The notes beneath the pieces are model-generated. The model was not told where the DNA came from. It saw nothing but the letters and a program-made list of their open reading frames with translations, and did not search any database. A program made the translations under genes and the position numbers. From Methylophaga thiooxydans DMS010 (GTDB lineage: Bacteria > Pseudomonadota > Gammaproteobacteria > Nitrosococcales > Methylophagaceae), in assembly GCF_000156355.1 (NCBI RefSeq), contig NZ_GG657899.1:361910-425909 (forward strand): a stretch of DNA of 64,000 nt, in the 5' to 3' direction. Below, piece after piece: positions 1 through 64,000 of the stretch (position 1 is its first letter; every line of letters begins with the position of its first letter).

Positions 1-264
1 TCACTGAGGACGCTGAAGAAGGCACAGCATAAAGCAGCGAAAATACTTCATCAGCCTAGGAATTCTGTTATTGCTCATCGAGATGCCAATGCATTGGCTC
101 AAGTAGAAACTATCGAAAGCTTGAATGCCAAGGAGGTATTCGGTGCCGCAGAGGACTTTTATGCGTCTTCAGATCGATTTATGGGTGCATTATCAAAAGT
201 ACTATTGCAAGCAGGCAGCTTACACGGCTTGGTTGCTTTTATGCTTAATAAAAAGAAGACTTAA
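1..264 (+). CDS. 3' end of a cassette-borne hypothetical protein (partial)
   Basis: The frame is open from the first base and ends at a TAA at 262-264, giving the last 87 residues of a protein whose start lies outside the window. The segment contains IAHRDANALAQ followed by a mostly helical stretch ending MLNKKKT. That resembles HEPN/AbiU2-like helical proteins, but this is a guess from a short motif. The stop codon falls inside the first conserved box of a candidate attC site, as is usual for integron gene cassettes. The function is not recognised. Confidence 0.55.
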   Translation, partial: SLRTLKKAQHKAAKILHQPRNSVIAHRDANALAQVETIESLNAKEVFGAAEDFYASSDRFMGALSKVLLQAGSLHGLVAFMLNKKKT

Positions 265-329
265 CAAGTGGCTGTTGTCGGACGCACCTACGCTGGCGCT
301 CCGGCACGCCGCAAAGCCATGGCGTTAGA
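260..329 (+). other. candidate integron attC recombination site
   Basis: The segment begins with TTAAC at 261-265 and ends with GTTAG at 324-328, which pair as outer R boxes. Inside them, GTGGCT (268-273) pairs with AGCCAT (315-320) as L boxes. The inner spacers are unequal (AA against GGC), as expected where attC has an unpaired base. About 40 bases of imperfect hairpin lie between. The size of about 68 bases fits known attC sites. It directly follows an open reading frame. No integrase gene is visible; it would lie to the left of the window. Confidence 0.7.
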
Positions 330-458
330 AATCAGAGGAAGGAAAATCAAAGGGGCAGAACGCTTGAAATAAATCACGACTCCTTAATTTCCAAACTTTT
401 AGTTTTGTGGAGTATCGTTTTGTAAGCATCCTAAGTCTCTCTTCAAAGACCGGTGAGT

Positions 459-701
459 TCATCCACCTGCTTTGCTTGGTTTACGGTTGTGAGTTTCAAT
501 AGAGGCTGCAATTTGCTGCATCAGATCGCGATTTTGTAGAACGAACAACGTTTCTTGTTCGCGCTCCCAATCATCTGCGCTCAGTACTACAAAGGCACCT
601 CCAGATCTGAGATTGACTTTCAAAGGCTTATTCTTCCTAAATACTTGTTCTAAATAGCCTTTCAAGTTGTTCCGAAACTGGTTTACGCTTATGGTATCCA
701 T
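459..701 (-). CDS. Phd/YefM-type antitoxin-like protein
   Basis: This 80-residue protein begins MDTISVNQFRNNL and contains FVVLSADDWE, the pattern of Phd/YefM antitoxins that bind DNA through the N-terminus and neutralise a toxin through the C-terminus. The ATG at 701 is preferred over one at 734 because an AGGTG ribosome site lies just before it. No recognisable toxin follows. The only downstream frame starts at 462, overlaps by four bases and stops after 45 residues inside the attC site. It is therefore an orphan antitoxin or the remnant of a toxin-antitoxin pair. Confidence 0.75.
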   Translation of the reverse strand: MDTISVNQFRNNLKGYLEQVFRKNKPLKVNLRSGGAFVVLSADDWEREQETLFVLQNRDLMQQIAASIETHNRKPSKAGG

Positions 702-920
702 GAATTCACCTTTATGTATGGAAATCCCATTCAACTATATATCTAAAGCACTAGCAAACTAAGGAAACCAAGTTATATGACATCTTGATTCTGCTAATGT
801 CTGTCAGACTAGTTTACAAATAAATAACGAATCAATTCTTTGTGATCACATTGTGATTTCGTTAGAACGTTAAAGCAAACTCGACACTGCTCAAGTGACT
901 TCTAAAAAAGGAGGAAAGCT

Positions 921-1406
921 ATGGTGATACCAGCTAAAAATACTATCTGTCTATGGTTTGATGGTGATGCCGAGGAGGCAGCTCGGTTTTACGCTGACAC
1001 CTTTCCTGACTCATCGGTGGGAGAGATAGAGCACGCACCGGGAGACTACCCTTCAGGTAAGAAAGGCGATGTGTTAACCGTATGGTTTACGGTAATGGGT
1101 ATTCCATGTCTGGGACTGAACGGTGGACCTGGCGTGAAGCATAACGAAGCATTTTCTTTTCAGGTGACAACCGAGGACCAAGCAGAAACTGATCAGTACT
1201 GGAACGCGATTATTGATCACGGTGGCGAGGAAAATGTTTGCGGTTGGTGCAGAGACAAGTGGGGTATCTCATGGCAAATTACGCCTTTGGTACTGACGCA
1301 GGGCATTAGTGACCCAGATGAGGCGGCCGCCAAGCGCGTGTTTGATGCAATGATGACGATGACAAAGATTGATATCGCCGCGATTGAAGCCGCAAGGCGA
1401 GGGTGA
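921..1406 (+). CDS. VOC-superfamily protein (PhnB/YjdN-like)
   Basis: The 161-residue product starts MVIPAKNTICLWFDGDAEEAA, with FYADTFPDSS and a later WGISWQITP. This is the layout of the PhnB/YjdN branch of the vicinal-oxygen-chelate fold, often mislabelled 3-demethylubiquinone methyltransferase. Substrate and metal are unknown for this branch. An AAAGGAGG ribosome site lies about ten bases before the ATG. It appears to be a single-gene unit ahead of the lipocalin gene. Confidence 0.8.
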   Translation: MVIPAKNTICLWFDGDAEEAARFYADTFPDSSVGEIEHAPGDYPSGKKGDVLTVWFTVMGIPCLGLNGGPGVKHNEAFSFQVTTEDQAETDQYWNAIIDHGGEENVCGWCRDKWGISWQITPLVLTQGISDPDEAAAKRVFDAMMTMTKIDIAAIEAARRG

Positions 1407-1448
1407 ATGGCGACAAAAGTTTACCCATAAAGTAATACAATACTACTC

Positions 1449-1991
1449 ATGAAAGAGTTAAAAATATTACTGATAACAGTCATGTCATTCATGCTGGCGG
1501 CATGCTTTGGTATGCCTGAGACTGTGACACCCGTGAAAAACTTTGAAGTCGAACGCTATCTCGGCAAATGGTACGAAATAGCACGGTTGGACCATTCTTT
1601 TGAGCGCGGTCTTAACAACGTTTCTGCTGAATACACAATACGTGATGATGGCGGTATAGCAGTGGTAAACCGTGGTTATTCAGTTGAAGAAAGGCAATGG
1701 AAAACCGCAGAAGGAAAAGCCTATTTTGTGAATGACAAGGACGAGGCTTATCTTAAGGTGTCTTTTTTTGGACCCTTTTATAGTTCGTATGTTGTGTTTG
1801 AGTTGGAACAACACAATTACGATTATGCTTTTATTTCAGGGCCGGATACGTCGTATCTATGGCTTTTATCTCGAACGCCTGACGTGGAGCAAGGTGTAAT
1901 AGATAACTTCATCACGATGTCACAAGAGCGAGGGTTTGATACTTCTGAGCTAATCTTTGTTAATCATGATAAAAGCAGTCATGGCGACTGA
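1449..1991 (+). CDS. blc: outer-membrane lipocalin (Blc family)
   Basis: The 180-residue protein starts with a lipoprotein signal whose lipobox is LAAC (cysteine near residue 19). The lipocalin signature GKWYEIARLDHSFERGL follows, with the conserved G-x-W. Later strands (AEYTIRDDGGIAVVNRGY, YLWLLSRTP) match bacterial lipocalins, which bind lysophospholipids or fatty acids at the outer membrane. Full length for the family, and no partner gene is apparent. Confidence 0.9.
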   Translation: MKELKILLITVMSFMLAACFGMPETVTPVKNFEVERYLGKWYEIARLDHSFERGLNNVSAEYTIRDDGGIAVVNRGYSVEERQWKTAEGKAYFVNDKDEAYLKVSFFGPFYSSYVVFELEQHNYDYAFISGPDTSYLWLLSRTPDVEQGVIDNFITMSQERGFDTSELIFVNHDKSSHGD

Positions 1992-2273
1992 TGACAGGTT
2001 ATGACCTTATTTTCATTAAATAATCAGCAATATACCTGCGAACAATTACGCTGAAGTTGTGCTGACAGAGCAAGCAATTAAAAAATAAAGTTCGACAAGC
2101 ATCATCAAACCCTATACCGTATCCATTGCTAAGAAACAATTTTCTGATTTACATCCTACATTTCGCCGTTTTATTCGTAATACCTCGTCCTGCAGTTTTT
2201 AAGTTCCAGTCTAAATTTCCATGCAATTCAAGCCTCTTGAAGGCGTTATCTTATTAATTTACAGGATTTTATT

Positions 2274-2483
2274 ATGTCTAATACAACAACAGGAACCGTT
2301 AAGTGGTTCAATGAAGCGAAAGGTTTTGGTTTTATCGAGCAAGCATCTGGCCCAGATGTTTTTGCCCATTTCAGTGCTATTGTAAGCTCAGGTTTTAAAA
2401 CGCTGATGGAAGGTCAAAAAGTTGAGTTTACTGTGACAACTGGTCAGAAAGGACCACAAGCAGAGAATATTGTTGCCGTATAA
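2274..2483 (+). CDS. cold-shock domain protein (CspA family)
   Basis: The 69-residue single cold-shock domain carries the RNP1-like KGFGFIEQ and the RNP2-like VFAHFSAI, so it binds single-stranded RNA and DNA and acts as an RNA chaperone. The roughly 280-base stretch upstream holds no gene and is compatible with the long structured leader typical of csp mRNAs, although no specific fold was verified. A strong hairpin terminator follows. Confidence 0.95.
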
Positions 2484-2502
2484 ACAATAGCTCACGCTAT
2501 TT

Positions 2503-2536
2503 AAAAGGCAAGTCTTTCGGGACTTGCCTTTTTTTA
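2503..2536 (+). terminator. Rho-independent terminator between csp and tatC
   Basis: A perfect 12-bp stem (AAAAGGCAAGTC with GACTTGCCTTTT) encloses a 6-base loop and is followed by a T run. It lies between the convergent csp and tatC genes and is A-rich on its other side, so it could serve both strands. Confidence 0.9.
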
Positions 2537-2569
2537 TGCCTGCTCTAAAGACAGACTGATTATAAGCTG

Positions 2570-3301
2570 TTAATTTTCATATTGTTGTACCTGCTTTTGC
2601 ATCATTCCAGCTACCACAATACCGGCTTCATAGAGCAGCCACATCGGAATGGCGAGCATAAATTGTGAAATGATATCGGGTGGTGTGATGATGGCACCGA
2701 TGACGAACGCACCAACAATCACATAAGATCGTGCTTCACGCAGATCAGTGATGCTGACTATACCGGCAGTGACCATCAGTACAACAGCAACGGGTGTTTC
2801 GAAGGCGAGGCTGAACGCAATAAATAACCCAATGATGAAATCAAGGTATTTGCCAATATCGGTCATGACGGCAACACCATCAGGTGTCGTGCTGGTTATA
2901 AACCCAAAAACGACTGGAAAGACTAAAAAATACGCAAAGGCCATACCGCAAAGAAAGAGTATGACGCTGGTAATAACCAGCGGTGCAATGAGGTGTTTTT
3001 CATTGGAATACAGACCTGGCGCGATAAAAGCCCACAGCTGATAAAGCGTGTGTGGCGCAGAAATGATAAATGCGGCCAGCAAGACGACTTTCAGTGGGAC
3101 AAAGAATGGTGTGGTCACCTCGGTGGCAATCATCTGCCCACCTTCGGGTAACGACTGCATTAATGGCGTTGCCAGAAAAATATAGATGTCGTTAGCGAAT
3201 GGCATAAGTGCCAACATGACAACGACTAAGCCAGCAATGATTTTCAGCAGCCGGTTACGCAGCTCCAACAAGTGGGAGAAAAAAGTGTCTTTGGTGTTCA
3301 A
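2570..3301 (-). CDS. tatC: Sec-independent protein translocase TatC
   Basis: The 243-residue protein has six predicted membrane helices and the TatC hallmarks: an N-terminal HLLELRNRLL, LYQLWAFIAPGLY, and YLDFIIGLFIAFSLAFETPV. TatC recognises twin-arginine signal peptides. The start overlaps the tatB stop by four bases, so the two are translationally coupled. This is the last gene of tatABC, which lies next to the mau cluster whose MauA subunit carries a twin-arginine signal. Confidence 0.98.
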   Translation of the reverse strand: MNTKDTFFSHLLELRNRLLKIIAGLVVVMLALMPFANDIYIFLATPLMQSLPEGGQMIATEVTTPFFVPLKVVLLAAFIISAPHTLYQLWAFIAPGLYSNEKHLIAPLVITSVILFLCGMAFAYFLVFPVVFGFITSTTPDGVAVMTDIGKYLDFIIGLFIAFSLAFETPVAVVLMVTAGIVSITDLREARSYVIVGAFVIGAIITPPDIISQFMLAIPMWLLYEAGIVVAGMMQKQVQQYEN

Positions 3302-3696
3302 TCGACTGGTTTCCCTGTGCTTGGCTCAGTTACATCTGGATTAGTCGTAATGGATTCATCATGACTATCGGTTTGATCGGTTTGATCGGTTTGATCGGTT
3401 TGATCGGTTTGATCGGACTGAGGTGGCCGACGAATGACGTTCTCAACGGGCTGCATGCCGCGTCGCAATTCATCATTCAGGCCGCTATTATGTTGTTTTA
3501 ACTCGTCATGCAGCTTTTGTAGATCTTGGTTTTTCAGCTCATTGTCGATATCACTCTTTATGCTACTCATATAACGCTGCATGCGCCCCATGAGTACACC
3601 TGCTGTTTGAGCCAGCTTGGGGAGTTTGTCTGGCCCAATTACTATCAGTGCGATAACACCGATAACGATAAGTTCAGGGAAGGCAATATTGAACAT
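3298..3696 (-). CDS. tatB: Sec-independent protein translocase TatB
   Basis: The 132-residue protein starts MFNIAFPELIVIGVIALIVIGPDKLP, the usual single membrane helix and the GPDKLP hinge of TatB. An amphipathic helix follows. The C-terminal tail contains five or more Thr-Asp-Gln repeats encoded by a 9-base tandem repeat. TatB works with TatC as the twin-arginine substrate receptor. The repeat lies in the poorly conserved cytoplasmic tail, so length changes there should be tolerated. Confidence 0.97.
   Translation of the reverse strand: MFNIAFPELIVIGVIALIVIGPDKLPKLAQTAGVLMGRMQRYMSSIKSDIDNELKNQDLQKLHDELKQHNSGLNDELRRGMQPVENVIRRPPQSDQTDQTDQTDQTDQTDSHDESITTNPDVTEPSTGKPVD
3371..3415 (-). repeat. 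9-bp tandem repeat in tatB
   Basis: Five uninterrupted copies of GTTTGATCG (plus-strand reading) lie within tatB and encode a Thr-Asp-Gln run. A unit of nine bases keeps the frame, so slippage would change tail length without inactivating the gene. Confidence 0.95.
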
Positions 3697-3720
3697 GATT
3701 AAGACTGGTTCATGAACCAG

Positions 3721-3933
3721 TTATTGCTTGTGCTTAGTTTTATTATTGACGTCGCTTGTTTCGGTCAATGCATTTTCAATCAATCCATCTGCATGCTCGT
3801 CATGCATCGCATCTTTGAAACCTTTGACCGCACCGCCCAGATCACCACCGAGGTTACGTAGTTTTTTTGTGCCAAACACGAGTGCTACGACAGCCAGTAC
3901 GATCAACCAGTGCCAGATACTAAATGAGCCCAT
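3721..3933 (-). CDS. tatA: Sec-independent protein translocase TatA
   Basis: The 70-residue protein begins [26 protein letters not shown], a single membrane helix followed by the FGTKKLR hinge, then the amphipathic helix [15 protein letters not shown]. TatA oligomers form the transport passage. An AGGAG ribosome site precedes the ATG. It heads the tatABC operon, 60 bases beyond the stop codon of the AraC-type regulator on the same strand, so read-through from the regulator is possible. Confidence 0.97.
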
Positions 3934-3993
3934 TTGTAATTCTCCTAATGTGTGTCAAAAATAAAAGTATGCGGTGAGACGTTTCCATTTAGC

Positions 3994-5001
3994 TTATTGA
4001 CCGCGAGCGAGTTCTAAGGTCATGCTCGAGGATTCTCCAAATAGTTCTCGGTAATAGCGTGAGAAAAGGCTCATATGCCAAAAGCCCCATCGTGTGGCTA
4101 CATTCGCAATGCTGGTGACTTGTTTTGGCGAAAACTTCAGTTCTGCTCTAATTCTGTGTAAGCGAACATTTCTCATGTAAGCGACTGGTGTAATGCCTAG
4201 AACCTGTTTGAATGCGTGATTGAGGGTACGGCGACTGACATTGAGTGTTGTACAAAGGTCACCAATGGTCAGCACCTCGCAGTGACGTGATAACGTTATA
4301 TCTCGCACACAATTGACGATATACCGGTGAACACGGTGCTCGTTATGGCGGCTATGATTTTCGCTGGCAGCCATCAAAGCTTGTAAACAACTATCTAAGA
4401 CACTGTCTTCTACATGACGCCATACCTGATGGTGATCCATGCTGTCATTTAGGTTTTTTGAGAGATGTTCTGTGCCAATAAATAAGGCCGATAACAAACG
4501 ACTTTTTACGGCATGAGGAATGACTTCGACCGGATTTACTTTTTTCATCAGATCATTGATGTCTATCTGCTCAACGTTAGCGGCATAGTCTTCCAACCGT
4601 TGTTCAGATATCACTGCGGCAGTGATTTCTGAGGAGTGCGAGGTACGAAATAATAGTTCGGCATTCTTATCCAGCGTGATTAGCGTGTTTTTGCTTAGCT
4701 GGCCACCGCGCCATAATGATTTACCTTCAATAATGGTTGGCAAACCAATGACATAACTATCTTGTGGTGCGCTAGCGAGTTCATCAACAGAACGGTTCAT
4801 CGCTTCGCGAAACAGCTGTACACCTTTACTGGCAACACTGGTGACCATGCCGGAAAAGTGGCCTTTATCTAACTGGGTGTAGTCTTGTGACCAAAAAGGT
4901 AGTGTGATGGCGTGCTCCAGGACGTCTTCTGTTCGTTGACGCACAGTTGTTATTTCAACACTATCCTGCGGATGGTCAAACCATAATTTCTCATCTTTCA
5001 C
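3994..5001 (-). CDS. AraC-family transcriptional regulator divergent from mau
   Basis: The 335-residue protein has a C-terminal AraC-type double helix-turn-helix: LTIGDLCTTLNVSRRTLNHAF, then GITPVAYMRNVRLHRIRAEL and VATRWGFWHMSLFSRYYRELFGESS. The N-terminal two thirds resembles the EutR (ethanolamine) class of AraC regulators, which suggests an amine ligand. It starts with GTG at 5001 behind a GGGAGAGA ribosome site. It is divergent from mauF and is the obvious candidate activator; in Paracoccus this role is taken by the LysR-type MauR. A paralogue with the same start codon lies at 62652. Confidence 0.9.
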   Translation of the reverse strand: MKDEKLWFDHPQDSVEITTVRQRTEDVLEHAITLPFWSQDYTQLDKGHFSGMVTSVASKGVQLFREAMNRSVDELASAPQDSYVIGLPTIIEGKSLWRGGQLSKNTLITLDKNAELLFRTSHSSEITAAVISEQRLEDYAANVEQIDINDLMKKVNPVEVIPHAVKSRLLSALFIGTEHLSKNLNDSMDHHQVWRHVEDSVLDSCLQALMAASENHSRHNEHRVHRYIVNCVRDITLSRHCEVLTIGDLCTTLNVSRRTLNHAFKQVLGITPVAYMRNVRLHRIRAELKFSPKQVTSIANVATRWGFWHMSLFSRYYRELFGESSSMTLELARGQ

Positions 5002-5149
5002 TGTATCTCTCCCTTCTCATCCTAATTTCGCTTTTAGCTTTTTTATCTGTGCGAAATAACAATGCCACTTCTTATTAGTAGTTGATTTAGCGGCTAAAAA
5101 TGAGGCTGACTTCTTGTGGGCACAATAGTAAACATTTAAGACACCAGTA

Positions 5150-5167
5150 ATAGTAGAAATCGGCAAC
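5150..5167 (-). promoter_or_regulatory. conserved element upstream of the AraC-type regulator
   Basis: The minus strand reads GTTGCCGATTTCTACTAT, ending 149 bases before the regulator start codon. The paralogous regulator has the same 18 bases with one mismatch 142 bases before its own start (62493-62510). Conservation of both sequence and spacing in otherwise diverged upstream DNA suggests an autoregulatory binding site. Confidence 0.55.
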
Positions 5168-5479
5168 ATTTCAAGGCGTGCTGTTTTGCTATGCGTGGCA
5201 GTGGCTGAGGCCACGTTTTGGAGAGGCTCTTATCTGTGAGTCTTTTTATCAGCCGTCACTTTGCACTGTGACTCAGCCTGAAATGCCTATAAACAAAATC
5301 TGTTTATTCCACCACCGTGAACTTTACGCTCGAGATACTCTCATGCTGGATTTTCTTTGGCTATGCTTCTTAGGGAGTAGTTAGTGATTGATATTAAAAC
5401 TATTTTTTAAACCTTATCCGACTGGTGTCTTTTGATAGATGTCGTTTTTAGCGTTAATCGGCTTCTCTGACGCTTTTTG

Positions 5480-5497
5480 AATAGCAAGAATCGGCAA
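5480..5497 (-). promoter_or_regulatory. second copy of the conserved element, before mauF
   Basis: The minus strand reads TTGCCGATTCTTGCTATT. Aligned to the element at 5150-5167, it shares TTGCCGATT, a T two positions on, and CTATT. Its AATCGGC core (5489-5495) lies 33 bases, about three helical turns, from another AATCGGC at 5456-5462. Such spacing suits an AraC-type activator bound upstream of the mauF promoter. This is pattern evidence only. Confidence 0.45.
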
Positions 5498-5602
5498 GGT
5501 ATGGCCTCGATAAGGGCCTCATCGACTTGATATGCCAGTTTTTGCTACGGCAGGAATTCCTAGCTGGCTATAGTTGTTTCCGTTTTATTACAACTAACAA
5601 GA

Positions 5603-5618
5603 AATGACGAACGTCATT
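5603..5618 (+). promoter_or_regulatory. perfect inverted repeat adjoining the mauF ribosome site
   Basis: AATGACG-AA-CGTCATT is a perfect 7-bp inverted repeat with a 2-base centre. It ends one base before the AGGAGG ribosome site (5619-5624) of mauF. It could be an operator half-site pair. As RNA, a 2-base loop is too tight, so DNA binding is the likelier role. Confidence 0.4.
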
Positions 5619-5628
5619 AGGAGGAGAG

Positions 5629-6489
5629 ATGAGTATAGAAGCCGATGCAGGTAGTTTCCGTCAACCATCACAGAATACCGAGCAAGCAACCTGTGTACCT
5701 GATGCTGTAAGTTTCTCGGAAACCACATCATCAAAAGGTCGCCTTGCGTTGATGTTATCAGCGATTATCGTGGGTGTCTCTGGTGGGGCGTTAATGAGCG
5801 CTCAGGGTGCAATGACAGCAAGCGCAATGACGTGGTTATTCATCATATTAACGTTTGTTGGGGGACTCCTCTCAACGTGGTCACCTTGTGGCTACTCAAG
5901 TTTAAGTCTGCTTAGACCTGCTGGTAAATATTCGCTGAAATCAGTGACTCGCTGGACACCTACCTTTATTACGCATGCAATCGGTTATGCCTTTGGCGCC
6001 CTGATTCTGGGTGGCGGTTTAGGTCTGGTCGGTGCATTTATGTTTGAACAACTGGCGTTCAGTCACATGGTCATTGGTCTGGCGTTGCTAGCGATGGGCT
6101 ATGGCGCACACCAATTCGGCTTTTTGAAAATGCCTTATCCACAACGTCGGGCACAGGTTCCTCACGACGCACGCCTGCGGTTCCGTTCGTCCACGATTGG
6201 CCTTTTGTATGGCTACGCGCTGGGCATGAACTATCTGACATATGTGCAGACACCGATTCTTTATATCGTGACCGGTGCTGCTTTGCTGAGTGCGGATGTC
6301 ACTACGGCCATCACGATCATCGCCATCTTCAACATCGGGCGTTGTCTGCCCGTTGCGGTGAATTTTTTGCCAATTACTAACCAGTCTGTTCAGGCCTGGC
6401 TGGCGAAATGGCAAGAGCGAGCAGTTGAACTGGATGGGTTCCTTCTGCTGTCAATCGGCGCAGCAGCATTAACCATGCTGACGCTGTAA
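5629..6489 (+). CDS. mauF: methylamine utilisation protein MauF
   Basis: The 286-residue membrane protein has several hydrophobic helices and a conserved WSPCGYSSLSLLRPAGKYS segment (residues 84-102) reminiscent of CcdA/DsbD-type proteins. MauF is needed with MauD and MauE for production of stable methylamine dehydrogenase; its exact activity is not established. It is the first gene of the cluster, with a strong AGGAGG ribosome site. A decayed copy of its 5' part lies at about 62105-62440. Confidence 0.95.
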   Translation: MSIEADAGSFRQPSQNTEQATCVPDAVSFSETTSSKGRLALMLSAIIVGVSGGALMSAQGAMTASAMTWLFIILTFVGGLLSTWSPCGYSSLSLLRPAGKYSLKSVTRWTPTFITHAIGYAFGALILGGGLGLVGAFMFEQLAFSHMVIGLALLAMGYGAHQFGFLKMPYPQRRAQVPHDARLRFRSSTIGLLYGYALGMNYLTYVQTPILYIVTGAALLSADVTTAITIIAIFNIGRCLPVAVNFLPITNQSVQAWLAKWQERAVELDGFLLLSIGAAALTMLTL

Positions 6490-6548
6490 ACATAAGCGAG
6501 ATACGAACCTTAACTCGTTATAAACCAAATAATAATTTTGGAGGAGAT

Positions 6549-7727
6549 ATGACTATTTTTAATCTTAAATCGAAGCTGAGGCAACAAGGCCTGGTAGGCG
6601 GGATTGCCGCAGCAGCATTAATGACAGCTGCTTATCCAGCATTAGCAGATATTGCCATCGAAGAAATGACGCTTGAAGTGGCGCCAGCAAGTGACTCAAA
6701 GCGTGTTTATGTCACCGACCCGGGCCATTTCCAGATGACCTCACAGGTCTTCACTATCGACGGTAACAACAACAAAATCCTGGGTATGTCTGATGCCGGT
6801 AAACTGCCTCATGTTTTGGTCGGTGATAAAGGTAACTTTATGGCCATTGCCAACACCTGGTATGACCGCATAGCTCGTGGTAACCGTGATGACTATATTG
6901 AGGTATTTGATACTCAGACGCATAAAGTGACTGCTGATATCGACATCCCTGAGGGTCGTTTTCTGACCGCTGTCTTTACCCATATGGCGACGTTGAGTAC
7001 CGACGACAAACATATGATGTTCCAACAGTTCTCACCCATACCGGCTGTCGGTCTGGTTGATCTGGAAGCGAACAAGTTCGTCAAAATGATGGATACACCG
7101 GACTGTTACCACCTGTTCCCTGCACCTGAACAGAACGTGTATATGCACTGCCGTGACGGTTCAATGCTGAAAATCAACTATGACGATGAGGGTAACGCTA
7201 CTCAGACTCATAGCAAAGTTTTCCATCCGGAAGACAGCTATCTGGTGAACGAACCTTATTACTCAGATGTGACTAACCGTCTGGCATGGCCAGACTATGA
7301 AGGCCGTATCTATCAGGCAAAACTGACTGCTGACGGTGCTGAGTTCATGGATCCTATCGATGTTTTCACTAAAGAAGAGAAAGCAGAAAAATGGCGTCCG
7401 GGTGGTTGGCAGTTAGTCACCATTCACAACGACAGTAATGAACTGTATTTGCTGGCTGACAAACGTGGCAAATGGACACACAAAACCCCAAGCCGTTATG
7501 TGTTTGTCGTTGACGCTAACACCGGTGAACGTTTGCGTAAGTTTGAGCTGAAGCACGAAATTGATTCGATTGCAGTGAGTCAGGATGACAAACCGTATCT
7601 GTTCGCTGTGTCAGCTAATGAACAAACGTTGTACACCTTTGATGCTAAGACAGGTAAGAAAATCGGTGAAACGGCAGGACTTGGCCGCTATCCGCACATT
7701 CTGACCCTGCCTCAGGATAGTGAGTAA
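6549..7727 (+). CDS. mauB: methylamine dehydrogenase heavy (alpha) chain
   Basis: The 392-residue preprotein has a signal peptide ending near PALAD and then a seven-bladed propeller of about 360 residues (KRVYVTDPGHF, KLPHVLVGDKGNF, DCYHLFP, GLGRYPHILTLP). It forms the structural subunit of the periplasmic alpha2-beta2 enzyme that oxidises methylamine to formaldehyde and ammonia. It follows mauF by 59 bases with a GGAGGAG ribosome site, and mauE starts three bases after its stop. The length is normal for the family. Confidence 0.98.
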   Translation: MTIFNLKSKLRQQGLVGGIAAAALMTAAYPALADIAIEEMTLEVAPASDSKRVYVTDPGHFQMTSQVFTIDGNNNKILGMSDAGKLPHVLVGDKGNFMAIANTWYDRIARGNRDDYIEVFDTQTHKVTADIDIPEGRFLTAVFTHMATLSTDDKHMMFQQFSPIPAVGLVDLEANKFVKMMDTPDCYHLFPAPEQNVYMHCRDGSMLKINYDDEGNATQTHSKVFHPEDSYLVNEPYYSDVTNRLAWPDYEGRIYQAKLTADGAEFMDPIDVFTKEEKAEKWRPGGWQLVTIHNDSNELYLLADKRGKWTHKTPSRYVFVVDANTGERLRKFELKHEIDSIAVSQDDKPYLFAVSANEQTLYTFDAKTGKKIGETAGLGRYPHILTLPQDSE

Positions 7728-7730
7728 GTC

Positions 7731-8279
7731 ATGAACTGGATTATTAACGATCCTGCCCTGTCAGTATTAGCCACACTTTTTGTGGGGCTGGTACTGGCGG
7801 TGGCAGCTATTTCCAAGCTGCGTAGCCTTGACGAGTTCCAGGGTGTTGTCGACAACTACCGTTTGCTGCCAGGTTTTTTGGTGGCTCCGGTAGCCAAGCT
7901 TTTGCCTTGGGTTGAACTGGCATGTGCTGCCGCATTGATGGTGCCGCCTGTTCGTGAAATGGCAGCCTGGGTAGCAGTAGGGCTGTTTGTGATGTTCGCG
8001 CTGGCATTGGCAATCAATGTTGGCAGAGGCCGAACTCACATCGACTGTGGTTGCGTGCGTCGTCCGACCAGCAAGAGCCGTATCGGCATGTTTCATGTCC
8101 TGCGTGCACTCTTTCTTGCCGGTGTCAGCACATTCATCGCTTTAAGTTCGCTGGAAATAGCCAGTGTTTCCCTCGCATCTTGGCTGATCGCTGTTGCTGC
8201 GGCATCAATGCTGGCCATGCTCTATGTAGCAGCTGATGTGATGGTGGGACTGCCAAACTCCCGCGAATCAAGAACCTAA
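7731..8279 (+). CDS. mauE: methylamine utilisation membrane protein MauE
   Basis: The 182-residue protein has about five membrane helices of the DoxX-like MauE fold. A CGC pair (Cys106 and Cys108) sits in HIDCGCVRR at a membrane edge, a plausible redox site. MauE partners MauD in forming the six disulphides of the small subunit. It is tightly packed between mauB and mauD. Confidence 0.95.
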
Positions 8280-8301
8280 TTTTTAGTAAGGAAAAATTAC
8301 A

Positions 8302-8934
8302 ATGAGTTTCGATATTCTTATTGCTTCAAATGTGCTGCTATGGGCCGCTTTTCTGGCGCTGGCAGCACTTATGGTCGGTGTAATCCGACAAATTGGTCTG
8401 CTCCATGAACGTTCAGCGCCACTGGGTGCGATGATGGTCGATCATGGTCCTGATATCGGTGATAAATCACCGGTGTTCAATGTTAAAACCTTCACCGATG
8501 AAAAAGATGTATTGGTTGGCCGCGCTATCACTGCTGGTCGCCCAAGCCTGTTGATGTTCACCGGTCCTTCTTGTCCTGTTTGTGCGAAGTTGCTACCGAT
8601 TATTCGTGATGTGGCGGCATCTGAAGGTGCTGATGTCATTTTGATTAGTGATGGTACAGCCGCAGAGCACCGTGAGTTCTTGAGCAACCACCCATTGAAA
8701 GGTGAGCTCTACATTAACTCGCCAGAAATTGGTATGCGCTATCAGGTTTCTAAAGTGCCTTACGGTGTTTTGCTTGATGCTGATGGTGTCATTAAAGGCA
8801 AAGGTCTGTGCAACACCCGTGAACACGTTGAAAGCCTGTTTGAAACGATTCGTCTTGGTCACGCTTCTCTGCAGAGCTATCTGAAAGACAGTTCTACTGC
8901 TAAGGAAGTGAAAGTAGCTGAACAACTGCACTAA
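8302..8934 (+). CDS. mauD: methylamine utilisation thioredoxin-like protein MauD
   Basis: The 210-residue protein has one N-terminal membrane anchor (about residues 8-30) and a periplasmic thioredoxin fold with the active site GPSCPVCAK (CPVC at 91-94), followed by a cis-proline segment KVPYGVLL. It is required for correct disulphide formation in MauA. It directly follows mauE with an AGGAAAAA ribosome site. Confidence 0.96.
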   Translation: MSFDILIASNVLLWAAFLALAALMVGVIRQIGLLHERSAPLGAMMVDHGPDIGDKSPVFNVKTFTDEKDVLVGRAITAGRPSLLMFTGPSCPVCAKLLPIIRDVAASEGADVILISDGTAAEHREFLSNHPLKGELYINSPEIGMRYQVSKVPYGVLLDADGVIKGKGLCNTREHVESLFETIRLGHASLQSYLKDSSTAKEVKVAEQLH

Positions 8935-8980
8935 TCATTAACGTGATATTAGACCTATAAAACTATAACGGAGAAGGCAA

Positions 8981-9547
8981 ATGAAAAAGAAATTAGGATT
9001 TGACGCAGCTATTGAAAAACTAAGCCGTCGCACGGCTAACAAAACCGGTCGTCGTGGTTTTGTTGGCAAACTAGGGGGCATCCTGGTCGGTGCAACCTTG
9101 TTGCCATTGCTTCCAGTTGACCGTCGTGGACGCCTGAAAGAAGCACATGCTGCGGATGCAAGTAACCTGGATCTGGCCAGAGAAGGCTGGGTACCACAGG
9201 ATCAGGATCCACAATCGTGTGACTACTGGCGTCACTGTTCTATCGACGGTAACGTCTGTGACTGCTGTGGTGGTACGCTAACGTCGTGCCCACCGGGAAC
9301 GAGTCTGTCACCAAGTTCTTGGGTGGCGAGCTGTTATAACCCGGGTGATCAGCAAACCTATCTGATCGCTTACCGTGACTGCTGTGGTAAACAAACCTGT
9401 GGTCAATGTGCGTGTCTGAACACAGAAGGTGAGTTGCCTGTTTATCGTCCAGAGTTCTCTAACGACATCGTATGGTGTTTCGGTGCAGAAAATGATGATA
9501 TGACTTATCACTGCACCATCTCACCAGTAGTTGGTAAAGCCAGCTAA
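8981..9547 (+). CDS. mauA: methylamine dehydrogenase light (beta) chain, TTQ-bearing
   Basis: The 188-residue preprotein has a long twin-arginine signal (TGRRGFVGKLG at 22-32) and cleavage near AHA-AD (residues 57-58). The cofactor tryptophans are Trp114 and Trp165, 51 apart as in Paracoccus Trp57/Trp108. The catalytic equivalents Asp89 (Asp32), Asp133 (Asp76) and Thr179 (Thr122) are all present. Fourteen cysteines follow the signal, where the Paracoccus chain has twelve; Cys96 and Cys140 are the extra ones and might form a seventh disulphide. Confidence 0.98.
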   Translation: MKKKLGFDAAIEKLSRRTANKTGRRGFVGKLGGILVGATLLPLLPVDRRGRLKEAHAADASNLDLAREGWVPQDQDPQSCDYWRHCSIDGNVCDCCGGTLTSCPPGTSLSPSSWVASCYNPGDQQTYLIAYRDCCGKQTCGQCACLNTEGELPVYRPEFSNDIVWCFGAENDDMTYHCTISPVVGKAS

Positions 9548-9571
9548 GTGGGACTGAGGCATTCATATATC

Positions 9572-10576
9572 ATGAAGATTAGAAGCCTTGTCATGTTGGC
9601 ATGCACGGTATTTTCCGTGCATGCCAGTTTGGCAGACGACACGATTAAGCGGAGTGACTATCAACGTCCCGAAGCCATTCCGGCTCCGGCATCGAATCCG
9701 CTGACTATAGAAAAAACAACGCTGGGGAAAGCCCTGTTTTTTGACCCGCGTTTGTCTCGAGAAAAAGGCATGTCTTGTGCGACCTGCCACTCACCGGATC
9801 ACCGCTGGAGCGATGGCCGGGTTGTGCCGCTGGGTTCTGAAGAACTCGAGCAGCCGAGACGATCGCCTACTGTCATGAACAGTGCCTGGCTTAAAGCATT
9901 AATGTGGGATGGCCGTGCCAACTCACTGGAAGCACAAGCGGTGCTTCCTATCACCACGCCGCATGAAATGAACTACAACATGAAAGAGTTGGTTCAGCGA
10001 CTGGGTGAAATCAAAGGTTATCAGCCTCTGTTTGAAGATGCATACGGCGATGCTGACATCACCACACAACGCATTGCGATGGCGCTTGCCACTTTTCAAC
10101 GCACGCTGGTGTCCAATATTTCAAGCTTCGACCGATGGGTGGATGGTGATGAACAGGCCATCAGTAGCAGTGCACAACGTGGTTTTGATGTGTTTAACGG
10201 TAAAGCACAGTGCGCTGCCTGTCATAAATCATGGCGTTTCACTGATGACAGCTTCCATGATATCGGTCTGGATAGCCCGGATCAGGGGCGTGGCAAAGTG
10301 ATACCGGTGGAGGTAACGATTATGCAGCATGCCTTTAAAACACCAACGTTACGTGATCTGCCTGAAAACGGTCCTTTTATGCATGATGGCTCAATGACCG
10401 ATCTGGAAGAAGTGGTTAAACACTATGAAGAGGGCGGCATTCAGCGTGCCAGCCTGTCAAAAGAGATGAAACCATTCGAGCTGACTGATCAGCAACGAGC
10501 GGATCTGATTGCCTTTCTCAAAACGCTGGATGGTGGCCCATTAGCCATTGAGCCACCTGTATTACCCAAGGAGTAG
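9572..10576 (+). CDS. mauG: di-haem enzyme MauG, TTQ maturase
   Basis: Starting at the ATG at 9572 gives 333 residues with a clean signal peptide ending near SLADD. A GTG at 9548, abutting the mauA stop, would add eight residues in front of the signal and is less likely. Two haem c motifs, CATCH (69-73) and CAACH (213-217), and PFMHDGS near 268-273 identify the MauG/cytochrome-c-peroxidase family. MauG completes tryptophan tryptophylquinone synthesis on pre-MADH in the periplasm. Confidence 0.96.
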
Positions 10577-10581
10577 CTGAC

Positions 10582-10944
10582 GTGAGTAGAGAATGGAAAC
10601 GTTGGTTGATGGGCATGACGCTCATCATCGCCACGCTCATTTCGACAGCAGGCAGTGCCGAGCAGGTGGGGGAGTCAGAGCCTGTGGTTCACAATTTGTC
10701 ACTGACCCACCACGATTTTGAAGACTGGACGTTTACCCCGAGGGTAAATGACACATTGGCTATCACGAACAAATCTGATGTTGCACACAGTATTTATATC
10801 ACTCATCCCGACGGTACGGTGGTGAATTTAGATGTGCAACTTCCGGGAGAAACCTTCACCTGGACTATTCCTGCAGCTGGTGATTATAGGCTGCAGTGCT
10901 GGATTCATCCGATCATCAGAGCTGAGATGACGGTTTCTCCCTAG
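10582..10944 (+). CDS. mauL: cupredoxin-like methylamine utilisation protein MauL
   Basis: The 120-residue product starts with GTG at 10582 behind AAGGAG, and has a signal peptide ending near GSAEQ. The mature part resembles a cupredoxin: a histidine in VAHSIYI and the block CWIHPIIRAEM, which could supply the Cys, His and Met ligands of a type 1 copper site. The position between mauG and mauM matches mauL in other methylotrophs. Its role in them is poorly defined, so electron transfer is only inferred. Confidence 0.85.
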   Translation: MSREWKRWLMGMTLIIATLISTAGSAEQVGESEPVVHNLSLTHHDFEDWTFTPRVNDTLAITNKSDVAHSIYITHPDGTVVNLDVQLPGETFTWTIPAAGDYRLQCWIHPIIRAEMTVSP

Positions 10945-10975
10945 CATCTAGCAGTGAGTCTGCGGGAGCGTGTGT

Positions 10976-11659
10976 ATGGCAGAAGATAAACAGCACAATA
11001 TTGGCAAGCTGGAAGACCCGGCAAAACGGGAAACTTTCCGCAATGTATTCAAGCGATTTGGCGTGGTACTGGTTGGTACCATCGTTGGCCAATCGATGAT
11101 TTTGTCACGACCATCACGCGCCGCAGAAGCGCTAAGACCGCCCGGTGCCTTGCCCGATCTGGACTTTGATTCGGCTTGCGTACGCTGCGGATTGTGTGTT
11201 GAAGACTGTCCTTACGACATTCTCAAACTCGCCAGCTGGGCTGATCCCGCGCCTCAGGGCACACCCTATTTTGTGGCAAGGGAAGAACCGTGCCGCATGT
11301 GTAAGGATATCCCCTGTGCAAAGGCCTGTCCTACCGGCGCACTTGATCGTCATATGACAGATATCAAAAAAGCCGATATGGGCGTTGCCGTTCTGGTCGA
11401 CCATGAAACCTGTCTCAATTACAAAGGTATGACCTGTAGCATTTGCTGGCGAGTTTGCCCGATTCGCGATGAAGCAATAACACTTGAGCCTATTCAGTCA
11501 GAAAAGGGTAGGTTGCTTATACCTACCGTTCACTCTGATACCTGCACAGGGTGCGGCACCTGTGAAAAACATTGCGTCTTGTCCGAAGCAGCTATTCGCG
11601 TATTACCACGTGAACTGGGCTTAGGCCTATCAGGCAGGAACTCAGTCGGAAGGAGTTAA
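10976..11659 (+). CDS. mauM: ferredoxin-type protein MauM
   Basis: The 227-residue protein is related to NapG and has four cysteine clusters: CVRCGLCVEDCP, CRMCKDIPCAKACP, CLNYKGMTCSICWRVCP and CTGCGTCEKHC, predicting up to four [4Fe-4S] centres. A hydrophobic N-terminal segment (GVVLVGTIVGQS) suggests export or anchoring, but there is no classical twin-arginine. The ATG at 10976 is chosen over the GTG at 10970 because the GGGAG site is then seven bases away. It pairs with MauN. Confidence 0.93.
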   Translation: MAEDKQHNIGKLEDPAKRETFRNVFKRFGVVLVGTIVGQSMILSRPSRAAEALRPPGALPDLDFDSACVRCGLCVEDCPYDILKLASWADPAPQGTPYFVAREEPCRMCKDIPCAKACPTGALDRHMTDIKKADMGVAVLVDHETCLNYKGMTCSICWRVCPIRDEAITLEPIQSEKGRLLIPTVHSDTCTGCGTCEKHCVLSEAAIRVLPRELGLGLSGRNSVGRS

Positions 11660-11661
11660 GT

Positions 11662-12504
11662 ATGCTGCGTTTAGGTCGAGGCCTTTATCGGCATCGTTGG
11701 TTGTTGACTCGCCGGACGGTTCAAATTGTCATTCTTTTAGCCTTTATTGTGGCAATCCCCGGCTATGGCAAGATTGCAGAAGGTAATTTGGCTTCAAGTC
11801 TGTGGTTCGGTGAGCTGAAACTGACCGATCCCTTCATTCTGTTGCAGACGTTTTTTGCAGGCTCTACGATTGCGTTGCCAGCTTTAATCGGAGCCCTTAT
11901 TGTCGGCGGCTTTTATGCTTTTTTAGCCGGACGACTCTATTGCAGCTGGGTGTGTCCGATCAACCTGATCACCGATTTAGCCTACTGGTTACGCAAGCGC
12001 TTACATATAAAAGGCAATATGAGTTTATCGCGGAGCCTGCGTTATTGGGTGTTGGCTTTAGCCTTAGCACTATCGTTTCTTGGCGGTACGCTGGCATGGG
12101 AGATGATTAATCCCATCACGCGATTCCAGCGTGAATTGGTGTGGTTTTCCTTTAGTGGCGCTATGTTACTCGGTGCCTTATTTCTGTTTGATTTATTGGT
12201 CAGTCGCCGCGCCTGGTGCGGACATTTATGTCCGGTAGGGGCGTTCTATGGTCTATTAGGACGCTATGGACGGCTCAAAGTCACGGCGACACCTACCGAA
12301 AGCTGCGATACCGTTGGTTGTTCTCGTTGCGTCACTGTTTGTCCTGAGCCACATGTACTGGCACCGGTTGTCTCCAAACAGGCGCAATCCGTTACTTCGG
12401 GCGATTGTACCCGTTGTGGTGCCTGCCTGGATGAGTGTCATGAAGGCACGCTGTCGATGAAGCTGGATTTAGTGGGAATGGTGACTCGAAAGGCCGGGAA
12501 GTAG
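11662..12504 (+). CDS. mauN: membrane ferredoxin-type protein MauN
   Basis: The 280-residue NapH-like protein has about four or five membrane helices with cytoplasmic motifs CSWVCP and CGHLCP, then two ferredoxin clusters (GCSRCVTVCPEP and CTRCGACLDECHEG). With MauM it probably passes electrons across the membrane; in other methylotrophs these genes are not strictly essential. It starts two bases after mauM with GGAGTT ahead. A degenerate copy of its 3' end lies about 115 bases further on. Confidence 0.94.
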   Translation: MLRLGRGLYRHRWLLTRRTVQIVILLAFIVAIPGYGKIAEGNLASSLWFGELKLTDPFILLQTFFAGSTIALPALIGALIVGGFYAFLAGRLYCSWVCPINLITDLAYWLRKRLHIKGNMSLSRSLRYWVLALALALSFLGGTLAWEMINPITRFQRELVWFSFSGAMLLGALFLFDLLVSRRAWCGHLCPVGAFYGLLGRYGRLKVTATPTESCDTVGCSRCVTVCPEPHVLAPVVSKQAQSVTSGDCTRCGACLDECHEGTLSMKLDLVGMVTRKAGK

Positions 12505-12619
12505 GCAAGGAAAACAGAAAAGCATCGCAACAATGCGCCATCGTGTCTGGTTGGATCAAGCACAATAACACTTACTGAAAGATCTCATATCATTGGCTGT
12601 TCAAGCTGAGAGATTGTTT

Positions 12620-12775
12620 ACCTTGCCAGCTGCCGGCTCCGTTTTCTGCACGCAGATGCAGTCCGTTTCGCCTTTCGATTGCATCCGATGACTGCACGCT
12701 CATATAGGCACGTTGTAAGCTCAATCTGATGGGAACGATGACCAGAAAGGTCGGGAACTAAGGAAGGATAAGCAA
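12620..12775 (+). pseudogene. relic of a second mauN 3' end
   Basis: The 328 bases between mauN and the azurin gene hold no intact gene. From about 12620 the sequence aligns with the last ~140 bases of mauN and its trailer. GTGGGAATGGTGACTCGAAA and GGCCGGGAAGTAGGCAAGGA in mauN correspond to ATGGGAACGATGACCAGAAA and GGTCGGGAACTAAGGAAGGA at 12728-12768. Substitutions and small gaps break the frame. It is a decayed partial tandem duplication. Confidence 0.75.
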
Positions 12776-12812
12776 AAAAAGATAAAGGTGGGTGGCGGAC
12801 CACCACACCCTT
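12766..12812 (-). terminator. probable terminator of the azurin gene
   Basis: On the minus strand, just after the azurin stop, GGTGTGGTGG and CCACCCACC can pair as an imperfect stem around TCCG. This is followed by TTTATCTTTTTTT. It would also separate azurin from the converging mau transcript. Confidence 0.5.
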
Positions 12813-12832
12813 ATCCAGGGGTAAAACAGGAA

Positions 12833-13273
12833 TTAGTTTTCTACTTTCAGGGTGCCACGCATCATAAATGTGTGACCAGGGAATGAGCAGAAGAAGGTAT
12901 AGTTTTCTTTAGCGTCTAATGCACTGGTGTTAAAGGTTGTTGAGGTGTTTTCGCCACCACCAATGATTGGGGTGTGAGCAATAACACGATCATCGTCCTG
13001 TTTCAGGAAGTCGTTTTCAAGGCCTTGCGTGCCACCATCTTGAGCAATCGCATTGACATCAGCTGTCTTAGCCAGAACCCAGTTATGGCCGAGCCCTTCT
13101 TTAGACAATTTGCCTGTGTGTTCGAAGTTGACAGTGAACTCTTCACAATCAGATGGGACACTAATTGTCTTTGTACTATAAGACCATGAATCACCAGCTG
13201 AAATAGCTACTTCACAAGTGTTTGCACTGGCCATTGATGAAATGAAAGCCAGGGGCAGAAGATATAAACGCAT
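12833..13273 (-). CDS. azu: azurin, likely electron acceptor of methylamine dehydrogenase
   Basis: The 146-residue preprotein has a signal peptide ending near ASA-N. The mature protein begins NTCEVAISAGDSW, typical of azurin. Copper ligands are seen as GHNWVL (His46 equivalent) and CSFPGHTFMM (Cys112, His117, Met121 equivalents). Amicyanin (mauC) is missing from this cluster. In methylotrophs such as Methylomonas and Methylobacillus azurin accepts electrons from methylamine dehydrogenase, so that role is inferred here. It is convergent to mauN with its own promoter region. Confidence 0.96.
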   Translation of the reverse strand: MRLYLLPLAFISSMASANTCEVAISAGDSWSYSTKTISVPSDCEEFTVNFEHTGKLSKEGLGHNWVLAKTADVNAIAQDGGTQGLENDFLKQDDDRVIAHTPIIGGGENTSTTFNTSALDAKENYTFFCSFPGHTFMMRGTLKVEN

Positions 13274-13446
13274 ATGTTCTCCAAGTTGATATGGTTAGAA
13301 CAAACGAGTTTAATCAACCTAGTGCTTGATGCAGTAGCAAAATCTAGCATCACTTGGTCAGCGTTAACTTTCAATGCAGAATTAAGCTGTCTGACGTTTT
13401 TAAATGGTGATTAATGTTGGAACAAGCATTTGCTGGATAAATACGT

Positions 13447-13854
13447 TTAACGCGTTAAAGCATCTTCATCCCGATCATGTGGATTCATAAAATCATTTTC
13501 TTTTTTATGCGGTTCAGGTCCATCTAATAATGCACCAGCCCGTTCAGGCAAAATGCGTTGATCAGATAAATTACCTAACTGTTCATAGCCAACAGATAAA
13601 TGATCAAACAATTCTTTATATGACCCTGCCATGTTTTTAAATACAGTGGCGGTTTTGTCGTAATGATCATGCACTTTCTGCTGGTAGGCTTCTAGCTCTA
13701 ATTGTTTTTGAGCGAGCTCCGTCTCGTGTTGATCCTGAATGTCTTTTAGTTGCGCTGTGCCGCCCGGCGATTGTCGGCGTCCGATAGCAAAGCCGATTAA
13801 AGCAGCAAAGATTACGGCGAGAACAAAGATTGTCCAAATAGTTGTAGCAGTCAT
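13447..13854 (-). CDS. yhcB: YhcB/ZapG family envelope protein (DUF1043)
   Basis: The 135-residue protein has an N-terminal membrane helix ending in GFAIGRRQSP and a coiled coil (about residues 35-85, QHETELAQKQLELEAYQQKV). HYDKTATVFKNMAGSYKELFDHL is highly characteristic of DUF1043. The family links cell division with envelope synthesis in gammaproteobacteria. It is monocistronic and divergent from the HerA-like gene. Confidence 0.92.
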   Translation of the reverse strand: MTATTIWTIFVLAVIFAALIGFAIGRRQSPGGTAQLKDIQDQHETELAQKQLELEAYQQKVHDHYDKTATVFKNMAGSYKELFDHLSVGYEQLGNLSDQRILPERAGALLDGPEPHKKENDFMNPHDRDEDALTR

Positions 13855-14000
13855 GTGTCATTCCGTTGTGTTTAATTTAAGCTCTAGTCTAGCAGGCTCT
13901 TATCTGAAGACAATCTGTTTTAGTCTGCGTTCCCGTGTTGTGCTTTAATGACGAAGCAGTATCGGCAAAAGTGTGGAGTCAAGAACGGAGAGGATGAGGC

Positions 14001-15452
14001 ATGGTGGCACCGATATTTATAGGACAAGCAGAGCAAGCCGTGACGATGTTACCCGAAATGGCAAATCGACATGGTTTGATTGCCGGCGCAACGGGAACCG
14101 GTAAAACCGTGACTTTGCAGGGACTGGCGGAGAGTTTTAGTAACATCGGGGTGCCTGTATTTGCAGCCGATATTAAAGGTGATTTGTCTGGCGTGAGTCA
14201 GGCAGGGAAAACGCATCCTAAGATTACGGAACGTGTCGAGATAATGAAACTGGATGCGTTCAGTTTTACCGGTTTTCCGGTGACCTGCTGGGATGTGTTT
14301 GGTCAAAATGGTCACCCCTTGCGAACCACTATCTCCGATATGGGACCATTGCTGCTTTCAAGATTACTGAATTTGAATGATACCCAGCAAGGCATTTTAA
14401 CGTTGGTGTTTCGAGTGGCTGACGATAATGGCTGGTTAGTGTTGGATTTAAAAGATCTACGTGCCATGTTGCAGTTTGTTGCTGAAAATGCGGCTGAATT
14501 TCGTACGCTATATGGCAACATCTCTGCTGCCAGCGTGGGCGCAATTCAGCGGCGTTTATTATCGTTGGAAGAGCAAGGCGCCAGCGAGTTATTTGGTGAG
14601 CCGGTATTGAATTTAGATGATTTGATGCAAACCGACGCCAATGGACGCGGCGTTATCAATCTGCTGGCAGCCGATGATTTGATGCAATCGTCACAGCTAT
14701 ATAGTGCTTTTTTATTGTGGCTAATGGCTGAGCTATTCGAGCAGTTGCCTGAAGTTGGTGATCCTGAAAAGCCAAAGTTAGTCTTATTTTTTGATGAAGC
14801 GCATCTTATTTTTGATGATGCACCGAAGGTGCTATTGGATAAAATTGAGCAGGTGGTCAGGCTAATCCGTTCCAAAGGTGTAGGCGTATATTTTGTGACG
14901 CAAAATCCAACTGACATTCCGGACACGGTATTAGGTCAGTTAGGTAATCGCATTCAGCATGCCTTGCGAGCTTACACAGCCAAGGATCAGAAAGCGTTAA
15001 AAGCAGCGGCAGAAACCTTTCGTGATAATCCGGCGTTTGATACCCGAGAGAAATTAACAGAATTGGGCGTGGGTGAGGCATTAGTCTCCACCTTGGATGA
15101 AAAAGGGCGGCCCCAGGTTGTACAGCAGACCTTAATCAAACCACCACAGAGTCAAATTGGCCCCATTACAGATTCTCAACGACAAAGCCTATTAAACGAG
15201 TCGCTGGTTGCCGGTGTTTACGAAAAAATACTGGATCGTGAGTCGGCGCACGAAGTGTTAATGGAACGCGCTGAACAAATGGAAAAACAAGCGACAAAGC
15301 AAGTCTCAACTAAAACCAAGAAAAAACCAGCAACACGACAAAGACAGTCGATGTTTGAAGCCTTCGCCAAAAGTACGTTGCGTTCTATCGGCACACAGAT
15401 TGGCGGCAAATTAGTGAGAGGCTTGTTAGGTTCTTTGCTCGGCAGTAAATAG
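14001..15452 (+). CDS. yjgR: HerA-like ATPase of the YjgR/DUF853 family
   Basis: The 483-residue P-loop protein has Walker A GATGTGKT near the N-terminus and Walker [32 protein letters not shown] and the C-terminal [31 protein letters not shown] are diagnostic of DUF853. The family is related to HerA/FtsK-type motors but its role is unknown. It starts with ATG at 14001 behind GGAGAGGATG and is followed by ubiK. Confidence 0.92.
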
Positions 15453-15513
15453 CGCATTGAGTCTGTCTATTAAACCCGTAGAATAAAGATGTTGAAACCT
15501 GAAGGGATAGAAG

Positions 15514-15756
15514 ATGATTGATACTAAAAAAATTGAGGAAGTGGTACAAAGTATCACTAATGCCTTACCACCCGGTCTGGTGCAGATGCAGGAGGATGCA
15601 GAGAAAAATATTCGTGCTGCATTAACCGCTACCTTTAATAAGCTGGATTTGGTCACGCGTGAAGAATATGATGTGCAAACTCAAGTGTTGCAACGCACTC
15701 GTGAGAAGCTGGAAGCGCTGGAAAAACGCGTGACAGAACTGGAACAAAATAACTAA
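15514..15756 (+). CDS. ubiK: ubiquinone biosynthesis accessory factor UbiK
   Basis: The 80-residue protein (YqiC/BMFP family) starts MIDTKKIEEVVQSI. It has an amphipathic segment followed by a C-terminal trimeric coiled coil (LQRTREKLEALEKRVTELE). UbiK scaffolds the hydroxylation steps of ubiquinone synthesis with UbiJ at membrane lipids. It sits ten bases upstream of ppnP and is probably co-transcribed. Confidence 0.93.
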   Translation: MIDTKKIEEVVQSITNALPPGLVQMQEDAEKNIRAALTATFNKLDLVTREEYDVQTQVLQRTREKLEALEKRVTELEQNN

Positions 15757-15766
15757 GAGAATCTTT

Positions 15767-16081
15767 ATGTCTGAATTTGATAATGTCACGGTCACCCGTG
15801 AAGCAAACGTCTATTTTGATGGCAAGGTGACCAGTCGCAAAGTGACATTTGCTGATGGTAGCTACAAAACATTGGGTATTATGATGCCGGGTGATTATAC
15901 CTTTGGCACTGAAAAAGCTGAGTTAATGGAAATCATGGCCGGTAAATTAAGCTATTGCCTCAAAGGCGATAGCCAGTGGCATGATATTCAAGCAGGCGAA
16001 TCATTCAACGTGCCTGCTGAATCATCGTTTGATATCAAAATTATCGAACTCGTTGATTACTGCTGTACCTATCTGGATTAA
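15767..16081 (+). CDS. ppnP: pyrimidine/purine nucleoside phosphorylase PpnP
   Basis: The 104-residue single-cupin protein (formerly YaiE/DUF1255) has VYFDGKVTSRKVTFADGSYKTLG and the cupin block GDSQWHDIQAGESFNVPAESSFDI. PpnP splits nucleosides with phosphate. It has family length and is followed by a strong bidirectional terminator. Confidence 0.95.
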   Translation: MSEFDNVTVTREANVYFDGKVTSRKVTFADGSYKTLGIMMPGDYTFGTEKAELMEIMAGKLSYCLKGDSQWHDIQAGESFNVPAESSFDIKIIELVDYCCTYLD

Positions 16082-16100
16082 GCAGAGAATTGAGTTATAA

Positions 16101-16127
16101 AAAAAAGGCGCCTCAGGCGCCTTTTTT
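16101..16127 (+). terminator. bidirectional terminator after ppnP
   Basis: AAAAAAGGCGCC and GGCGCCTTTTTT form a perfect 12-bp stem around the loop TCA. It serves ppnP on the plus strand and, by symmetry, the converging lipoprotein gene. Confidence 0.93.
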
Positions 16128-16144
16128 GTTTTTAGCCATGTGCG

Positions 16145-16777
16145 TTATTCATCATCAACATTGCTGTAACCATCACGGAATTCAATGCGAGTATCTTTGG
16201 GGTGTTTATGAATCACCATACTTTGGTTACCAATAGATAGTTTTAAGCTGGTGTCACTGACATCCGATACGCTATAAACCGTATTATCCAGAAACAACTG
16301 ATTACCGCTGAGCTTGGTAATACTATCGTCAGTTTGGTAAACATAGGTCATGTCGTCATCGTAGTAGGTGACTAACTCAGAGTAGGTTTCCAGACCTTTT
16401 TCCGTTGGCGTAAACGTCAGGGTAAAGGTGTATTGGCCTTCATTACCAATCCAGGTTGAATTTGCCAACATTGCTGTGTCGACAGAGCGTGTGAGCGTTG
16501 TCGCATCGAGTTGCAGGCTGCCGTCTTCATTGACTGTAACGGTTCCGCTTGGTGTGTTCTGTTCAGACATCAGCGTGATTTTTTTGTCGTTTGACTCATA
16601 TTCATAGCGGCCAAACGTTTCATTTTTATCGCTAACGATACGGAGTTCTCCGTCCGGTAAAAATTCATAACTTTTAAGTCCTTCTTGATCGGTATATCGG
16701 CCTTTAAATTCATCTGAACCGCAGGCGGTCAGAAATAAAGGCAGGATAAGCGAAAGGATTGAGAACGCTTTTTTCAT
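16145..16777 (-). CDS. hypothetical lipoprotein
   Basis: The 210-residue protein begins with a lipoprotein signal (MKKAFSILSLILPLFLTACGS, lipidated Cys19). The mature part consists of beta-rich segments such as GRYTDQEGLKSYEFLPDGELRI, followed by a second, similar-looking block (NSTWIGNEGQYTFTLTF). This suggests two related beta-domains that report or bind at the envelope. No family is recognised with confidence. It is transcribed alone. Confidence 0.85.
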   Translation of the reverse strand: MKKAFSILSLILPLFLTACGSDEFKGRYTDQEGLKSYEFLPDGELRIVSDKNETFGRYEYESNDKKITLMSEQNTPSGTVTVNEDGSLQLDATTLTRSVDTAMLANSTWIGNEGQYTFTLTFTPTEKGLETYSELVTYYDDDMTYVYQTDDSITKLSGNQLFLDNTVYSVSDVSDTSLKLSIGNQSMVIHKHPKDTRIEFRDGYSNVDDE

Positions 16778-16874
16778 CGCTAATGTTTTCCTTGAATGAT
16801 TTTGTCTGTTTGTTCACTGTTGTGTTGATTTAACGAGTTATTCTAGCTGCAAAATAGCTTGTAACGATAGTTAT

Positions 16875-16904
16875 AAAAAAGGCGCCTTGTGGCGCCTTTT
16901 CTTT
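16875..16904 (-). terminator. terminator after the DUF481 gene
   Basis: AAAAGGCGCC and GGCGCCTTTT pair around TTGT. On the minus strand the stem is followed by TTTTTTATAA, so it ends the DUF481 transcript. The core is nearly the same as that of the terminator at 16101-16127. Confidence 0.9.
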
Positions 16905-16917
16905 GTAGATTGGTGTG

Positions 16918-18078
16918 TTACTCCCAATCGTAAACCAAGTTCATTTGATAGCTTGTATCGGTTTTTTCTGCATCAGGTGCTGGCATGCTGTTGTACTGAC
17001 TGCGAACACTGGCACGGAGTTTCCAGTTATCCTGAGCTAAAGGCATTTCACCACCAAAGTTGGTCACAACCAGATAGTTTTTACCCGGGCTGCTGAATGA
17101 TGGGTAGTAAGTAAAATCGTGGAACAGTTTTAGGTGGCTATTCATGCGATATTTCACATCGTAGCCGAGTACACCCGTTGGGTCTTTTTCTGTTGAGCCA
17201 TCAGAGTAACTTTCAAAACGGTAACCGACACCGGCGAAGCCTTTAAACTTAAGGTCATCTTCGCGAATGAAGAAACGACCCAAGCTGGCGGTTGCGATGG
17301 CACGAAGATCAAGTTCTTCAAAATCATCAATCTCAAAATCAGCTGTACCACGAGCAAACCACATTTCAGTGATATCTCTTTCCAGTGCTACACCCGCCAA
17401 CTTTTCATTGACGGTTTGTTCACCGTCTTCTTTTTGATAGTTGACTTCAAGGTACATATCCATGCGTTCCATGTCTGTTTCACGGTGTAGTTCACCGCGA
17501 CCCTGGGCGCCGAAGCGTTTGGTATTGCCACTGGCACCCGCGACACCAAAGGCAAGGCTGCCACTCCATGGGTCACGTAACTTGTCGCGTTCCAATCTGA
17601 TGGCCGCCAGGGCTTGGTCATAATCTGCTTTAAGGGCTTCTTTTTCTTGCTCGTTTGAGACTTTTATATCGTCGATTTGCTGTTGATATTCTTGTTCAAC
17701 TGCCGCAACCTGTGGCTTGTGCGCATCGGTTGCCCAGACGCTTCTGATGTTAGCTGGATCGACGTTTACAGTACCAAATGCTGTATTGGTCAGAGTGTGT
17801 TGACCGTTGGCATTAACACTCAATTGACCCACAATTCGATCCCGGCTGTTTAATTCAATCAGGAACTTCTCATCCGTTGTCAGTTTGCTAACACGGCTGT
17901 AATCGATGGTGACATCATCTGCAAATGCCGTATTGATAACGAGCTGACCATTTGCGACCTCTTTCAGTGTGCCTTTGAGCAAACTGCCATCGTCCAGAAC
18001 CACCTGATCGGCCATTATGGAAGTGGTGAAAGTGCTTGAAATTAATAAAAAAAGCGTCCTCAAGCTGGGCTTGTTCAT
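16918..18078 (-). CDS. DUF481 outer-membrane barrel protein
   Basis: The 386-residue protein has a signal peptide (cleaved near IMA-DQ). A small beta domain follows with repeated D-G/R-x-x-x-G-x-L patterns (VVLDDGSLLKGTLKEV, LNSRDRIVGQLSV). Next come a coiled-coil linker (about residues 125-165) and a DUF481 barrel starting at DPWSGSLAFGVAGASGNTKR and ending in an aromatic C-terminus (LVYDWE). Family members are salt-induced outer-membrane proteins of unknown transport role. It is monocistronic. Confidence 0.9.
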   Translation of the reverse strand: MNKPSLRTLFLLISSTFTTSIMADQVVLDDGSLLKGTLKEVANGQLVINTAFADDVTIDYSRVSKLTTDEKFLIELNSRDRIVGQLSVNANGQHTLTNTAFGTVNVDPANIRSVWATDAHKPQVAAVEQEYQQQIDDIKVSNEQEKEALKADYDQALAAIRLERDKLRDPWSGSLAFGVAGASGNTKRFGAQGRGELHRETDMERMDMYLEVNYQKEDGEQTVNEKLAGVALERDITEMWFARGTADFEIDDFEELDLRAIATASLGRFFIREDDLKFKGFAGVGYRFESYSDGSTEKDPTGVLGYDVKYRMNSHLKLFHDFTYYPSFSSPGKNYLVVTNFGGEMPLAQDNWKLRASVRSQYNSMPAPDAEKTDTSYQMNLVYDWE

Positions 18079-18259
18079 AGAGTCTCCGAGAATGATTTTG
18101 AGATTGATTGCGCGCTACATAAAGTAACACAAGCGTTTAGCTATTAAAAAATAACGTTAGCAACACGGTTTACGTCAATCTGAAACGTGAATAGTTTCAT
18201 TACACTCAAAAGCCTTATCAGCTAGAATGACATGCTAGTTTTTTCTCCAAGGATGGATA

Positions 18260-19771
18260 ATGACGCTTGCAACAATACATAGCCGGGCCATGACCGGTGT
18301 TGAAGCTCAGGCCGTCACCGTTGAAGTTCACCTCTCCAATGGCTTGCCGAGTTTATCAATAGTAGGTATGGCAGAAACTGCTGTTAAAGAGAGTAAGGAT
18401 AGAGTGCGATCGGCATTACTCAACTCGCACTTTACGTTTCCGCAACAACGTATCACGATAAATTTGGCGCCTGCTGACTTACCCAAAGAAGGAGGACGTT
18501 TCGACTTACCTATTGCATTGGGTATTTTGGCTGCATCCGGACAGCTTCCGCTGTCTGCTTTGAGTGATAAAGAGTTTATCGGTGAGCTTAGTTTAACCGG
18601 CGAATGTCGGCCGGTACGGGGCGTTTTGCCAACCGCTCTGGCGGCTGGCAAAGACAAGAAAATATTGATTCTTCCTGCCGATAACGCCGCTGAAGCATCC
18701 TTAATTGAACAGGCTGAGAGCTTTGGTGCAGATAGCCTGCTTGCAGTGTGCTCACATTTGCATGGGCAGGTACGATTAACTGGGTTGATAGCCGAGCAAA
18801 AAGACTATCAGCCTGACTACCCAGATTTGATTGACGTGCGTGGTCAAGGCCACGCACGGCGAGCATTGGAAATTGCAGCGGCGGGTAATCACAGTTTGTT
18901 ATTGTCTGGTCCGCCGGGCACAGGTAAAACCATGTTGGCCAGTCGCTTGCCTGGCATTCTCGCTGAAATGACGGAACAAGAAGCTGTCGAGGCTGCGACG
19001 ATACATTCGGTGGCATCCAAAGGCTTTGATGTAGCGCAGTGGCAACAGCGTCCTTTTCGGGCGCCACACCATACCGCTTCGGCGGTAGCTTTAGTCGGGG
19101 GAGGCAGTCAACCGCGTCCCGGCGAAATCTCACTTGCGCATCATGGGGTGCTATTTCTGGATGAATTGCCCGAATTTGACCGACGGGTGTTGGAAGTACT
19201 GCGTGAACCGATAGAATCTGGCAAGATCACCGTTTCTCGCGCTGCGAATCAGGCGGAATTTCCCGCACAGTTTCAACTGGTGGCGGCGATGAATCCTTGC
19301 CCTTGCGGATATCTAGGTGAATCGCGATGCCATTGTACGGAAGAACAAGTGCGTCGTTATCGTGGCAAAGTATCGGGGCCATTGATGGACCGAATCGATA
19401 TGCTGGTGGAAGTGCCGCCAGTAGATAAAACTCTGCTACGCGGCTCAAGCCTTGATAGCAGTGCTGAAACATCAGAGCAGGTTCGCAGCCGTGTGGTTCG
19501 TGCACGCAATAAGCAAATTGCGCGGCAAGGCAAAGCGAATAATGTATTGCAACACAAAGAAATAGAGGTTTATTGTTCCTTGAAAGACAGTGATTATCAG
19601 TTGCTAGAAAAGGCGATAACCCGCCTTGGCCTGTCTGCACGGGCGTATCATCGGATTCTTAAAGTCGCTCGCACCATTGCCGACTTGGCGGGCAGTCGTG
19701 ATATCAGGACTGAACATCTTAGTGAAGCAATTGGTTACCGACGTATGGATCAAAAAGGACTGACCTACTAA
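18260..19771 (+). CDS. comM: ComM/YifB family Mg-chelatase-like AAA+ ATPase
   Basis: The 503-residue protein has the N-terminal ChlI domain (TIHSRAMTGVEAQAVTVEVH), Walker A GPPGTGKTM, Walker B VLFLDELPEF, a Zn-binding-like CPCGYLG..CHC block and the C-terminal Mg_chelatase_C domain. ComM is a hexameric helicase that extends branch migration during natural transformation. The gene is intact here. A decayed copy of its 3' end follows beyond an inserted adhesin gene. comM is a known island insertion target in other bacteria. Confidence 0.96.
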   Translation: MTLATIHSRAMTGVEAQAVTVEVHLSNGLPSLSIVGMAETAVKESKDRVRSALLNSHFTFPQQRITINLAPADLPKEGGRFDLPIALGILAASGQLPLSALSDKEFIGELSLTGECRPVRGVLPTALAAGKDKKILILPADNAAEASLIEQAESFGADSLLAVCSHLHGQVRLTGLIAEQKDYQPDYPDLIDVRGQGHARRALEIAAAGNHSLLLSGPPGTGKTMLASRLPGILAEMTEQEAVEAATIHSVASKGFDVAQWQQRPFRAPHHTASAVALVGGGSQPRPGEISLAHHGVLFLDELPEFDRRVLEVLREPIESGKITVSRAANQAEFPAQFQLVAAMNPCPCGYLGESRCHCTEEQVRRYRGKVSGPLMDRIDMLVEVPPVDKTLLRGSSLDSSAETSEQVRSRVVRARNKQIARQGKANNVLQHKEIEVYCSLKDSDYQLLEKAITRLGLSARAYHRILKVARTIADLAGSRDIRTEHLSEAIGYRRMDQKGLTY

Positions 19772-19822
19772 GACAAGGCCTGACTAATGGCGTGTTACTG
19801 TCCAGCAACGACGTTAGTTAGC

Positions 19823-21463
19823 TTATGGTGGGCAGTAACTATTTCCATTGGTTTCAATTGATCCTGTAATGGTAAAGGTGCTCACGCTGTAACAGCGGGC
19901 GATATTGGCTGTATTGCCCGTGCCTGATAGATTATTGATCGTCACACCGCCAGCAAAAAAGTAAGTATTTTGGTTAATATCTGAAGTAGTTCCTCGTAAA
20001 ACCATGGTGTTATTCGAAAAGTCGATATTGGAGTTAGTACCAATAAAACTTACGACCTGACCACCACTTCCATTGGCGACGATGTCGAAATTGTTGTTAT
20101 GTATGGTGACATTATGGGAGTCTTCAATCTGTAAACCATTCGCCGTAGCGCTACTCGTGCTTCTGAATGTATTATTCAGAATTTGGACATTTTGTTTCCC
20201 CTCAATTTTGGCTATCGACATTGAACTTGCTCGATTAATATATGCCTTAACCCCGATAAGGCTGCTGTTATCCGCCATATTAAAGAAACGTCTGGCGCCA
20301 CCTGCACCGCCATTACTACCTTCGCCCATAATACTTGCCGATGGCGTGGCAATCGTTACTGCTCTACCAGAAGGGGTTTTAACGTTAAGATGCGCTGACC
20401 CCAAAATGGTCTGACCATTCTGTAGAGTCGAGACATCATCGATATTCGTATAATGGCCATTTAATATGACGGTTGAGTTGGTTCCTGCGGCATTGATGGC
20501 GGCTACAAAATCAGTACTATTGGTGATGCTGCTGCTATCTAGCAGTGTAATAGCGTCGCCATCGGCTGTTTCAGTAATTTTTTCTGCCGAGCCATAGCTC
20601 CCGCTTTGGCTTACAATATCGACGTCGCGAACAATAGGGTCGGTCATGCGTTGTTCCATTGGCGTCAGGCGGCGGCCAGCTTTAGCTTTCGACCCACCTA
20701 ATGGAATGCTTAGTCGTAATACGGCGAAGCTTTGGCTGCCACGGGGATCGTCATGCTGATATTCCAGCCCCAGTGACAGACGCGAACTTCTCGATAAAAA
20801 AGGTAATTCATTGAATTTCATTTCCAACCGAGCACGTGGACCCTGAATGGTATCGGCCTTGCTATCGGTAAAGCGATAACCACCAGCGTAGATACGCAGT
20901 TGCTTATCAGCTTCCGGGGAGAATACAGGGATCCGCCAACCGACCTCAGCATCGTAGCCGCGCATGGAGCGTTCCTCCCCGGCGCGATAAGTGATCGTAG
21001 TGCCAGAAAAGTCCACAGTGTCAAGACTATCTTCAGCGTAGCTGGATTCACCAACTGGAATATAAGTATTAGCACGCAAATCCCAGTTGAGCGACAGTGC
21101 TTCTACCCCCAAGGTTACTTGGTTGAAAAAATTATCATAGGGACTTTTACGACGATCAAAATAGCCATAACCACCGAGGTTCCAGCCATTGTCGAGCATG
21201 TGTCTGAGCGCGAGGCCAATATTGCCTTCATAACTATCATCGTTATCCAGACGACCACGGATATTGGCAAACAGCAGACTATCGTTGTTTTGCCATAAAG
21301 GGATGAGCAGATCGGCTTCAGCGATGCTACGGTCATTTCCAAGCTTGCCTTCAAAGTCAATGCGTGGATTCCACTTATTCGTTGATGCGGTGGTATCAGC
21401 CGAAGAGGCTGCGGCAGTCGCTGTACTTGCGAGCAGTGCGAGGGTGATCAGTGTTTTCTTCAT
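19823..21463 (-). CDS. inverse autotransporter (intimin/invasin-like) with a beta-helix passenger
   Basis: The ATG at 21463 gives 546 residues with the signal MKKTLITLALLASTATAAASSA. Residues about 30-255 match the inverse-autotransporter barrel (FANIRGRLDNDDSYEGNIGLALRHM, GGYGYFDRRKSPYDNFFNQVTLG, SFAVLRLSIPLGG). From about 330 a right-handed parallel beta-helix of Asn-rich turns follows (VQILNNTFRS, VTIHNNNFDI, IDFSNNTMVL), ending in a Cys pair. The barrel would sit in the outer membrane with the helix outside. It lies between two comM 3' ends. Confidence 0.85.
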   Translation of the reverse strand: MKKTLITLALLASTATAAASSADTTASTNKWNPRIDFEGKLGNDRSIAEADLLIPLWQNNDSLLFANIRGRLDNDDSYEGNIGLALRHMLDNGWNLGGYGYFDRRKSPYDNFFNQVTLGVEALSLNWDLRANTYIPVGESSYAEDSLDTVDFSGTTITYRAGEERSMRGYDAEVGWRIPVFSPEADKQLRIYAGGYRFTDSKADTIQGPRARLEMKFNELPFLSRSSRLSLGLEYQHDDPRGSQSFAVLRLSIPLGGSKAKAGRRLTPMEQRMTDPIVRDVDIVSQSGSYGSAEKITETADGDAITLLDSSSITNSTDFVAAINAAGTNSTVILNGHYTNIDDVSTLQNGQTILGSAHLNVKTPSGRAVTIATPSASIMGEGSNGGAGGARRFFNMADNSSLIGVKAYINRASSMSIAKIEGKQNVQILNNTFRSTSSATANGLQIEDSHNVTIHNNNFDIVANGSGGQVVSFIGTNSNIDFSNNTMVLRGTTSDINQNTYFFAGGVTINNLSGTGNTANIARCYSVSTFTITGSIETNGNSYCPP

Positions 21464-21614
21464 CCTATGTCCTTGTATTTCAGAAGCTACAGAGAAAAAC
21501 GTTAATTCTGTGGCTGCTGGCTCCCTGCCATGATCTGTGGATAATAAAAACAAAGCCTATCAGCTCTTAGATAAATTTTGAACCGAACCAGAAGGGCGCT
21601 CTTCAACAAGGTAA

Positions 21615-22162
21615 ATGGATATCGATACGTGCAGGATGTTTGCCATCGATTGGATGGGGGGTAACAATGACTACGATAAGCCACAACTTGCGCATAATAC
21701 GATGTTACTTCTGGGTGAGTTGCTCGAATTTGACTTAGGCGAATTGGAAGTGCTGCGCGAACCGATAGAATCTGGCAAGATCACTATTTTTCGCGCTATG
21801 AATCAGACAGAGCTTGTCGCACAGTTTCAACTGGTAAAGGCGATGAACTCTTACCATAGTTGTGTAGCTGAGGCACCATGTTGGTTGCCATTGATTTGTT
21901 AGCACCTTTAATGAGCAAATTGGCTGACAAGACGAACATGTACTACAACATAAAGAAAAGAGAGGTTTATTTTTCCTTGAAAGACAGTGATTATCAGTTG
22001 CTAGAAAAGGCGACAACCCGCCTTGGCCTGTCTGCACGGGCGTATCATCGGATTCTTAAAGTCGCTCGCACCATCGCCGACTTGGCGGGGAGTCGTGACA
22101 TTCTTACTGAACATCTCAGTGAGGCAATTGGGTATCGACGTATGGACAAAAAAGGCCTGTGA
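21615..22162 (+). pseudogene. decayed duplicate of the comM 3' end
   Basis: Two frames carry comM-like sequence. The first has GELEVLREPIESGKIT..FRAMNQTEL..QFQLVKAMN. The second has [20 protein letters not shown] and continues to [11 protein letters not shown]. About 75 codons in the middle are missing and the frame is broken. Identity is weak on the left but very high on the right: around 100 bases from about 21975 differ from intact comM by a single base. The last stop overlaps the GTG start of rep. Confidence 0.9.
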
Positions 22163-24183
22163 ATGATCTAAATCCAGAGCAGCGGGAAGCTGTGCGTCAT
22201 ATTGATGGACCTTTATTAGTACTTGCTGGTGCAGGCAGTGGTAAAACGCGTGTTATCACCCGTAAAATTGCTTACCTGATAGAGCAGTGCGGTATTAATG
22301 CCCGTAATATTGCTGCGGTGACCTTTACCAACAAAGCGGCACGTGAAATGAAAAGCCGGGTATCAGAGTTGATGGCGACCCGCGAAAATGCCTCTGCACG
22401 GGGTTTGATGGTATCGACGTTTCACACTTTGGGTTTGAATATTCTGCGTCGTGAATATAAGCACCTTGGATTTCGCAGTGGTTTTTCGATTTTTGATGCA
22501 CAAGACAGCTTGGCTGTATTGCGTGATCTGATGGGGCGTGACTTTGCCGCTGACAGTGAACATGCAGAACAGGTGCAGTGGCAAATTTCTGAATGGAAAA
22601 ACCAGCTTATCTTGCCTGATAAGGCAATGCAGATTGCCGAAGCAGGGACACAGATGTCTGCTGCCAAAGTTTACCCTCGTTATGTTGAGGCCCTTAAAGC
22701 CTATAATGCGGTCGACTTTGATGACTTGATATTAAAACCGGTGATCTTGTTTCGTGAGCACCGTGAAGTGTTGCAAAAGTGGCAAGCGCGTATTCATTAC
22801 CTGCTGGTGGACGAATATCAGGATACCAACGGTTGTCAGTATGAGCTGGTCAAACAGCTGGTCGGTATTCGTGAAGCCTTCACGGTGGTCGGCGACGACG
22901 ATCAGTCGGTTTATTCCTGGCGCGGCGCGCGACCTGAAAATCTGGCGCAGTTACAAACGGATTATCCTCGATTGAAGTTGATTAAACTGGAGCAGAACTA
23001 TCGTTCAATGGGACGCATTCTTCGTGTTGCCAATACGCTTATCAGAAATAATCCGCATGTGTTTGAAAAGCAACTTTGGAGTGCGATGGGAGAGGGCGAT
23101 CCAATCCGAGTGATTGGCTGTCGTGATGACGACCATGAGTCTGAAAAAGTTGTCTCCGAGCTTTTGTATCACAAGCTAAAACATCAGGCGAGTTTTAAAG
23201 ATTATGCGATTTTGTATCGCAGTAATCACCAATCACGACCGATTGAAAGGGTCTTGCGAGAGCATAATGTGCCGTACTTCCTCACCGGTGGCACCTCGTT
23301 TTTCTCGCGTATCGAAGTGAAAGACATAATGGCTTATCTGCGCCTGCTGGCTAATCAAGATGATGATAATGCGTTTTTGCGTGTTATCAACACACCGCGA
23401 CGTGGCATAGGCTCCACGACTTTGCAGACATTGGGTAATTATGCGACTGAACGTCAAACCAGTCTGTTTGGTGCTTGTTTTGAGTTTGGTTTGGCAGAGC
23501 AATTATCAGCAAAAGCGATGCTGAATTTAGAACATTTTGCTAACTGGCTGGTGGATATTGCTGATCGTGCGAAACGCGGCGACTTGATGAGTGCAATTCG
23601 GGATTTGATTGAGGAAACTGAATACCGCGGCTGGCTGGAAGAAACCAGTGGTGATCCAAACAAAGCAGAACGCCGGATGGATAATGTGTTGGAACTGCTC
23701 AGTTGGATTGAACGCATCATCGAAAATGATACCGAACAAAAAAGTATTGGCGACATTGCCGCGCGATTGACTCTGATGGATATTCTGGACCGACAGGAAG
23801 ATGAAAATCAGGCCGATGCAGTGCATTTAATGACCTTACATGCGGCGAAAGGACTAGAGTTTCCACACGTATTTATGATCGGAATGGAAGAAGAGATTCT
23901 GCCGCACCGCAACAGTATTGAAGAAGACTCTATTGAAGAAGAACGTCGATTGACCTATGTAGGAATAACAAGGGCACAGCGTAGTTTGGTGATGACGATG
24001 GCCAATACCCGTAAACGCTATGGTGAGAAAATGGACTGTGAAGAGAGCCGTTTCTTACGTGAACTCCCATCCGAAGATTTGATTTGGATGTCGGAAAAAA
24101 CTCAGGCTGATCCGGAAGAGCGAAAAGAGCGGGGCAAAGCGCATTTGTCTAATATTCGTGGCATGCTTAAAGCGGGTACTTGA
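22159..24183 (+). CDS. rep: ATP-dependent DNA helicase Rep
   Basis: The 674-residue superfamily 1A helicase has the Q motif LNPEQREAV, Walker A AGAGSGKT, motif Ia [11 protein letters not shown], Walker [31 protein letters not shown] and motif [14 protein letters not shown]. Length and motifs favour Rep over UvrD (about 720). Rep unwinds 3' to 5' and clears replication forks. It starts with GTG at 22159 behind AAAAAAGG, overlapping the comM relic stop. Confidence 0.93.
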
Positions 24184-24289
24184 GGCATGGTGCGATGTCC
24201 AGAAGAAAAATGGTAATTATTTTCATGCAGCAAGACACCCTTTAGCTGGGGTAAATGCTTCACGACAAGGTTTAAAAAGAGAAAATATC

Positions 24290-24862
24290 ATGAATAAGAT
24301 TTTCCCCCTGTTGATGCTGGCATTGCCAGTTGTGGCAAATGCCCATGCAGTGATTGAGCAGAAAGACGCCGAAAGCGGCAGTTTCTATAAAGGTGTGATA
24401 TCGATAAGTCATGGTTGTGATGGCTCAGCGACGACCAAAGTGACGATAGATATCCCTTACGGTGTGCGAGATGCCAAGCCAATGCCTAAACCTGGCTGGA
24501 AATTGGATGTTGTCCGCTCAGAACTGACGAAGCCGTATTTATCCAATCATAAAACTGTGACTGAGGATGTCACCCAAATCAGTTGGTATGGCAATACGCT
24601 AGAAAGTGATCACTTTGATGAATTCATTTTTCGTGGTCAGATTGGTGTTGGCACAGGTACTCGACTTTACTTTCCAGTCAAACAGGAGTGCGTGGTGGGT
24701 GAGCGTCACTGGAATCAAACACCTGATAGCAAACCGTCACCTCATCAGCAGCATGGCGAACACGCCGGCCATAACGGGCACACCGGACATGGCGGTTCTA
24801 AACTTGAGTACCCTGCACCGGTAGTTCGAGTTATTGATGGTACGGGTGGCCATCATCACTAA
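24290..24862 (+). CDS. YcnI-like DUF1775 copper-binding protein
   Basis: The 190-residue preprotein starts at ATG 24290 and is cleaved at ANA-HAV, so the mature protein begins with histidine. YcnI/DUF1775 proteins use an N-terminal His with Glu and Trp ligands (monohistidine brace) to bind copper; an EQK and several tryptophans such as PGWKLDV are present. Unusually, the C-terminus is very His-rich (HQQHGEHAGHNGHTGHGG and a final HHH). A TonB receptor follows, so metal uptake or handling is likely. Confidence 0.87.
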   Translation: MNKIFPLLMLALPVVANAHAVIEQKDAESGSFYKGVISISHGCDGSATTKVTIDIPYGVRDAKPMPKPGWKLDVVRSELTKPYLSNHKTVTEDVTQISWYGNTLESDHFDEFIFRGQIGVGTGTRLYFPVKQECVVGERHWNQTPDSKPSPHQQHGEHAGHNGHTGHGGSKLEYPAPVVRVIDGTGGHHH

Positions 24863-25012
24863 ATATGACCGTTAATAGTAGGTATTTGTACTAGTTTTGA
24901 GGGATTTCACCTAGCCTGTGTGAAATGCCCTATTTTTATCAATTCAGACCTCTTTAGACTTCCAGCTTAAATGCATTAAGCAAATAATTCATTACAAAAA
25001 CTGGAAGAGAGT

Positions 25013-27100
25013 ATGAGCGATAATAATTTAAAAACACCCCTGAAAACGCTGGTTTTAGCTTGCCTTTCAGTGAGCGTCAGTAATGCGTATGCAGAACACG
25101 GTACGCTCGAATTACAACAACTTGAGGTAATAGGCAGCAGTATTGCACCGGGTAATGTGGGACTGGAAGCCGAAAAGCAGGAAATTCGTCAGACACCGGG
25201 TGGTGTCAGCCTGATTGATATTGATGCTCTTACCGAAGGGCAAGTCTCCAGCCTTGAAGATGCCTTTCGTTATGTTCCGGGCGTTTGGGCGGCTAGCCCG
25301 ACGGGGACTGACAGTATTTTTCTGTCCAGCCGTGGTTCGAATCTGGATGCGACAGGCTACGACACCAATGGTGTCAAACTTTTGCAGGATGGCCTACCTG
25401 TCACGGCAGCTGATGGTAATAACCATAATCGTTTTATCGACCCGCTGAGTGCTAAATATGCGGTTTTTGCACGTGGCGCTAATGCCATGAAATATGGTGC
25501 CAGTACTTTGGGCGGCGCAGTTAACTTTATTTCCCAGACTGCCTACGACGTATCACCATTGAGTTTATCAGTGTCTGGTGGCAGCCACGGTGAGCGCTTG
25601 ACTCGAATGACTGCCGCTAAGGTGTTTGGCGAAAACGTTGATGGGCTGGTGACGATTGAAAATAAACAATGGGATGGTTATCGCGATCACTCAAAACACT
25701 CGCGTACAGGTATTTATGCCAATGGTGGTTTGCGTCTGAGTGAGAATATTTCCACCCGTTTTTACTTCACCAAGCTAAATAGTGATGAAGAACTGGCTGG
25801 TAGCTTAAGTCGTGCTCAAGTACGTGACGATCGGGATCAGGCTGGCACTAATAATGGCAGGGATGCGGGACACTTCCAGTTAGATGTTGATAGCTGGCGT
25901 CTGGCCAATAAAACCATTTGGGATATTGATAACAATCGTCGTTTCGAGTTCGGCGTTTCCTATGAAGAGCAAGAGTTGTTTCATCCCATTGTCGCTGGTC
26001 AGTTTTTCAGTCTGTTAATTGATAACCGTCAGCGCAATTTGGGTACCATGGCTCGCTATCATCACAAAGTCGGTAATCACGACTGGCTGATTGGTATGAA
26101 CTATGGTGTTACCTGGGTTGATGGCGGAAACTACTTCCAGTCAGGCGGGGCTAAAGCCAACAAACAACAGGTGAATGATAATGATGCTGACACCTTGGAA
26201 CTGGTGGTGCTAGATCGTTGGCAGTTTGCCGATGACTGGACGTTTATAGCCGGAGCTCAAGCTGTTAAAGCTAACCGTGAAGTACGGGCAACGTCTTATT
26301 CCTCGGGTGCTGTTACGCAAGCTGAAGATGATTACAATAGCATTAACCCACGTCTGGGCATGATTTATCAATTGAATCAGAATACCAGCTTGTATACCAA
26401 TGTAAGTCGTTTGTATGAACCGCCAACAACATATCAACTTGAAGATGGTGTGGATACGCTGGATGCTATGGAAGGCGAAGTGCTTGAAGTCGGGTCAAGA
26501 GGACATATGCAAATGGGCAATCACAGCCAGTGGGGCTGGGATATTTCGGCTTATTATGCGCAACTGGATAATGAAATTCTTTCTGTGGAAGACCCTGCAG
26601 CACCTGGCAATTTCATTACCAGTAATGCAGAGGATACGATTCATACAGGTATTGAGGCATTACTAAGCGCGGATATTGCTTTGAGTGAAAACCTTCACCA
26701 TCGTGTGACACCATTGGTAAGCCTGAGTTGGAATCGTTTCCGTTTTGATGATGACGACTCACTCGGTGATAACACCTTGCCGGGCGCACCTAAGTTTACA
26801 ATGAAAGGCGAAGTCCTCTATCGACATACTAACGGTTTCTATTTTGGTCCTACCGTAGACTATGTTTCTGAACGATATGCAGACTTTGTAAACAGCTACG
26901 AGGTGAACTCATACACATTGTTTGGCTTGAAGAGTGGCTGGTCAAATCAGAACTTCAAGGTGTTTGCCGAAGTGCGTAATCTGTTTGAGCGTGACTATAT
27001 CGCCAGTCATAGCGTGCGTGCTGTCGCTGCCGAAACAGATGCCATTCTTAGCCCGGGAGCACCCTTGTCGGCTTATGTCGGTATCGAATATAAGCTCTAA
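25013..27100 (+). CDS. TonB-dependent outer-membrane receptor
   Basis: The 695-residue protein has a signal peptide ending near NAYAEH. The plug domain contains IRQTPGGVSLIDIDAL, SLEDAFRYVPGVW and LGGAVNFIS, and a 22-strand barrel ends GAPLSAYVGIEYKL with the C-terminal hydrophobic signature. It resembles FecA-type receptors in the plug, but the ligand cannot be read from sequence. The position behind a His-rich YcnI-like protein makes copper or a metal chelate a reasonable guess. Confidence 0.9.
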   Translation: MSDNNLKTPLKTLVLACLSVSVSNAYAEHGTLELQQLEVIGSSIAPGNVGLEAEKQEIRQTPGGVSLIDIDALTEGQVSSLEDAFRYVPGVWAASPTGTDSIFLSSRGSNLDATGYDTNGVKLLQDGLPVTAADGNNHNRFIDPLSAKYAVFARGANAMKYGASTLGGAVNFISQTAYDVSPLSLSVSGGSHGERLTRMTAAKVFGENVDGLVTIENKQWDGYRDHSKHSRTGIYANGGLRLSENISTRFYFTKLNSDEELAGSLSRAQVRDDRDQAGTNNGRDAGHFQLDVDSWRLANKTIWDIDNNRRFEFGVSYEEQELFHPIVAGQFFSLLIDNRQRNLGTMARYHHKVGNHDWLIGMNYGVTWVDGGNYFQSGGAKANKQQVNDNDADTLELVVLDRWQFADDWTFIAGAQAVKANREVRATSYSSGAVTQAEDDYNSINPRLGMIYQLNQNTSLYTNVSRLYEPPTTYQLEDGVDTLDAMEGEVLEVGSRGHMQMGNHSQWGWDISAYYAQLDNEILSVEDPAAPGNFITSNAEDTIHTGIEALLSADIALSENLHHRVTPLVSLSWNRFRFDDDDSLGDNTLPGAPKFTMKGEVLYRHTNGFYFGPTVDYVSERYADFVNSYEVNSYTLFGLKSGWSNQNFKVFAEVRNLFERDYIASHSVRAVAAETDAILSPGAPLSAYVGIEYKL

Positions 27101-27121
27101 ACAACGCTCAGTTGAAAACCA

Positions 27122-27154
27122 AAAAAAAGCCGCTATTTCGTTAGCGGCTTTTTT
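27122..27154 (+). terminator. bidirectional terminator after the TonB receptor
   Basis: An A run and AGCCGCTA pair with TAGCGGCT and a T run around the loop TTTCGT. It separates the receptor gene from the converging cytochrome b561 gene. Confidence 0.92.
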
Positions 27155-27169
27155 GTTTCAAGTCCCTGA

Positions 27170-27694
27170 TTAAACCATGCGTTTGAGAGTTTCATCACGA
27201 CGGATAAAGTGGTGATACATGGCACCGGAAAGATGTGCAAAGACGAGTGCCACGAGTACTAAGGCTAAGACCGCGTGGAAATTGCCTAACGACACCATCC
27301 ACTCTGTTTTTTCTACAGGCTTATCGAGCAGAGTCATGCCGAACAGTTTCACTGGATAGCCCTTACCATAAATATAAAGCACGCCAAGTGGTGGCATTAC
27401 CAGCATGCAGGTATACATGATGTGGTGGCTGCCCTTGGCAATTTTACCCAGCACGCCTGGGGTTTGTGGACGTTGTGATTTTTGTTTCTTGGTCCACAAC
27501 AGACGAGCAATCGCCAGCAGCATGATCAAGGCACCGATCGATGTGTGATAGGGGCCAAATGTATCACCCAGCCAGTGTTCACCATCGTTGATGTAGTCAC
27601 CAAATTTGAAAAACTGTTGTAACACCAGCACAGCCATAAACCAGTGGAAAAAACGAGTGATCAGGCCGTAGCGGTGGTGCGAGTCATGCAGCAT
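27170..27694 (-). CDS. cytochrome b561 family protein
   Basis: The 174-residue protein has four membrane helices with haem-ligand histidines in the expected places (RYGLITRFFHWFMAV, FGPYHTSIGALIML, HHIMYTCMLVMPPLG, FHAVLALVLVALVFAHLSGAMYHHF). This family passes electrons between quinol and periplasmic acceptors. It is monocistronic and convergent to the TonB receptor. Confidence 0.92.
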   Translation of the reverse strand: MLHDSHHRYGLITRFFHWFMAVLVLQQFFKFGDYINDGEHWLGDTFGPYHTSIGALIMLLAIARLLWTKKQKSQRPQTPGVLGKIAKGSHHIMYTCMLVMPPLGVLYIYGKGYPVKLFGMTLLDKPVEKTEWMVSLGNFHAVLALVLVALVFAHLSGAMYHHFIRRDETLKRMV

Positions 27695-27767
27695 GGAAAG
27701 TCTCCTTGATTGACGAAAAAAATTCTTCTTTACGACCTTTTCACAGGAACTATGTTCCTTGATTTGA

Positions 27768-28220
27768 TTACTTTATCCCGGCCTGCTGCAGAATTTTATC
27801 GAGTTGGTTGGCAAACTCCATGCGGTCGCGCTGATGAAAGGCTTTATGACCACCCGTTTCAACACCACTCGAACGTAATGTATCCATAAAATCACGCATA
27901 CTCAGACGTGCCGCAATATTACTTTTATCTAAAAGCTCACCGCGAGGACTGAGACATAATGCGCCTTTATCGATGACGGCATTAGCGAGTGGAATATCAG
28001 CACTGATCACCAAATCATTAGCTTTTACGCGCTCTGCAATTTCGTCATCAGCGATATCGAAACCAGAGGCGACCTGCATAAAACTAATGTTGCTATCAGC
28101 AGGCATTTTGAGTGGGTGGTTGGCAATAAAAGTTAGTTCAATGCCGGTACGGCGGGCAGCACGAAAGAGAATTTCTCTGATGGTCACAGGACAGGCATCA
28201 GCATCAACCCAAATTTGCAA
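27768..28220 (-). CDS. yaiI: YaiI/YqxD family protein (UPF0178, DUF188)
   Basis: The 150-residue protein begins [18 protein letters not shown] and contains [19 protein letters not shown] and [23 protein letters not shown], the acidic conserved sites of the UPF0178 family with a PIN-like fold. Its substrate is unknown. It begins four bases after mrpG on the same strand and may be the last cistron of the mrp operon. Confidence 0.92.
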
Positions 28221-28223
28221 GAT

Positions 28224-28547
28224 TTAGTCCTGATCCGATTTATTCAAGGTACGTTTGTCTTGTCTGACTTTGATATGTAAGGCGGCTTTTGCCATCAGAT
28301 GCGCGCTGACTGGTGCGGTGATAAACAAAAATAATGTTACCAGTACTTCATGCAGACTGATGTCACCGGTTTTTACACTAAAATGTATGGCGGATGCGAT
28401 TAATATCGCCCCTACACCAAGCGTACTGGCTTTAGTGGGCCCGTGCAGACGCATATAAAAATCACGCAGTTTGAATAAGCCCACTGAGCCGACAAGGGTG
28501 AAAAAAGCACCGACAATAATCAATATGGAAAGAATGATATCAAGCAT
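28224..28547 (-). CDS. mrpG: Na+/H+ antiporter subunit MrpG
   Basis: The 107-residue protein has three membrane helices and the MrpG pattern GAFFTLVGSVGLFKLRDFYMRLHGPTKASTLG. It is one of seven Mrp subunits that form a cation/proton antiporter related to complex I. It is the last structural mrp gene, five bases after mrpF. Confidence 0.95.
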   Translation of the reverse strand: MLDIILSILIIVGAFFTLVGSVGLFKLRDFYMRLHGPTKASTLGVGAILIASAIHFSVKTGDISLHEVLVTLFLFITAPVSAHLMAKAALHIKVRQDKRTLNKSDQD

Positions 28548-28552
28548 CGTGT

Positions 28553-28822
28553 TTATTCCATGATATCGCCGCGCAGCAAGTATTTGCTCAACGCCAGCGT
28601 TCCCATAAAGCCCATTAAGGCGATCAATAAAGCAGACTCATAATAGAGCACACTTTTCAACGAAATCCCCAGCAGGATAAGCAGAGCTATAGAGTTAATA
28701 TAGAGTGTGTCCAGGGCGAGAATCCGGTCAGGGACATCGGGACCGACCAATAAGCGATACAGACTCAATAGCAGTGCCAGGCAGACCATTACAAAGGCAA
28801 TAACAATCGCAGTATCCAACAT
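28553..28822 (-). CDS. mrpF: Na+/H+ antiporter subunit MrpF
   Basis: The 89-residue protein has three membrane helices and the motif YRLLVGPDVPDRILALDTLY typical of MrpF. Its start overlaps the mrpE stop by one base. Confidence 0.95.
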   Translation of the reverse strand: MLDTAIVIAFVMVCLALLLSLYRLLVGPDVPDRILALDTLYINSIALLILLGISLKSVLYYESALLIALMGFMGTLALSKYLLRGDIME

Positions 28823-29310
28823 CAGTTGAAGATCTCCTTCAATGGTTTTTCAAACAGTTGCTTGATTTCTGTGATGATGGCATCGGCATCTTCGATATGC
28901 AAAGCGTGAATTAATAAGCTTTTTTGATCTTCTGACAGATCACAGCTAACGGTGCCGGGTGTTAATGAAATGGTATTAGCCAGCAGACTAATAGCTAAAG
29001 GCGAGGTCAATTCCAGAGGCACAGATAAAAATCCCGGATGTAATTTTTCCTGATTCGTCAGGATCAAACGTGCCACCATCATATTGGCGACTAATATTTG
29101 ATAAATCACCACAAACACATATTTAACCAGTAGCCAGGGGCGTCTAATGGTCACTTTTTCTTGCCAGAAGCCAGCACTGAACCATGGGATAAATATAGCC
29201 AGGAGTGCACCAAGCACCACATGCCCCAAGGCCACGGTATTATTTAAAAGCAACCAGATAAGCCAAAGAGCGACACTGAGTAAAGGATGGGGAAAGATGG
29301 ATTTCATCAT
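28822..29310 (-). CDS. mrpE: Na+/H+ antiporter subunit MrpE
   Basis: The 162-residue protein has two N-terminal membrane helices and the MrpE block LLANTISLTPGTVSCDLSED. A cytoplasmic tail follows with HALHIEDADAIITEIKQLFEKPL. It lies one base after mrpD. Confidence 0.95.
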   Translation of the reverse strand: MMKSIFPHPLLSVALWLIWLLLNNTVALGHVVLGALLAIFIPWFSAGFWQEKVTIRRPWLLVKYVFVVIYQILVANMMVARLILTNQEKLHPGFLSVPLELTSPLAISLLANTISLTPGTVSCDLSEDQKSLLIHALHIEDADAIITEIKQLFEKPLKEIFN

Positions 29311-29311
29311 G

Positions 29312-30838
29312 CTATTGTGCCCCCATGCTAGCGGGTTGGCTTAAAACGGCGTTAATGTAATCACCGCTGTTGTTGAGTTGTGAGGCAATGCTTTCGGTCA
29401 GTTGTGTCACCGGTCCCGCCAGAACAACCAGAACAGGGCTTAACATAAGCAACAGCAGCATCATGCTGAATCCGGTTTTCCTCACCTGCTGCCCATCATG
29501 ATCGCCTTCCGAGTCAATCTGATAGAACAAAATAGATCCCGAACGTGCCATGGCAATAACTAATAGCAAGCTGGCTATTAGAATGGCGAGATAAATCCAG
29601 AGTACATACTCATGAGCTAAAGCGGCATCAAGCAATAACACTTTACCGAAAAAGCCTGATAGCGGTGGCATACCGGCAATGGCTACAGCTGCAAATAAGA
29701 ACAGACTACCAATGACGATAGCTGAGGGCATGGCTGGTGCAGAGCGCAAGCGATCGGCATAGCTGCCACGCGCTTCAGCAATGACATCGGCTAGCAAGAA
29801 TAAGGCTGCACCAATCAGGGTTGAGTGAATGAGATAATATAAGCTAGCTGATAATGCTTGTTCTGTATTGATACCGATACCGATTAATAGTGTCGCGACA
29901 GAGGCTAGAATGAGGTAAGCCACTTGCTCTTTCAGGGCGCGTGCAGCGGTAACGCCAAGGGCAGCTAATAAGAGAGTGATCATGCCCAACACCAGAACAA
30001 TGTCAGTATGCAAGTCTGTCAAAAAGCCTGCTTGTTCGTTAAACAAGGTGCCATGAACACGGATGATGGCATAAATCCCCACTTTGGTCATAATCGCAAA
30101 CAAGGCGGCAACAGCGGCTGATGTGTGGGCATAAGCACCGGGTAACCAGAGATACAGTGGGAAAATGGCCGCTTTAATGCCAAACACGACCAGTAGTAAT
30201 AATGCTGCCGCAGAGACAATGCCTTGATCATCGGTACTGACAGATCCCATCTTATGAGCAAGATCAGCAATATTCAGTGTGCCCAAGATGCCATACAGTG
30301 TCCCCACTGCAAATAAGAATAACGCTGAACCAACCAGATTAATGACGACATAGTGCAGACCGCCTTTGGTCCTGAAACGGCCGCCGCCATGCAGTAACAG
30401 CCCATACGAGGCGAGCAACAGTACTTCAAAAAAGACAAATAAATTGAACAGATCACCGGTTAAAAATGCGCCATTGAGACCAAATAACTGAAGCTGATAA
30501 AGCACATGGAAATGCTGACCTTTTTCGTCGAGGCGTTGACCGATTGCATAAACCAAAGCAAACAAGGCCAAAAGCGACGTCAGTAGCAACATTAATGCAG
30601 CAAGCTGATCCAAAACCAATACAATACCGAAAGGGGCTGACCAGTTACCAAGCAGGTAAACGTGATAGTCACCTTCAGTGGCAGATTGCAAGGTGAAGAT
30701 TGTGAGCAGTAACAATGCTGCGGTAAGCGCTAAACTGATGACACGCTGTAATCCCAGGCCACCGCGACGTGCAAAAAGTAGTAAAAAACCTGCCACTAGG
30801 GGCAATAGAATGGGAAGGATGGCAAGCTGTGATGTCAT
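29312..30838 (-). CDS. mrpD: Na+/H+ antiporter subunit MrpD
   Basis: The 508-residue polytopic protein is homologous to the NuoL/M/N proton-pumping subunits. It has FFEVLLLASYGLLLHGG (conserved Glu) and FGIKAAIFPLYLWLPGAYAHTSAAVAALFA (conserved Lys and His). Its ATG overlaps the mrpC stop by four bases. Confidence 0.96.
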   Translation of the reverse strand: MTSQLAILPILLPLVAGFLLLFARRGGLGLQRVISLALTAALLLLTIFTLQSATEGDYHVYLLGNWSAPFGIVLVLDQLAALMLLLTSLLALFALVYAIGQRLDEKGQHFHVLYQLQLFGLNGAFLTGDLFNLFVFFEVLLLASYGLLLHGGGRFRTKGGLHYVVINLVGSALFLFAVGTLYGILGTLNIADLAHKMGSVSTDDQGIVSAAALLLLVVFGIKAAIFPLYLWLPGAYAHTSAAVAALFAIMTKVGIYAIIRVHGTLFNEQAGFLTDLHTDIVLVLGMITLLLAALGVTAARALKEQVAYLILASVATLLIGIGINTEQALSASLYYLIHSTLIGAALFLLADVIAEARGSYADRLRSAPAMPSAIVIGSLFLFAAVAIAGMPPLSGFFGKVLLLDAALAHEYVLWIYLAILIASLLLVIAMARSGSILFYQIDSEGDHDGQQVRKTGFSMMLLLLMLSPVLVVLAGPVTQLTESIASQLNNSGDYINAVLSQPASMGAQ

Positions 30839-31215
30839 GAGCTTGCTCCCGATTTTGACTCATTTTTGTTGTTTGCTTGTTCCTCGGCAACATAAATCAG
30901 GCCATCAACATGATCATTACCCAGCTCGCTACGAGCTTTTAGCGCCAGTACAATCAAAAATGCTGTCATACCAAAAGCAATGACGATGGCTGTCAAAACC
31001 AACGCTTGTGGTAAAGGATCTGTATACGCCGTTGCTTCAGGTCTGATGATTGCTGCCTGGCCGACTTGTAATCTGCCCATAGCAAAAAGAAAGACATTGA
31101 CGGCATAAGACAACAAGGTGAGCCCTAAGACTAAGGGAAACGTCCTAGCGCGTAACACTAAATAGACGCCACTGGCAGTCATTACACCGATGACCAGAGA
31201 CACTAACCACTCCAT
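30835..31215 (-). CDS. mrpC: Na+/H+ antiporter subunit MrpC
   Basis: The 126-residue NuoK-like protein has three membrane helices (GVMTASGVYLVLRARTFPLVLGL and PLPQALVLTAIVIAFGMTAF). Its start is directly adjacent to the mrpAB stop. Confidence 0.95.
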   Translation of the reverse strand: MEWLVSLVIGVMTASGVYLVLRARTFPLVLGLTLLSYAVNVFLFAMGRLQVGQAAIIRPEATAYTDPLPQALVLTAIVIAFGMTAFLIVLALKARSELGNDHVDGLIYVAEEQANNKNESKSGASS

Positions 31216-34038
31216 TTATGAACGCTCCTGTTCGAATACCTGATGCGATGCGTGGCTGAGTTTGCCCAGTTCCACCAGAATCAATACGGTGGCGCCAATC
31301 ACAACAAGGAAGACACCCAGGTCAAACGCCATGGCACTGGCAATTTCGAATTTACCGACAATAGGCCATTTCACATAGGTGAATGCGGATGTTAAGAAGG
31401 GATATGACAACATCATTGCAACGATGCCGGTAATGACAGCTGCCATCAGACCCAAACCGATGACAACATGCATATCGGTTTTGATGCGAGCATTGGTCCA
31501 ATCAATACCATTCGCCAGATATTGAGAAATCAAGGCAACCGCTGCGATCAAACCAGCGATAAAGCCTCCACCGGGTAAGTTATGTCCACGCAGGAAAATA
31601 AACACAGCAACCAGCAACATTAAAGGGAAAAGTAAGCGGGTTAAGGTTTGCATGATAGGAGGATGCGGATCATGATTCCACTCACGTCCATCAATATCCC
31701 GCATTGGTGCTGGTAGGCGCAGGTTTTGTAATAGCGCAAAAATACCTAAGCCTGCCAATGCAAGCACAACGATCTCACCCAAGGTGTCAAAACCACGGAA
31801 ATCAACCAAAATGACATTCACGACGTTGGTGCCACCACCACCCGGTTTACTATTTTCAATAAAGAAGTCAGAAATCGGCGCGTAGTCACGGCTTAATACT
31901 GCCATTGCCAGCATCATCACACTGACACCAGCGGTGACAGAGAGTATTAAGTCACGTGTTAAACGCTTGCGACTACGCTCCTGTGGCGTATGTTGAGGCA
32001 AAAAGAATAAAGCCAGTAGCAATAAAACAATTGTGACGACTTCTACTGAAAGCTGGGTTAAGGCCAGATCGGGGGCTGAGAATTTGACGAAGCCCAATGA
32101 CACAATCAAACCAATTACACCAACGATAATCAATGCCACTAAACGTCGTTTGTGCATATAAGCGGTGATGATACTGGCCACAATTAAGACACTTGCCATG
32201 GCCAGTGTCAGTAAATCTACGCTTAGTAGCGATCTGTCGCCGAGAAGAGGGCTATCAAACTGACTAAAGCCGAACACCAATGCGACAACAGCAGTCACCA
32301 AAACCCAACTCACCGCATTTTGTAAGGAGCCTTGATCGAATAAGCGGCTGACTTTTCCAGCAAAGACCAGTAAGCCGTGTAAGAACATATTAAATAATGT
32401 TCTTGCATCAATGCGAGGCAAGGTTTCATCATGCCAGCGGAATAATTTATGCCGGTTAAAATAAACTACTGCGCCAATTCCCATGGCGATAAAACTCATG
32501 ATAAGCGGCAGGTTCAGGCCATGCCAGATAGCAAGACTGAACTCTGGCGGTGTTGTTTGCAGACTGGCTGCGACGGCAACGGACAGAATCGGAGCGACGA
32601 GTATCATTGGGGCAATACCGACGCCCAGACATAACATCACCAGAATATCGACAGGTATTTTCATAAACCTGGGTGGTTCATGGGGTGTTTTGGTCAAACC
32701 TACCGGTTCGCCATTAAAGAATACGTCGTGAATAAAGCGAAGAGAATAGGCGACAGAGAAAATTGCGCCTATGGTAACCAACACCGGAATAGCCCACATA
32801 AAGCTATTACCATCGGTCGCAGTGACAGCTTGTTCAAAGAACATTTCCTTACTTAAAAAGCCATTGAGCAGTGGTACACCAGCCATGGCCGAGGCAGCAA
32901 TCATCGCCAATACAGCGGTATGAGGCATATATTTCAGCAAGCCGTTGACTTGTCGCATATCGCGAGTGCCACACTCGTGATCAATAATCCCTGCCACCAT
33001 AAATAATGAAGCCTTAAAGGTCGCATGATTAATGATGTGGAATATTGCGGCAACAGCCGCTAATTGCGTACTGAAACCAAATAATAAAGTGATTAAGCCC
33101 AGGTGACTGATGGTGGAGTAGGCCAGCAGACCTTTCAGGTCGTGCTTGAATAAGGCGGTATAAGCACCAAGTACCATCGTAATCATACCCGCACCACCCA
33201 CTAACCAGCCCCAGGCTTCGGTGCCGGATAATGCCGGGAACAAGCGCGCCAACATGAAAATACCGGCTTTTACCATGGTGGCAGAGTGTAAATAAGCTGA
33301 CACTGGTGTCGGTGCCGCCATGGCATGTGGTAACCAAAAGTGGAAGGGGAACTGTGCTGATTTGGTAAAGACACCTAATAAAATTAAGACCAAAGCGGGT
33401 AAGTACCAATCATGCTGGCGAATTTGATCACCTGCAGCTAGTACCTCAGTCAGATTGAAACTGCCCACGATATGACCAATTAACAACACACCCGCTAGCA
33501 TAGCTAAACCACCAGCCCCGGTGATGGCTAATGCCATTCTGGCACCGTCACGTGCATCTTGTTGATGTTGCCAATAACTAATTAATAAGAAAGAAGTCAG
33601 GGAGGTTAGCTCCCAGAATACGACCAACTGGATTAAGTTTTCAGACAAAACAATGCCGAGCATGGAACCCATAAACATCAACAAATAGGCGAAGAAGCGC
33701 CCCATGGAATCTTTTGCTGACAAGTAATAACGGGCATACAAAATGACTAATAAGCCAATCAGTAGAATAAGCAGGGTGAATAATAAAGCTAGCCCATCAA
33801 GCCTGAATGCAAAGTCCAGCCCCAAACTGGGTAACCATGACCAACTTTGAATAAGCGTTTGGTTATCAAATGGCAGGTGAATGATGGGGCCAAGCAATGC
33901 CAGAGATAGCAATGTTACTAACGCTGCCACCCATGCAGATGCCTGTCGGCTAAATTTAGCGGCATAGGCTGCAAGTGGCGCACCAAGGAATGGAATCAGT
34001 GCAATAAGCGGTAAGTTAAAGGCGAACAGATTCATCAA
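31216..34038 (-). CDS. mrpA: fused Na+/H+ antiporter subunits MrpA and MrpB
   Basis: The 940-residue protein joins a NuoL-like MrpA part (about residues 1-780, with [50 protein letters not shown] and a C-terminal NuoJ-like region) to an MrpB domain (about 790-930, [29 protein letters not shown]). Separate mrpB is absent, so the seven functions are carried by six genes. It is the first gene of the operon and probably pumps Na+ out at high salt. Confidence 0.95.
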
Positions 34039-34084
34039 ATTTAGTCATCATTCTCGATTAAGGTAAGCGCGCTTGTCTGAAAAT

Positions 34085-34118
34085 AAATGGAACTGTCACG
34101 GGCGGGACAGTTCCATTT
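34085..34118 (-). terminator. hairpin terminator after the cytochrome c gene
   Basis: AAATGGAACTGTC pairs with GACAGTTCCATTT across an 8-base loop, between the cytochrome c stop and mrpA. On the minus strand it is followed by ATTTTCAG, a weak T tract, so termination may be partial. Confidence 0.65.
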
Positions 34119-34143
34119 TGGATAACTTAAGAAATACAGTAAC

Positions 34144-34626
34144 TTATTGTGCTTGTTGCACCATGTAATCAACAGCGGCTTTAATATCATCATCACTCAA
34201 ATCAGCACGACCACCTTTTGCAGGCATCATGTTAAAGCCTTCAATCGCATGCTTATAAAGCGTTTCAATCCCTTTCTCAATGCGTGGTGCCCAGTCGCTG
34301 ACGTTGCCTAATTTGGGTGACTGCATCAAGCCAGCACCATGACAGGCCGCACAGACTTGGGTGACGAGTTGCTCGCCAACCCCACCGGCAGTGTCAGCGG
34401 TTTCTGTGACGACTGGCGCTTCAACAACGGGTGGTTCACCAACGGTGACTTCAGCAACAGGCTTAATGCGTGACTCGACAGTTTCTGCGTCCATTTTTTC
34501 CGGCTCTGTCACATTCTTAGCAACATCTTGCATGCTATTGAAAATGATCAAAACTAAACCAAACAAAAGGGCAAACGTAACCAGACTGCCTACAAAAAAT
34601 CTACCTGATGTGTTGCTATTCATCAT
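34144..34626 (-). CDS. membrane-anchored cytochrome c (c5-like)
   Basis: The 160-residue protein has an N-terminal membrane anchor (FFVGSLVTFALLFGLVLIIF), a Pro/Val/Glu-rich linker and one class I haem domain with CAACH and a distal methionine in FNMMPAKGG. It resembles the cytochrome c5 family. It probably moves electrons in the periplasm and could feed terminal oxidases. It is a separate unit upstream of mrp on the same strand. Confidence 0.93.
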   Translation of the reverse strand: MMNSNTSGRFFVGSLVTFALLFGLVLIIFNSMQDVAKNVTEPEKMDAETVESRIKPVAEVTVGEPPVVEAPVVTETADTAGGVGEQLVTQVCAACHGAGLMQSPKLGNVSDWAPRIEKGIETLYKHAIEGFNMMPAKGGRADLSDDDIKAAVDYMVQQAQ

Positions 34627-34709
34627 TGAACCTCAGCGTCATTTAAGAATTGCGCTAATTATACGGTTATCGCCCATGGCATGCCACGACTTAGCAGTGT
34701 TATTTGTCG

Positions 34710-35726
34710 CTACTCGGTGTCAATCGCTTCCAAGCTAATCTTACCTAATGTCTTACCAGACACTAGCATTTGATGAGCTAGGGTAATGGTTTCTTCGCTC
34801 ATCGGTCCGAGATTTTGTTGCATGGTGCAGCGAAGCATATCGTCATCAAGCATTTCTGCAATGCGGTTAAGCAGTTGATGTTGCGCGGTTATATCGGCGG
34901 TTTCATACATCGGACGGGTGAACATAAACTCCCATACGATGCCCGCGCTTTTTGTTTTTAATAGATCGATATTGTGATTTTTCTGGCTGGTCGCGACATA
35001 GCAAATAAGCCCCTGTGGCGCGATTAATTCTGCCAGTTGTTCAAAGTACGGATCCGTGTCGCCCAGGCACAAAATATAGTCCGGAGGATTGATACCCAGC
35101 GAGGCATACTCTGTATTTAATTGATAATGGTTGATGACATGGTCGGCACCGAGTTCTCTGCACCATGTGATCGACTCATCACGTGAAGCAGTTGCGACCA
35201 CATTGAGTTCGGCGATTTGCTTTGCAAGCTGAATTGCAATTGAGCCGACACCACCAGCGGCGCCCACGATGAGCAACGTTTTGCCTTTATCGATATTGGG
35301 ATGAATTCGCATTCTGGAAAATAACGCTTCCCAAGCCGTAATACTGGTCAATGGCATTGCAGCCGCTTGCACAGCGCTTAATGATTTTGGCGCAAAGCCA
35401 ACAATGCGCTCGTCGACGACGTGGTGACTGGCATAACAACCCGGACGGCTGATATCTCCGGCATAAAAGACCTTGTCACCTACTTTAATTAACTCACAAT
35501 CATCACCCGCAGCAATCACTGTTCCGCTGGCATCCCAACCGATAACCTTAGGGGACTCAAGCTGACCCTGAATGCCTGATTTAACCTTGGTATCAACTGG
35601 GTTTACTGCGATAGCATCAATTTTAATGAGAAGATCACGACCACTGACGGCAGGTATCGGTAAAGTGAATTTGACGGGCTTTGTATCGTTCGACTGGAAA
35701 CCCAGGCAGGTCATTTCTTGGCTCAT
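34710..35726 (-). CDS. zinc-type alcohol dehydrogenase / quinone oxidoreductase family protein
   Basis: Using the ATG at 35726 (MSQEMTCLGFQ) gives 338 residues of the medium-chain dehydrogenase superfamily. A GroES-like part (AVNPVDTKVKSG, VIGWDASGTVIAAG, VGDKVFYAGDI) precedes a Rossmann domain with GAAGGVGSIAIQLAK. Catalytic zinc ligands are not evident, placing it with NADPH-dependent quinone/enone reductases. A longer frame reaches 35777, but the extra 17 residues look unlike the family. Confidence 0.87.
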   Translation of the reverse strand: MSQEMTCLGFQSNDTKPVKFTLPIPAVSGRDLLIKIDAIAVNPVDTKVKSGIQGQLESPKVIGWDASGTVIAAGDDCELIKVGDKVFYAGDISRPGCYASHHVVDERIVGFAPKSLSAVQAAAMPLTSITAWEALFSRMRIHPNIDKGKTLLIVGAAGGVGSIAIQLAKQIAELNVVATASRDESITWCRELGADHVINHYQLNTEYASLGINPPDYILCLGDTDPYFEQLAELIAPQGLICYVATSQKNHNIDLLKTKSAGIVWEFMFTRPMYETADITAQHQLLNRIAEMLDDDMLRCTMQQNLGPMSEETITLAHQMLVSGKTLGKISLEAIDTE

Positions 35727-35996
35727 TATCTTTCTCACTGCAAACGGGGTAACCATCATAAATAAAGGGTTGAACAAATGCCAGTAACAGAGAATGACAC
35801 GGTGTTCTTGTCTTTAGCATGACGACTTCATGGTGAATTGACTAAGATGTGAATTAGACTCACTGGCCTGGGTTTTCTAGCTTGCTTAGCAAGATGTATA
35901 TTGAGTGCTGCTAATAAAGACAGCTGAACACGAACGATAATTGACATGCTGAGTGCAATGATAAATAGGTACTGAAAAACAGTGATTATCACTCAA

Positions 35997-36422
35997 TCAA
36001 TTGAGCAAGGCCTGTAATGCTTCTAGGTAGCGTGTTTCTGAAGGTGGTTGATTGTCACGCTGTGCCTGCCATAAGGCCTCTGCCAAAGCTTCCATCATTT
36101 CATGTTCAGCTTTGTGGCTATCACCAACTTTTTGCAGCAATTGCTGATACACGTCCCGAATACCTGCAGGGCGATCAGTACTGATTTGTTCGTGCAGTGA
36201 TAAATGTAAACCCATGTGCAGGTATGGATTGGTGTCACCTGACTCAACGAAATATTCCTGCTCAAGGTGTGTTTTCTTTTCAAATACAGCATGATATTCA
36301 GGATGCATCTGAAGCACCTGTGCAACGCTTTGCTCTAAAGCTGACAGAGTTTGGGGTGACTGCATTTTTAGCCATACAGTGTGATAAAACTGGCGAAGTT
36401 GATCCCGGTTTTGACTAAACAT
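35997..36422 (-). CDS. DUF1841 family protein
   Basis: The 141-residue protein begins MFSQNRDQLRQFYHTVWLKM and has NPYLHMGLHLSLHEQISTDRPAGI and HEMMEALAEALWQAQR, diagnostic of DUF1841, a helical family of unknown function common in beta- and gammaproteobacteria. It starts two bases after nth and is co-transcribed with it and the rnf genes upstream. Confidence 0.9.
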   Translation of the reverse strand: MFSQNRDQLRQFYHTVWLKMQSPQTLSALEQSVAQVLQMHPEYHAVFEKKTHLEQEYFVESGDTNPYLHMGLHLSLHEQISTDRPAGIRDVYQQLLQKVGDSHKAEHEMMEALAEALWQAQRDNQPPSETRYLEALQALLN

Positions 36423-36424
36423 AA

Positions 36425-37078
36425 TTAAGCAGAGTGCGAGATACGACGTGTTTGATCACGAAAATAATCACACAAATGTGTGACGCAGCATTCTTCACAT
36501 TTGGGTTTACGAGCCGTGCAAACATAACGTCCATGTAGGATAAGCCAGTGATGGGCATCAAGCATGAATTCGGCAGGTACGACTTTCATTAATTTATCTT
36601 CAACTGCCCTGACTGTTTTCCCCTTAGCTAGACCGGTCCGGTTTGATAGTCGGAAAATATGGGTATCAACCGCCATCACCGGTTGTTTGAAGACGGTATT
36701 CAGTACCACGTTGGCTGTTTTACGACCGACACCCGGTAAAGCCTCAAGTGCGGCACGATCAGCTGGCACTTCACCATTATGTTGCTCGATTAGCTGACGA
36801 CAGGTTTTGATAACATTTTCAGCTTTGCTATTAAACAAACCGATGGTTTTGATGTACTGCTTCAGACCGTCGACACCAAGCTGATAAATAGCTTCAGGCG
36901 TATTCGCGACGGGATAAAGTTTATCCGTTGCTTTGTTAACGCCAACATCGGTGGCTTGTGCTGATAGGATAACAGCGATCAGCAGTTCAAACGGGCTGGT
37001 GTAGTTGAGCTCTGTCGTGGGAGCCGGGTTCTGTGCCCGTAAGGTAGCAAAAAACTCCTGTCGCTGCCGTTGATTCAT
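36425..37078 (-). CDS. nth: endonuclease III
   Basis: The 217-residue DNA glycosylase/AP lyase has the helix-hairpin-helix LEALPGVGRKTANVVL with the catalytic Lys, the catalytic Asp in VDTHIFRLSNR, and the iron-sulphur loop C-x6-C-x2-C-x5-C at the C-terminus. It removes oxidised pyrimidines. As in many gammaproteobacteria, it directly follows the rnf operon. Confidence 0.97.
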   Translation of the reverse strand: MNQRQRQEFFATLRAQNPAPTTELNYTSPFELLIAVILSAQATDVGVNKATDKLYPVANTPEAIYQLGVDGLKQYIKTIGLFNSKAENVIKTCRQLIEQHNGEVPADRAALEALPGVGRKTANVVLNTVFKQPVMAVDTHIFRLSNRTGLAKGKTVRAVEDKLMKVVPAEFMLDAHHWLILHGRYVCTARKPKCEECCVTHLCDYFRDQTRRISHSA

Positions 37079-37081
37079 GGT

Positions 37082-37771
37082 CTACCCAGCCGCTGTTTCA
37101 GCTTCTGCATCAATAGGTGCGGCTTTGACTTGACGATTTTCCAGTTTGACATCAATAACGTTTTTCAACGCTACAATCAGACCCAAGCCAATAAATGCGC
37201 CTGGTGGTAATAGGGCCAATAAGAAACCACGGTAATCCTCAATAACGGTAATGGTAAGGCCTCGTGCCGCCTCGCCAAACATCAGGTACGCTTGTGACAG
37301 CAATGTGCCCTGACCAATCAATTCTCGCATGCCACCCAACACCACCAAAACCGCCGTAAAACCAATTCCCATCATCAGACCATCGAGCAGGGAAGGGCCA
37401 ACCGAATTACGCGCAGCAAAGGCTTCGGCACGGGCGATAATGGAGCAGTTAGTTACGATCAGTGGGATGAAAATACCCAGGATCAGATACAGCTCGTGAA
37501 ACCAAGCGTTCATTGATAATTCGATAATGGTGACTATCGAGGCGATAATCATGACGAATACCGGCAATCGTGCTTCATCTGGAATTTGATTACGCAATAA
37601 TGAGATAAGACCATTAGAAGCGACCAGAGTTATGATCGTCGCTAAGCCTAAACCAAGACCATTAATCACAGTATTGGTTACCGCTAACAGTGGGCACAAA
37701 CCTAACAGCTGTACTAAAGCCGGGTTGTTTTTCCATAGTCCTTCTTGAATGATTTGTTTATACGCGTTCAT
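37082..37771 (-). CDS. rnfE: ion-translocating oxidoreductase subunit RnfE
   Basis: The 229-residue membrane protein begins with the typical [39 protein letters not shown] and contains the conserved [19 protein letters not shown]. It is a paralogue of RnfA in the Rnf membrane core. Its start overlaps the rnfG stop by four bases. Confidence 0.97.
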
Positions 37772-38403
37772 TTTTTATCCTCGGTGACGGCAAATAACGC
37801 GTCACGATGCGCACGAAAATATTCCAATGATTGTTTCACCGCACCGACAACAGCGCGTGGTGTAATGGTGGCTCCCGTGAACTGATCAAATTCACCCCCA
37901 TCTTTTTTCACCTTCCATTTAGCTGAAATCGGTTTATCCAGCGACAAGCCTTCGAACTGTAAAATCCAGTCCGATCGTTTTTCATCAATTTTGTCACCCA
38001 AGCCCGGTGTTTCTTTGTGATTGATAACACGAACACCAGCCAGCGTACCGTTATGATAAATACCAACTAACATTTTAATTTTTCCTGAGTAGCCGTTGGG
38101 TGCCACTACAGTGAATACCGCGGCAACTGGATCGCCTTTAGAGCGAGCACGAAACACACGTGTTGGCGTCTCAGTTCCCAAGTTTTTCGTGGCAGGCAAC
38201 GTCACGGTATCCGTTAAAATTGCATTGTCGTATTGCTCATGTGGAATCAAGGCATTGATGCCATCAAGTAATGCCTGACGCTGGTTTTCCTGGATTTGAT
38301 CGCGCGTGTTTTCTTCAGTAAACGCAACTAAAGTCGTGGCCACGATAGCAAACAAACCTAATAACAGGCCCACACGTAGAATGTGTTTATTTAGCTCTGC
38401 CAT
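37768..38403 (-). CDS. rnfG: ion-translocating oxidoreductase subunit RnfG
   Basis: The 211-residue protein has one N-terminal membrane helix and a periplasmic FMN domain. The flavinylation motif [12 protein letters not shown] carries the covalent FMN-bearing Thr, and ETPGLGDKI is conserved. It lies between rnfD and rnfE with overlapping ends. Confidence 0.97.
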
Positions 38404-39434
38404 TATTTGACTGCTCCATACACCTTGGGTTGGGTGTAATAATCAATCAGTGGCACCGCCATATTCATTAGCAATACAGCGAAAGCCACACCATCAGGGT
38501 AGCCGCCCCAAATTCGAATAATATAGGTTAAAGCGCCCACACCCGCACCAAATACGATGCGGCCTTTCACGGTGGTTGAACCGGATACCGGATCGGTGGC
38601 AATAAAGAAAGCGCCGATCATGGTGCCGCCGCTGACTAAATGAAACAGGGGAGAGCCAGTTGTTTCAGGGGCAAAAATAGCTGTGATACTGCTAAATACA
38701 AAAATGGTAGCCAGCATTGCAAGTGGTACGTGCCAATTAATAACACGGCGATAGATAAGATATAGACCGCCGACAGCAAACCAGACATTAATCCATTCCC
38801 AGCCAAGCCCACCAAAAATACCAAACAGGTTTTGGTTAACAATATATTCAGGCAGAATTTGTTGCCCGATCTGGGTTTTCATTGCATCCAATGGCGTCGC
38901 ACCGGAAACCGTATCCATGGCTAGGCCTGATGACGTTTCACCATGAAAAATCAGTTGAAACGCGCTCATGAAATCAACAGGGTTCTCACTGAGCGAGATG
39001 ACTGGCAGCCAGGTTGTCATTTCCAAAGGGAACGACACTAATAGCAAGACATATCCGACCATAGCGGGGTTAAACGGGTTATAGCCCAAACCACCATAGA
39101 GGTGCTTGGCAAACACGATAGCAAACATTACCCCAATGGTTGTCAGCCACCATGGTGCTAGAGGTGGTATCGCGACCGCCAGTAATATCGCGGTAACGGC
39201 TGCACTGCCATCTGTTATAAACGGCTTAACCGGGCGCTTGCGAATTTTCAGCATGACCGCTTCACTCGCCAGGGCGACGGCTAGCGCTAACGTGATGTTA
39301 ATCAATACTGCCGGACCAAAAAAATAGACCATGGCGAATACGGCTGGAATCATTGCCAGCAGCACTTGCAACATTTGCAACGTGACGCGGTTAGCCCCTG
39401 CTAAAAATGGTGGGCTTATCCGGAATATACCCAT
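38403..39434 (-). CDS. rnfD: ion-translocating oxidoreductase subunit RnfD
   Basis: With the ATG at 39434 (MGIFRISPPFLAG) the protein has 343 residues. An AAGGAG ribosome site lies right before it, while the longer frame to 39578 runs back through the rnfC tail. It has about nine membrane helices and the flavin site DTVSGATPLDAMK. It also has the GGYPDGVAFAVLLMN segment. Confidence 0.96.
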   Translation of the reverse strand: MGIFRISPPFLAGANRVTLQMLQVLLAMIPAVFAMVYFFGPAVLINITLALAVALASEAVMLKIRKRPVKPFITDGSAAVTAILLAVAIPPLAPWWLTTIGVMFAIVFAKHLYGGLGYNPFNPAMVGYVLLLVSFPLEMTTWLPVISLSENPVDFMSAFQLIFHGETSSGLAMDTVSGATPLDAMKTQIGQQILPEYIVNQNLFGIFGGLGWEWINVWFAVGGLYLIYRRVINWHVPLAMLATIFVFSSITAIFAPETTGSPLFHLVSGGTMIGAFFIATDPVSGSTTVKGRIVFGAGVGALTYIIRIWGGYPDGVAFAVLLMNMAVPLIDYYTQPKVYGAVK

Positions 39435-39438
39435 GGAT

Positions 39439-40965
39439 TTAGTTCTCCTTGTTTTCCGTGGCTGTTGTATCAGCCTCGGCAGCGGCTTGTTCTTGTTTTT
39501 CTTTTTTAGCTTTAGAAGCTGCCAGAGCCGCTTTACGCTGGCGTTGACGCTCTTCTTTTTCCTGTTTTTCTCGTTCAAGTCTGGCTAGGCGGGTTTCAAA
39601 ACGTTCGCGTGCCAGATCCGATTTTTGATGCTCACGCTCCTGATTCATGATTTCGGTTTTGGCAAAACGGAAATACGACACCAGTGGAATCTTACTCGGA
39701 CAGACGTAATCACAGCAGCCACATTCAATACAATCGAAGAGGTTGTAGTCCCGCGTTTGGTCAAAATCTTTGGCACGTGAATGCCAATATAATTGCTGCG
39801 GTAACAAGCTGGCAGGGCAGGCAGTGGCACAGTCGCCACAACGGATACAGGGCAGCGGTTCACTGGCTGGAGCGGCATCATCCACGCCTACCAAGATACA
39901 GTTCGCTGTTTTGGTGACAGGCAAATTATCACCCGACAAGTTAAAGCCCATCATCGGACCACCCAAAATAAAAGGCTCATCAGGCTGACGCTTGGTTTCA
40001 GCAAATGCCAGTAACTCGGAAATAGGTGTGCCAAATAATGTTTCGAAGTTACCGGCATGGGTCACATCCGTGCCGGTAACCGTGACGATACGTGAGATCA
40101 GCGGTTCGCCATGATTAATCGCTCGACCCACCGCATAAGCAGTCCCCATATTATGGCTGACAATGCCGATATCAATCGGCAAACCATTTGATGGCACCTG
40201 TTTACCGGTCACCACTTGAATAAGTTGCTTCTCACCACCCGTCGGGTAACGGGTCGGAATCACCATGATACTGGTGTTCTGCAGTTGTGGACGTGCGGCT
40301 AGCGCCAGTTCCATTGCTGAAACGCCTTCCGGCTTATTATCTTCAATGGCAAGAATGACGTTACGTGCACGCAATGCATGCTGCATGATTTCTACACCAT
40401 CGAGAATGCCTTCAGCTCTTTCACGTAGCAACATATCGTCACAGGTGATGTAAGGTTCACACTCGGCACCATTCAGCAGCAAGGTCTCGACATCATGATG
40501 TACACCAGGATTCAGCTTAATAAAGCTTGGGAATCCGGCGCCACCTAAACCGACAATGCCGGCGTCACGGATGATCTGACGAATTTCATGAGCAGACATA
40601 TCGCGGAAATTTTTGACGGGCTGACGTTCCAGCCACTGATCTTCACCATCGGTTTCGATTGTGATGCATGGCGCATTTAAACCAGAAGGGTGCGGAATCG
40701 CTTGCTCATCAATTGCTTTGATGGTGCCTGAGCTCGGCGCATGCAGACATACTGAAACATGGCCCTCTGCTCGGGCAATACGTTGTCCTTTTAAAACCTT
40801 ATCACCGACCTCAACAATCGGCACAGCGGCGGCACCGATATGTTGTTGTAACGGCAAAATCAACGTTTTCGCCAGTGGCGTTTTGCGAATGGGGGATTGT
40901 GTTGATCGTTTCTTGTGACCGTTAAGTTTCAGACCACCTGGAAATGAACCTAATGGTTTACTCAT
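39439..40965 (-). CDS. rnfC: ion-translocating oxidoreductase subunit RnfC
   Basis: The start at 40965 ([18 protein letters not shown]) overlaps the rnfB stop by four bases and gives 508 residues. There is an NADH/FMN-binding NuoF-like domain with [13 protein letters not shown], then two ferredoxin clusters ([12 protein letters not shown] and [12 protein letters not shown]). The charged Lys/Glu/Ala-rich tail of about 80 residues is typical of gammaproteobacterial RnfC. It is the electron input subunit. Confidence 0.97.
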
Positions 40966-41522
40966 GAGCGACCTCCACGTTCCAACTGAACGTGAGAAGG
41001 GTCGGGCCAACGCCACGTATTTGGATTCTGAGCAACTTCCACCATATCAATACAATCTACCGGGCAAGGTTCGACACATAACTCACAGCCTGTGCATTCA
41101 TCCGCAATGACAGTGTGCATATGTTTAGCAGCGCCTAAAATGGCATCCACCGGGCAAGCTTGAATACATAAAGTGCAACCAATGCAACGATCTTCGTCGA
41201 TAACGGCAAGTGTTTTGGGCTTTTCGACGCCACATTCTTCATCGAGAGGTTTGGGTTCGACATCAAGTAGATCCGCCAAAGCCTGAATTGTGGATTCGCC
41301 ACCTGGTGGACAACGGTTAATATCCACTTCACCTGCGGCAATTGCCTCTGCGTAAGGACGGCAGCCGGCAAAACTACATTGGCCACATTGCGTTTGAGGC
41401 AGAATTTTATCGATCTGATCAACGATGGGGTCGCCTTCAACCTTAAATTTGATTGAAGCAAATCCCAGTATCAAACCCATTACTAACGCCAGTAGCGTTA
41501 TCGCTATTATTGCTGTCAACAT
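40962..41522 (-). CDS. rnfB: ion-translocating oxidoreductase subunit RnfB
   Basis: The 186-residue protein has an N-terminal membrane helix, the Fe-S domain [27 protein letters not shown], and two ferredoxin clusters ([12 protein letters not shown] and [12 protein letters not shown]). It links RnfC to the membrane subunits. It starts four bases after rnfA. Confidence 0.97.
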
Positions 41523-41526
41523 GGGC

Positions 41527-42108
41527 TTATACCTTGACCAATCCGGTAAAGCCCATAAAGGCCATCGACATTAATCCGGCAGTAATTAAGCCAATCGCCG
41601 CACCTTGGAATGGCACGGGTACATCGGCAGCAGCGAGACGTTCTCGCATTCCAGCAAAAATAACCAACACCATTGAAAAGCCAATCGCCGCACCAAAACC
41701 ATATAAAGCCGACTCGATGAAGCCATGCTGTTCCTGCACATTCAACAACGCAACACCCAATACGGCGCAGTTAGTCGTAATAAGAGGTAAGAAAATACCC
41801 AACACTTGATACAACAATGGACTGGTTTTATGCACAACCATTTCTGTAAATTGCACAACGACCGCGATCACAAAAATAAAGCTGATGGTACGCAGAAATT
41901 CGATATTAAAGGGCGCCAATAGGTACGCATTGATCAGATAACTGCTGATAGAGGATAAAGTCAGCACAAATGTGGTGGCAAGCGCCATCCCCATAGCGGT
42001 TTCCAACTTACGGGAAACACCCATAAACGGACACAGCCCTAAGAATTTCACTAGAACTATGTTGTTTACAAAAATCGTGCTTATCAATATCAGGGCATAA
42101 TCTGCCAT
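41527..42108 (-). CDS. rnfA: ion-translocating oxidoreductase subunit RnfA
   Basis: The 193-residue membrane protein has six helices, [23 protein letters not shown] and [19 protein letters not shown], typical of RnfA. It heads rnfABCDGE. The Rnf complex couples electron flow between NADH and ferredoxin to Na+ or H+ transport, and in gammaproteobacteria also keeps SoxR reduced. The promoter lies in the 200 bases before 42311. Confidence 0.97.
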
Positions 42109-42310
42109 TAAATAACCTACTGATTTTCTCAGGAATTAGTTGACATTTGAGCATGAGAGCGACTCAGCTGCAAATCGTTAATCGCTAATTATAGCTTAAA
42201 AAGGCAAGTTTTCGAAGCGTTGAAATGGATATTAACGCTTGTTCAAGAAGGACTTAGCCAGTGGTGTTGTCGACAACAACGGCGGCGCGAAATATCCTGA
42301 CTACAGCAGA

Positions 42311-43369
42311 TTAATCTTTTTGACGACGCTGCTTGACTGATTGTGCCAGTTCACGCAATAAACTATCAGTATTATCCCAAGCCATACAGGCATCAGTAAT
42401 GCTTTGGCCGTAGGTTAATTTTTTGCCTGGTTCGGCATTCTGGCGACCTTCGACCAAATTGCTTTCCAGCATTAATCCGATAATGCGTTTGTCACCTGAG
42501 GCTACTTGTGAAGCAACATCACGACAGACAGTTTCTTGTTGTACATGGTTTTTACCACTGTTTGCATGACTGCAATCAATCATCATTCTGACATCTTGGC
42601 CTGAACGACCAATTACTTCTGCTGCCGCCCCGACACTAGCCGCATCAAAGTTCGGTTCACGGCCACCGCGTAAGATGACATGACAGTCTGGATTGCCTGT
42701 TGTAGAGAAAATTGCCGAACGGCCTTCTTTAGTCACCGACATAAAGTGATGTGGCTTTGAGGCAGACAGACAGGCATCAACAGCGATTTGTAAACCGCCG
42801 TCGGTAGCATTTTTAAAACCGACCGGGCAGGACAGGCCCGACGCTAACTCACGATGCGCCTGACTCTCAGTTGTACGGGCACCAATTGCGCCCCATGCCA
42901 CTAAATCAGCGATGTATTGCGGGCTGATAAGGTCTAAGTATTCTGTCGCTGACGGCACACCCATTTCCGCGAGATCAAGCATCAAGCGGCGGGCAATGAG
43001 CAAGCCATCGTTAATCTTAAAACTACCATCGAGGTAGGGATCATTGATTAATCCTTTCCAGCCAACGACCGAACGCGGTTTTTCAAAATAGACGCGCATG
43101 ATGATGTGAAGCTCATCACTTAATTCTTCCTTCAATGGCTTAAGTCGTGTGGCATACTCACGTGCAGCATCGGGATCATGAATTGAGCAAGGGCCGACAA
43201 TGACAATCAGTCTGTCGTCTTTCTTGTGCAGAATTTTCTGCGTTGAATTACGCGCATTGAATACCGTCTCCGAAGCTTGGTCGGTGATGGGAAGTTCTTC
43301 GTGTAGTTGCGCCGGCGGAATAACTTCCTGTATGCCAGTAATTCGCAGATCGTCTGTGCTGTAAAGCAT
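42311..43369 (-). CDS. aroG: 3-deoxy-7-phosphoheptulonate synthase, AroG type
   Basis: The 352-residue class I alpha enzyme condenses phosphoenolpyruvate with erythrose 4-phosphate at the start of the shikimate pathway. Conserved stretches are DRLIVIVGPCSIHD, MRVYFEKPRSVVGWKGLINDP, GARTTESQAHRELASGLSCPVGFKN and IDCSHANSGKN. It looks closest to AroG, but isozyme specificity (Phe, Tyr or Trp feedback) cannot be settled by eye. Confidence 0.93.
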   Translation of the reverse strand: MLYSTDDLRITGIQEVIPPAQLHEELPITDQASETVFNARNSTQKILHKKDDRLIVIVGPCSIHDPDAAREYATRLKPLKEELSDELHIIMRVYFEKPRSVVGWKGLINDPYLDGSFKINDGLLIARRLMLDLAEMGVPSATEYLDLISPQYIADLVAWGAIGARTTESQAHRELASGLSCPVGFKNATDGGLQIAVDACLSASKPHHFMSVTKEGRSAIFSTTGNPDCHVILRGGREPNFDAASVGAAAEVIGRSGQDVRMMIDCSHANSGKNHVQQETVCRDVASQVASGDKRIIGLMLESNLVEGRQNAEPGKKLTYGQSITDACMAWDNTDSLLRELAQSVKQRRQKD

Positions 43370-43570
43370 GGTAAGGTGTAACCAAAAATTTTAAACGTTA
43401 AATTGTACCTGTTGCGCCAGTTTTGCGCTATCTCTGGCTGTACTGGAAAACGGTTCATACACAGACTCTTGTGAGTGATATTTGTTCATCTATCATTGCA
43501 TATTCCATGCTTTATGAACTCTGACGACGGATTACGTCAGAATATTGTCATCGACAAGGGGAAGGATCAT

Positions 43571-44260
43571 ATGATGCGGTTGGTAGAATCTCTTAAGCAT
43601 GGCCAAGAAAAGCTTGAGTCCATCAATACGGAACTCAAGCACAGAGTGGAGTCAACTCTGAAAACCTGGCCAGAAACGATTAATAAAAAAGTGACAGACA
43701 TCCGTAATATGTCCTTGCCGTGGACACAGTATTTTCATTTCTTTGATGAGGTGGAAGCACAACAGCCCATCACTGAACACAAGGCACTTAGTGACAAATT
43801 CATCGACTTGCACCAGCGCTTACTAGCCAGTCTGGGAGAAGAGAGCTTTGTCGGTGAGTGGGTTGAGGTTGACCAGCATAAGATCGACCAATTTGCTGAA
43901 GTCACCGGTGACCATCAATGGATTCACACAAATCCTGAAAAGGCAGCACTGGAGTCACCGTTTAAGCAAACTATTGCTCATGGTTTTTTGACCTTATCAC
44001 TGATTCCACAACTCACAGATACCGTAAACCCGGAAAAAAATGATTACCCTGAAGCACGGCTCGTCGTAAATTACGGAATGAATAAAGTGATTTTTCCAGC
44101 GCCAGTCAAAGCGGGGAGGCGAATACGTGCCAGAACCCGTATCATTGACATCAAATCACTGCGGCGCGGACTCGAGTTGGTCAGAGAAGTGACAATTGAA
44201 ATCGAAAACAGCAAACGACCAGCTTGTATTGCTGAGATGATATTGCGACTGTACGACTAA
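43571..44260 (+). CDS. MaoC-like (R)-hydratase family protein
   Basis: Starting at 43571 (MMRLVESLKHGQ), behind AGGGGAAGGA, gives 229 residues; a longer frame to 43475 lacks a ribosome site. An N-terminal helical region of about 85 residues precedes a hot-dog domain with the hydratase motif FAEVTGDHQWIHTNPEKA (Asp and His catalytic pair) and HGFLTLSLIPQL. It is likely an enoyl-CoA hydratase. The helical extension resembles phasin-like polyester-granule proteins, which is only a suggestion. Confidence 0.85.
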   Translation: MMRLVESLKHGQEKLESINTELKHRVESTLKTWPETINKKVTDIRNMSLPWTQYFHFFDEVEAQQPITEHKALSDKFIDLHQRLLASLGEESFVGEWVEVDQHKIDQFAEVTGDHQWIHTNPEKAALESPFKQTIAHGFLTLSLIPQLTDTVNPEKNDYPEARLVVNYGMNKVIFPAPVKAGRRIRARTRIIDIKSLRRGLELVREVTIEIENSKRPACIAEMILRLYD

Positions 44261-44270
44261 ATCCGGCAGT

Positions 44271-44297
44271 GGAACGGCCATCTGGCCGTTCCTTTAC
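44271..44297 (+). terminator. bidirectional terminator between the maoC-like gene and nhaD
   Basis: GGAACGGCC and GGCCGTTCC pair perfectly around ATCT, followed by TTTACTT on the plus strand. The two genes converge on it. Confidence 0.75.
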
Positions 44298-44304
44298 TTC
44301 AACT

Positions 44305-45750
44305 TTAATGAACAACCTGTTCAAACAGTGAGGCATTAAGCCATAAGTGAACCCAAATACTCGCTGCGTAGCCTAAGGCAATTGCCCAGGCCCACTTCAG
44401 GTGGGTAAAGAAGGTATAGATACCGCGCGCCTGTCCCATCACGGCAACACCAGCCGCAGAGCCAATCGACAATAAAGAGCCGCCCACACCCGCTGTGAGT
44501 GTGACTAATAACCATTGACCATGGCTCATATCAGGCATCATAGATAAGACAGCGAACATGACAGGGATGTTATCTACCACTGCAGAAATTATACCGATCA
44601 GAATATTCGCTGTGGTCGGACCTAAGTCGCCATACATCAGTTCTGACCCCAGTGCCAGATAACCAATTGTGCCAAGACCACCGACACACAGAATGATGCC
44701 ATAGAAGAACATCAATGTGTCCCATTCTGCACGCTCAATTTGTTGAAAAATATTAAACGGTTTTCTGTCTGAACCGACTTGTTCCAATTTCATTAGAATG
44801 CGCGATTCACGCAGCTTCAACACATAACCATAAATTTTCAAGAAACCAAGCCCCGTCATCATGCCAACAACGGGTGGCAAATGCAGGAAGTTATGCGCAC
44901 ATACCGCCATAGCAATGGTCAGCAAGAACAGACCGATAACAACAAAGGCGCCTTGCTTTAATTCCGCTTTATCTTGATTTGCTTCAGGTGTTGCATTCTT
45001 CATTGCCAACGACATTATAAAGGCGGGTACAAACCAATTGACGACGGAAGGAATGAAGAGGGCAAAGAATTCATGGAAATCCACCACACCTTTTTGCCAG
45101 ACCATTAATGTGGTGATATCACCAAATGGACTGAAAGCCCCTCCGGCATTAGCTGCAACGACAATATTGATACAAGCCAGCGAAACAAATTTGATGTTTG
45201 ACCCACCCACAGCCATCACCACTGTAGCCATCAGAAGGGCAGTGGTTAAGTTGTCTGCAACCGGTGAAATAAAGAAAGCGAGTAAGCCGGTTAACCAGAA
45301 AATGGTTCTGAGTGAGAAGCCTTTGTTAATGAGCCATGAGCGAAGAGCATCAAATACACCACGTTCCCCCATGGTGGCGATGTAGGTCATCGCTGCTAAC
45401 AAGAATAAGAATAACTCGGCATATTCCAGCAGGTTATGCCGAATCATGATTTCAGCGGTGTGGTGATATTCTGAGTCAGGTTGTTGGGCGTAAACGAATG
45501 CAATGAGTGCCCAGATGATGCCAGCAGCCACCATCACGGGCTTGGATTTACGCATGTGAATTTCTTCTTCCACCACCACCAAGGCATAAGCAAAGACGAA
45601 TAACGCTATCGCGGTATAGCCCACCCAATGAGCAGTGAGATCTAAGAATTTGACGTTATCTGCTGCAAAAGCAAGTTGGGGTATAAAGGAGAGAATCAGG
45701 CCAAACAGCGCGGCAGTGACGGCAGTATGGCCTTTGGATGAAGCGTTCAC
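44305..45750 (-). CDS. nhaD: Na+/H+ antiporter NhaD
   Basis: The 481-residue protein has a signal-like first helix and about 12 further membrane helices. VVVEEEIHMRKSKPV, LTGLLAFFISPVADNLTTALLMATV, NAGGAFSPFGDITTLMVWQKG and AAVDNIPVMFAVLSMMP type segments carry the conserved acidic residues of NhaD. NhaD is a sodium exporter frequent in halophiles and in marine Vibrio. It is monocistronic. Confidence 0.95.
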   Translation of the reverse strand: MNASSKGHTAVTAALFGLILSFIPQLAFAADNVKFLDLTAHWVGYTAIALFVFAYALVVVEEEIHMRKSKPVMVAAGIIWALIAFVYAQQPDSEYHHTAEIMIRHNLLEYAELFLFLLAAMTYIATMGERGVFDALRSWLINKGFSLRTIFWLTGLLAFFISPVADNLTTALLMATVVMAVGGSNIKFVSLACINIVVAANAGGAFSPFGDITTLMVWQKGVVDFHEFFALFIPSVVNWFVPAFIMSLAMKNATPEANQDKAELKQGAFVVIGLFLLTIAMAVCAHNFLHLPPVVGMMTGLGFLKIYGYVLKLRESRILMKLEQVGSDRKPFNIFQQIERAEWDTLMFFYGIILCVGGLGTIGYLALGSELMYGDLGPTTANILIGIISAVVDNIPVMFAVLSMMPDMSHGQWLLVTLTAGVGGSLLSIGSAAGVAVMGQARGIYTFFTHLKWAWAIALGYAASIWVHLWLNASLFEQVVH

Positions 45751-45832
45751 GTTGCAAATCCTTGTTGAGTTTCAGATCAGCGTGCAATCATACGCCGCCA
45801 GAAAATCAAAGCAACTACCTAAAACAAAGTAC

Positions 45833-46306
45833 TTATTTATTAGTAACGCTGTTGTAGAAACCCAATGAGGCATCCTCTACTAAATCGAAAACATGATTAA
45901 ACCCATTTTGCCCACCATAGTAAGGATCAGGCACATCGCGCTCTTCACGCATAGGCGCATACTCCAGAAACATCTTCACTTTCGCTAAGTGTTCGCTCGG
46001 ACAGGCATCAGTAAGTATCTGATAATTGTCCTGATCCATGGCCAGAATGTAGTCAAATTCTTCAAAGTCAGCGTGAGCAAACTTGCGTGCGCGAATGAAT
46101 GATAAATCAATGCCGCGTTGTTTCGCCGTTTGCTGAGCACGCTTATCCGGTTGTTCTCCAACGTGATAAGCATGCGTGCCAGCTGAATCGATTAAAAAGC
46201 GGTCACGACTCCCATTTTTTTCAACTAGATTGGTAAACACACCTTCCGCGGTAGGTGAGCGACAGATATTGCCCATGCAAACAAACAAGACTTTGATTTG
46301 GCTCAT
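45833..46306 (-). CDS. low-molecular-weight protein tyrosine phosphatase
   Basis: The 157-residue protein has the P-loop VCMGNICRSPTAEG (C-x5-R-S) at the N-terminus and the general-acid loop DVPDPYYGGQNGF at the C-terminus. It is soluble, of normal length, and eukaryotic-type in the acid loop. It starts ten bases after the fructosamine-kinase-like gene on the same strand. Confidence 0.95.
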   Translation of the reverse strand: MSQIKVLFVCMGNICRSPTAEGVFTNLVEKNGSRDRFLIDSAGTHAYHVGEQPDKRAQQTAKQRGIDLSFIRARKFAHADFEEFDYILAMDQDNYQILTDACPSEHLAKVKMFLEYAPMREERDVPDPYYGGQNGFNHVFDLVEDASLGFYNSVTNK

Positions 46307-46316
46307 TTTTCCTCTT

Positions 46317-47198
46317 TTATGCTTGTGCTAGTAAACGATCAATCATAGCTTCAGCCTGACCCAGATAGCCAGCGCCGAACAGATTGAGATGATTAATAAT
46401 GTGGTACAGATTATAGAGTGTTTTACGCATCTGATAACCCTCATTGACAGGGTAGATATCGTTATAGGCAGCAAAAAAATCACCGCCAAAACCACCGAAT
46501 AATTCCGTCATAGCCAGATCGGCTTCACGATCACCATAATAACAAGCGGGATCAAAGATGACCGGGTTACCCAACTCATCTGCAGAGGCATTACCGCCCC
46601 ATAAATCCCCATGCAAAAGAGAAGGATGCGGCTCATGACCGTCTAGCAAACTACTCAGACTTACCAATAGTTTTTCACCCTGTGACTGCAGACGACCACC
46701 AAAGCCATTTTTGGCTGCAAACTCAAGTTGCTTGCCGAGTCTTTCCTGTTGCCAAAACGTCAACCAATCGTGTTGACGGTTATTAATCTGTGGTGTGCTA
46801 CCAATGGTGTTATCCATGTGCCAACCAAAATAGGGTTGCGGCTTTTGATGTAAGGCGGCTAGTTGTTGCCCCAGCATGGTGGATGCATGGCCTCGCAAGC
46901 TGCTCAGTGAAATATGTTCCAACGCCAGATAGCTATGGCCATCGGCAACGCCATAACAAATGACCTCAGGAACACGAACAGCATTAATAGCGTACATCTC
47001 CTGCAACCCTTGAGCCTCAGCTTCAAACATGTCAGCCAGATGTGGGCTATTCACTTTAATGAAGTAGGATTGATCATCACTATCAAGCCGGTAGGCGGCG
47101 TTAATACAACCGCCACCGATACTACTGATAGAGGCCTTGGACAAGGACGAGTCTGTCGCTGTCTCTATTGCTTGAATAATGTCTTCAAATTGAGCCAT
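46317..47198 (-). CDS. fructosamine kinase family protein
   Basis: Using the ATG at 47198 (MAQFEDIIQAIE, after AGGAAAG) gives 293 residues. The kinase-like fold is seen in YFIKVNSPHLADMFEAEAQGL, the catalytic LHGDLWGGN, and FDPACYYGDREADLAMTELFGGF. Family members phosphorylate fructosamine or ribulosamine adducts for deglycation. It is divergent from rpiA with a roughly 100-base shared promoter region, and pairs with the tyrosine phosphatase as in many gammaproteobacteria. Confidence 0.93.
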   Translation of the reverse strand: MAQFEDIIQAIETATDSSLSKASISSIGGGCINAAYRLDSDDQSYFIKVNSPHLADMFEAEAQGLQEMYAINAVRVPEVICYGVADGHSYLALEHISLSSLRGHASTMLGQQLAALHQKPQPYFGWHMDNTIGSTPQINNRQHDWLTFWQQERLGKQLEFAAKNGFGGRLQSQGEKLLVSLSSLLDGHEPHPSLLHGDLWGGNASADELGNPVIFDPACYYGDREADLAMTELFGGFGGDFFAAYNDIYPVNEGYQMRKTLYNLYHIINHLNLFGAGYLGQAEAMIDRLLAQA

Positions 47199-47296
47199 AG
47201 TCGCTTTCCTGTTGTCATAGGCAGTATAGCTGGACAATGCCAGCCTGAGTGTTAAGCTGAGCCCATATTTTGCCAATAGGCGCAAGGAGGTTGTCA

Positions 47297-47989
47297 ATGA
47301 CAGCGCAAAACATCATGAACCCAAAACAGCGTGTAGCAGTACATGCCGCGAACCTTGTAGAAGCAGACATGATCGTTGGTTTGGGAACCGGTTCGACTGC
47401 AAATTTATTTATTGAGGCACTGGCAAAACGCAATCGTAACGAACACCTTAAAGTGACCACGGTCAGCAGTTCAGCGATAAGTGCCGTCAAGGCAAAAGAG
47501 GCGGGATTACCGGTTGTCTCGATTGATTCGCTTGATTATCTGGATATGTATGTGGATGGTGCCGATGAGGTGACACCGGATCTCACCTTACTCAAAGGCA
47601 GGGGGCAAGACCTTGTCAGAGAAAAACTATTGGCTTCGGCTGCCGATCAATTTTATGTGTTAGTGGATGAAAGCAAACTGGTTGAGCATATCGGTCAAAA
47701 TTTCCCGGTACCTGTTGAGGTGTTACCCGAGGCATGGAAGCTGGTTTTAGCGCAACTTAAACAGCACGGTGGGGTTGGTGAATTGAGAATGAACGCGGCG
47801 GGGGACAATGTCGCGTTTACCGCTCACGGCAGCTTGGTTTTGGATATGAGCTTTGAGCATATTGACAGCCTTGAACTGACGATGCTGCTGGATACCATTG
47901 CTGGCGTGGTTGAACACGGCATTTTCAGTGACTTAGCTTCTGCCGTCTTTATTGGTGGAGAACAGGAAGTCGAGGAACATTGGCGTTAG
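47297..47989 (+). CDS. rpiA: ribose-5-phosphate isomerase A
   Basis: The 230-residue protein starts at 47297 behind AAGGAGGT. It contains MIVGLGTGSTANLF (phosphate loop), YVDGADEVTPDLTLLKGRGQDLVREKLLASAADQF and VEVLPEAW, all typical of RpiA. It interconverts ribose and ribulose 5-phosphates, part of the pentose and ribulose-monophosphate regeneration steps. A longer frame to 47270 has no ribosome site. Confidence 0.97.
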   Translation: MTAQNIMNPKQRVAVHAANLVEADMIVGLGTGSTANLFIEALAKRNRNEHLKVTTVSSSAISAVKAKEAGLPVVSIDSLDYLDMYVDGADEVTPDLTLLKGRGQDLVREKLLASAADQFYVLVDESKLVEHIGQNFPVPVEVLPEAWKLVLAQLKQHGGVGELRMNAAGDNVAFTAHGSLVLDMSFEHIDSLELTMLLDTIAGVVEHGIFSDLASAVFIGGEQEVEEHWR

Positions 47990-48011
47990 GCAGCCGGCGA
48001 CGCCGGCTGCC
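47989..48011 (+). terminator. GC-rich hairpin between rpiA and the peroxiredoxin gene
   Basis: GGCAGCCGGC pairs perfectly with GCCGGCTGCC around GAC, starting at the rpiA stop codon. No T run follows on either strand, so it may be a weak terminator or an mRNA-protecting hairpin between two converging genes. Confidence 0.55.
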
Positions 48012-48023
48012 TTGCCACTGCGT

Positions 48024-48536
48024 TTAGGCTTTTAGTTGCTCTAAAATGGTTTCGGCTTTGGATTTACCAAACTCGCCAGAACCCTCGACACCAAGGTAAG
48101 TCACCGTACCGTCTTTGACAATCATCGCAAAACGGTAACAACGTACACCCATACCACCGCCTGTGAGATCGCGATCCAGACCAAGGGCTTTAGCATACTC
48201 TGCGCTGCCATCGGCCATCATGCGAACTTTGCCTGTGGCTTGATTTTCACGACCCCATGAGGCCATCACAAACGCATCATTTACCGCCATGCACCAAATC
48301 TCATCGGCACCGGCCGCTTTGATTGCGTCAGCATGTTCGACAAAGCCCGGTAAGTGTTGGGCTGAACATAAAGGTGTATAAGCACCGGGTACGCCAAAAA
48401 TGACGATGGTCTTGGCTTTAACTTGCTCGCCAACATCCATCGGCTGAGGGTTCATAGGGCACCCGTTTTCCGGGTCAAATTCAGTTGATTCGGTTAGCTT
48501 GCCAGCTGGGAGGGATTGGCCAACTTCAATAGTCAT
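48024..48536 (-). CDS. peroxiredoxin of the Prx5 type
   Basis: The 170-residue thioredoxin-fold protein has the peroxidatic motif GVPGAYTPLCSAQHLPGF, plus WCMAVNDAFVMASWGR and RCYRFAMIVKDGTV. It reduces hydroperoxides with glutathione or thioredoxin. The ATG at 48536 follows AAAAGGAG; an upstream ATG at 48581 would add 15 residues without a ribosome site. Confidence 0.93.
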   Translation of the reverse strand: MTIEVGQSLPAGKLTESTEFDPENGCPMNPQPMDVGEQVKAKTIVIFGVPGAYTPLCSAQHLPGFVEHADAIKAAGADEIWCMAVNDAFVMASWGRENQATGKVRMMADGSAEYAKALGLDRDLTGGGMGVRCYRFAMIVKDGTVTYLGVEGSGEFGKSKAETILEQLKA

Positions 48537-48700
48537 GACGACTCCTTTTGTTGCTGATTGAGAGATTAGGCAGCTTAGCATAAGCCATTAACGTGAAGAT
48601 AAAAACGCCACAAGCGCCGGGGTTTTATGAGTTTGGTTTTCACTGCCTCAGCCGTTATCATGGCGGACATCATTTGTTTTACAAATAAAGGACTTTTTTC

Positions 48701-49711
48701 ATGGCTGAACAACAACTGCGCTGGGGTATTCTTGGTGCCGCACGTGTCAATGACAAATTATTGCCAGCAATTGTCGAAGCGCCCAATGCGCGTTTGGTCG
48801 CGATTGCCAGTCGCCGTGCTGGTGCTGCTGCAGAAACCTTGCAAAAGCATGCACCTGATCAAACCGATGTGGAAACGTTGGACGATCCAGAGGCCTTATT
48901 GAGTCACAGTGGTGTCGATGCTATTTACTTGCCGATGGCGAATGAAGAGCATGCTGAGTGGGCATTAAAAGCGATTAACCATGGTAAGCATGTTTTAATT
49001 GAAAAACCGATGGCGCTGACAGTGGCGGATATTGACGCCATTGAAGCAGCTGCCAAAGCGAATAATGTAACGGTGATGGAAGGCTTTATGTATCGCTTTC
49101 ACACTCAGCATGATTACGTTAAAGAACTTCTCGACTCAGGCAAAATTGGTGAAGTTCGTACGGTTAAAACAGCCTTTGCGTTTCCCATGAAACCTGCTCG
49201 TTTATATCGGATTAACCGGGATATTGCCCACGGTGGTGGGGCGATGTGGGATATTGGTCCTTATGCGGTTCATACTGCCCGTTTATGGTTTGATCATGAA
49301 CCCGTTGCGGTGACAGCCTTGGCGAAATTGAATGAACATGGTGCTGACGTCAGCCTGAGTGGTATTTTTGATTTTGATAATGGTCGTTACGCTCACTTTG
49401 AAATGAGCTTTGAGCATTCTCGTCGTAGTGAATACCAAATTATCGGCACCTTGGGCGGCATTAAATGTCACACCGTTTGGCAACCTGATACGGAACCTGC
49501 CTTGGTAAGCTACTGGACGGATGCGGGTGAAGAAGAGACGGTTTCATTACCTGCAGCGAATCACTTTAACCGCGAAATTGAGCATTTCTCTGACTGTGTT
49601 CTGTCAGGTAAAGCACCGTTTTTATCTATGGCGGACGCTCGTGGAAATTGTGCTGCCATCAATGCCGCCCTGCAGTCTGCACGTAAAGGACAGGTTGTTC
49701 GAATAGCTTAA
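48701..49711 (+). CDS. Gfo/Idh/MocA family oxidoreductase
   Basis: The 336-residue protein has an N-terminal Rossmann fold (RWGILGAARVNDKLLPAI) and the signature EKPMALTVADIDAIEAAAK. The C-terminal substrate domain has MWDIGPYAVHTARLWF. It uses NAD(P) on sugars or related diols; the specific substrate is not readable. It starts behind AAAGGA and is followed by two small VOC-like genes on the same strand. Confidence 0.92.
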   Translation: MAEQQLRWGILGAARVNDKLLPAIVEAPNARLVAIASRRAGAAAETLQKHAPDQTDVETLDDPEALLSHSGVDAIYLPMANEEHAEWALKAINHGKHVLIEKPMALTVADIDAIEAAAKANNVTVMEGFMYRFHTQHDYVKELLDSGKIGEVRTVKTAFAFPMKPARLYRINRDIAHGGGAMWDIGPYAVHTARLWFDHEPVAVTALAKLNEHGADVSLSGIFDFDNGRYAHFEMSFEHSRRSEYQIIGTLGGIKCHTVWQPDTEPALVSYWTDAGEEETVSLPAANHFNREIEHFSDCVLSGKAPFLSMADARGNCAAINAALQSARKGQVVRIA

Positions 49712-49733
49712 TTACTCGGCCATAGGTAACACA

Positions 49734-50057
49734 ATGCGGAAACTGCATATTGCGATCGCCACCAACAAGATCGATGAATCCATCGAAGATTATTCCATTC
49801 GCTTAGGCGTTCGTCCGTGCTCTTCAATTGCGGGTGAATATGCTTTGTGGCGAACTGAGTCGCTGAATCTATCGGTACGCCAAGACGCTAGTTGTGCTCC
49901 TGGCACTTTACGACATTTAGGTTGGGAAGAGTCTTCGGCTGAAGCATTTACACAGGATGTGGATATTAATGGCATTGTGTGGGAGAAATTCGCTGCACAG
50001 CATCAAGCCGATGAGATTAATGAAATATGGCCTGAGGCTGACTATAAACCGGGATAA
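49734..50057 (+). CDS. small glyoxalase-like protein
   Basis: The 107-residue protein begins MRKLHIAIATNKIDESIEDYSIRLGVRPCSS, one betaalphabetabetabeta module of the VOC fold, and continues LWRTESLNLSVRQ. Metal ligands cannot be assigned. It lies 22 bases after the oxidoreductase gene, probably in its operon. Function unknown. Confidence 0.78.
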   Translation: MRKLHIAIATNKIDESIEDYSIRLGVRPCSSIAGEYALWRTESLNLSVRQDASCAPGTLRHLGWEESSAEAFTQDVDINGIVWEKFAAQHQADEINEIWPEADYKPG

Positions 50058-50121
50058 GACTAGAAATGTTAGGCTTTACAGAGTCTCGGCGCTTGGCTGT
50101 TTATTTAAGGAACCCAGATAG

Positions 50122-50478
50122 ATGAGCGAACATGAAAAACTGAACTATGTTGAGTTTCCTGCAGCTGATTTAGCCGCTACCAAGGCCTTTTTTGCTGCCG
50201 CATTTGATTGGTCGTTTGTCGACTATGGGGCTGAGTACACAGCCTTTTCCGGGCAAGGTTTGGATGGGGGCTTTTTTCAGGCTGATAGCTGTTCCAATAC
50301 CGCTAACGGAGCCGCTTTGCTGGTCTTTTACAGCAATAATTTAGAAGCAACACAGGCGAAAGTTAGTGATGCTGGCGGCAACATCGTTAAGCCCATTTTC
50401 AGTTTTCCTGGCGGTCGCCGGTTTCATTTTACAGAGCCAAGCGGCAATGAGTTTGCAGTATGGTCTGATGTAACGTGA
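50122..50478 (+). CDS. VOC family protein
   Basis: The 118-residue protein has NYVEFPAADLAATKAFFAAAFDW at the start and GRRFHFTEPSGNEFAVWSD at the end, the standard N- and C-terminal strands of glyoxalase/dioxygenase-fold proteins, with Glu in FTEPSGNEF as a probable metal ligand. It ends two bases before the converging SIMPL gene. Confidence 0.88.
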   Translation: MSEHEKLNYVEFPAADLAATKAFFAAAFDWSFVDYGAEYTAFSGQGLDGGFFQADSCSNTANGAALLVFYSNNLEATQAKVSDAGGNIVKPIFSFPGGRRFHFTEPSGNEFAVWSDVT

Positions 50479-50480
50479 TC

Positions 50481-51203
50481 TTAATCAGATAAATAATATT
50501 CGATGGTCGACACGACGCGGATCTTTTTTATATGTGGATTGTTTTTATCACGAGGACTGATGCTGAATTGACCCTGTGAGGCGCGGCGTATTTTGCCCAA
50601 ACTACTGTCAGAGTCATCAGCAAACTTTTCTGCAACTTCGCGCGCCTTGCGCGTGGCTTCTTCAATCATCGCAGGTTTGATTTCATTGAGACGAGTGAAT
50701 AAATACTCTGTCTGTGACTGGTAGTTATTTCCAGTTAATACAATACCTTCTTTGCCTAGCTCTGACAGTTTACTCATGACCTGTCTGACGGTTTCAATTT
50801 CCTCGGAATAAACGGTGACTGTTTGCATCCCTGTGTATCGAAACTCGGCACGTTGATTGCCGCCATATTGCTGTGCCGATTTATCGGTGATGGCGGGCGA
50901 AGTGAGTGAGATATCATCACGTTCGATACCTTGTTCAGTCAGAAACTGAATAATGGTCTGCGTGTTGTTATCAATATCAGAATAGAGTGTTTGCAGCGAA
51001 TTATCTGCCAAAGTGAATTGAATAGGCCAAATGACAATGTCGGCCATAAATTCTTGTTCTGATAAGCCTTTTACGGTGACGCTGCGCTCGAATTCTTTAT
51101 AACTGATGGCAGCATTTGCCAACAAAAAACCAAGGCTACTTAAACCCAGAAATAATGAAATACCCAGAACAAGGGCATTCAGAGATCCTTTTTCCTGCAT
51201 CAT
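50481..51203 (-). CDS. SIMPL domain (DUF541) protein
   Basis: The 240-residue protein has an N-terminal signal anchor (GISLFLGLSSLGFLLANAAI) followed by the SIMPL pattern: SVTVKGLSEQEFMADIVIWPI, a central helix with NEIKPAMIEEATRKAREVAEKFADDSDSSLGKIRRA, and a final VVSTIEYYL strand. SIMPL proteins are periplasmic or outer-membrane oligomers of unclear function. It lies 50 bases after the ATP-grasp gene on the same strand. Confidence 0.9.
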   Translation of the reverse strand: MMQEKGSLNALVLGISLFLGLSSLGFLLANAAISYKEFERSVTVKGLSEQEFMADIVIWPIQFTLADNSLQTLYSDIDNNTQTIIQFLTEQGIERDDISLTSPAITDKSAQQYGGNQRAEFRYTGMQTVTVYSEEIETVRQVMSKLSELGKEGIVLTGNNYQSQTEYLFTRLNEIKPAMIEEATRKAREVAEKFADDSDSSLGKIRRASQGQFSISPRDKNNPHIKKIRVVSTIEYYLSD

Positions 51204-51252
51204 GTACTCCTTGATAATCAGCCTTAAACTGTTAGCGGCAGTTTAGCAGTGA

Positions 51253-52245
51253 TTATAGTTTCCGTGAAAAATGCTCGCGAGCAAAATCAACACGCTGTTG
51301 AGCGGTCATTTTATGTTTATGGCCTAAGGCTTCAACTTGGCGTAACCGGGGTAATAATCCTTCGCCATTGGCGACTTGGATGCTTAGGCCCGGTCGAGCA
51401 TTAAGCTCTAGTAACATCGGCCCTTTATGGCGATCCAATACGATGTCAGTGCCTAAATAACCTAAGCCTGACATTTCGTAGCATGACACGGCGAGAGCTA
51501 ATAATTGCTCCCAATGTGGGACTTTCAGGCTGTGCAGATTGGTGCCTGTGTCTGGATGTAATAAGATTCGACGGTCAAATTGTACTGCACGCAAAGCACT
51601 GCCATCACCAATATTAAGACCAACGCCTACAGCGCCTTGATGCAGGTTCGCTTTGCCATTGGAATCAGACGTTGATAAGCGCATCATTGCCATCACTGGA
51701 AATCCCTTGAATACAATGACACGTGTATCCGGAACACCTTCATAAGTGAAGCCAGTAAAACAGTCATCAAACTCAATGAGGGCTTCAATGATGGCGACAT
51801 CAGCGCGACCACCTAATGAGAATAATCCCGCCAGAATGTTTGAAACATGTCTTTCCAGGTCGCTTAAACTGACCGTTTGCCCATTGGCTTTGTGGTAGCC
51901 GTTTTCATCATTACGCGTGATAACTAAAATACCTTTACCACCCGAGCCATGAGCCGGTTTGATACAAAAGCCGGGGTAGGTCGCAATTAACTCACTTAAG
52001 TCGCCCACTTCATGTTGCTCGCGGATGACACCAATCAAGTCAGGTGCGGTAACGCCATGATCCAAAGCGATTTGTTTGGTCTGCAATTTATCATCAACCA
52101 ATGGATACAAATGACGCGGGTTATAACGGCTGATATATGAAATATTACGTCGATTCATGCCCAAAACGCCCTTGCTGGCTAATCGACTGGGATGAACATA
52201 ACGGTGTTTGACATCCCGTAGCCAGTTAATCAGAGGACCGCTCAT
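51253..52245 (-). CDS. RimK-like ATP-grasp ligase (alpha-L-glutamate ligase-like)
   Basis: The 330-residue protein has ATP-grasp features: KQIALDHGVTAPDLIG, the nucleotide loop FCIKPAHGSGGKGILVI, FRVIVFKG-like central strands (DTRVIVFKGFPVMAMMRLS) and Mg-binding YLGTDIVLD..MLLELNARPGLSIQ. Such enzymes join a carboxylate to an amine using ATP, often adding glutamate. Its start overlaps the transglutaminase-7TM stop by one base, so the two are coupled. Confidence 0.9.
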   Translation of the reverse strand: MSGPLINWLRDVKHRYVHPSRLASKGVLGMNRRNISYISRYNPRHLYPLVDDKLQTKQIALDHGVTAPDLIGVIREQHEVGDLSELIATYPGFCIKPAHGSGGKGILVITRNDENGYHKANGQTVSLSDLERHVSNILAGLFSLGGRADVAIIEALIEFDDCFTGFTYEGVPDTRVIVFKGFPVMAMMRLSTSDSNGKANLHQGAVGVGLNIGDGSALRAVQFDRRILLHPDTGTNLHSLKVPHWEQLLALAVSCYEMSGLGYLGTDIVLDRHKGPMLLELNARPGLSIQVANGEGLLPRLRQVEALGHKHKMTAQQRVDFAREHFSRKL

Positions 52246-53753
52246 TATTTATCCTCAACCATCGGTTTAAAGCGTTTTAGCTCAAGTAGACGATAACCGG
52301 TGTAATTACCTGCCATAAGTACCAAAGCCATCAAAATTAACTGAATACCGAGGAAGTTAAAGGTCAGGTGACGGATCAACTCATTATTCATCGCAAGATA
52401 GGCCAGCACGGCAACCAAGAGTGACCCACCACCTTGAATGACGACCTGATGGGGGCCTTCCTCTTCCCACAAAATCGACATGCGTTCAATGGTCCAGGCT
52501 AAAATAATCATCGGGAAGAAAGTGACTTTCATGCCCTCTGTCAGGCCCAACTTATAAGCAATGATTGAGAAGATGGCGATAATACCGATGACCATGATTA
52601 TCACAGCGGATATTCGGGCGACCAAAAGCAGATTGAGATAGGACAGATAGGAGCGAATCACCAGGCCAGCGCCGACAATCAATAAAAAGCCGACCAAACC
52701 GGTTATCAAGCTGGTTTGAATAAACGCTAAGGCAATCAAAACGGGCATGAACGTGCCAGACGTTTTTAGACCGACCAAAATACGCATTAGTACCACCATC
52801 AATACGCCAACCGGTATCAGTAAAATACCTTTAAACAGGGCTTGTTCTTCAAGCGGCAGCGTATATAACGAGAAGTTGAGCAATTCGTTATCAGCAAATT
52901 TTTGGTTTAAAGCGACGCTAAATGGCTGCTCTTGCTCAATCATTGAAAAAGTGACGTGTGAATTAATGCCTCCGACGACTTCCAAAACAGGGCCCGAGTG
53001 GTATTCCCACAACAATAGATTTTCAGGACGTCCGCGTTCACCGGTTTCAGGATTAAACAGTTCGTAATCTTCGCCATCAAATACCTGAATGTAATTCACA
53101 AGTTCTTGTCTGCGCCGACCATCTTCCAGATATAAGGCGTGTACTTCTCGAGCAGGAACTCCGGCCTGATGCAGTAATTGCACAATCCAGTTCAGCTGTG
53201 GCTTGAGCTGTGCCAGTAATTGCGCGTTCTGAGACTGTATATTGAACTCTTGGATCAATTCGCGGGCGAGTGTGTATGGGTTAGAGGAGCGCTCTTGAGC
53301 ACGATCTAATAACTGATTCGCTGCTGTCGCATAGGGTTCTTTTTCAATATGAACCTTCAACTTCGGTGGTTTGCTTGTTTGTGGTGGTGCGGCGTAGGGA
53401 TCAAGCAACATATCGACTTTATAGTAGAGCGCTTGTTCGCCCGATGCGTTGCGAACTGACCATTCGGCGCGATCGCCACCTGTTTCACGTTCAGAAAAAG
53501 CCAAACCATAGCCTGGGCTGGCGGTTTGTTGATTCAGTTGTGTGAAACCAGGCTGAGTGTTGGGGATTGCTAATGAAGCCAAAATTTCTTCACCGGTCGC
53601 GTCAAACTCCACTTTGGCTTCGATGGACCATGTTTGGCGTGTTTCGCCTGGTAACCAGGGAATGTCATACGTGTAGTGACGGTGCAGAGTGAGGCTGACA
53701 CCGGCAATAATAAGCAAGCCCACCAACAGGTAAAAAGGTTTGCGTGATGCCAT
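52245..53753 (-). CDS. inactive transglutaminase fused to seven membrane helices
   Basis: The 502-residue protein has one N-terminal helix, then a periplasmic region with a transglutaminase-like fold (ARELIQEF, VQLLHQAGVPAREVHALYLEDGRRR) that lacks an obvious catalytic Cys. Seven membrane helices follow from about residue 310. The family is known from comparative genomics to pair with RimK-like ligases and retropepsin-like proteases in a proposed peptide-modification system. It sits between exactly those two partners here. Confidence 0.88.
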   Translation of the reverse strand: MASRKPFYLLVGLLIIAGVSLTLHRHYTYDIPWLPGETRQTWSIEAKVEFDATGEEILASLAIPNTQPGFTQLNQQTASPGYGLAFSERETGGDRAEWSVRNASGEQALYYKVDMLLDPYAAPPQTSKPPKLKVHIEKEPYATAANQLLDRAQERSSNPYTLARELIQEFNIQSQNAQLLAQLKPQLNWIVQLLHQAGVPAREVHALYLEDGRRRQELVNYIQVFDGEDYELFNPETGERGRPENLLLWEYHSGPVLEVVGGINSHVTFSMIEQEQPFSVALNQKFADNELLNFSLYTLPLEEQALFKGILLIPVGVLMVVLMRILVGLKTSGTFMPVLIALAFIQTSLITGLVGFLLIVGAGLVIRSYLSYLNLLLVARISAVIIMVIGIIAIFSIIAYKLGLTEGMKVTFFPMIILAWTIERMSILWEEEGPHQVVIQGGGSLLVAVLAYLAMNNELIRHLTFNFLGIQLILMALVLMAGNYTGYRLLELKRFKPMVEDK

Positions 53754-53764
53754 TACTGAGTCCT

Positions 53765-54595
53765 TTATTGTTTCTTCGTTTTACTGACTGCTTCTAATTG
53801 CGGCTGGCCTTCAACGATTGCAGGTTTGGGTTGAATATTTTCTCTGGCAACATCCACAATAGCGACATCCCGCAGAAACTCACGGCCAAGCAAAATGGGA
53901 TAACTCATTTGAGTGCGGTCAGTCAGTGTAAACTCTGCGACCTCAGTCATTTTCCCCAGCCGTACTGTGAGTGAGGCAACCGGACGGCGATCCAGTTCAT
54001 TACTAGAAGCCTGCCTAATTTTGACATAACGTACGAGCGGCGCTTCAATCTCAAAGCTATCATCACTATCGTCCGGGGCTAAGCGGAAACGCACCCAGCG
54101 TTTGCCATCCTTCTCAAAAGGCGTAATGTCTAAGGCACTAATCGAAGAGGTTTTTGCGCCGGTATCGATGCGTGCTTCGTACACACGGTTCACCGACTCA
54201 ATCCATAACCACTCATCTTTACCAACAACAATCTTGTTGCCGAGGTTTTTGCTGTCAGTGACTGCAACAGGTTGCGGGCATTGGCTGGGCTTTTTAGCAG
54301 TAATGACAGCGGGTTGAACCGGTGGTGTGTCCAGTTTATTTTCGATCTGCTCGAGTCTCTGATCCAGTTGTCGCTGGCCTTTTTGTACTAGCTGATACTG
54401 ATCGAGATTCGTTTGCTGTTGATCTTGCCAGCCCTGGCATTGTTGTTCCATTTGTTCAGCTAATCTTAATTCCGTTTCGGTTAAAGCGTTAGTTAACTGA
54501 GCTGGGCTAACGGTAGGTGTCGGCGGTGTTCTGTTAATACAGCCGCTTAGCAGAATGCTTGAAATCATCAGAAGAGGGACAAAAGTTTTAACCAT
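53765..54595 (-). CDS. retropepsin-like RimB-family lipoprotein
   Basis: The start at 54595 follows AGGAAT and gives 276 residues with a lipobox (LLSGC, Cys near 19), a Gln-rich coiled coil (about residues 45-85) and a C-terminal RimB/DUF785 domain. YEARIDTGAKTSSISALD carries the aspartyl-protease-like DTG, and SYPILLGREFLRDVAIVD matches the second conserved block. The family is annotated as ATP-dependent zinc protease, a doubtful name. It is upstream of the transglutaminase-7TM and ATP-grasp genes. Confidence 0.9.
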   Translation of the reverse strand: MVKTFVPLLMISSILLSGCINRTPPTPTVSPAQLTNALTETELRLAEQMEQQCQGWQDQQQTNLDQYQLVQKGQRQLDQRLEQIENKLDTPPVQPAVITAKKPSQCPQPVAVTDSKNLGNKIVVGKDEWLWIESVNRVYEARIDTGAKTSSISALDITPFEKDGKRWVRFRLAPDDSDDSFEIEAPLVRYVKIRQASSNELDRRPVASLTVRLGKMTEVAEFTLTDRTQMSYPILLGREFLRDVAIVDVARENIQPKPAIVEGQPQLEAVSKTKKQ

Positions 54596-54721
54596 GTGAT
54601 TCCTGTCGTGGAAATTGAGTTTGAAACAGTCCAAAACCAACTGCTTATTGTAGCAGAGAGATTAAGAATAAAGATGTGGCTTGATTAGAAGTTTCGTATT
54701 GCCATACTTTTAGTATCTGGT

Positions 54722-55501
54722 TCAGGTGTCATTACCTTTGCTGCGACGTAGCAATAGGTGGATATATCTGCCCATATCGCGATAAGTAGGCATGCGGCAA
54801 TACTGCCTTTCCAAAGCAAACAGTTCAGCGTCGTTGCTGTTGTCATGTGCTTGCTTGGTCATGTAATCGTTAAACACACGAATGCCAGTATGTTTACAGA
54901 CGGTAAAGCCGAATTCAGTTAATGCCGCAATCACATCATGAGGAAACTGTGGGTTAGGTGGCGTGAGTTTGTTACCTTTGCCCAAATAACTGTCTTCTAA
55001 AATGTGCTTTAATCGCCAGCCGCCTTTCAAGACATTGTTATAAACCATAGCGTTGCGGTTATAAAACAGCAAGGATAAATAACCGCCATACTCGACCTTT
55101 TGAGCCAGCGTTAATAAAGATGGAAGCGGGGCAGCCAGCCATTCGATGACAGCATGGCATAAAACGACGTCAAAGGCTGGTGTTTGAATTGCAAGCGACT
55201 GCGCCGACTGATGATGAAAGCTGGCAGACTCACCATGCTGTTCAAAGTTAGCCTGAGCTTTTTCCAACATCTTTGAGGAAAGATCACACAATGTCAGTTG
55301 GTGACCTTGTTGCGCTAACCACAGGCTGATTTGTGCCTGACCACACCCTGCATCCCAGATAGTGAGTGGGGCGCACTGTGTAAATTGGGCCAGATCTTCC
55401 TGTAATAACTGCAAACGCCAGCCACCTTTGGCCGTGTCATAGATGCGAGTCTCAAAGCGATCAATCAAGTCGTCAAAGTTACGATCTTGTAAATCAGCCA
55501 T
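54722..55501 (-). CDS. cmoM: tRNA 5-carboxymethoxyuridine methyltransferase CmoM
   Basis: The 259-residue SAM-dependent methyltransferase begins DRNFDDLIDRFETRIYDTAKGGWRL, typical of CmoM (SmtA). Motif I is TIWDAGCGQAQIS, followed by DVVLCHAVIEWL and LSLLFYNRNAMVYNNVLKG. CmoM methylates cmo5U34 in tRNA. It starts two bases after mfd and is probably co-transcribed with it. Confidence 0.93.
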   Translation of the reverse strand: MADLQDRNFDDLIDRFETRIYDTAKGGWRLQLLQEDLAQFTQCAPLTIWDAGCGQAQISLWLAQQGHQLTLCDLSSKMLEKAQANFEQHGESASFHHQSAQSLAIQTPAFDVVLCHAVIEWLAAPLPSLLTLAQKVEYGGYLSLLFYNRNAMVYNNVLKGGWRLKHILEDSYLGKGNKLTPPNPQFPHDVIAALTEFGFTVCKHTGIRVFNDYMTKQAHDNSNDAELFALERQYCRMPTYRDMGRYIHLLLRRSKGNDT

Positions 55502-55503
55502 GA

Positions 55504-58500
55504 CTATTTGCCAAGTAGGGCATCCAGCAATTTATCCAGTACCACAATGCGTTCCTCAGCCTCTGGCATATCATCAACAAACCGCAACTTGTCTTGACCA
55601 TCCAGCTTGAACCGCTTGGGCTGTTTTTGGATAAGGTTGATAATGGTCATGGGATCGATATTAGGCTCTTGCTCGAATATTAAACGGCCACCGGCATCAT
55701 AAACATCAATCTTGCGAATGCCGACAGCTTTGGCTTTAAAGCGAATTTCATGGATGGCAAACAAGGTTTTGACTTGCTCTGGCAACAAACCAAACCGGTC
55801 GATCATTTCAACCTGTAATTCATGCAAGGCGTCATTATCGGCTGCCGCCGCGATGCGTTTGTAGAGCACCAAACGCGTATGTACATCAGGCAGGTAATCA
55901 GATGGAATTAAAGCCGGAACATGTAAATCAATTTCCACAAAGTGCCTGTCCTGATTAGTCAGGCTTGGTTCTTTGCCAGACTTCATGGCTTTTACAGCAC
56001 GTTCCAGTAACTCATTATAAAGATTGAAACCAATCTCATGCATTTGGCCGCTTTGTTCATCACCAAGCAACTCACCCGCGCCACGAATTTCCATATCATG
56101 GGTTGCCAGAGTGAAGCCCGCGCCCAGATCTTCGATAGATTCAATCGCTTCAAGTCGCTTGACCGCATCTTTGGTCATCACTTTTTGTGGCGGTGTAATC
56201 AGATAAGCATAGGCACGATGGTGAGAGCGGCCAACCCGACCACGAATTTGGTAAAGCTGTGCTAAACCCAATTTATCAGCACGATCAATAAAGATAGTGT
56301 TGGCTGAGGGCACATCGATACCGGTTTCGATAATAGTGGTACAAACCAGCACATTAAATCGCTGATGGTAGAAATCAAGCATGACTTGCTCAAGTTCACG
56401 TTCACGCATCTGACCGTGTGCGACAGCGACTTTCGCTTCCGGCATGATGGCTTCAATCTCTCTGGCGACACGCTCGATATCTTCTACTTTGTTGTGCAGG
56501 AAGTAGACCTGGCCACCACGTTTGATTTCACGCAGCATGCCTTCACGGATTTTTTCCGCTTCCCACTGCATAACAAATGTTTTGATTGCTAAACGTCGGG
56601 CTGGAGCTGTCGCAATGATCGATAAGTCGCGAATACCTGAAATCGACATATTCAATGTACGAGGAATCGGCGTGGCTGTGAGTGTTAAGACATCAATCTG
56701 ACTGCGGTATTTTTTGATTTGTTCTTTTTGTGTGACACCAAAACGATGTTCTTCATCGAGTACAAATAAACCCAGACGTTTGGGTTCGATATCTTGTTGC
56801 AGCAATTTATGGGTGCCAATAATGATATCGGCCTGACCTTCACTGATGCCTGACTTCACTCTATCGAGTTCTTTTTTGGAACGAAACCGGGATAAGACTT
56901 CTACTCTTACCGGCCAGTCAGCAAAGCGATCTTTGAAATTTTCATAGTGTTGCTGGGCAAGTAACGTTGTGGGCACTAACACTAACACCTGCTTACCGGA
57001 GTGAACGGCAAGGAACGCGGCGCGCATGGCAACTTCAGTTTTACCAAAGCCGACATCGCCACAGACGAGTCTATCCATAGGATGCTCAGAAAGCATGTCT
57101 TTGGTGACGGCATCGATGGCATCTTGCTGATCGGGGGTGGGTTCAAACGGGAATGCAGCAGCAAACGCGGCATAATCCTCACCGGGTGTTGCCATCGGCG
57201 TTTTCTTATTCGCTGCTCTGCGAGCGTAAATATCCAATAATTCGGCTGCTACATCACGGGCTTTTTCGGCAGCGCGCTTACGGGCTTTATCCCACTGACT
57301 GGTGCCTAATTTATGCAGTGGCGCCAGTTCGGGAGCAGCACCGGCGTAACGGCTAATTAGGTCGAGAGAGGCCACGGGCACATAAAGTTTATCGCCTTTG
57401 GCATATTCCAAGGTGACGTATTCCGCTGTGACATCACCGATATCTAAAGTCTGTAAACCGAGATAACGGCCCACCCCATGATCTTCATGAACAACGGCAT
57501 CACCCACCGATAACTCAGCCAAATTTCGAATAATGGCATCGGTGTCACGCTTTTTGCGGCTACGACGACGTCGCTGCATTACCTGCTGACCGAAGAGTTG
57601 CGGTTCGGCAATCACAGCCATATTCTGCATGGGCAGAATCAGGCCTTGTTCTAATGGGGCGACGGTCACCGCTAGCTTCGTGTCGCTATCAACAAATTCA
57701 TCCCAGTTTTTTACGGTAGTCAGTTGAATCGCTTGCTGTCGCAATAAATCCAGCAATGTTTCACGGCGTCCGGCGCTTTCGGCGGCAAACAAAACACGGC
57801 CATCAAACTGCTCGATAAATTGCTGCAAGGCTTCACAAGGCTTATCTTTGCGCGCATTCATTGTCAGTTGTGGCGGTATCAAACTGGTGTAGTTTTGATG
57901 ACCCGCTTTTGTTTCATGCTCGAACGTTTGCAGTTGCAAGCGTTGGTAGTGTTTAAACCGACCAAATAAATCATCAACGGGGACAAAAACCTGTTGTGGC
58001 TCTAGCAGCGGACGCTCAATATCAACGCGATGTTGGCGAAAGCGATCGCTGATTTCCTGCCAGAAGGCTTCAGCGCCATGAAGGGGATCGGCAACATTTA
58101 CGATCAGCGTATTATCTGGCAGATAGTCGAGCAGGGTGCTGGTTTCTTCAAAAAACAGGGGTAGGTAATATTCAATACCACCCGGCACGTTGCCTTCACT
58201 GACTTCACGATAAATAAAGCTGCGTTGCGGATCGCCTTCGAAGTGACGGCGAAACTGCTGACGAAATAATTGAATGCCATCTTCCGACATCGGAAATTCA
58301 CGCGCAGGCAGTAAGCGGATAGTGTCGATGTTTTCAATTGAACGCTGCGTTTCGGGATCAAATGTTCGCAGGGTATCAATTTCATCATCAAACAAATCAA
58401 TCCGATAAGGCAGTTTGCTACCCATTGGGTAGAGATCGATAATGGCACCACGTACGGTAAACTCACCATGCTCCATGACTTGGGATACATTGCGGTAGCC

Positions 58501-58965
58501 AGCTTTTTCAAGTCGCATGCGCCACTGCTCAATATCGAACTGATCGCCAACCTCAAGCATCAGGGTATTGCCCTCAAGGTATGCGCGCGGTGCGATGCGT
58601 TGCATTAAGGTGGCAATGGGGACGAACAGGATGCCCTGTTTGAATAAAGGCAGTTGATGCAGGGTTTCCAATCGTTCTGAAACAATATCCTGATGCGGCG
58701 AGAAGGTATCGTACGGCAGCGTTTCCCAGTCAGGAAAATGCAGGATAGGACGGGGATTGTTACCGAGGTAGAATTTTGCCTCTAATTCCAGTCGATGCGC
58801 GGTTGCCATGTCATCGGTAACGACCAGTAAAGGCCCGTCATGCTGTTGCGCGGCGCGGGCAAGAAGTAACCCCTGTGCACTACCGTACAGCTGACCGGCG
58901 TATAAGGCCGTTTTAGCGTTGGCAGGAAGCGATGGTTGAAGCAAATTTGGCTGTTGTTTAGGCAC
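55504..58965 (-). CDS. mfd: transcription-repair coupling factor
   Basis: The 1153-residue protein has the UvrB-homology N-terminal part, the RNA-polymerase-binding CarD-like domain ([21 protein letters not shown]) and a RecG-like translocase with Walker A [18 protein letters not shown] and [46 protein letters not shown] is also present, and a C-terminal TRCF domain follows. Mfd removes stalled RNA polymerase and recruits UvrA. The length is as in E. coli. Confidence 0.98.
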   Translation of the reverse strand: [1153 protein letters not shown]

Positions 58966-59110
58966 GATTCGATTATTGTCGAAAAAAAGTCATATTTTCA
59001 CATAAAAAGCGAAAGCCTTGTCAGCAACTTGAAAACAAGGCTACATTAACCCCTGCTTTTTATAGGTGAAAAGCAAGTTAGCTATACTGACAAAGGTGCA
59101 GGAGAATAAA

Positions 59111-59317
59111 ATGGTAAAACGAACAGAGAATGTCGTGTTGTTAAAAGTGATTGGGTCATGCGAGTTAATTGTCGCATTGGCTATGTTATATTTTTTCCAC
59201 GAAGACATTCCTGCCATTATTGGTGGCGTGATCTTATTAGGACTATCGGCTAATAGCTTTATTCAGGCTCATAAGTGTTACAAACGCCAATATAGACCGA
59301 TTGACAATGATGATTAG
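59111..59317 (+). CDS. small two-helix membrane protein
   Basis: The 68-residue protein starts at ATG 59111, eleven bases after AGGAG. It has two hydrophobic segments (VIGSCELIVALAMLYFF and IPAIIGGVILLGLSANSFI) and a charged tail. It lies 11 bases before uvrC and is divergent from mfd. No family is recognised. Location suggests co-transcription with uvrC rather than a repair role. Confidence 0.7.
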   Translation: MVKRTENVVLLKVIGSCELIVALAMLYFFHEDIPAIIGGVILLGLSANSFIQAHKCYKRQYRPIDNDD

Positions 59318-59328
59318 TACCATGACTT

Positions 59329-61170
59329 ATGGCTGAAGCAGAAACAAAAACAGAAACAAATGCATTTGACTCAGCCGCTTTTTTGAAAAATCTGACAGGA
59401 CGGCCTGGTGTTTATCGAATGCTCGATCACACCGGCACTGTTATTTATGTCGGTAAGGCTAAAAACCTAAAAAAACGGGTATCAAGTTATTTTAGAAAAA
59501 CGGGTCTGACTGCCAAAACACAGGTGATGGTGGCTCAGATTGCGGCCATTGAAACCACGGTTACGCACACTGAAAATGAAGCATTAATTCTTGAGAATAA
59601 TCTCATCAAAGAGTTGATGCCACGCTACAACATCCTGTTGCGTGATGATAAAAGCTACCCTTACTTGTTTATTTCCGGCGATACCTTTCCTCGTTTGAGT
59701 GTGCATCGTGGTGCCAAGCGAAAAGTGGGGAAGTATTTTGGTCCATATCCGAGTGCTGGTGCTGTCAGAGAAAGTCTGAATTTGCTGCAAAAACTCTTCC
59801 CTGTTCGTCAGTGCGAAGACAGTTATTATTACAATCGCTCACGGCCCTGCCTGCAATACCAAATCAAGCGTTGTACCGCGCCATGTGTTGGTTTGGTTTC
59901 TGAAGAAGACTACAAAAAAGATGTGGAACACACCATCCTGTTTCTGGAAGGCAAAAACCAGCAGGTGATGGATGATCTCAGTGCGGATATGGAAGCCGCT
60001 TCACAACGGCTTGATTTTGAACAAGCCGCAGCCATTCGAGACAAGGTGATTGCGTTACGACGTGTGCAAGAACGGCAATATGTGAGTTCTGAGCAAGGCG
60101 AATTTGATGTGCTGGCGGCGATTGTCAAAGATGGCATGGCGGTGGTCGAAGTTTGCTTTATTCGAGGCGGTCGAAACTTGGGGAGTAAGAGTTATTTTCC
60201 TAAAGGTTCGGCTGACAGCTCGCCCGAGGAATTATTGGCCGCCTTCATTCCTCAATATTATCTGGGCAAGAATGTACCCAGTGAAATTTTATTGAGCCAT
60301 CAGGCTGACGATATCAGTCTGCTACAAGACGTTTTGCAGACTGAGTCCGGTCATAAAGTCAGTCTCAGACAACCTAAACGTGGACAAGGCGTTCGTTGGA
60401 TGCAAATGGCGAAGACTAATGCCGATATCAGTCTCGCTCAACGCTTAAGTAGCCGTTCTAATTTATTGCAACGGTTTGAAGTGTTGCAGGATGCGTTAGA
60501 ACTGGACGAACTTCCCAAACGGATTGAATGTTTCGATATCAGCCATACCCGTGGTGAGAGAACCGTCGCGTCCTGCGTTGTGTTTGGTTTGGAAGGGGCT
60601 ATCAAAGCGGATTACCGGAAGTTTAATATAGAAGGCATTACCGGCGGCGACGATTATGCAGCCATGAACCAAGCCCTGTCGCGTCGTTTTACCCGCTTAC
60701 AGAAAGGCGAAGGCAAACGCCCAGACTTATTGCTTATTGATGGTGGTAAAGGCCAGATAAAAGAAGCGCAAGAAGTACTGGCAGAATTGAACCTGAGTGA
60801 CTTACCGATATTGGGGATTGCCAAAGGTCCTGAGCGCAAGCCGGGGGAAGAAAGCTTGTTTTTGGTCGGACGAGCAGGAGAGGTCACCTTATCCGCTGAC
60901 TCACCGGCTTTACATCTACTCCAGCAAGTGCGTGATGAAGCGCACCGTTTTGCTATTACTGGGCACAGACAGCGCCGAGCCAAGGCGCGAAAGACATCAA
61001 CATTGGAACACATCGAGGGATTGGGACCAAAACGGCGTCAGAAGTTATTACAACAATTTGGTGGCCTGCAAGAGGTTCAGCGTGCTGGAGTCGAGGACCT
61101 AAGCAAGGTTGAGGGCATTAGTAAGTCGCTGGCTCAGAAAATCTATGATGTGTTCCACGGCGACAAATAA
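59329..61170 (+). CDS. uvrC: excinuclease ABC subunit C
   Basis: The 613-residue protein has the GIY-YIG nuclease domain (LTGRPGVYRML..VIYVGKAKNLKKRVSSYF), the UVR motif near DMEAASQRLDFEQAAAIRDKV, the RNase H-like domain (RIECFDISHTRGE, LLIDGGKGQ) and two C-terminal helix-hairpin-helices (LEHIEGLGPKRRQKLLQQFG). It makes both incisions in nucleotide excision repair. It is followed by pgsA, an order common in gammaproteobacteria. Confidence 0.98.
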   Translation: MAEAETKTETNAFDSAAFLKNLTGRPGVYRMLDHTGTVIYVGKAKNLKKRVSSYFRKTGLTAKTQVMVAQIAAIETTVTHTENEALILENNLIKELMPRYNILLRDDKSYPYLFISGDTFPRLSVHRGAKRKVGKYFGPYPSAGAVRESLNLLQKLFPVRQCEDSYYYNRSRPCLQYQIKRCTAPCVGLVSEEDYKKDVEHTILFLEGKNQQVMDDLSADMEAASQRLDFEQAAAIRDKVIALRRVQERQYVSSEQGEFDVLAAIVKDGMAVVEVCFIRGGRNLGSKSYFPKGSADSSPEELLAAFIPQYYLGKNVPSEILLSHQADDISLLQDVLQTESGHKVSLRQPKRGQGVRWMQMAKTNADISLAQRLSSRSNLLQRFEVLQDALELDELPKRIECFDISHTRGERTVASCVVFGLEGAIKADYRKFNIEGITGGDDYAAMNQALSRRFTRLQKGEGKRPDLLLIDGGKGQIKEAQEVLAELNLSDLPILGIAKGPERKPGEESLFLVGRAGEVTLSADSPALHLLQQVRDEAHRFAITGHRQRRAKARKTSTLEHIEGLGPKRRQKLLQQFGGLQEVQRAGVEDLSKVEGISKSLAQKIYDVFHGDK

Positions 61171-61211
61171 GTCTTTGTTAGTGCTAACATAACGGCGATT
61201 TTAATTTTCAA

Positions 61212-61778
61212 GTGACCGACATGCTAAATTTGCCCAATATTCTGAGTTTGTTACGTATCTTTCTGATACCTGTATTAGTCATACTATTCCTTCTACCGCA
61301 TGAATCAGCCACTGTCTGGGCAACGATGGTGTTTGTTATTGCTGCTGTGACGGATTGGTTGGATGGCTATCTCGCCAGAAAGTGGAATCAAACCTCACCT
61401 TTTGGTGCATTCATCGATCCGGTAGCCGACAAGCTGATTGTCGTTGTTGCCTTAATCATGATTTTATTCAAATCACCGACCTGGATTATTTTAATCCCCG
61501 TGATTTTAATTATTTCTCGTGAATTAATTGTTTCCGCATTACGCGAATGGATGGCTGAATTGAATGCCAGAAACCTCGTAAAAGTTTCCAATATGGGCAA
61601 GTGGAAAACGACCTTTCAGATGATCGCCATCGGCTGCCTAATTTTCTATAAACCCTTATTAGGATTACCAATATTTGAAATTGGGGTGGCACTGCTCTAT
61701 GTGGCGGCGTGGCTCACTTTGCTGTCCATGTTTCACTATCTGCAAGCTGCTTGGCCATTGTTGCGTGATAAGGGTTGA
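61212..61778 (+). CDS. pgsA: phosphatidylglycerophosphate synthase
   Basis: The 188-residue membrane protein begins LNLPNILSLLRIFLIPV and has the CDP-alcohol phosphotransferase motif DWLDGYLARKWNQTSPFGAFIDPVADK (D-G-x2-A-R-x8-G-x3-D-x3-D). It makes phosphatidylglycerol phosphate from CDP-diacylglycerol and glycerol 3-phosphate. It lies 41 bases after uvrC. Confidence 0.97.
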   Translation: MTDMLNLPNILSLLRIFLIPVLVILFLLPHESATVWATMVFVIAAVTDWLDGYLARKWNQTSPFGAFIDPVADKLIVVVALIMILFKSPTWIILIPVILIISRELIVSALREWMAELNARNLVKVSNMGKWKTTFQMIAIGCLIFYKPLLGLPIFEIGVALLYVAAWLTLLSMFHYLQAAWPLLRDKG

Positions 61779-61816
61779 CATTAAGTTTTAAGTGCCTATA
61801 ATGCACCACTTCCTAA

Positions 61817-61892
61817 GCGGGAATAGCTCAGCTGGTAGAGCACAACCTTGCCAAGGTTGGGGTCGCGAGTTCGAATCTCGTTTCCCGCTCCA
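61817..61892 (+). tRNA. tRNA-Gly (anticodon GCC)
   Basis: The 76-base cloverleaf has the acceptor stem GCGGGAA/TTCCCGC, a D loop with AGCTGGTAGAGC, the anticodon loop TTGCCAA (GCC), TTCGAATC in the T arm, and an encoded CCA. pgsA followed by tRNA-Gly and tRNA-Cys is a widespread gammaproteobacterial order. Confidence 0.97.
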
Positions 61893-61900
61893 AGAATAAT

Positions 61901-61940
61901 AAAAAGCCGCGGTCAGTCAAAGTTACTACTGCGGCTTTTT
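61901..61940 (+). terminator. terminator-like hairpin between the two tRNA genes
   Basis: AAAAAGCCGC and GCGGCTTTTT form a perfect 10-bp stem around a 20-base loop. It sits between tRNA-Gly and tRNA-Cys, so it may reduce read-through or mark processing. Confidence 0.6.
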
Positions 61941-61959
61941 AGTTTAAGATGCCCTCAAA

Positions 61960-62033
61960 GGCTGAGTGGCAGAGTGGTCATGCAGCGGACTGCAACTCCG
62001 TTAACGCCGGTTCGATTCCGACCTCAGCCTCCA
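61960..62033 (+). tRNA. tRNA-Cys (anticodon GCA)
   Basis: The 74-base cloverleaf has the acceptor stem GGCTGAG/CTCAGCC, anticodon GCA in GACTGCAAC, the T loop TTCGATTCC and an encoded CCA. Duplicated mau-linked DNA begins about 70 bases after its 3' end. Confidence 0.97.
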
Positions 62034-62062
62034 TTTATTTTCCTATAACTCCATAATAATCA

Positions 62063-62086
62063 TTAACGAATTTCTCGGTTCGTTAA
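62063..62086 (+). other. inverted repeat downstream of tRNA-Cys
   Basis: TTAACGAA and TTCGTTAA pair perfectly across an 8-base loop. No T run follows, so it is either a weak transcript end or a protein site. It lies between tRNA-Cys and the mauF relic. Confidence 0.4.
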
Positions 62087-62104
62087 ACAGCGTTTTATTG
62101 CCTT

Positions 62105-62440
62105 CAGTTTTGTTTCTTACACCCAGAAAGATGGCGTGAGTCATTAAGGTAGACGTCCAGCATGGAGTTGGACCCAAAGAATATTTACCTACTGGTCTCA
62201 ATAGGCTTAGGCTGGAATAACCTCACGCTGAGCAGATAGAAAATAAGCCACCATGAAACATCAAAACCACTAGTCAATGTAGCCGACATTTATGTATTTA
62301 ACAGGATGGCTGCTGTGATTCCGACCGCAATTGCCGATAAAACAATGGTGATTTGTGCATAGCATGATTTTGACTCAGAAAAACTGATGGCATCTAGCCC
62401 GCGACCGCTCTGCTCTCGACGATGTATGCCTGATTATAAT
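62105..62440 (-). pseudogene. mauF relic (truncated, frameshifted)
   Basis: On the minus strand, starting at about 62394, the translation reads DAISFSESKS, then IVLSAIAVGI, a stop, and more weakly similar membrane-like residues. After a shift it reads SLSLLRPVGKYSL, then WTSTLMTHAI. These align in order with MauF residues about 25-118 (DAVSFSETTS, LSAIIVGV, SLSLLRPAGKYSL, WTPTFITHAI). The beginning is poorly conserved and the last 165 residues are absent. It is divergent from the second AraC-type regulator, copying the arrangement at 4.0-6.5 kb. Confidence 0.85.
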
Positions 62441-62492
62441 TGCAAAAGTCTATATGCGCTCCCACTAAAGAAAATCTACTACCCATACATGT

Positions 62493-62510
62493 GTTGCCGA
62501 TTTTTACTAT
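62493..62510 (+). promoter_or_regulatory. conserved element upstream of the second AraC-type regulator
   Basis: GTTGCCGATTTTTACTAT matches the element before the first regulator (5150-5167, minus strand) at 17 of 18 positions and lies at a similar distance from the GTG start (142 versus 149 bases). Confidence 0.55.
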
Positions 62511-62651
62511 GGCTATCGAAGACAAGGCTTATTATGGTAGTAATCCAGACTGTCGGTCTGTTAAAAATAATAAGACAGAAATATCGGGTCTTTTCTAATA
62601 AAAACAATAAACTCCGATCAAATGCACAGTCTGGTTGTGAAGGAGAGAGGC

Positions 62652-63656
62652 GTGAATAAAGAAAAGATATGGTTAGATAACGGCCCAGATAAATTAGAAA
62701 TAAAAGCAGTATGCTCTAAGTTACCAGATGTGCTAGAGCAGGCGGCGGCATTGCCTATGTGGTCTCAGGATTACACTCAATTGGATAAGGGTGAATTTTC
62801 AGGCACAGTGACCAGTGTTGCTTCTCAGGACATGCAGGTTTTTCGCGAAGCCATGAATCGTTCTGTGGATGAACTCGCCAGCGCTCCACCTAATAGTTAT
62901 GTCATTGGTTTACCAACCATCGTTGAGGGTGATGCCTTATGGTGTGGCAGCAAGTTAACTAAAAACTCGTTGTTCTGCTTGGATAAAAATGAGGAACTTT
63001 TATTTAAGACTTCTCATTCATCAGAAATCACCGCAGCCGTTATTTCTGAACAACGACTTGAAGAATATGCTGAAAGAGTTGAAAAGGTAGATCTTCGTCC
63101 TCTTATGAGCAAGGTAAATCCCGTAGAAAAGCTACCACCCGATATACAAAGCCGCCTTATGGCAACTTTGTACATTGGCACTGAACACTTGGCTAAAAAT
63201 ATCGAAGAGGGTGTCAGCCACCCAAACAGTTGGCGCCACTTTGAAGACAATGTATTTAGTATTTGCATGCAAGCGCTGACCGCGGCAAGCAACAATAATA
63301 GTCGACATCATGAAAACCGGGTTCATCGTTATATCGTTAAAAGTGTGCGTGAGATGACGCTCACACAACATTGTGATCCCATTACTATTGGCGAGATTTG
63401 CACCGCACTGAATATTAGTCGCCGGACATTGAACCATGCGTTTCAGCAAGTGCTTGGTATCACCCCGGTTGCCTATATGCGTAATATTCGCTTGCACAAA
63501 ATCAGAGCCGAACTTCAATACAAGTCTAAGCAGCTAAATAGTATTGCCTGTGTCGCCTCACATTGGGGCTTCTGGCATATGAGCTTGTTCGCCCGTTATT
63601 ACCGAGAGCTATTCGGTGAAACCCCGAGCGAAACTCTTGCACGGTCACACCACTGA
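62652..63656 (+). CDS. second AraC-family (EutR-like) regulator, paralogue of the mau-linked one
   Basis: Starting at GTG 62652, after AAGGAGAGAG, gives 334 residues aligning end to end with the regulator at 3994-5001. Examples are FREAMNRSVDELASAP, TSHSSEITAAVISEQRLE, ISRRTLNHAFQQVLGITPVAYMRN and SHWGFWHMSLFARYYRELFGE. Both start with GTG and share an upstream element. With its mauF decayed, it could control the main mau cluster in trans, respond to another amine, or be on its way to loss. The reading frame is fully intact. Confidence 0.9.
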   Translation: MNKEKIWLDNGPDKLEIKAVCSKLPDVLEQAAALPMWSQDYTQLDKGEFSGTVTSVASQDMQVFREAMNRSVDELASAPPNSYVIGLPTIVEGDALWCGSKLTKNSLFCLDKNEELLFKTSHSSEITAAVISEQRLEEYAERVEKVDLRPLMSKVNPVEKLPPDIQSRLMATLYIGTEHLAKNIEEGVSHPNSWRHFEDNVFSICMQALTAASNNNSRHHENRVHRYIVKSVREMTLTQHCDPITIGEICTALNISRRTLNHAFQQVLGITPVAYMRNIRLHKIRAELQYKSKQLNSIACVASHWGFWHMSLFARYYRELFGETPSETLARSHH

Positions 63657-63892
63657 AACTTCGCTCAGATGACCATATCAGATGTCCAGTCTTTTACATC
63701 AAATCAATGAGACGCATTAATGGGGTTATGTGGCACTGATTTGTTGCTCAGGTGGTGGTTTCCGTCCAAAAACGACGTAAGCTAGGCGGCGCAGTAGAGG
63801 CTTCAAACACGTCATGAATGAAGAACAGTCAAGGAGCGACAATTGAACATGCTGATGCTGACCACCTTTATCATTTCATCACCCTATATGCT

Positions 63893-64000
63893 TTACCAGA
63901 GCTGACTTTCATCGCTGCCGACCAGTATGCCGATTAGCGCCACTATGTTGTTCTCTTGGTTATCACCAGTGTTTTGCTGTGCCTCTACGGGATAGTCTTT
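63893..64000 (-). CDS. possible 3' end of a gene entering from the right (partial)
   Basis: The minus strand is open for 35 codons from the window edge (ending IVALIGILVGSDESQLW) to a TAA at 63893-63895. The stretch is too short to assign. The remaining bases from 63657 to 63892 show no recognisable gene. Confidence 0.25.
   Translation of the reverse strand, partial: KDYPVEAQQNTGDNQENNIVALIGILVGSDESQLW

Follow-up and report, generated by a model that had tools for sequence, protein, structure and literature searches.

Probable remains of a horizontally acquired methylamine oxidation module behind tRNA-Cys in Methylophaga thiooxydans, with a retained AraC-type regulator and chemoreceptor gene

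The stretch of DNA analyzed here (the window) comprises 64,000 nucleotides of contig NZ_GG657899.1 of Methylophaga thiooxydans DMS010 (positions 361,910 to 425,909 of the forward strand; genome G000). It contains two pairs of a regulator gene and a divergent mauF sequence, separated by about 57 kb and oppositely oriented, in agreement with the initial annotation (Table 1). One pair belongs to an intact mau locus (copy 1), and the other lies behind tRNA-Cys. The regulators of the two loci, Reg1 and Reg2, are 66-67% identical at the protein level, and the best equivalog model for both was EutR, far below its cut-off. Reg2 is full length and intact, again as described initially. Its GTG start lines up with the ATG of its orthologue in G003, a MAG of M. 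aminisulfidivorans, and its C-terminal double HTH was recognized as HTH_18 (PF12833, E 3e-23).

Rightward from tRNA-Cys, 100 bp without any match are followed by a mauF ruin, about 180 bp of regulator upstream region, and Reg2. The second copy had been placed about 70 bases from the 3' end of tRNA-Cys; the aligned part of mauF begins 100 bases after it. The locus runs beyond the mauF-regulator pair, since a broken tatA, a tatC fragment, a spacer, an MCP gene, and a near-copy of the tRNA-Cys 3' end lie to the right of Reg2. According to the results of tblastn, residues 72-118 of the copy 1 protein (MauF1) matched the second locus at 59-62% identity, and residues 25-57 matched it in another frame (E 6.6e-16). 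The match had an E value of 3.7e-11 when the whole genome was searched, which ruled out chance similarity, and a blastn comparison of the G003 locus with the mauF stretch gave an E value of 2e-49. These searches confirmed the second, broken mauF opposite the regulator that the initial annotation had read from blocks within residues 25-118. The mauF ruin is damaged by in-frame stops, one frameshift, and a deletion of 8-9 nt, and the tatA ruin is damaged by an early stop, indels, and a frameshift. Only remnants of tatABC, the tatA ruin and the tatC fragment, are left 3' of the regulator, with tatB and both ends of tatC deleted. Nothing of the mauFBEDAG-amicyanin-MN structural genes except mauF codons 1-113 was found at this locus by searches of the locus and of its own genome. 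Because the structural mau genes are missing, the locus was classed as a relic rather than a working module. The only long open reading frames of known families between its boundaries are Reg2 and the MCP gene.

Table 1. Features of the relic locus and of the intact mau locus (positions in the window unless stated otherwise)
Feature	Position	Strand	Evidence or remark
tRNA-Cys (gca)	61960-62033	+	ARAGORN; presumed integration site
mauF ruin, about codons 1-113	62134-62465	-	tblastn E 6.6e-16; blastn to G003 72% nt, E 2e-49
Operator-like box TTGCCGATTTTTACTA	62494-62509	+	158 bp upstream of Reg2 start
Reg2, intact AraC-family regulator, 334 aa	62652-63656	+	GTG start, RBS AAGGAGAG; HTH_18 E 3e-23
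tatA ruin	63718-63852	+	alignment to G003
tatC internal fragment	63853-63993	+	tblastn E 8e-7 (TatC1 alone); 82% nt to G003
Start of spacer leading to MCP gene	63994-64000	+	
Intact MCP gene, 701 aa	G000:C9:426169-428274 (L007:3170-5275), equivalent to 64260-66365		outside window; co-directional with Reg2
tRNA-Cys 3' repeat	G000:C9:428530-428564, equivalent to 66621-66655		outside window; E 5e-8 and 8e-10
tatC, copy 1	2570-3301	-	TIGR00945
tatB, copy 1	3298-3696	-	TIGR01410
tatA, copy 1, 70 aa	3721-3933	-	translation; absent from the initial annotation
Reg1, copy 1 regulator	3994-5001	-	
Box TTGCCGATTTCTACTA upstream of Reg1	5151-5166	-	
Box TTGCCGATTCTTGCTA upstream of mauF1	5482-5497	-	
mauFBEDAG-amicyanin-mauMN, copy 1	5629-12504	+	intact, mosaic

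The locus was compared with the mau modules of other Methylophaga genomes. In this genus, tatC-tatB-tatA-regulator lie on one strand and mauF-B-E-D-A-G-amicyanin-M-N on the other, followed by azurin. The whole arrangement MCP-tatCBA-regulator-mauFBEDAG-amicyanin-MN-azurin was intact in six genomes (G003, G005 on contig C39, G004, G007, G008, and G022), with the G003 module known up to mauD, in which its contig stops. In all six, the gene beyond tatC is an orthologue of the MCP gene of the relic. This MCP, with a PDC/dCache-like sensor, a HAMP domain, and signalling domains, is a regular neighbor of tatC in these modules, and it may be a methylamine chemoreceptor. In the loci of G005a, G020, G017, G018, and G011, the regulator is kept and no MCP is present. 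DNA alignment showed that the relic is a collinear skeleton of the G003 module across mauF-Reg-tatA-tatC-MCP, with at least four large deletions. They remove the stretch from about mauF codon 114 through azurin (including mauB-mauN), about 410 bp of the mauF promoter, 653 bp spanning tatA/tatB/tatC, and 560 bp spanning tatC and the spacer. In G020, tRNA-Cys is followed after about 200 bp by azurin and intact mauN-F in the same orientation as in the relic, and the regulator, tatB, and tatC carry on in the same order on a second contig. The G020 cluster represents a more distant mau lineage, and its use of the tRNA-Cys site may be independent of that of the relic. The collinear whole modules in relatives, together with the G020 cluster behind tRNA-Cys, identify the relic as a whole mau module and not a duplicated regulator-mauF pair. 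The idea of a second, lost mau locus raised by the initial annotation is thus well supported, and the second locus very probably represents what is left of another set of methylamine oxidation genes, acquired horizontally and located next to a tRNA gene.

The distal repeat outside the window, which corresponds to the last ~33 nt of tRNA-Cys, is identical to this 3' end at 33 of 35 positions over 35 bp and lies 4.6 kb from tRNA-Cys. A tyrosine integrase gene was found directly behind tRNA-Cys in at least seven relatives (G001, G003, G004, G005, G012, G014, and G019), and distal tRNA-Cys 3' repeats occur 20-36 kb away in G012, G014, and G019. The tRNA-Cys gene, previously suspected to be an integration target, has repeatedly served as an integrase site within the genus. 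Inside the relic, no PF00589 match was found near C9:424000-428500 of G000. An empty site joining both flanks was found in none of the relatives compared, and none of them shares the right flank; within 34 kb to the right of the distal repeat, neither the native tRNA terminator nor an empty site was found. The distal repeat is a candidate, not a proven, boundary for the right edge of the relic. The 100 bp behind tRNA-Cys matched the integrase-bearing islands of relatives no better than shuffled sequences did. Extra tRNA-Gly and tRNA-Cys copies are present right at the site of the relic in L071 (G013) and L075 (G023). Further mau modules have tRNA genes close by, either a tRNA-Arg/tRNA-Pro pair or tRNA-Arg ccg (at the azurin end in L029 and L034 and at the MCP end in L031-L033), which suggests several integration sites.

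The origin of the relic was examined with trees and synonymous divergence. Reg2 shares 93% amino acid identity with the mau regulator of G003, and the tree places it with the G003 and G005b regulators (support 100/99) inside the main Methylophaga mau clade. Reg1 lies outside the whole mau clade, and the Mfd tree places this genome inside. The pS value to G003 was 0.36 for Reg2, 0.32 for MCP, and 0.29 for MauB of copy 1, against a saturated 0.75 for the housekeeping protein Mfd. Since the values for Reg2, MCP, and MauB are far below that of Mfd, the exchange of these genes between lineages took place much later than the separation of the species. The relic module moved between species, and Reg1 belongs to an older, separate lineage. 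The intact locus has a mosaic structure of its own: the part reaching from tatC to about mauF codon 80 (2570 to ~5870) stands apart from all relatives, and the sequence from ~6080 is G003-like, with the switch within mauF (~5870-6080). Reg1 shows 64-68% nucleotide identity to its relatives, and no source of this divergent half was found. A search of 369 genomes of the class yielded nothing closer to Reg1; its best match outside the genus among them was 31%. The mauB gene on contig C15 of G005 (L030) is likewise an outlier, at about 72-79% nucleotide identity, although the rest of its module is typical, which again points to recombination of mau clusters gene by gene.

These data bear on two other accounts of how the second locus arose. 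Because the gene order is mirrored and the genes are homologous, the Reg1-mauF control unit could have been duplicated within the genome, with later decay of the second mauF, and the initial annotation had spoken of a duplicated unit. A homologous second unit does exist, but it reaches to tatABC and MCP, the latter lacking from copy 1, and neither the tree nor the pS to G003 fits duplicates made within the genome. Synonymous sites between Reg1 and Reg2 are saturated (0.75), against 0.36 between Reg2 and G003, and Reg1 stands outside the clade that holds Reg2. Abnormally fast evolution of Reg1 and the control half of copy 1 is countered by equal distances to outgroups. Internal duplication was therefore rejected on the trees and synonymous divergence and is hardly credible. 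A 57-kb inversion between the mirror-image copies was also rejected as a simple model, as copy 1 is syntenic with G005 C15 at both outer flanks and towards the tRNA. A different account is compatible with transfer and not opposed to it: a G003-type module would have recombined with the resident one and given it the 3' part of mauF up to mauE/D, and its control half would be the relic. The switch of copy 1 from outlier to G003-like within mauF, the {G000,G003} split at 99.5/100 for 6080-8270, and the similarity of the MauB pS to those of Reg2 and MCP argue for such a split of one module. However, several of mauA-N are at a pS of only 0.32-0.56 from other relatives, which points to wide mau recombination and a possible independent donor, and the comparison with G003 ends where its contig stops in mauD. 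This split origin is a serious possibility, with the balance tipped slightly against it; that the incoming module passed on structural genes by recombination and left its control half at tRNA-Cys is plausible but unproven.

The best overall explanation, which we hold with high confidence, remains a decayed G003-type mobile mau module at tRNA-Cys from which MCP and Reg2 were retained. A complete module (azurin, mauN-mauF, regulator, tatABC, and MCP) would have come from a close relative of G003 and inserted behind tRNA-Cys, with a tRNA 3' repeat left on the far side. The two modules would then have been redundant, and deletions would have taken the second set of enzyme and export genes. The lost genes (mau and tatABC) are those that copy 1 duplicates, and the kept MCP gene has no copy 1 counterpart. 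The nearest other match of this MCP in the genome was 29%, in the signalling half only, and no second copy of its sensor half was found in the genome. The absence of an MCP from copy 1 would explain why this one was kept, and Reg2 would have been kept as a working regulator.

Whether retention reflects selection was judged from substitutions. The dN/dS ratio of Reg2 versus G003 was 0.067, and 25 synonymous and 8 nonsynonymous changes were found on the branch of Reg2, where about 72% nonsynonymous changes are expected without selection (P 1e-8). The initial suggestion that the regulator is kept under selection was borne out, the selection being purifying for Reg2 and also for the MCP gene (52:31, P 2e-11). 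Differences to G003 by codon position were 27:21:38 in the mauF ruin versus 19:6:81 in Reg2. The branch of the mauF ruin (0.33) has the length that a fully neutral history from the G003 split onward would give, and the decay of mauF was nearly neutral. Pseudogenization in bacteria is piecemeal, so Reg2 might merely not yet be lost after a recent decay, with no selection acting on it. However, the ruin branch spans the whole neutral divergence since G003, and the frame of Reg2 is still open, which occurred in at most 1% of runs when neutral drift was simulated at branch lengths of 0.15-0.25. We consider that explanation very improbable. The neutral-length branch of the mauF ruin, together with the constraint on Reg2, indicates that Reg2 most likely stayed under selection once its operon had died.

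The promoter regions offer a candidate for what Reg2 does. The genome has exactly three sites that match the box TTGCCGATTNNTRCTA without mismatch, one each upstream of Reg1, mauF1, and Reg2. Each of the mau loci compared has this box, with 0-1 mismatch, about 125-139 bp upstream of mauF and, in a second copy, about 155-185 bp upstream of the regulator; in the relic, the box on the regulator side was kept and that on the mauF side was deleted. No box was found before MCP or the tat genes. Over the DNA-binding half, Reg1 and Reg2 are 69% identical, so that about 30% of positions differ. Judged from the sequences, Reg2 would bind the candidate box before its own gene, giving autoregulation and possibly driving the co-directional MCP gene. 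It would also bind the two boxes of identical type in the intact Reg1/mauF1 promoter region, and the live mau operon would have two AraC-type regulators. The simplest reading is that Reg2 may be an autoregulated AraC-type activator whose other candidate sites all lie in the promoter region of the live mau operon. That Reg2 exerts cross-control on the intact mau locus appears to be an evenly balanced proposition, autoregulation or MCP expression alone would be a lesser possibility, and retention of Reg2 for another reason is unlikely. A narrower version would have Reg2 and MCP kept for chemotaxis only, Reg2 driving or being co-transcribed with MCP and copy 1 being untouched. Both genes are intact, co-directional, and selected, the MCP sensor is single copy, and no terminator-like site was found on the + strand between them. 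However, MCP has no box in front of it, the regulator occurs without MCP in five other loci, and the two remaining boxes of the genome lie at copy 1, so we regard a purely chemotactic role as doubtful. A further proposal, somewhat less likely than not, is that a horizontally acquired regulator outlived its operon and was kept by selection because it shares, by way of an identical operator, in the control of the resident mau operon run by a much older xenologous regulator.

Parts of this organization have known counterparts. MauR of Paracoccus is a LysR-type activator of mau. Its gene is a divergent regulator adjoining mauF, as are Reg1 and Reg2, whereas the latter belong to the AraC family. 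Decayed islands at tRNA 3' ends resemble the relic in having an intact tRNA at one end, a partial 3' repeat at the other, and integrases at the same tRNA in relatives; unlike them, the relic holds no integrase, and its right flank matches no relative. For Methylophilaceae, an AraC-type regulator and tatABC are reported as the only conserved neighbors of mau, and MADH gene islands as possibly highly mobile (PMC4109929). The same neighbors are found here, but in Methylophaga the gap between regulator and mauF carries two boxes, MCP is a further neighbor, and one of the two islands has decayed to a relic that retains its regulator. In Methylobacterium, mau was transferred repeatedly, and its discordant phylogeny and lack of synteny among close relatives (PMC5023228) are shared with the present case; that work describes no relics, retained regulators, or tRNA sites, and its main text contains no word starting with "regulat" or "island". 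A literature search for an AraC regulator of mauF returned only unrelated matches. The mau arrangement and its mobility are already known. What the present analysis adds is the dissection of a relic whose regulator was retained under selection, together with a candidate operator and the inclusion of MCP in the Methylophaga module. One genome shows the stepwise decay of a mobile catabolic island in which redundant parts were lost and a chemoreceptor and a regulator were kept. If the proposed co-regulation is true, two regulators would share just three operator sites genome-wide, making this a minimal natural two-regulator circuit that arose from gene transfer. The case also yields a short candidate operator and, for the use of methylamine by a common marine methylotroph, a two-regulator circuit that can be tested.
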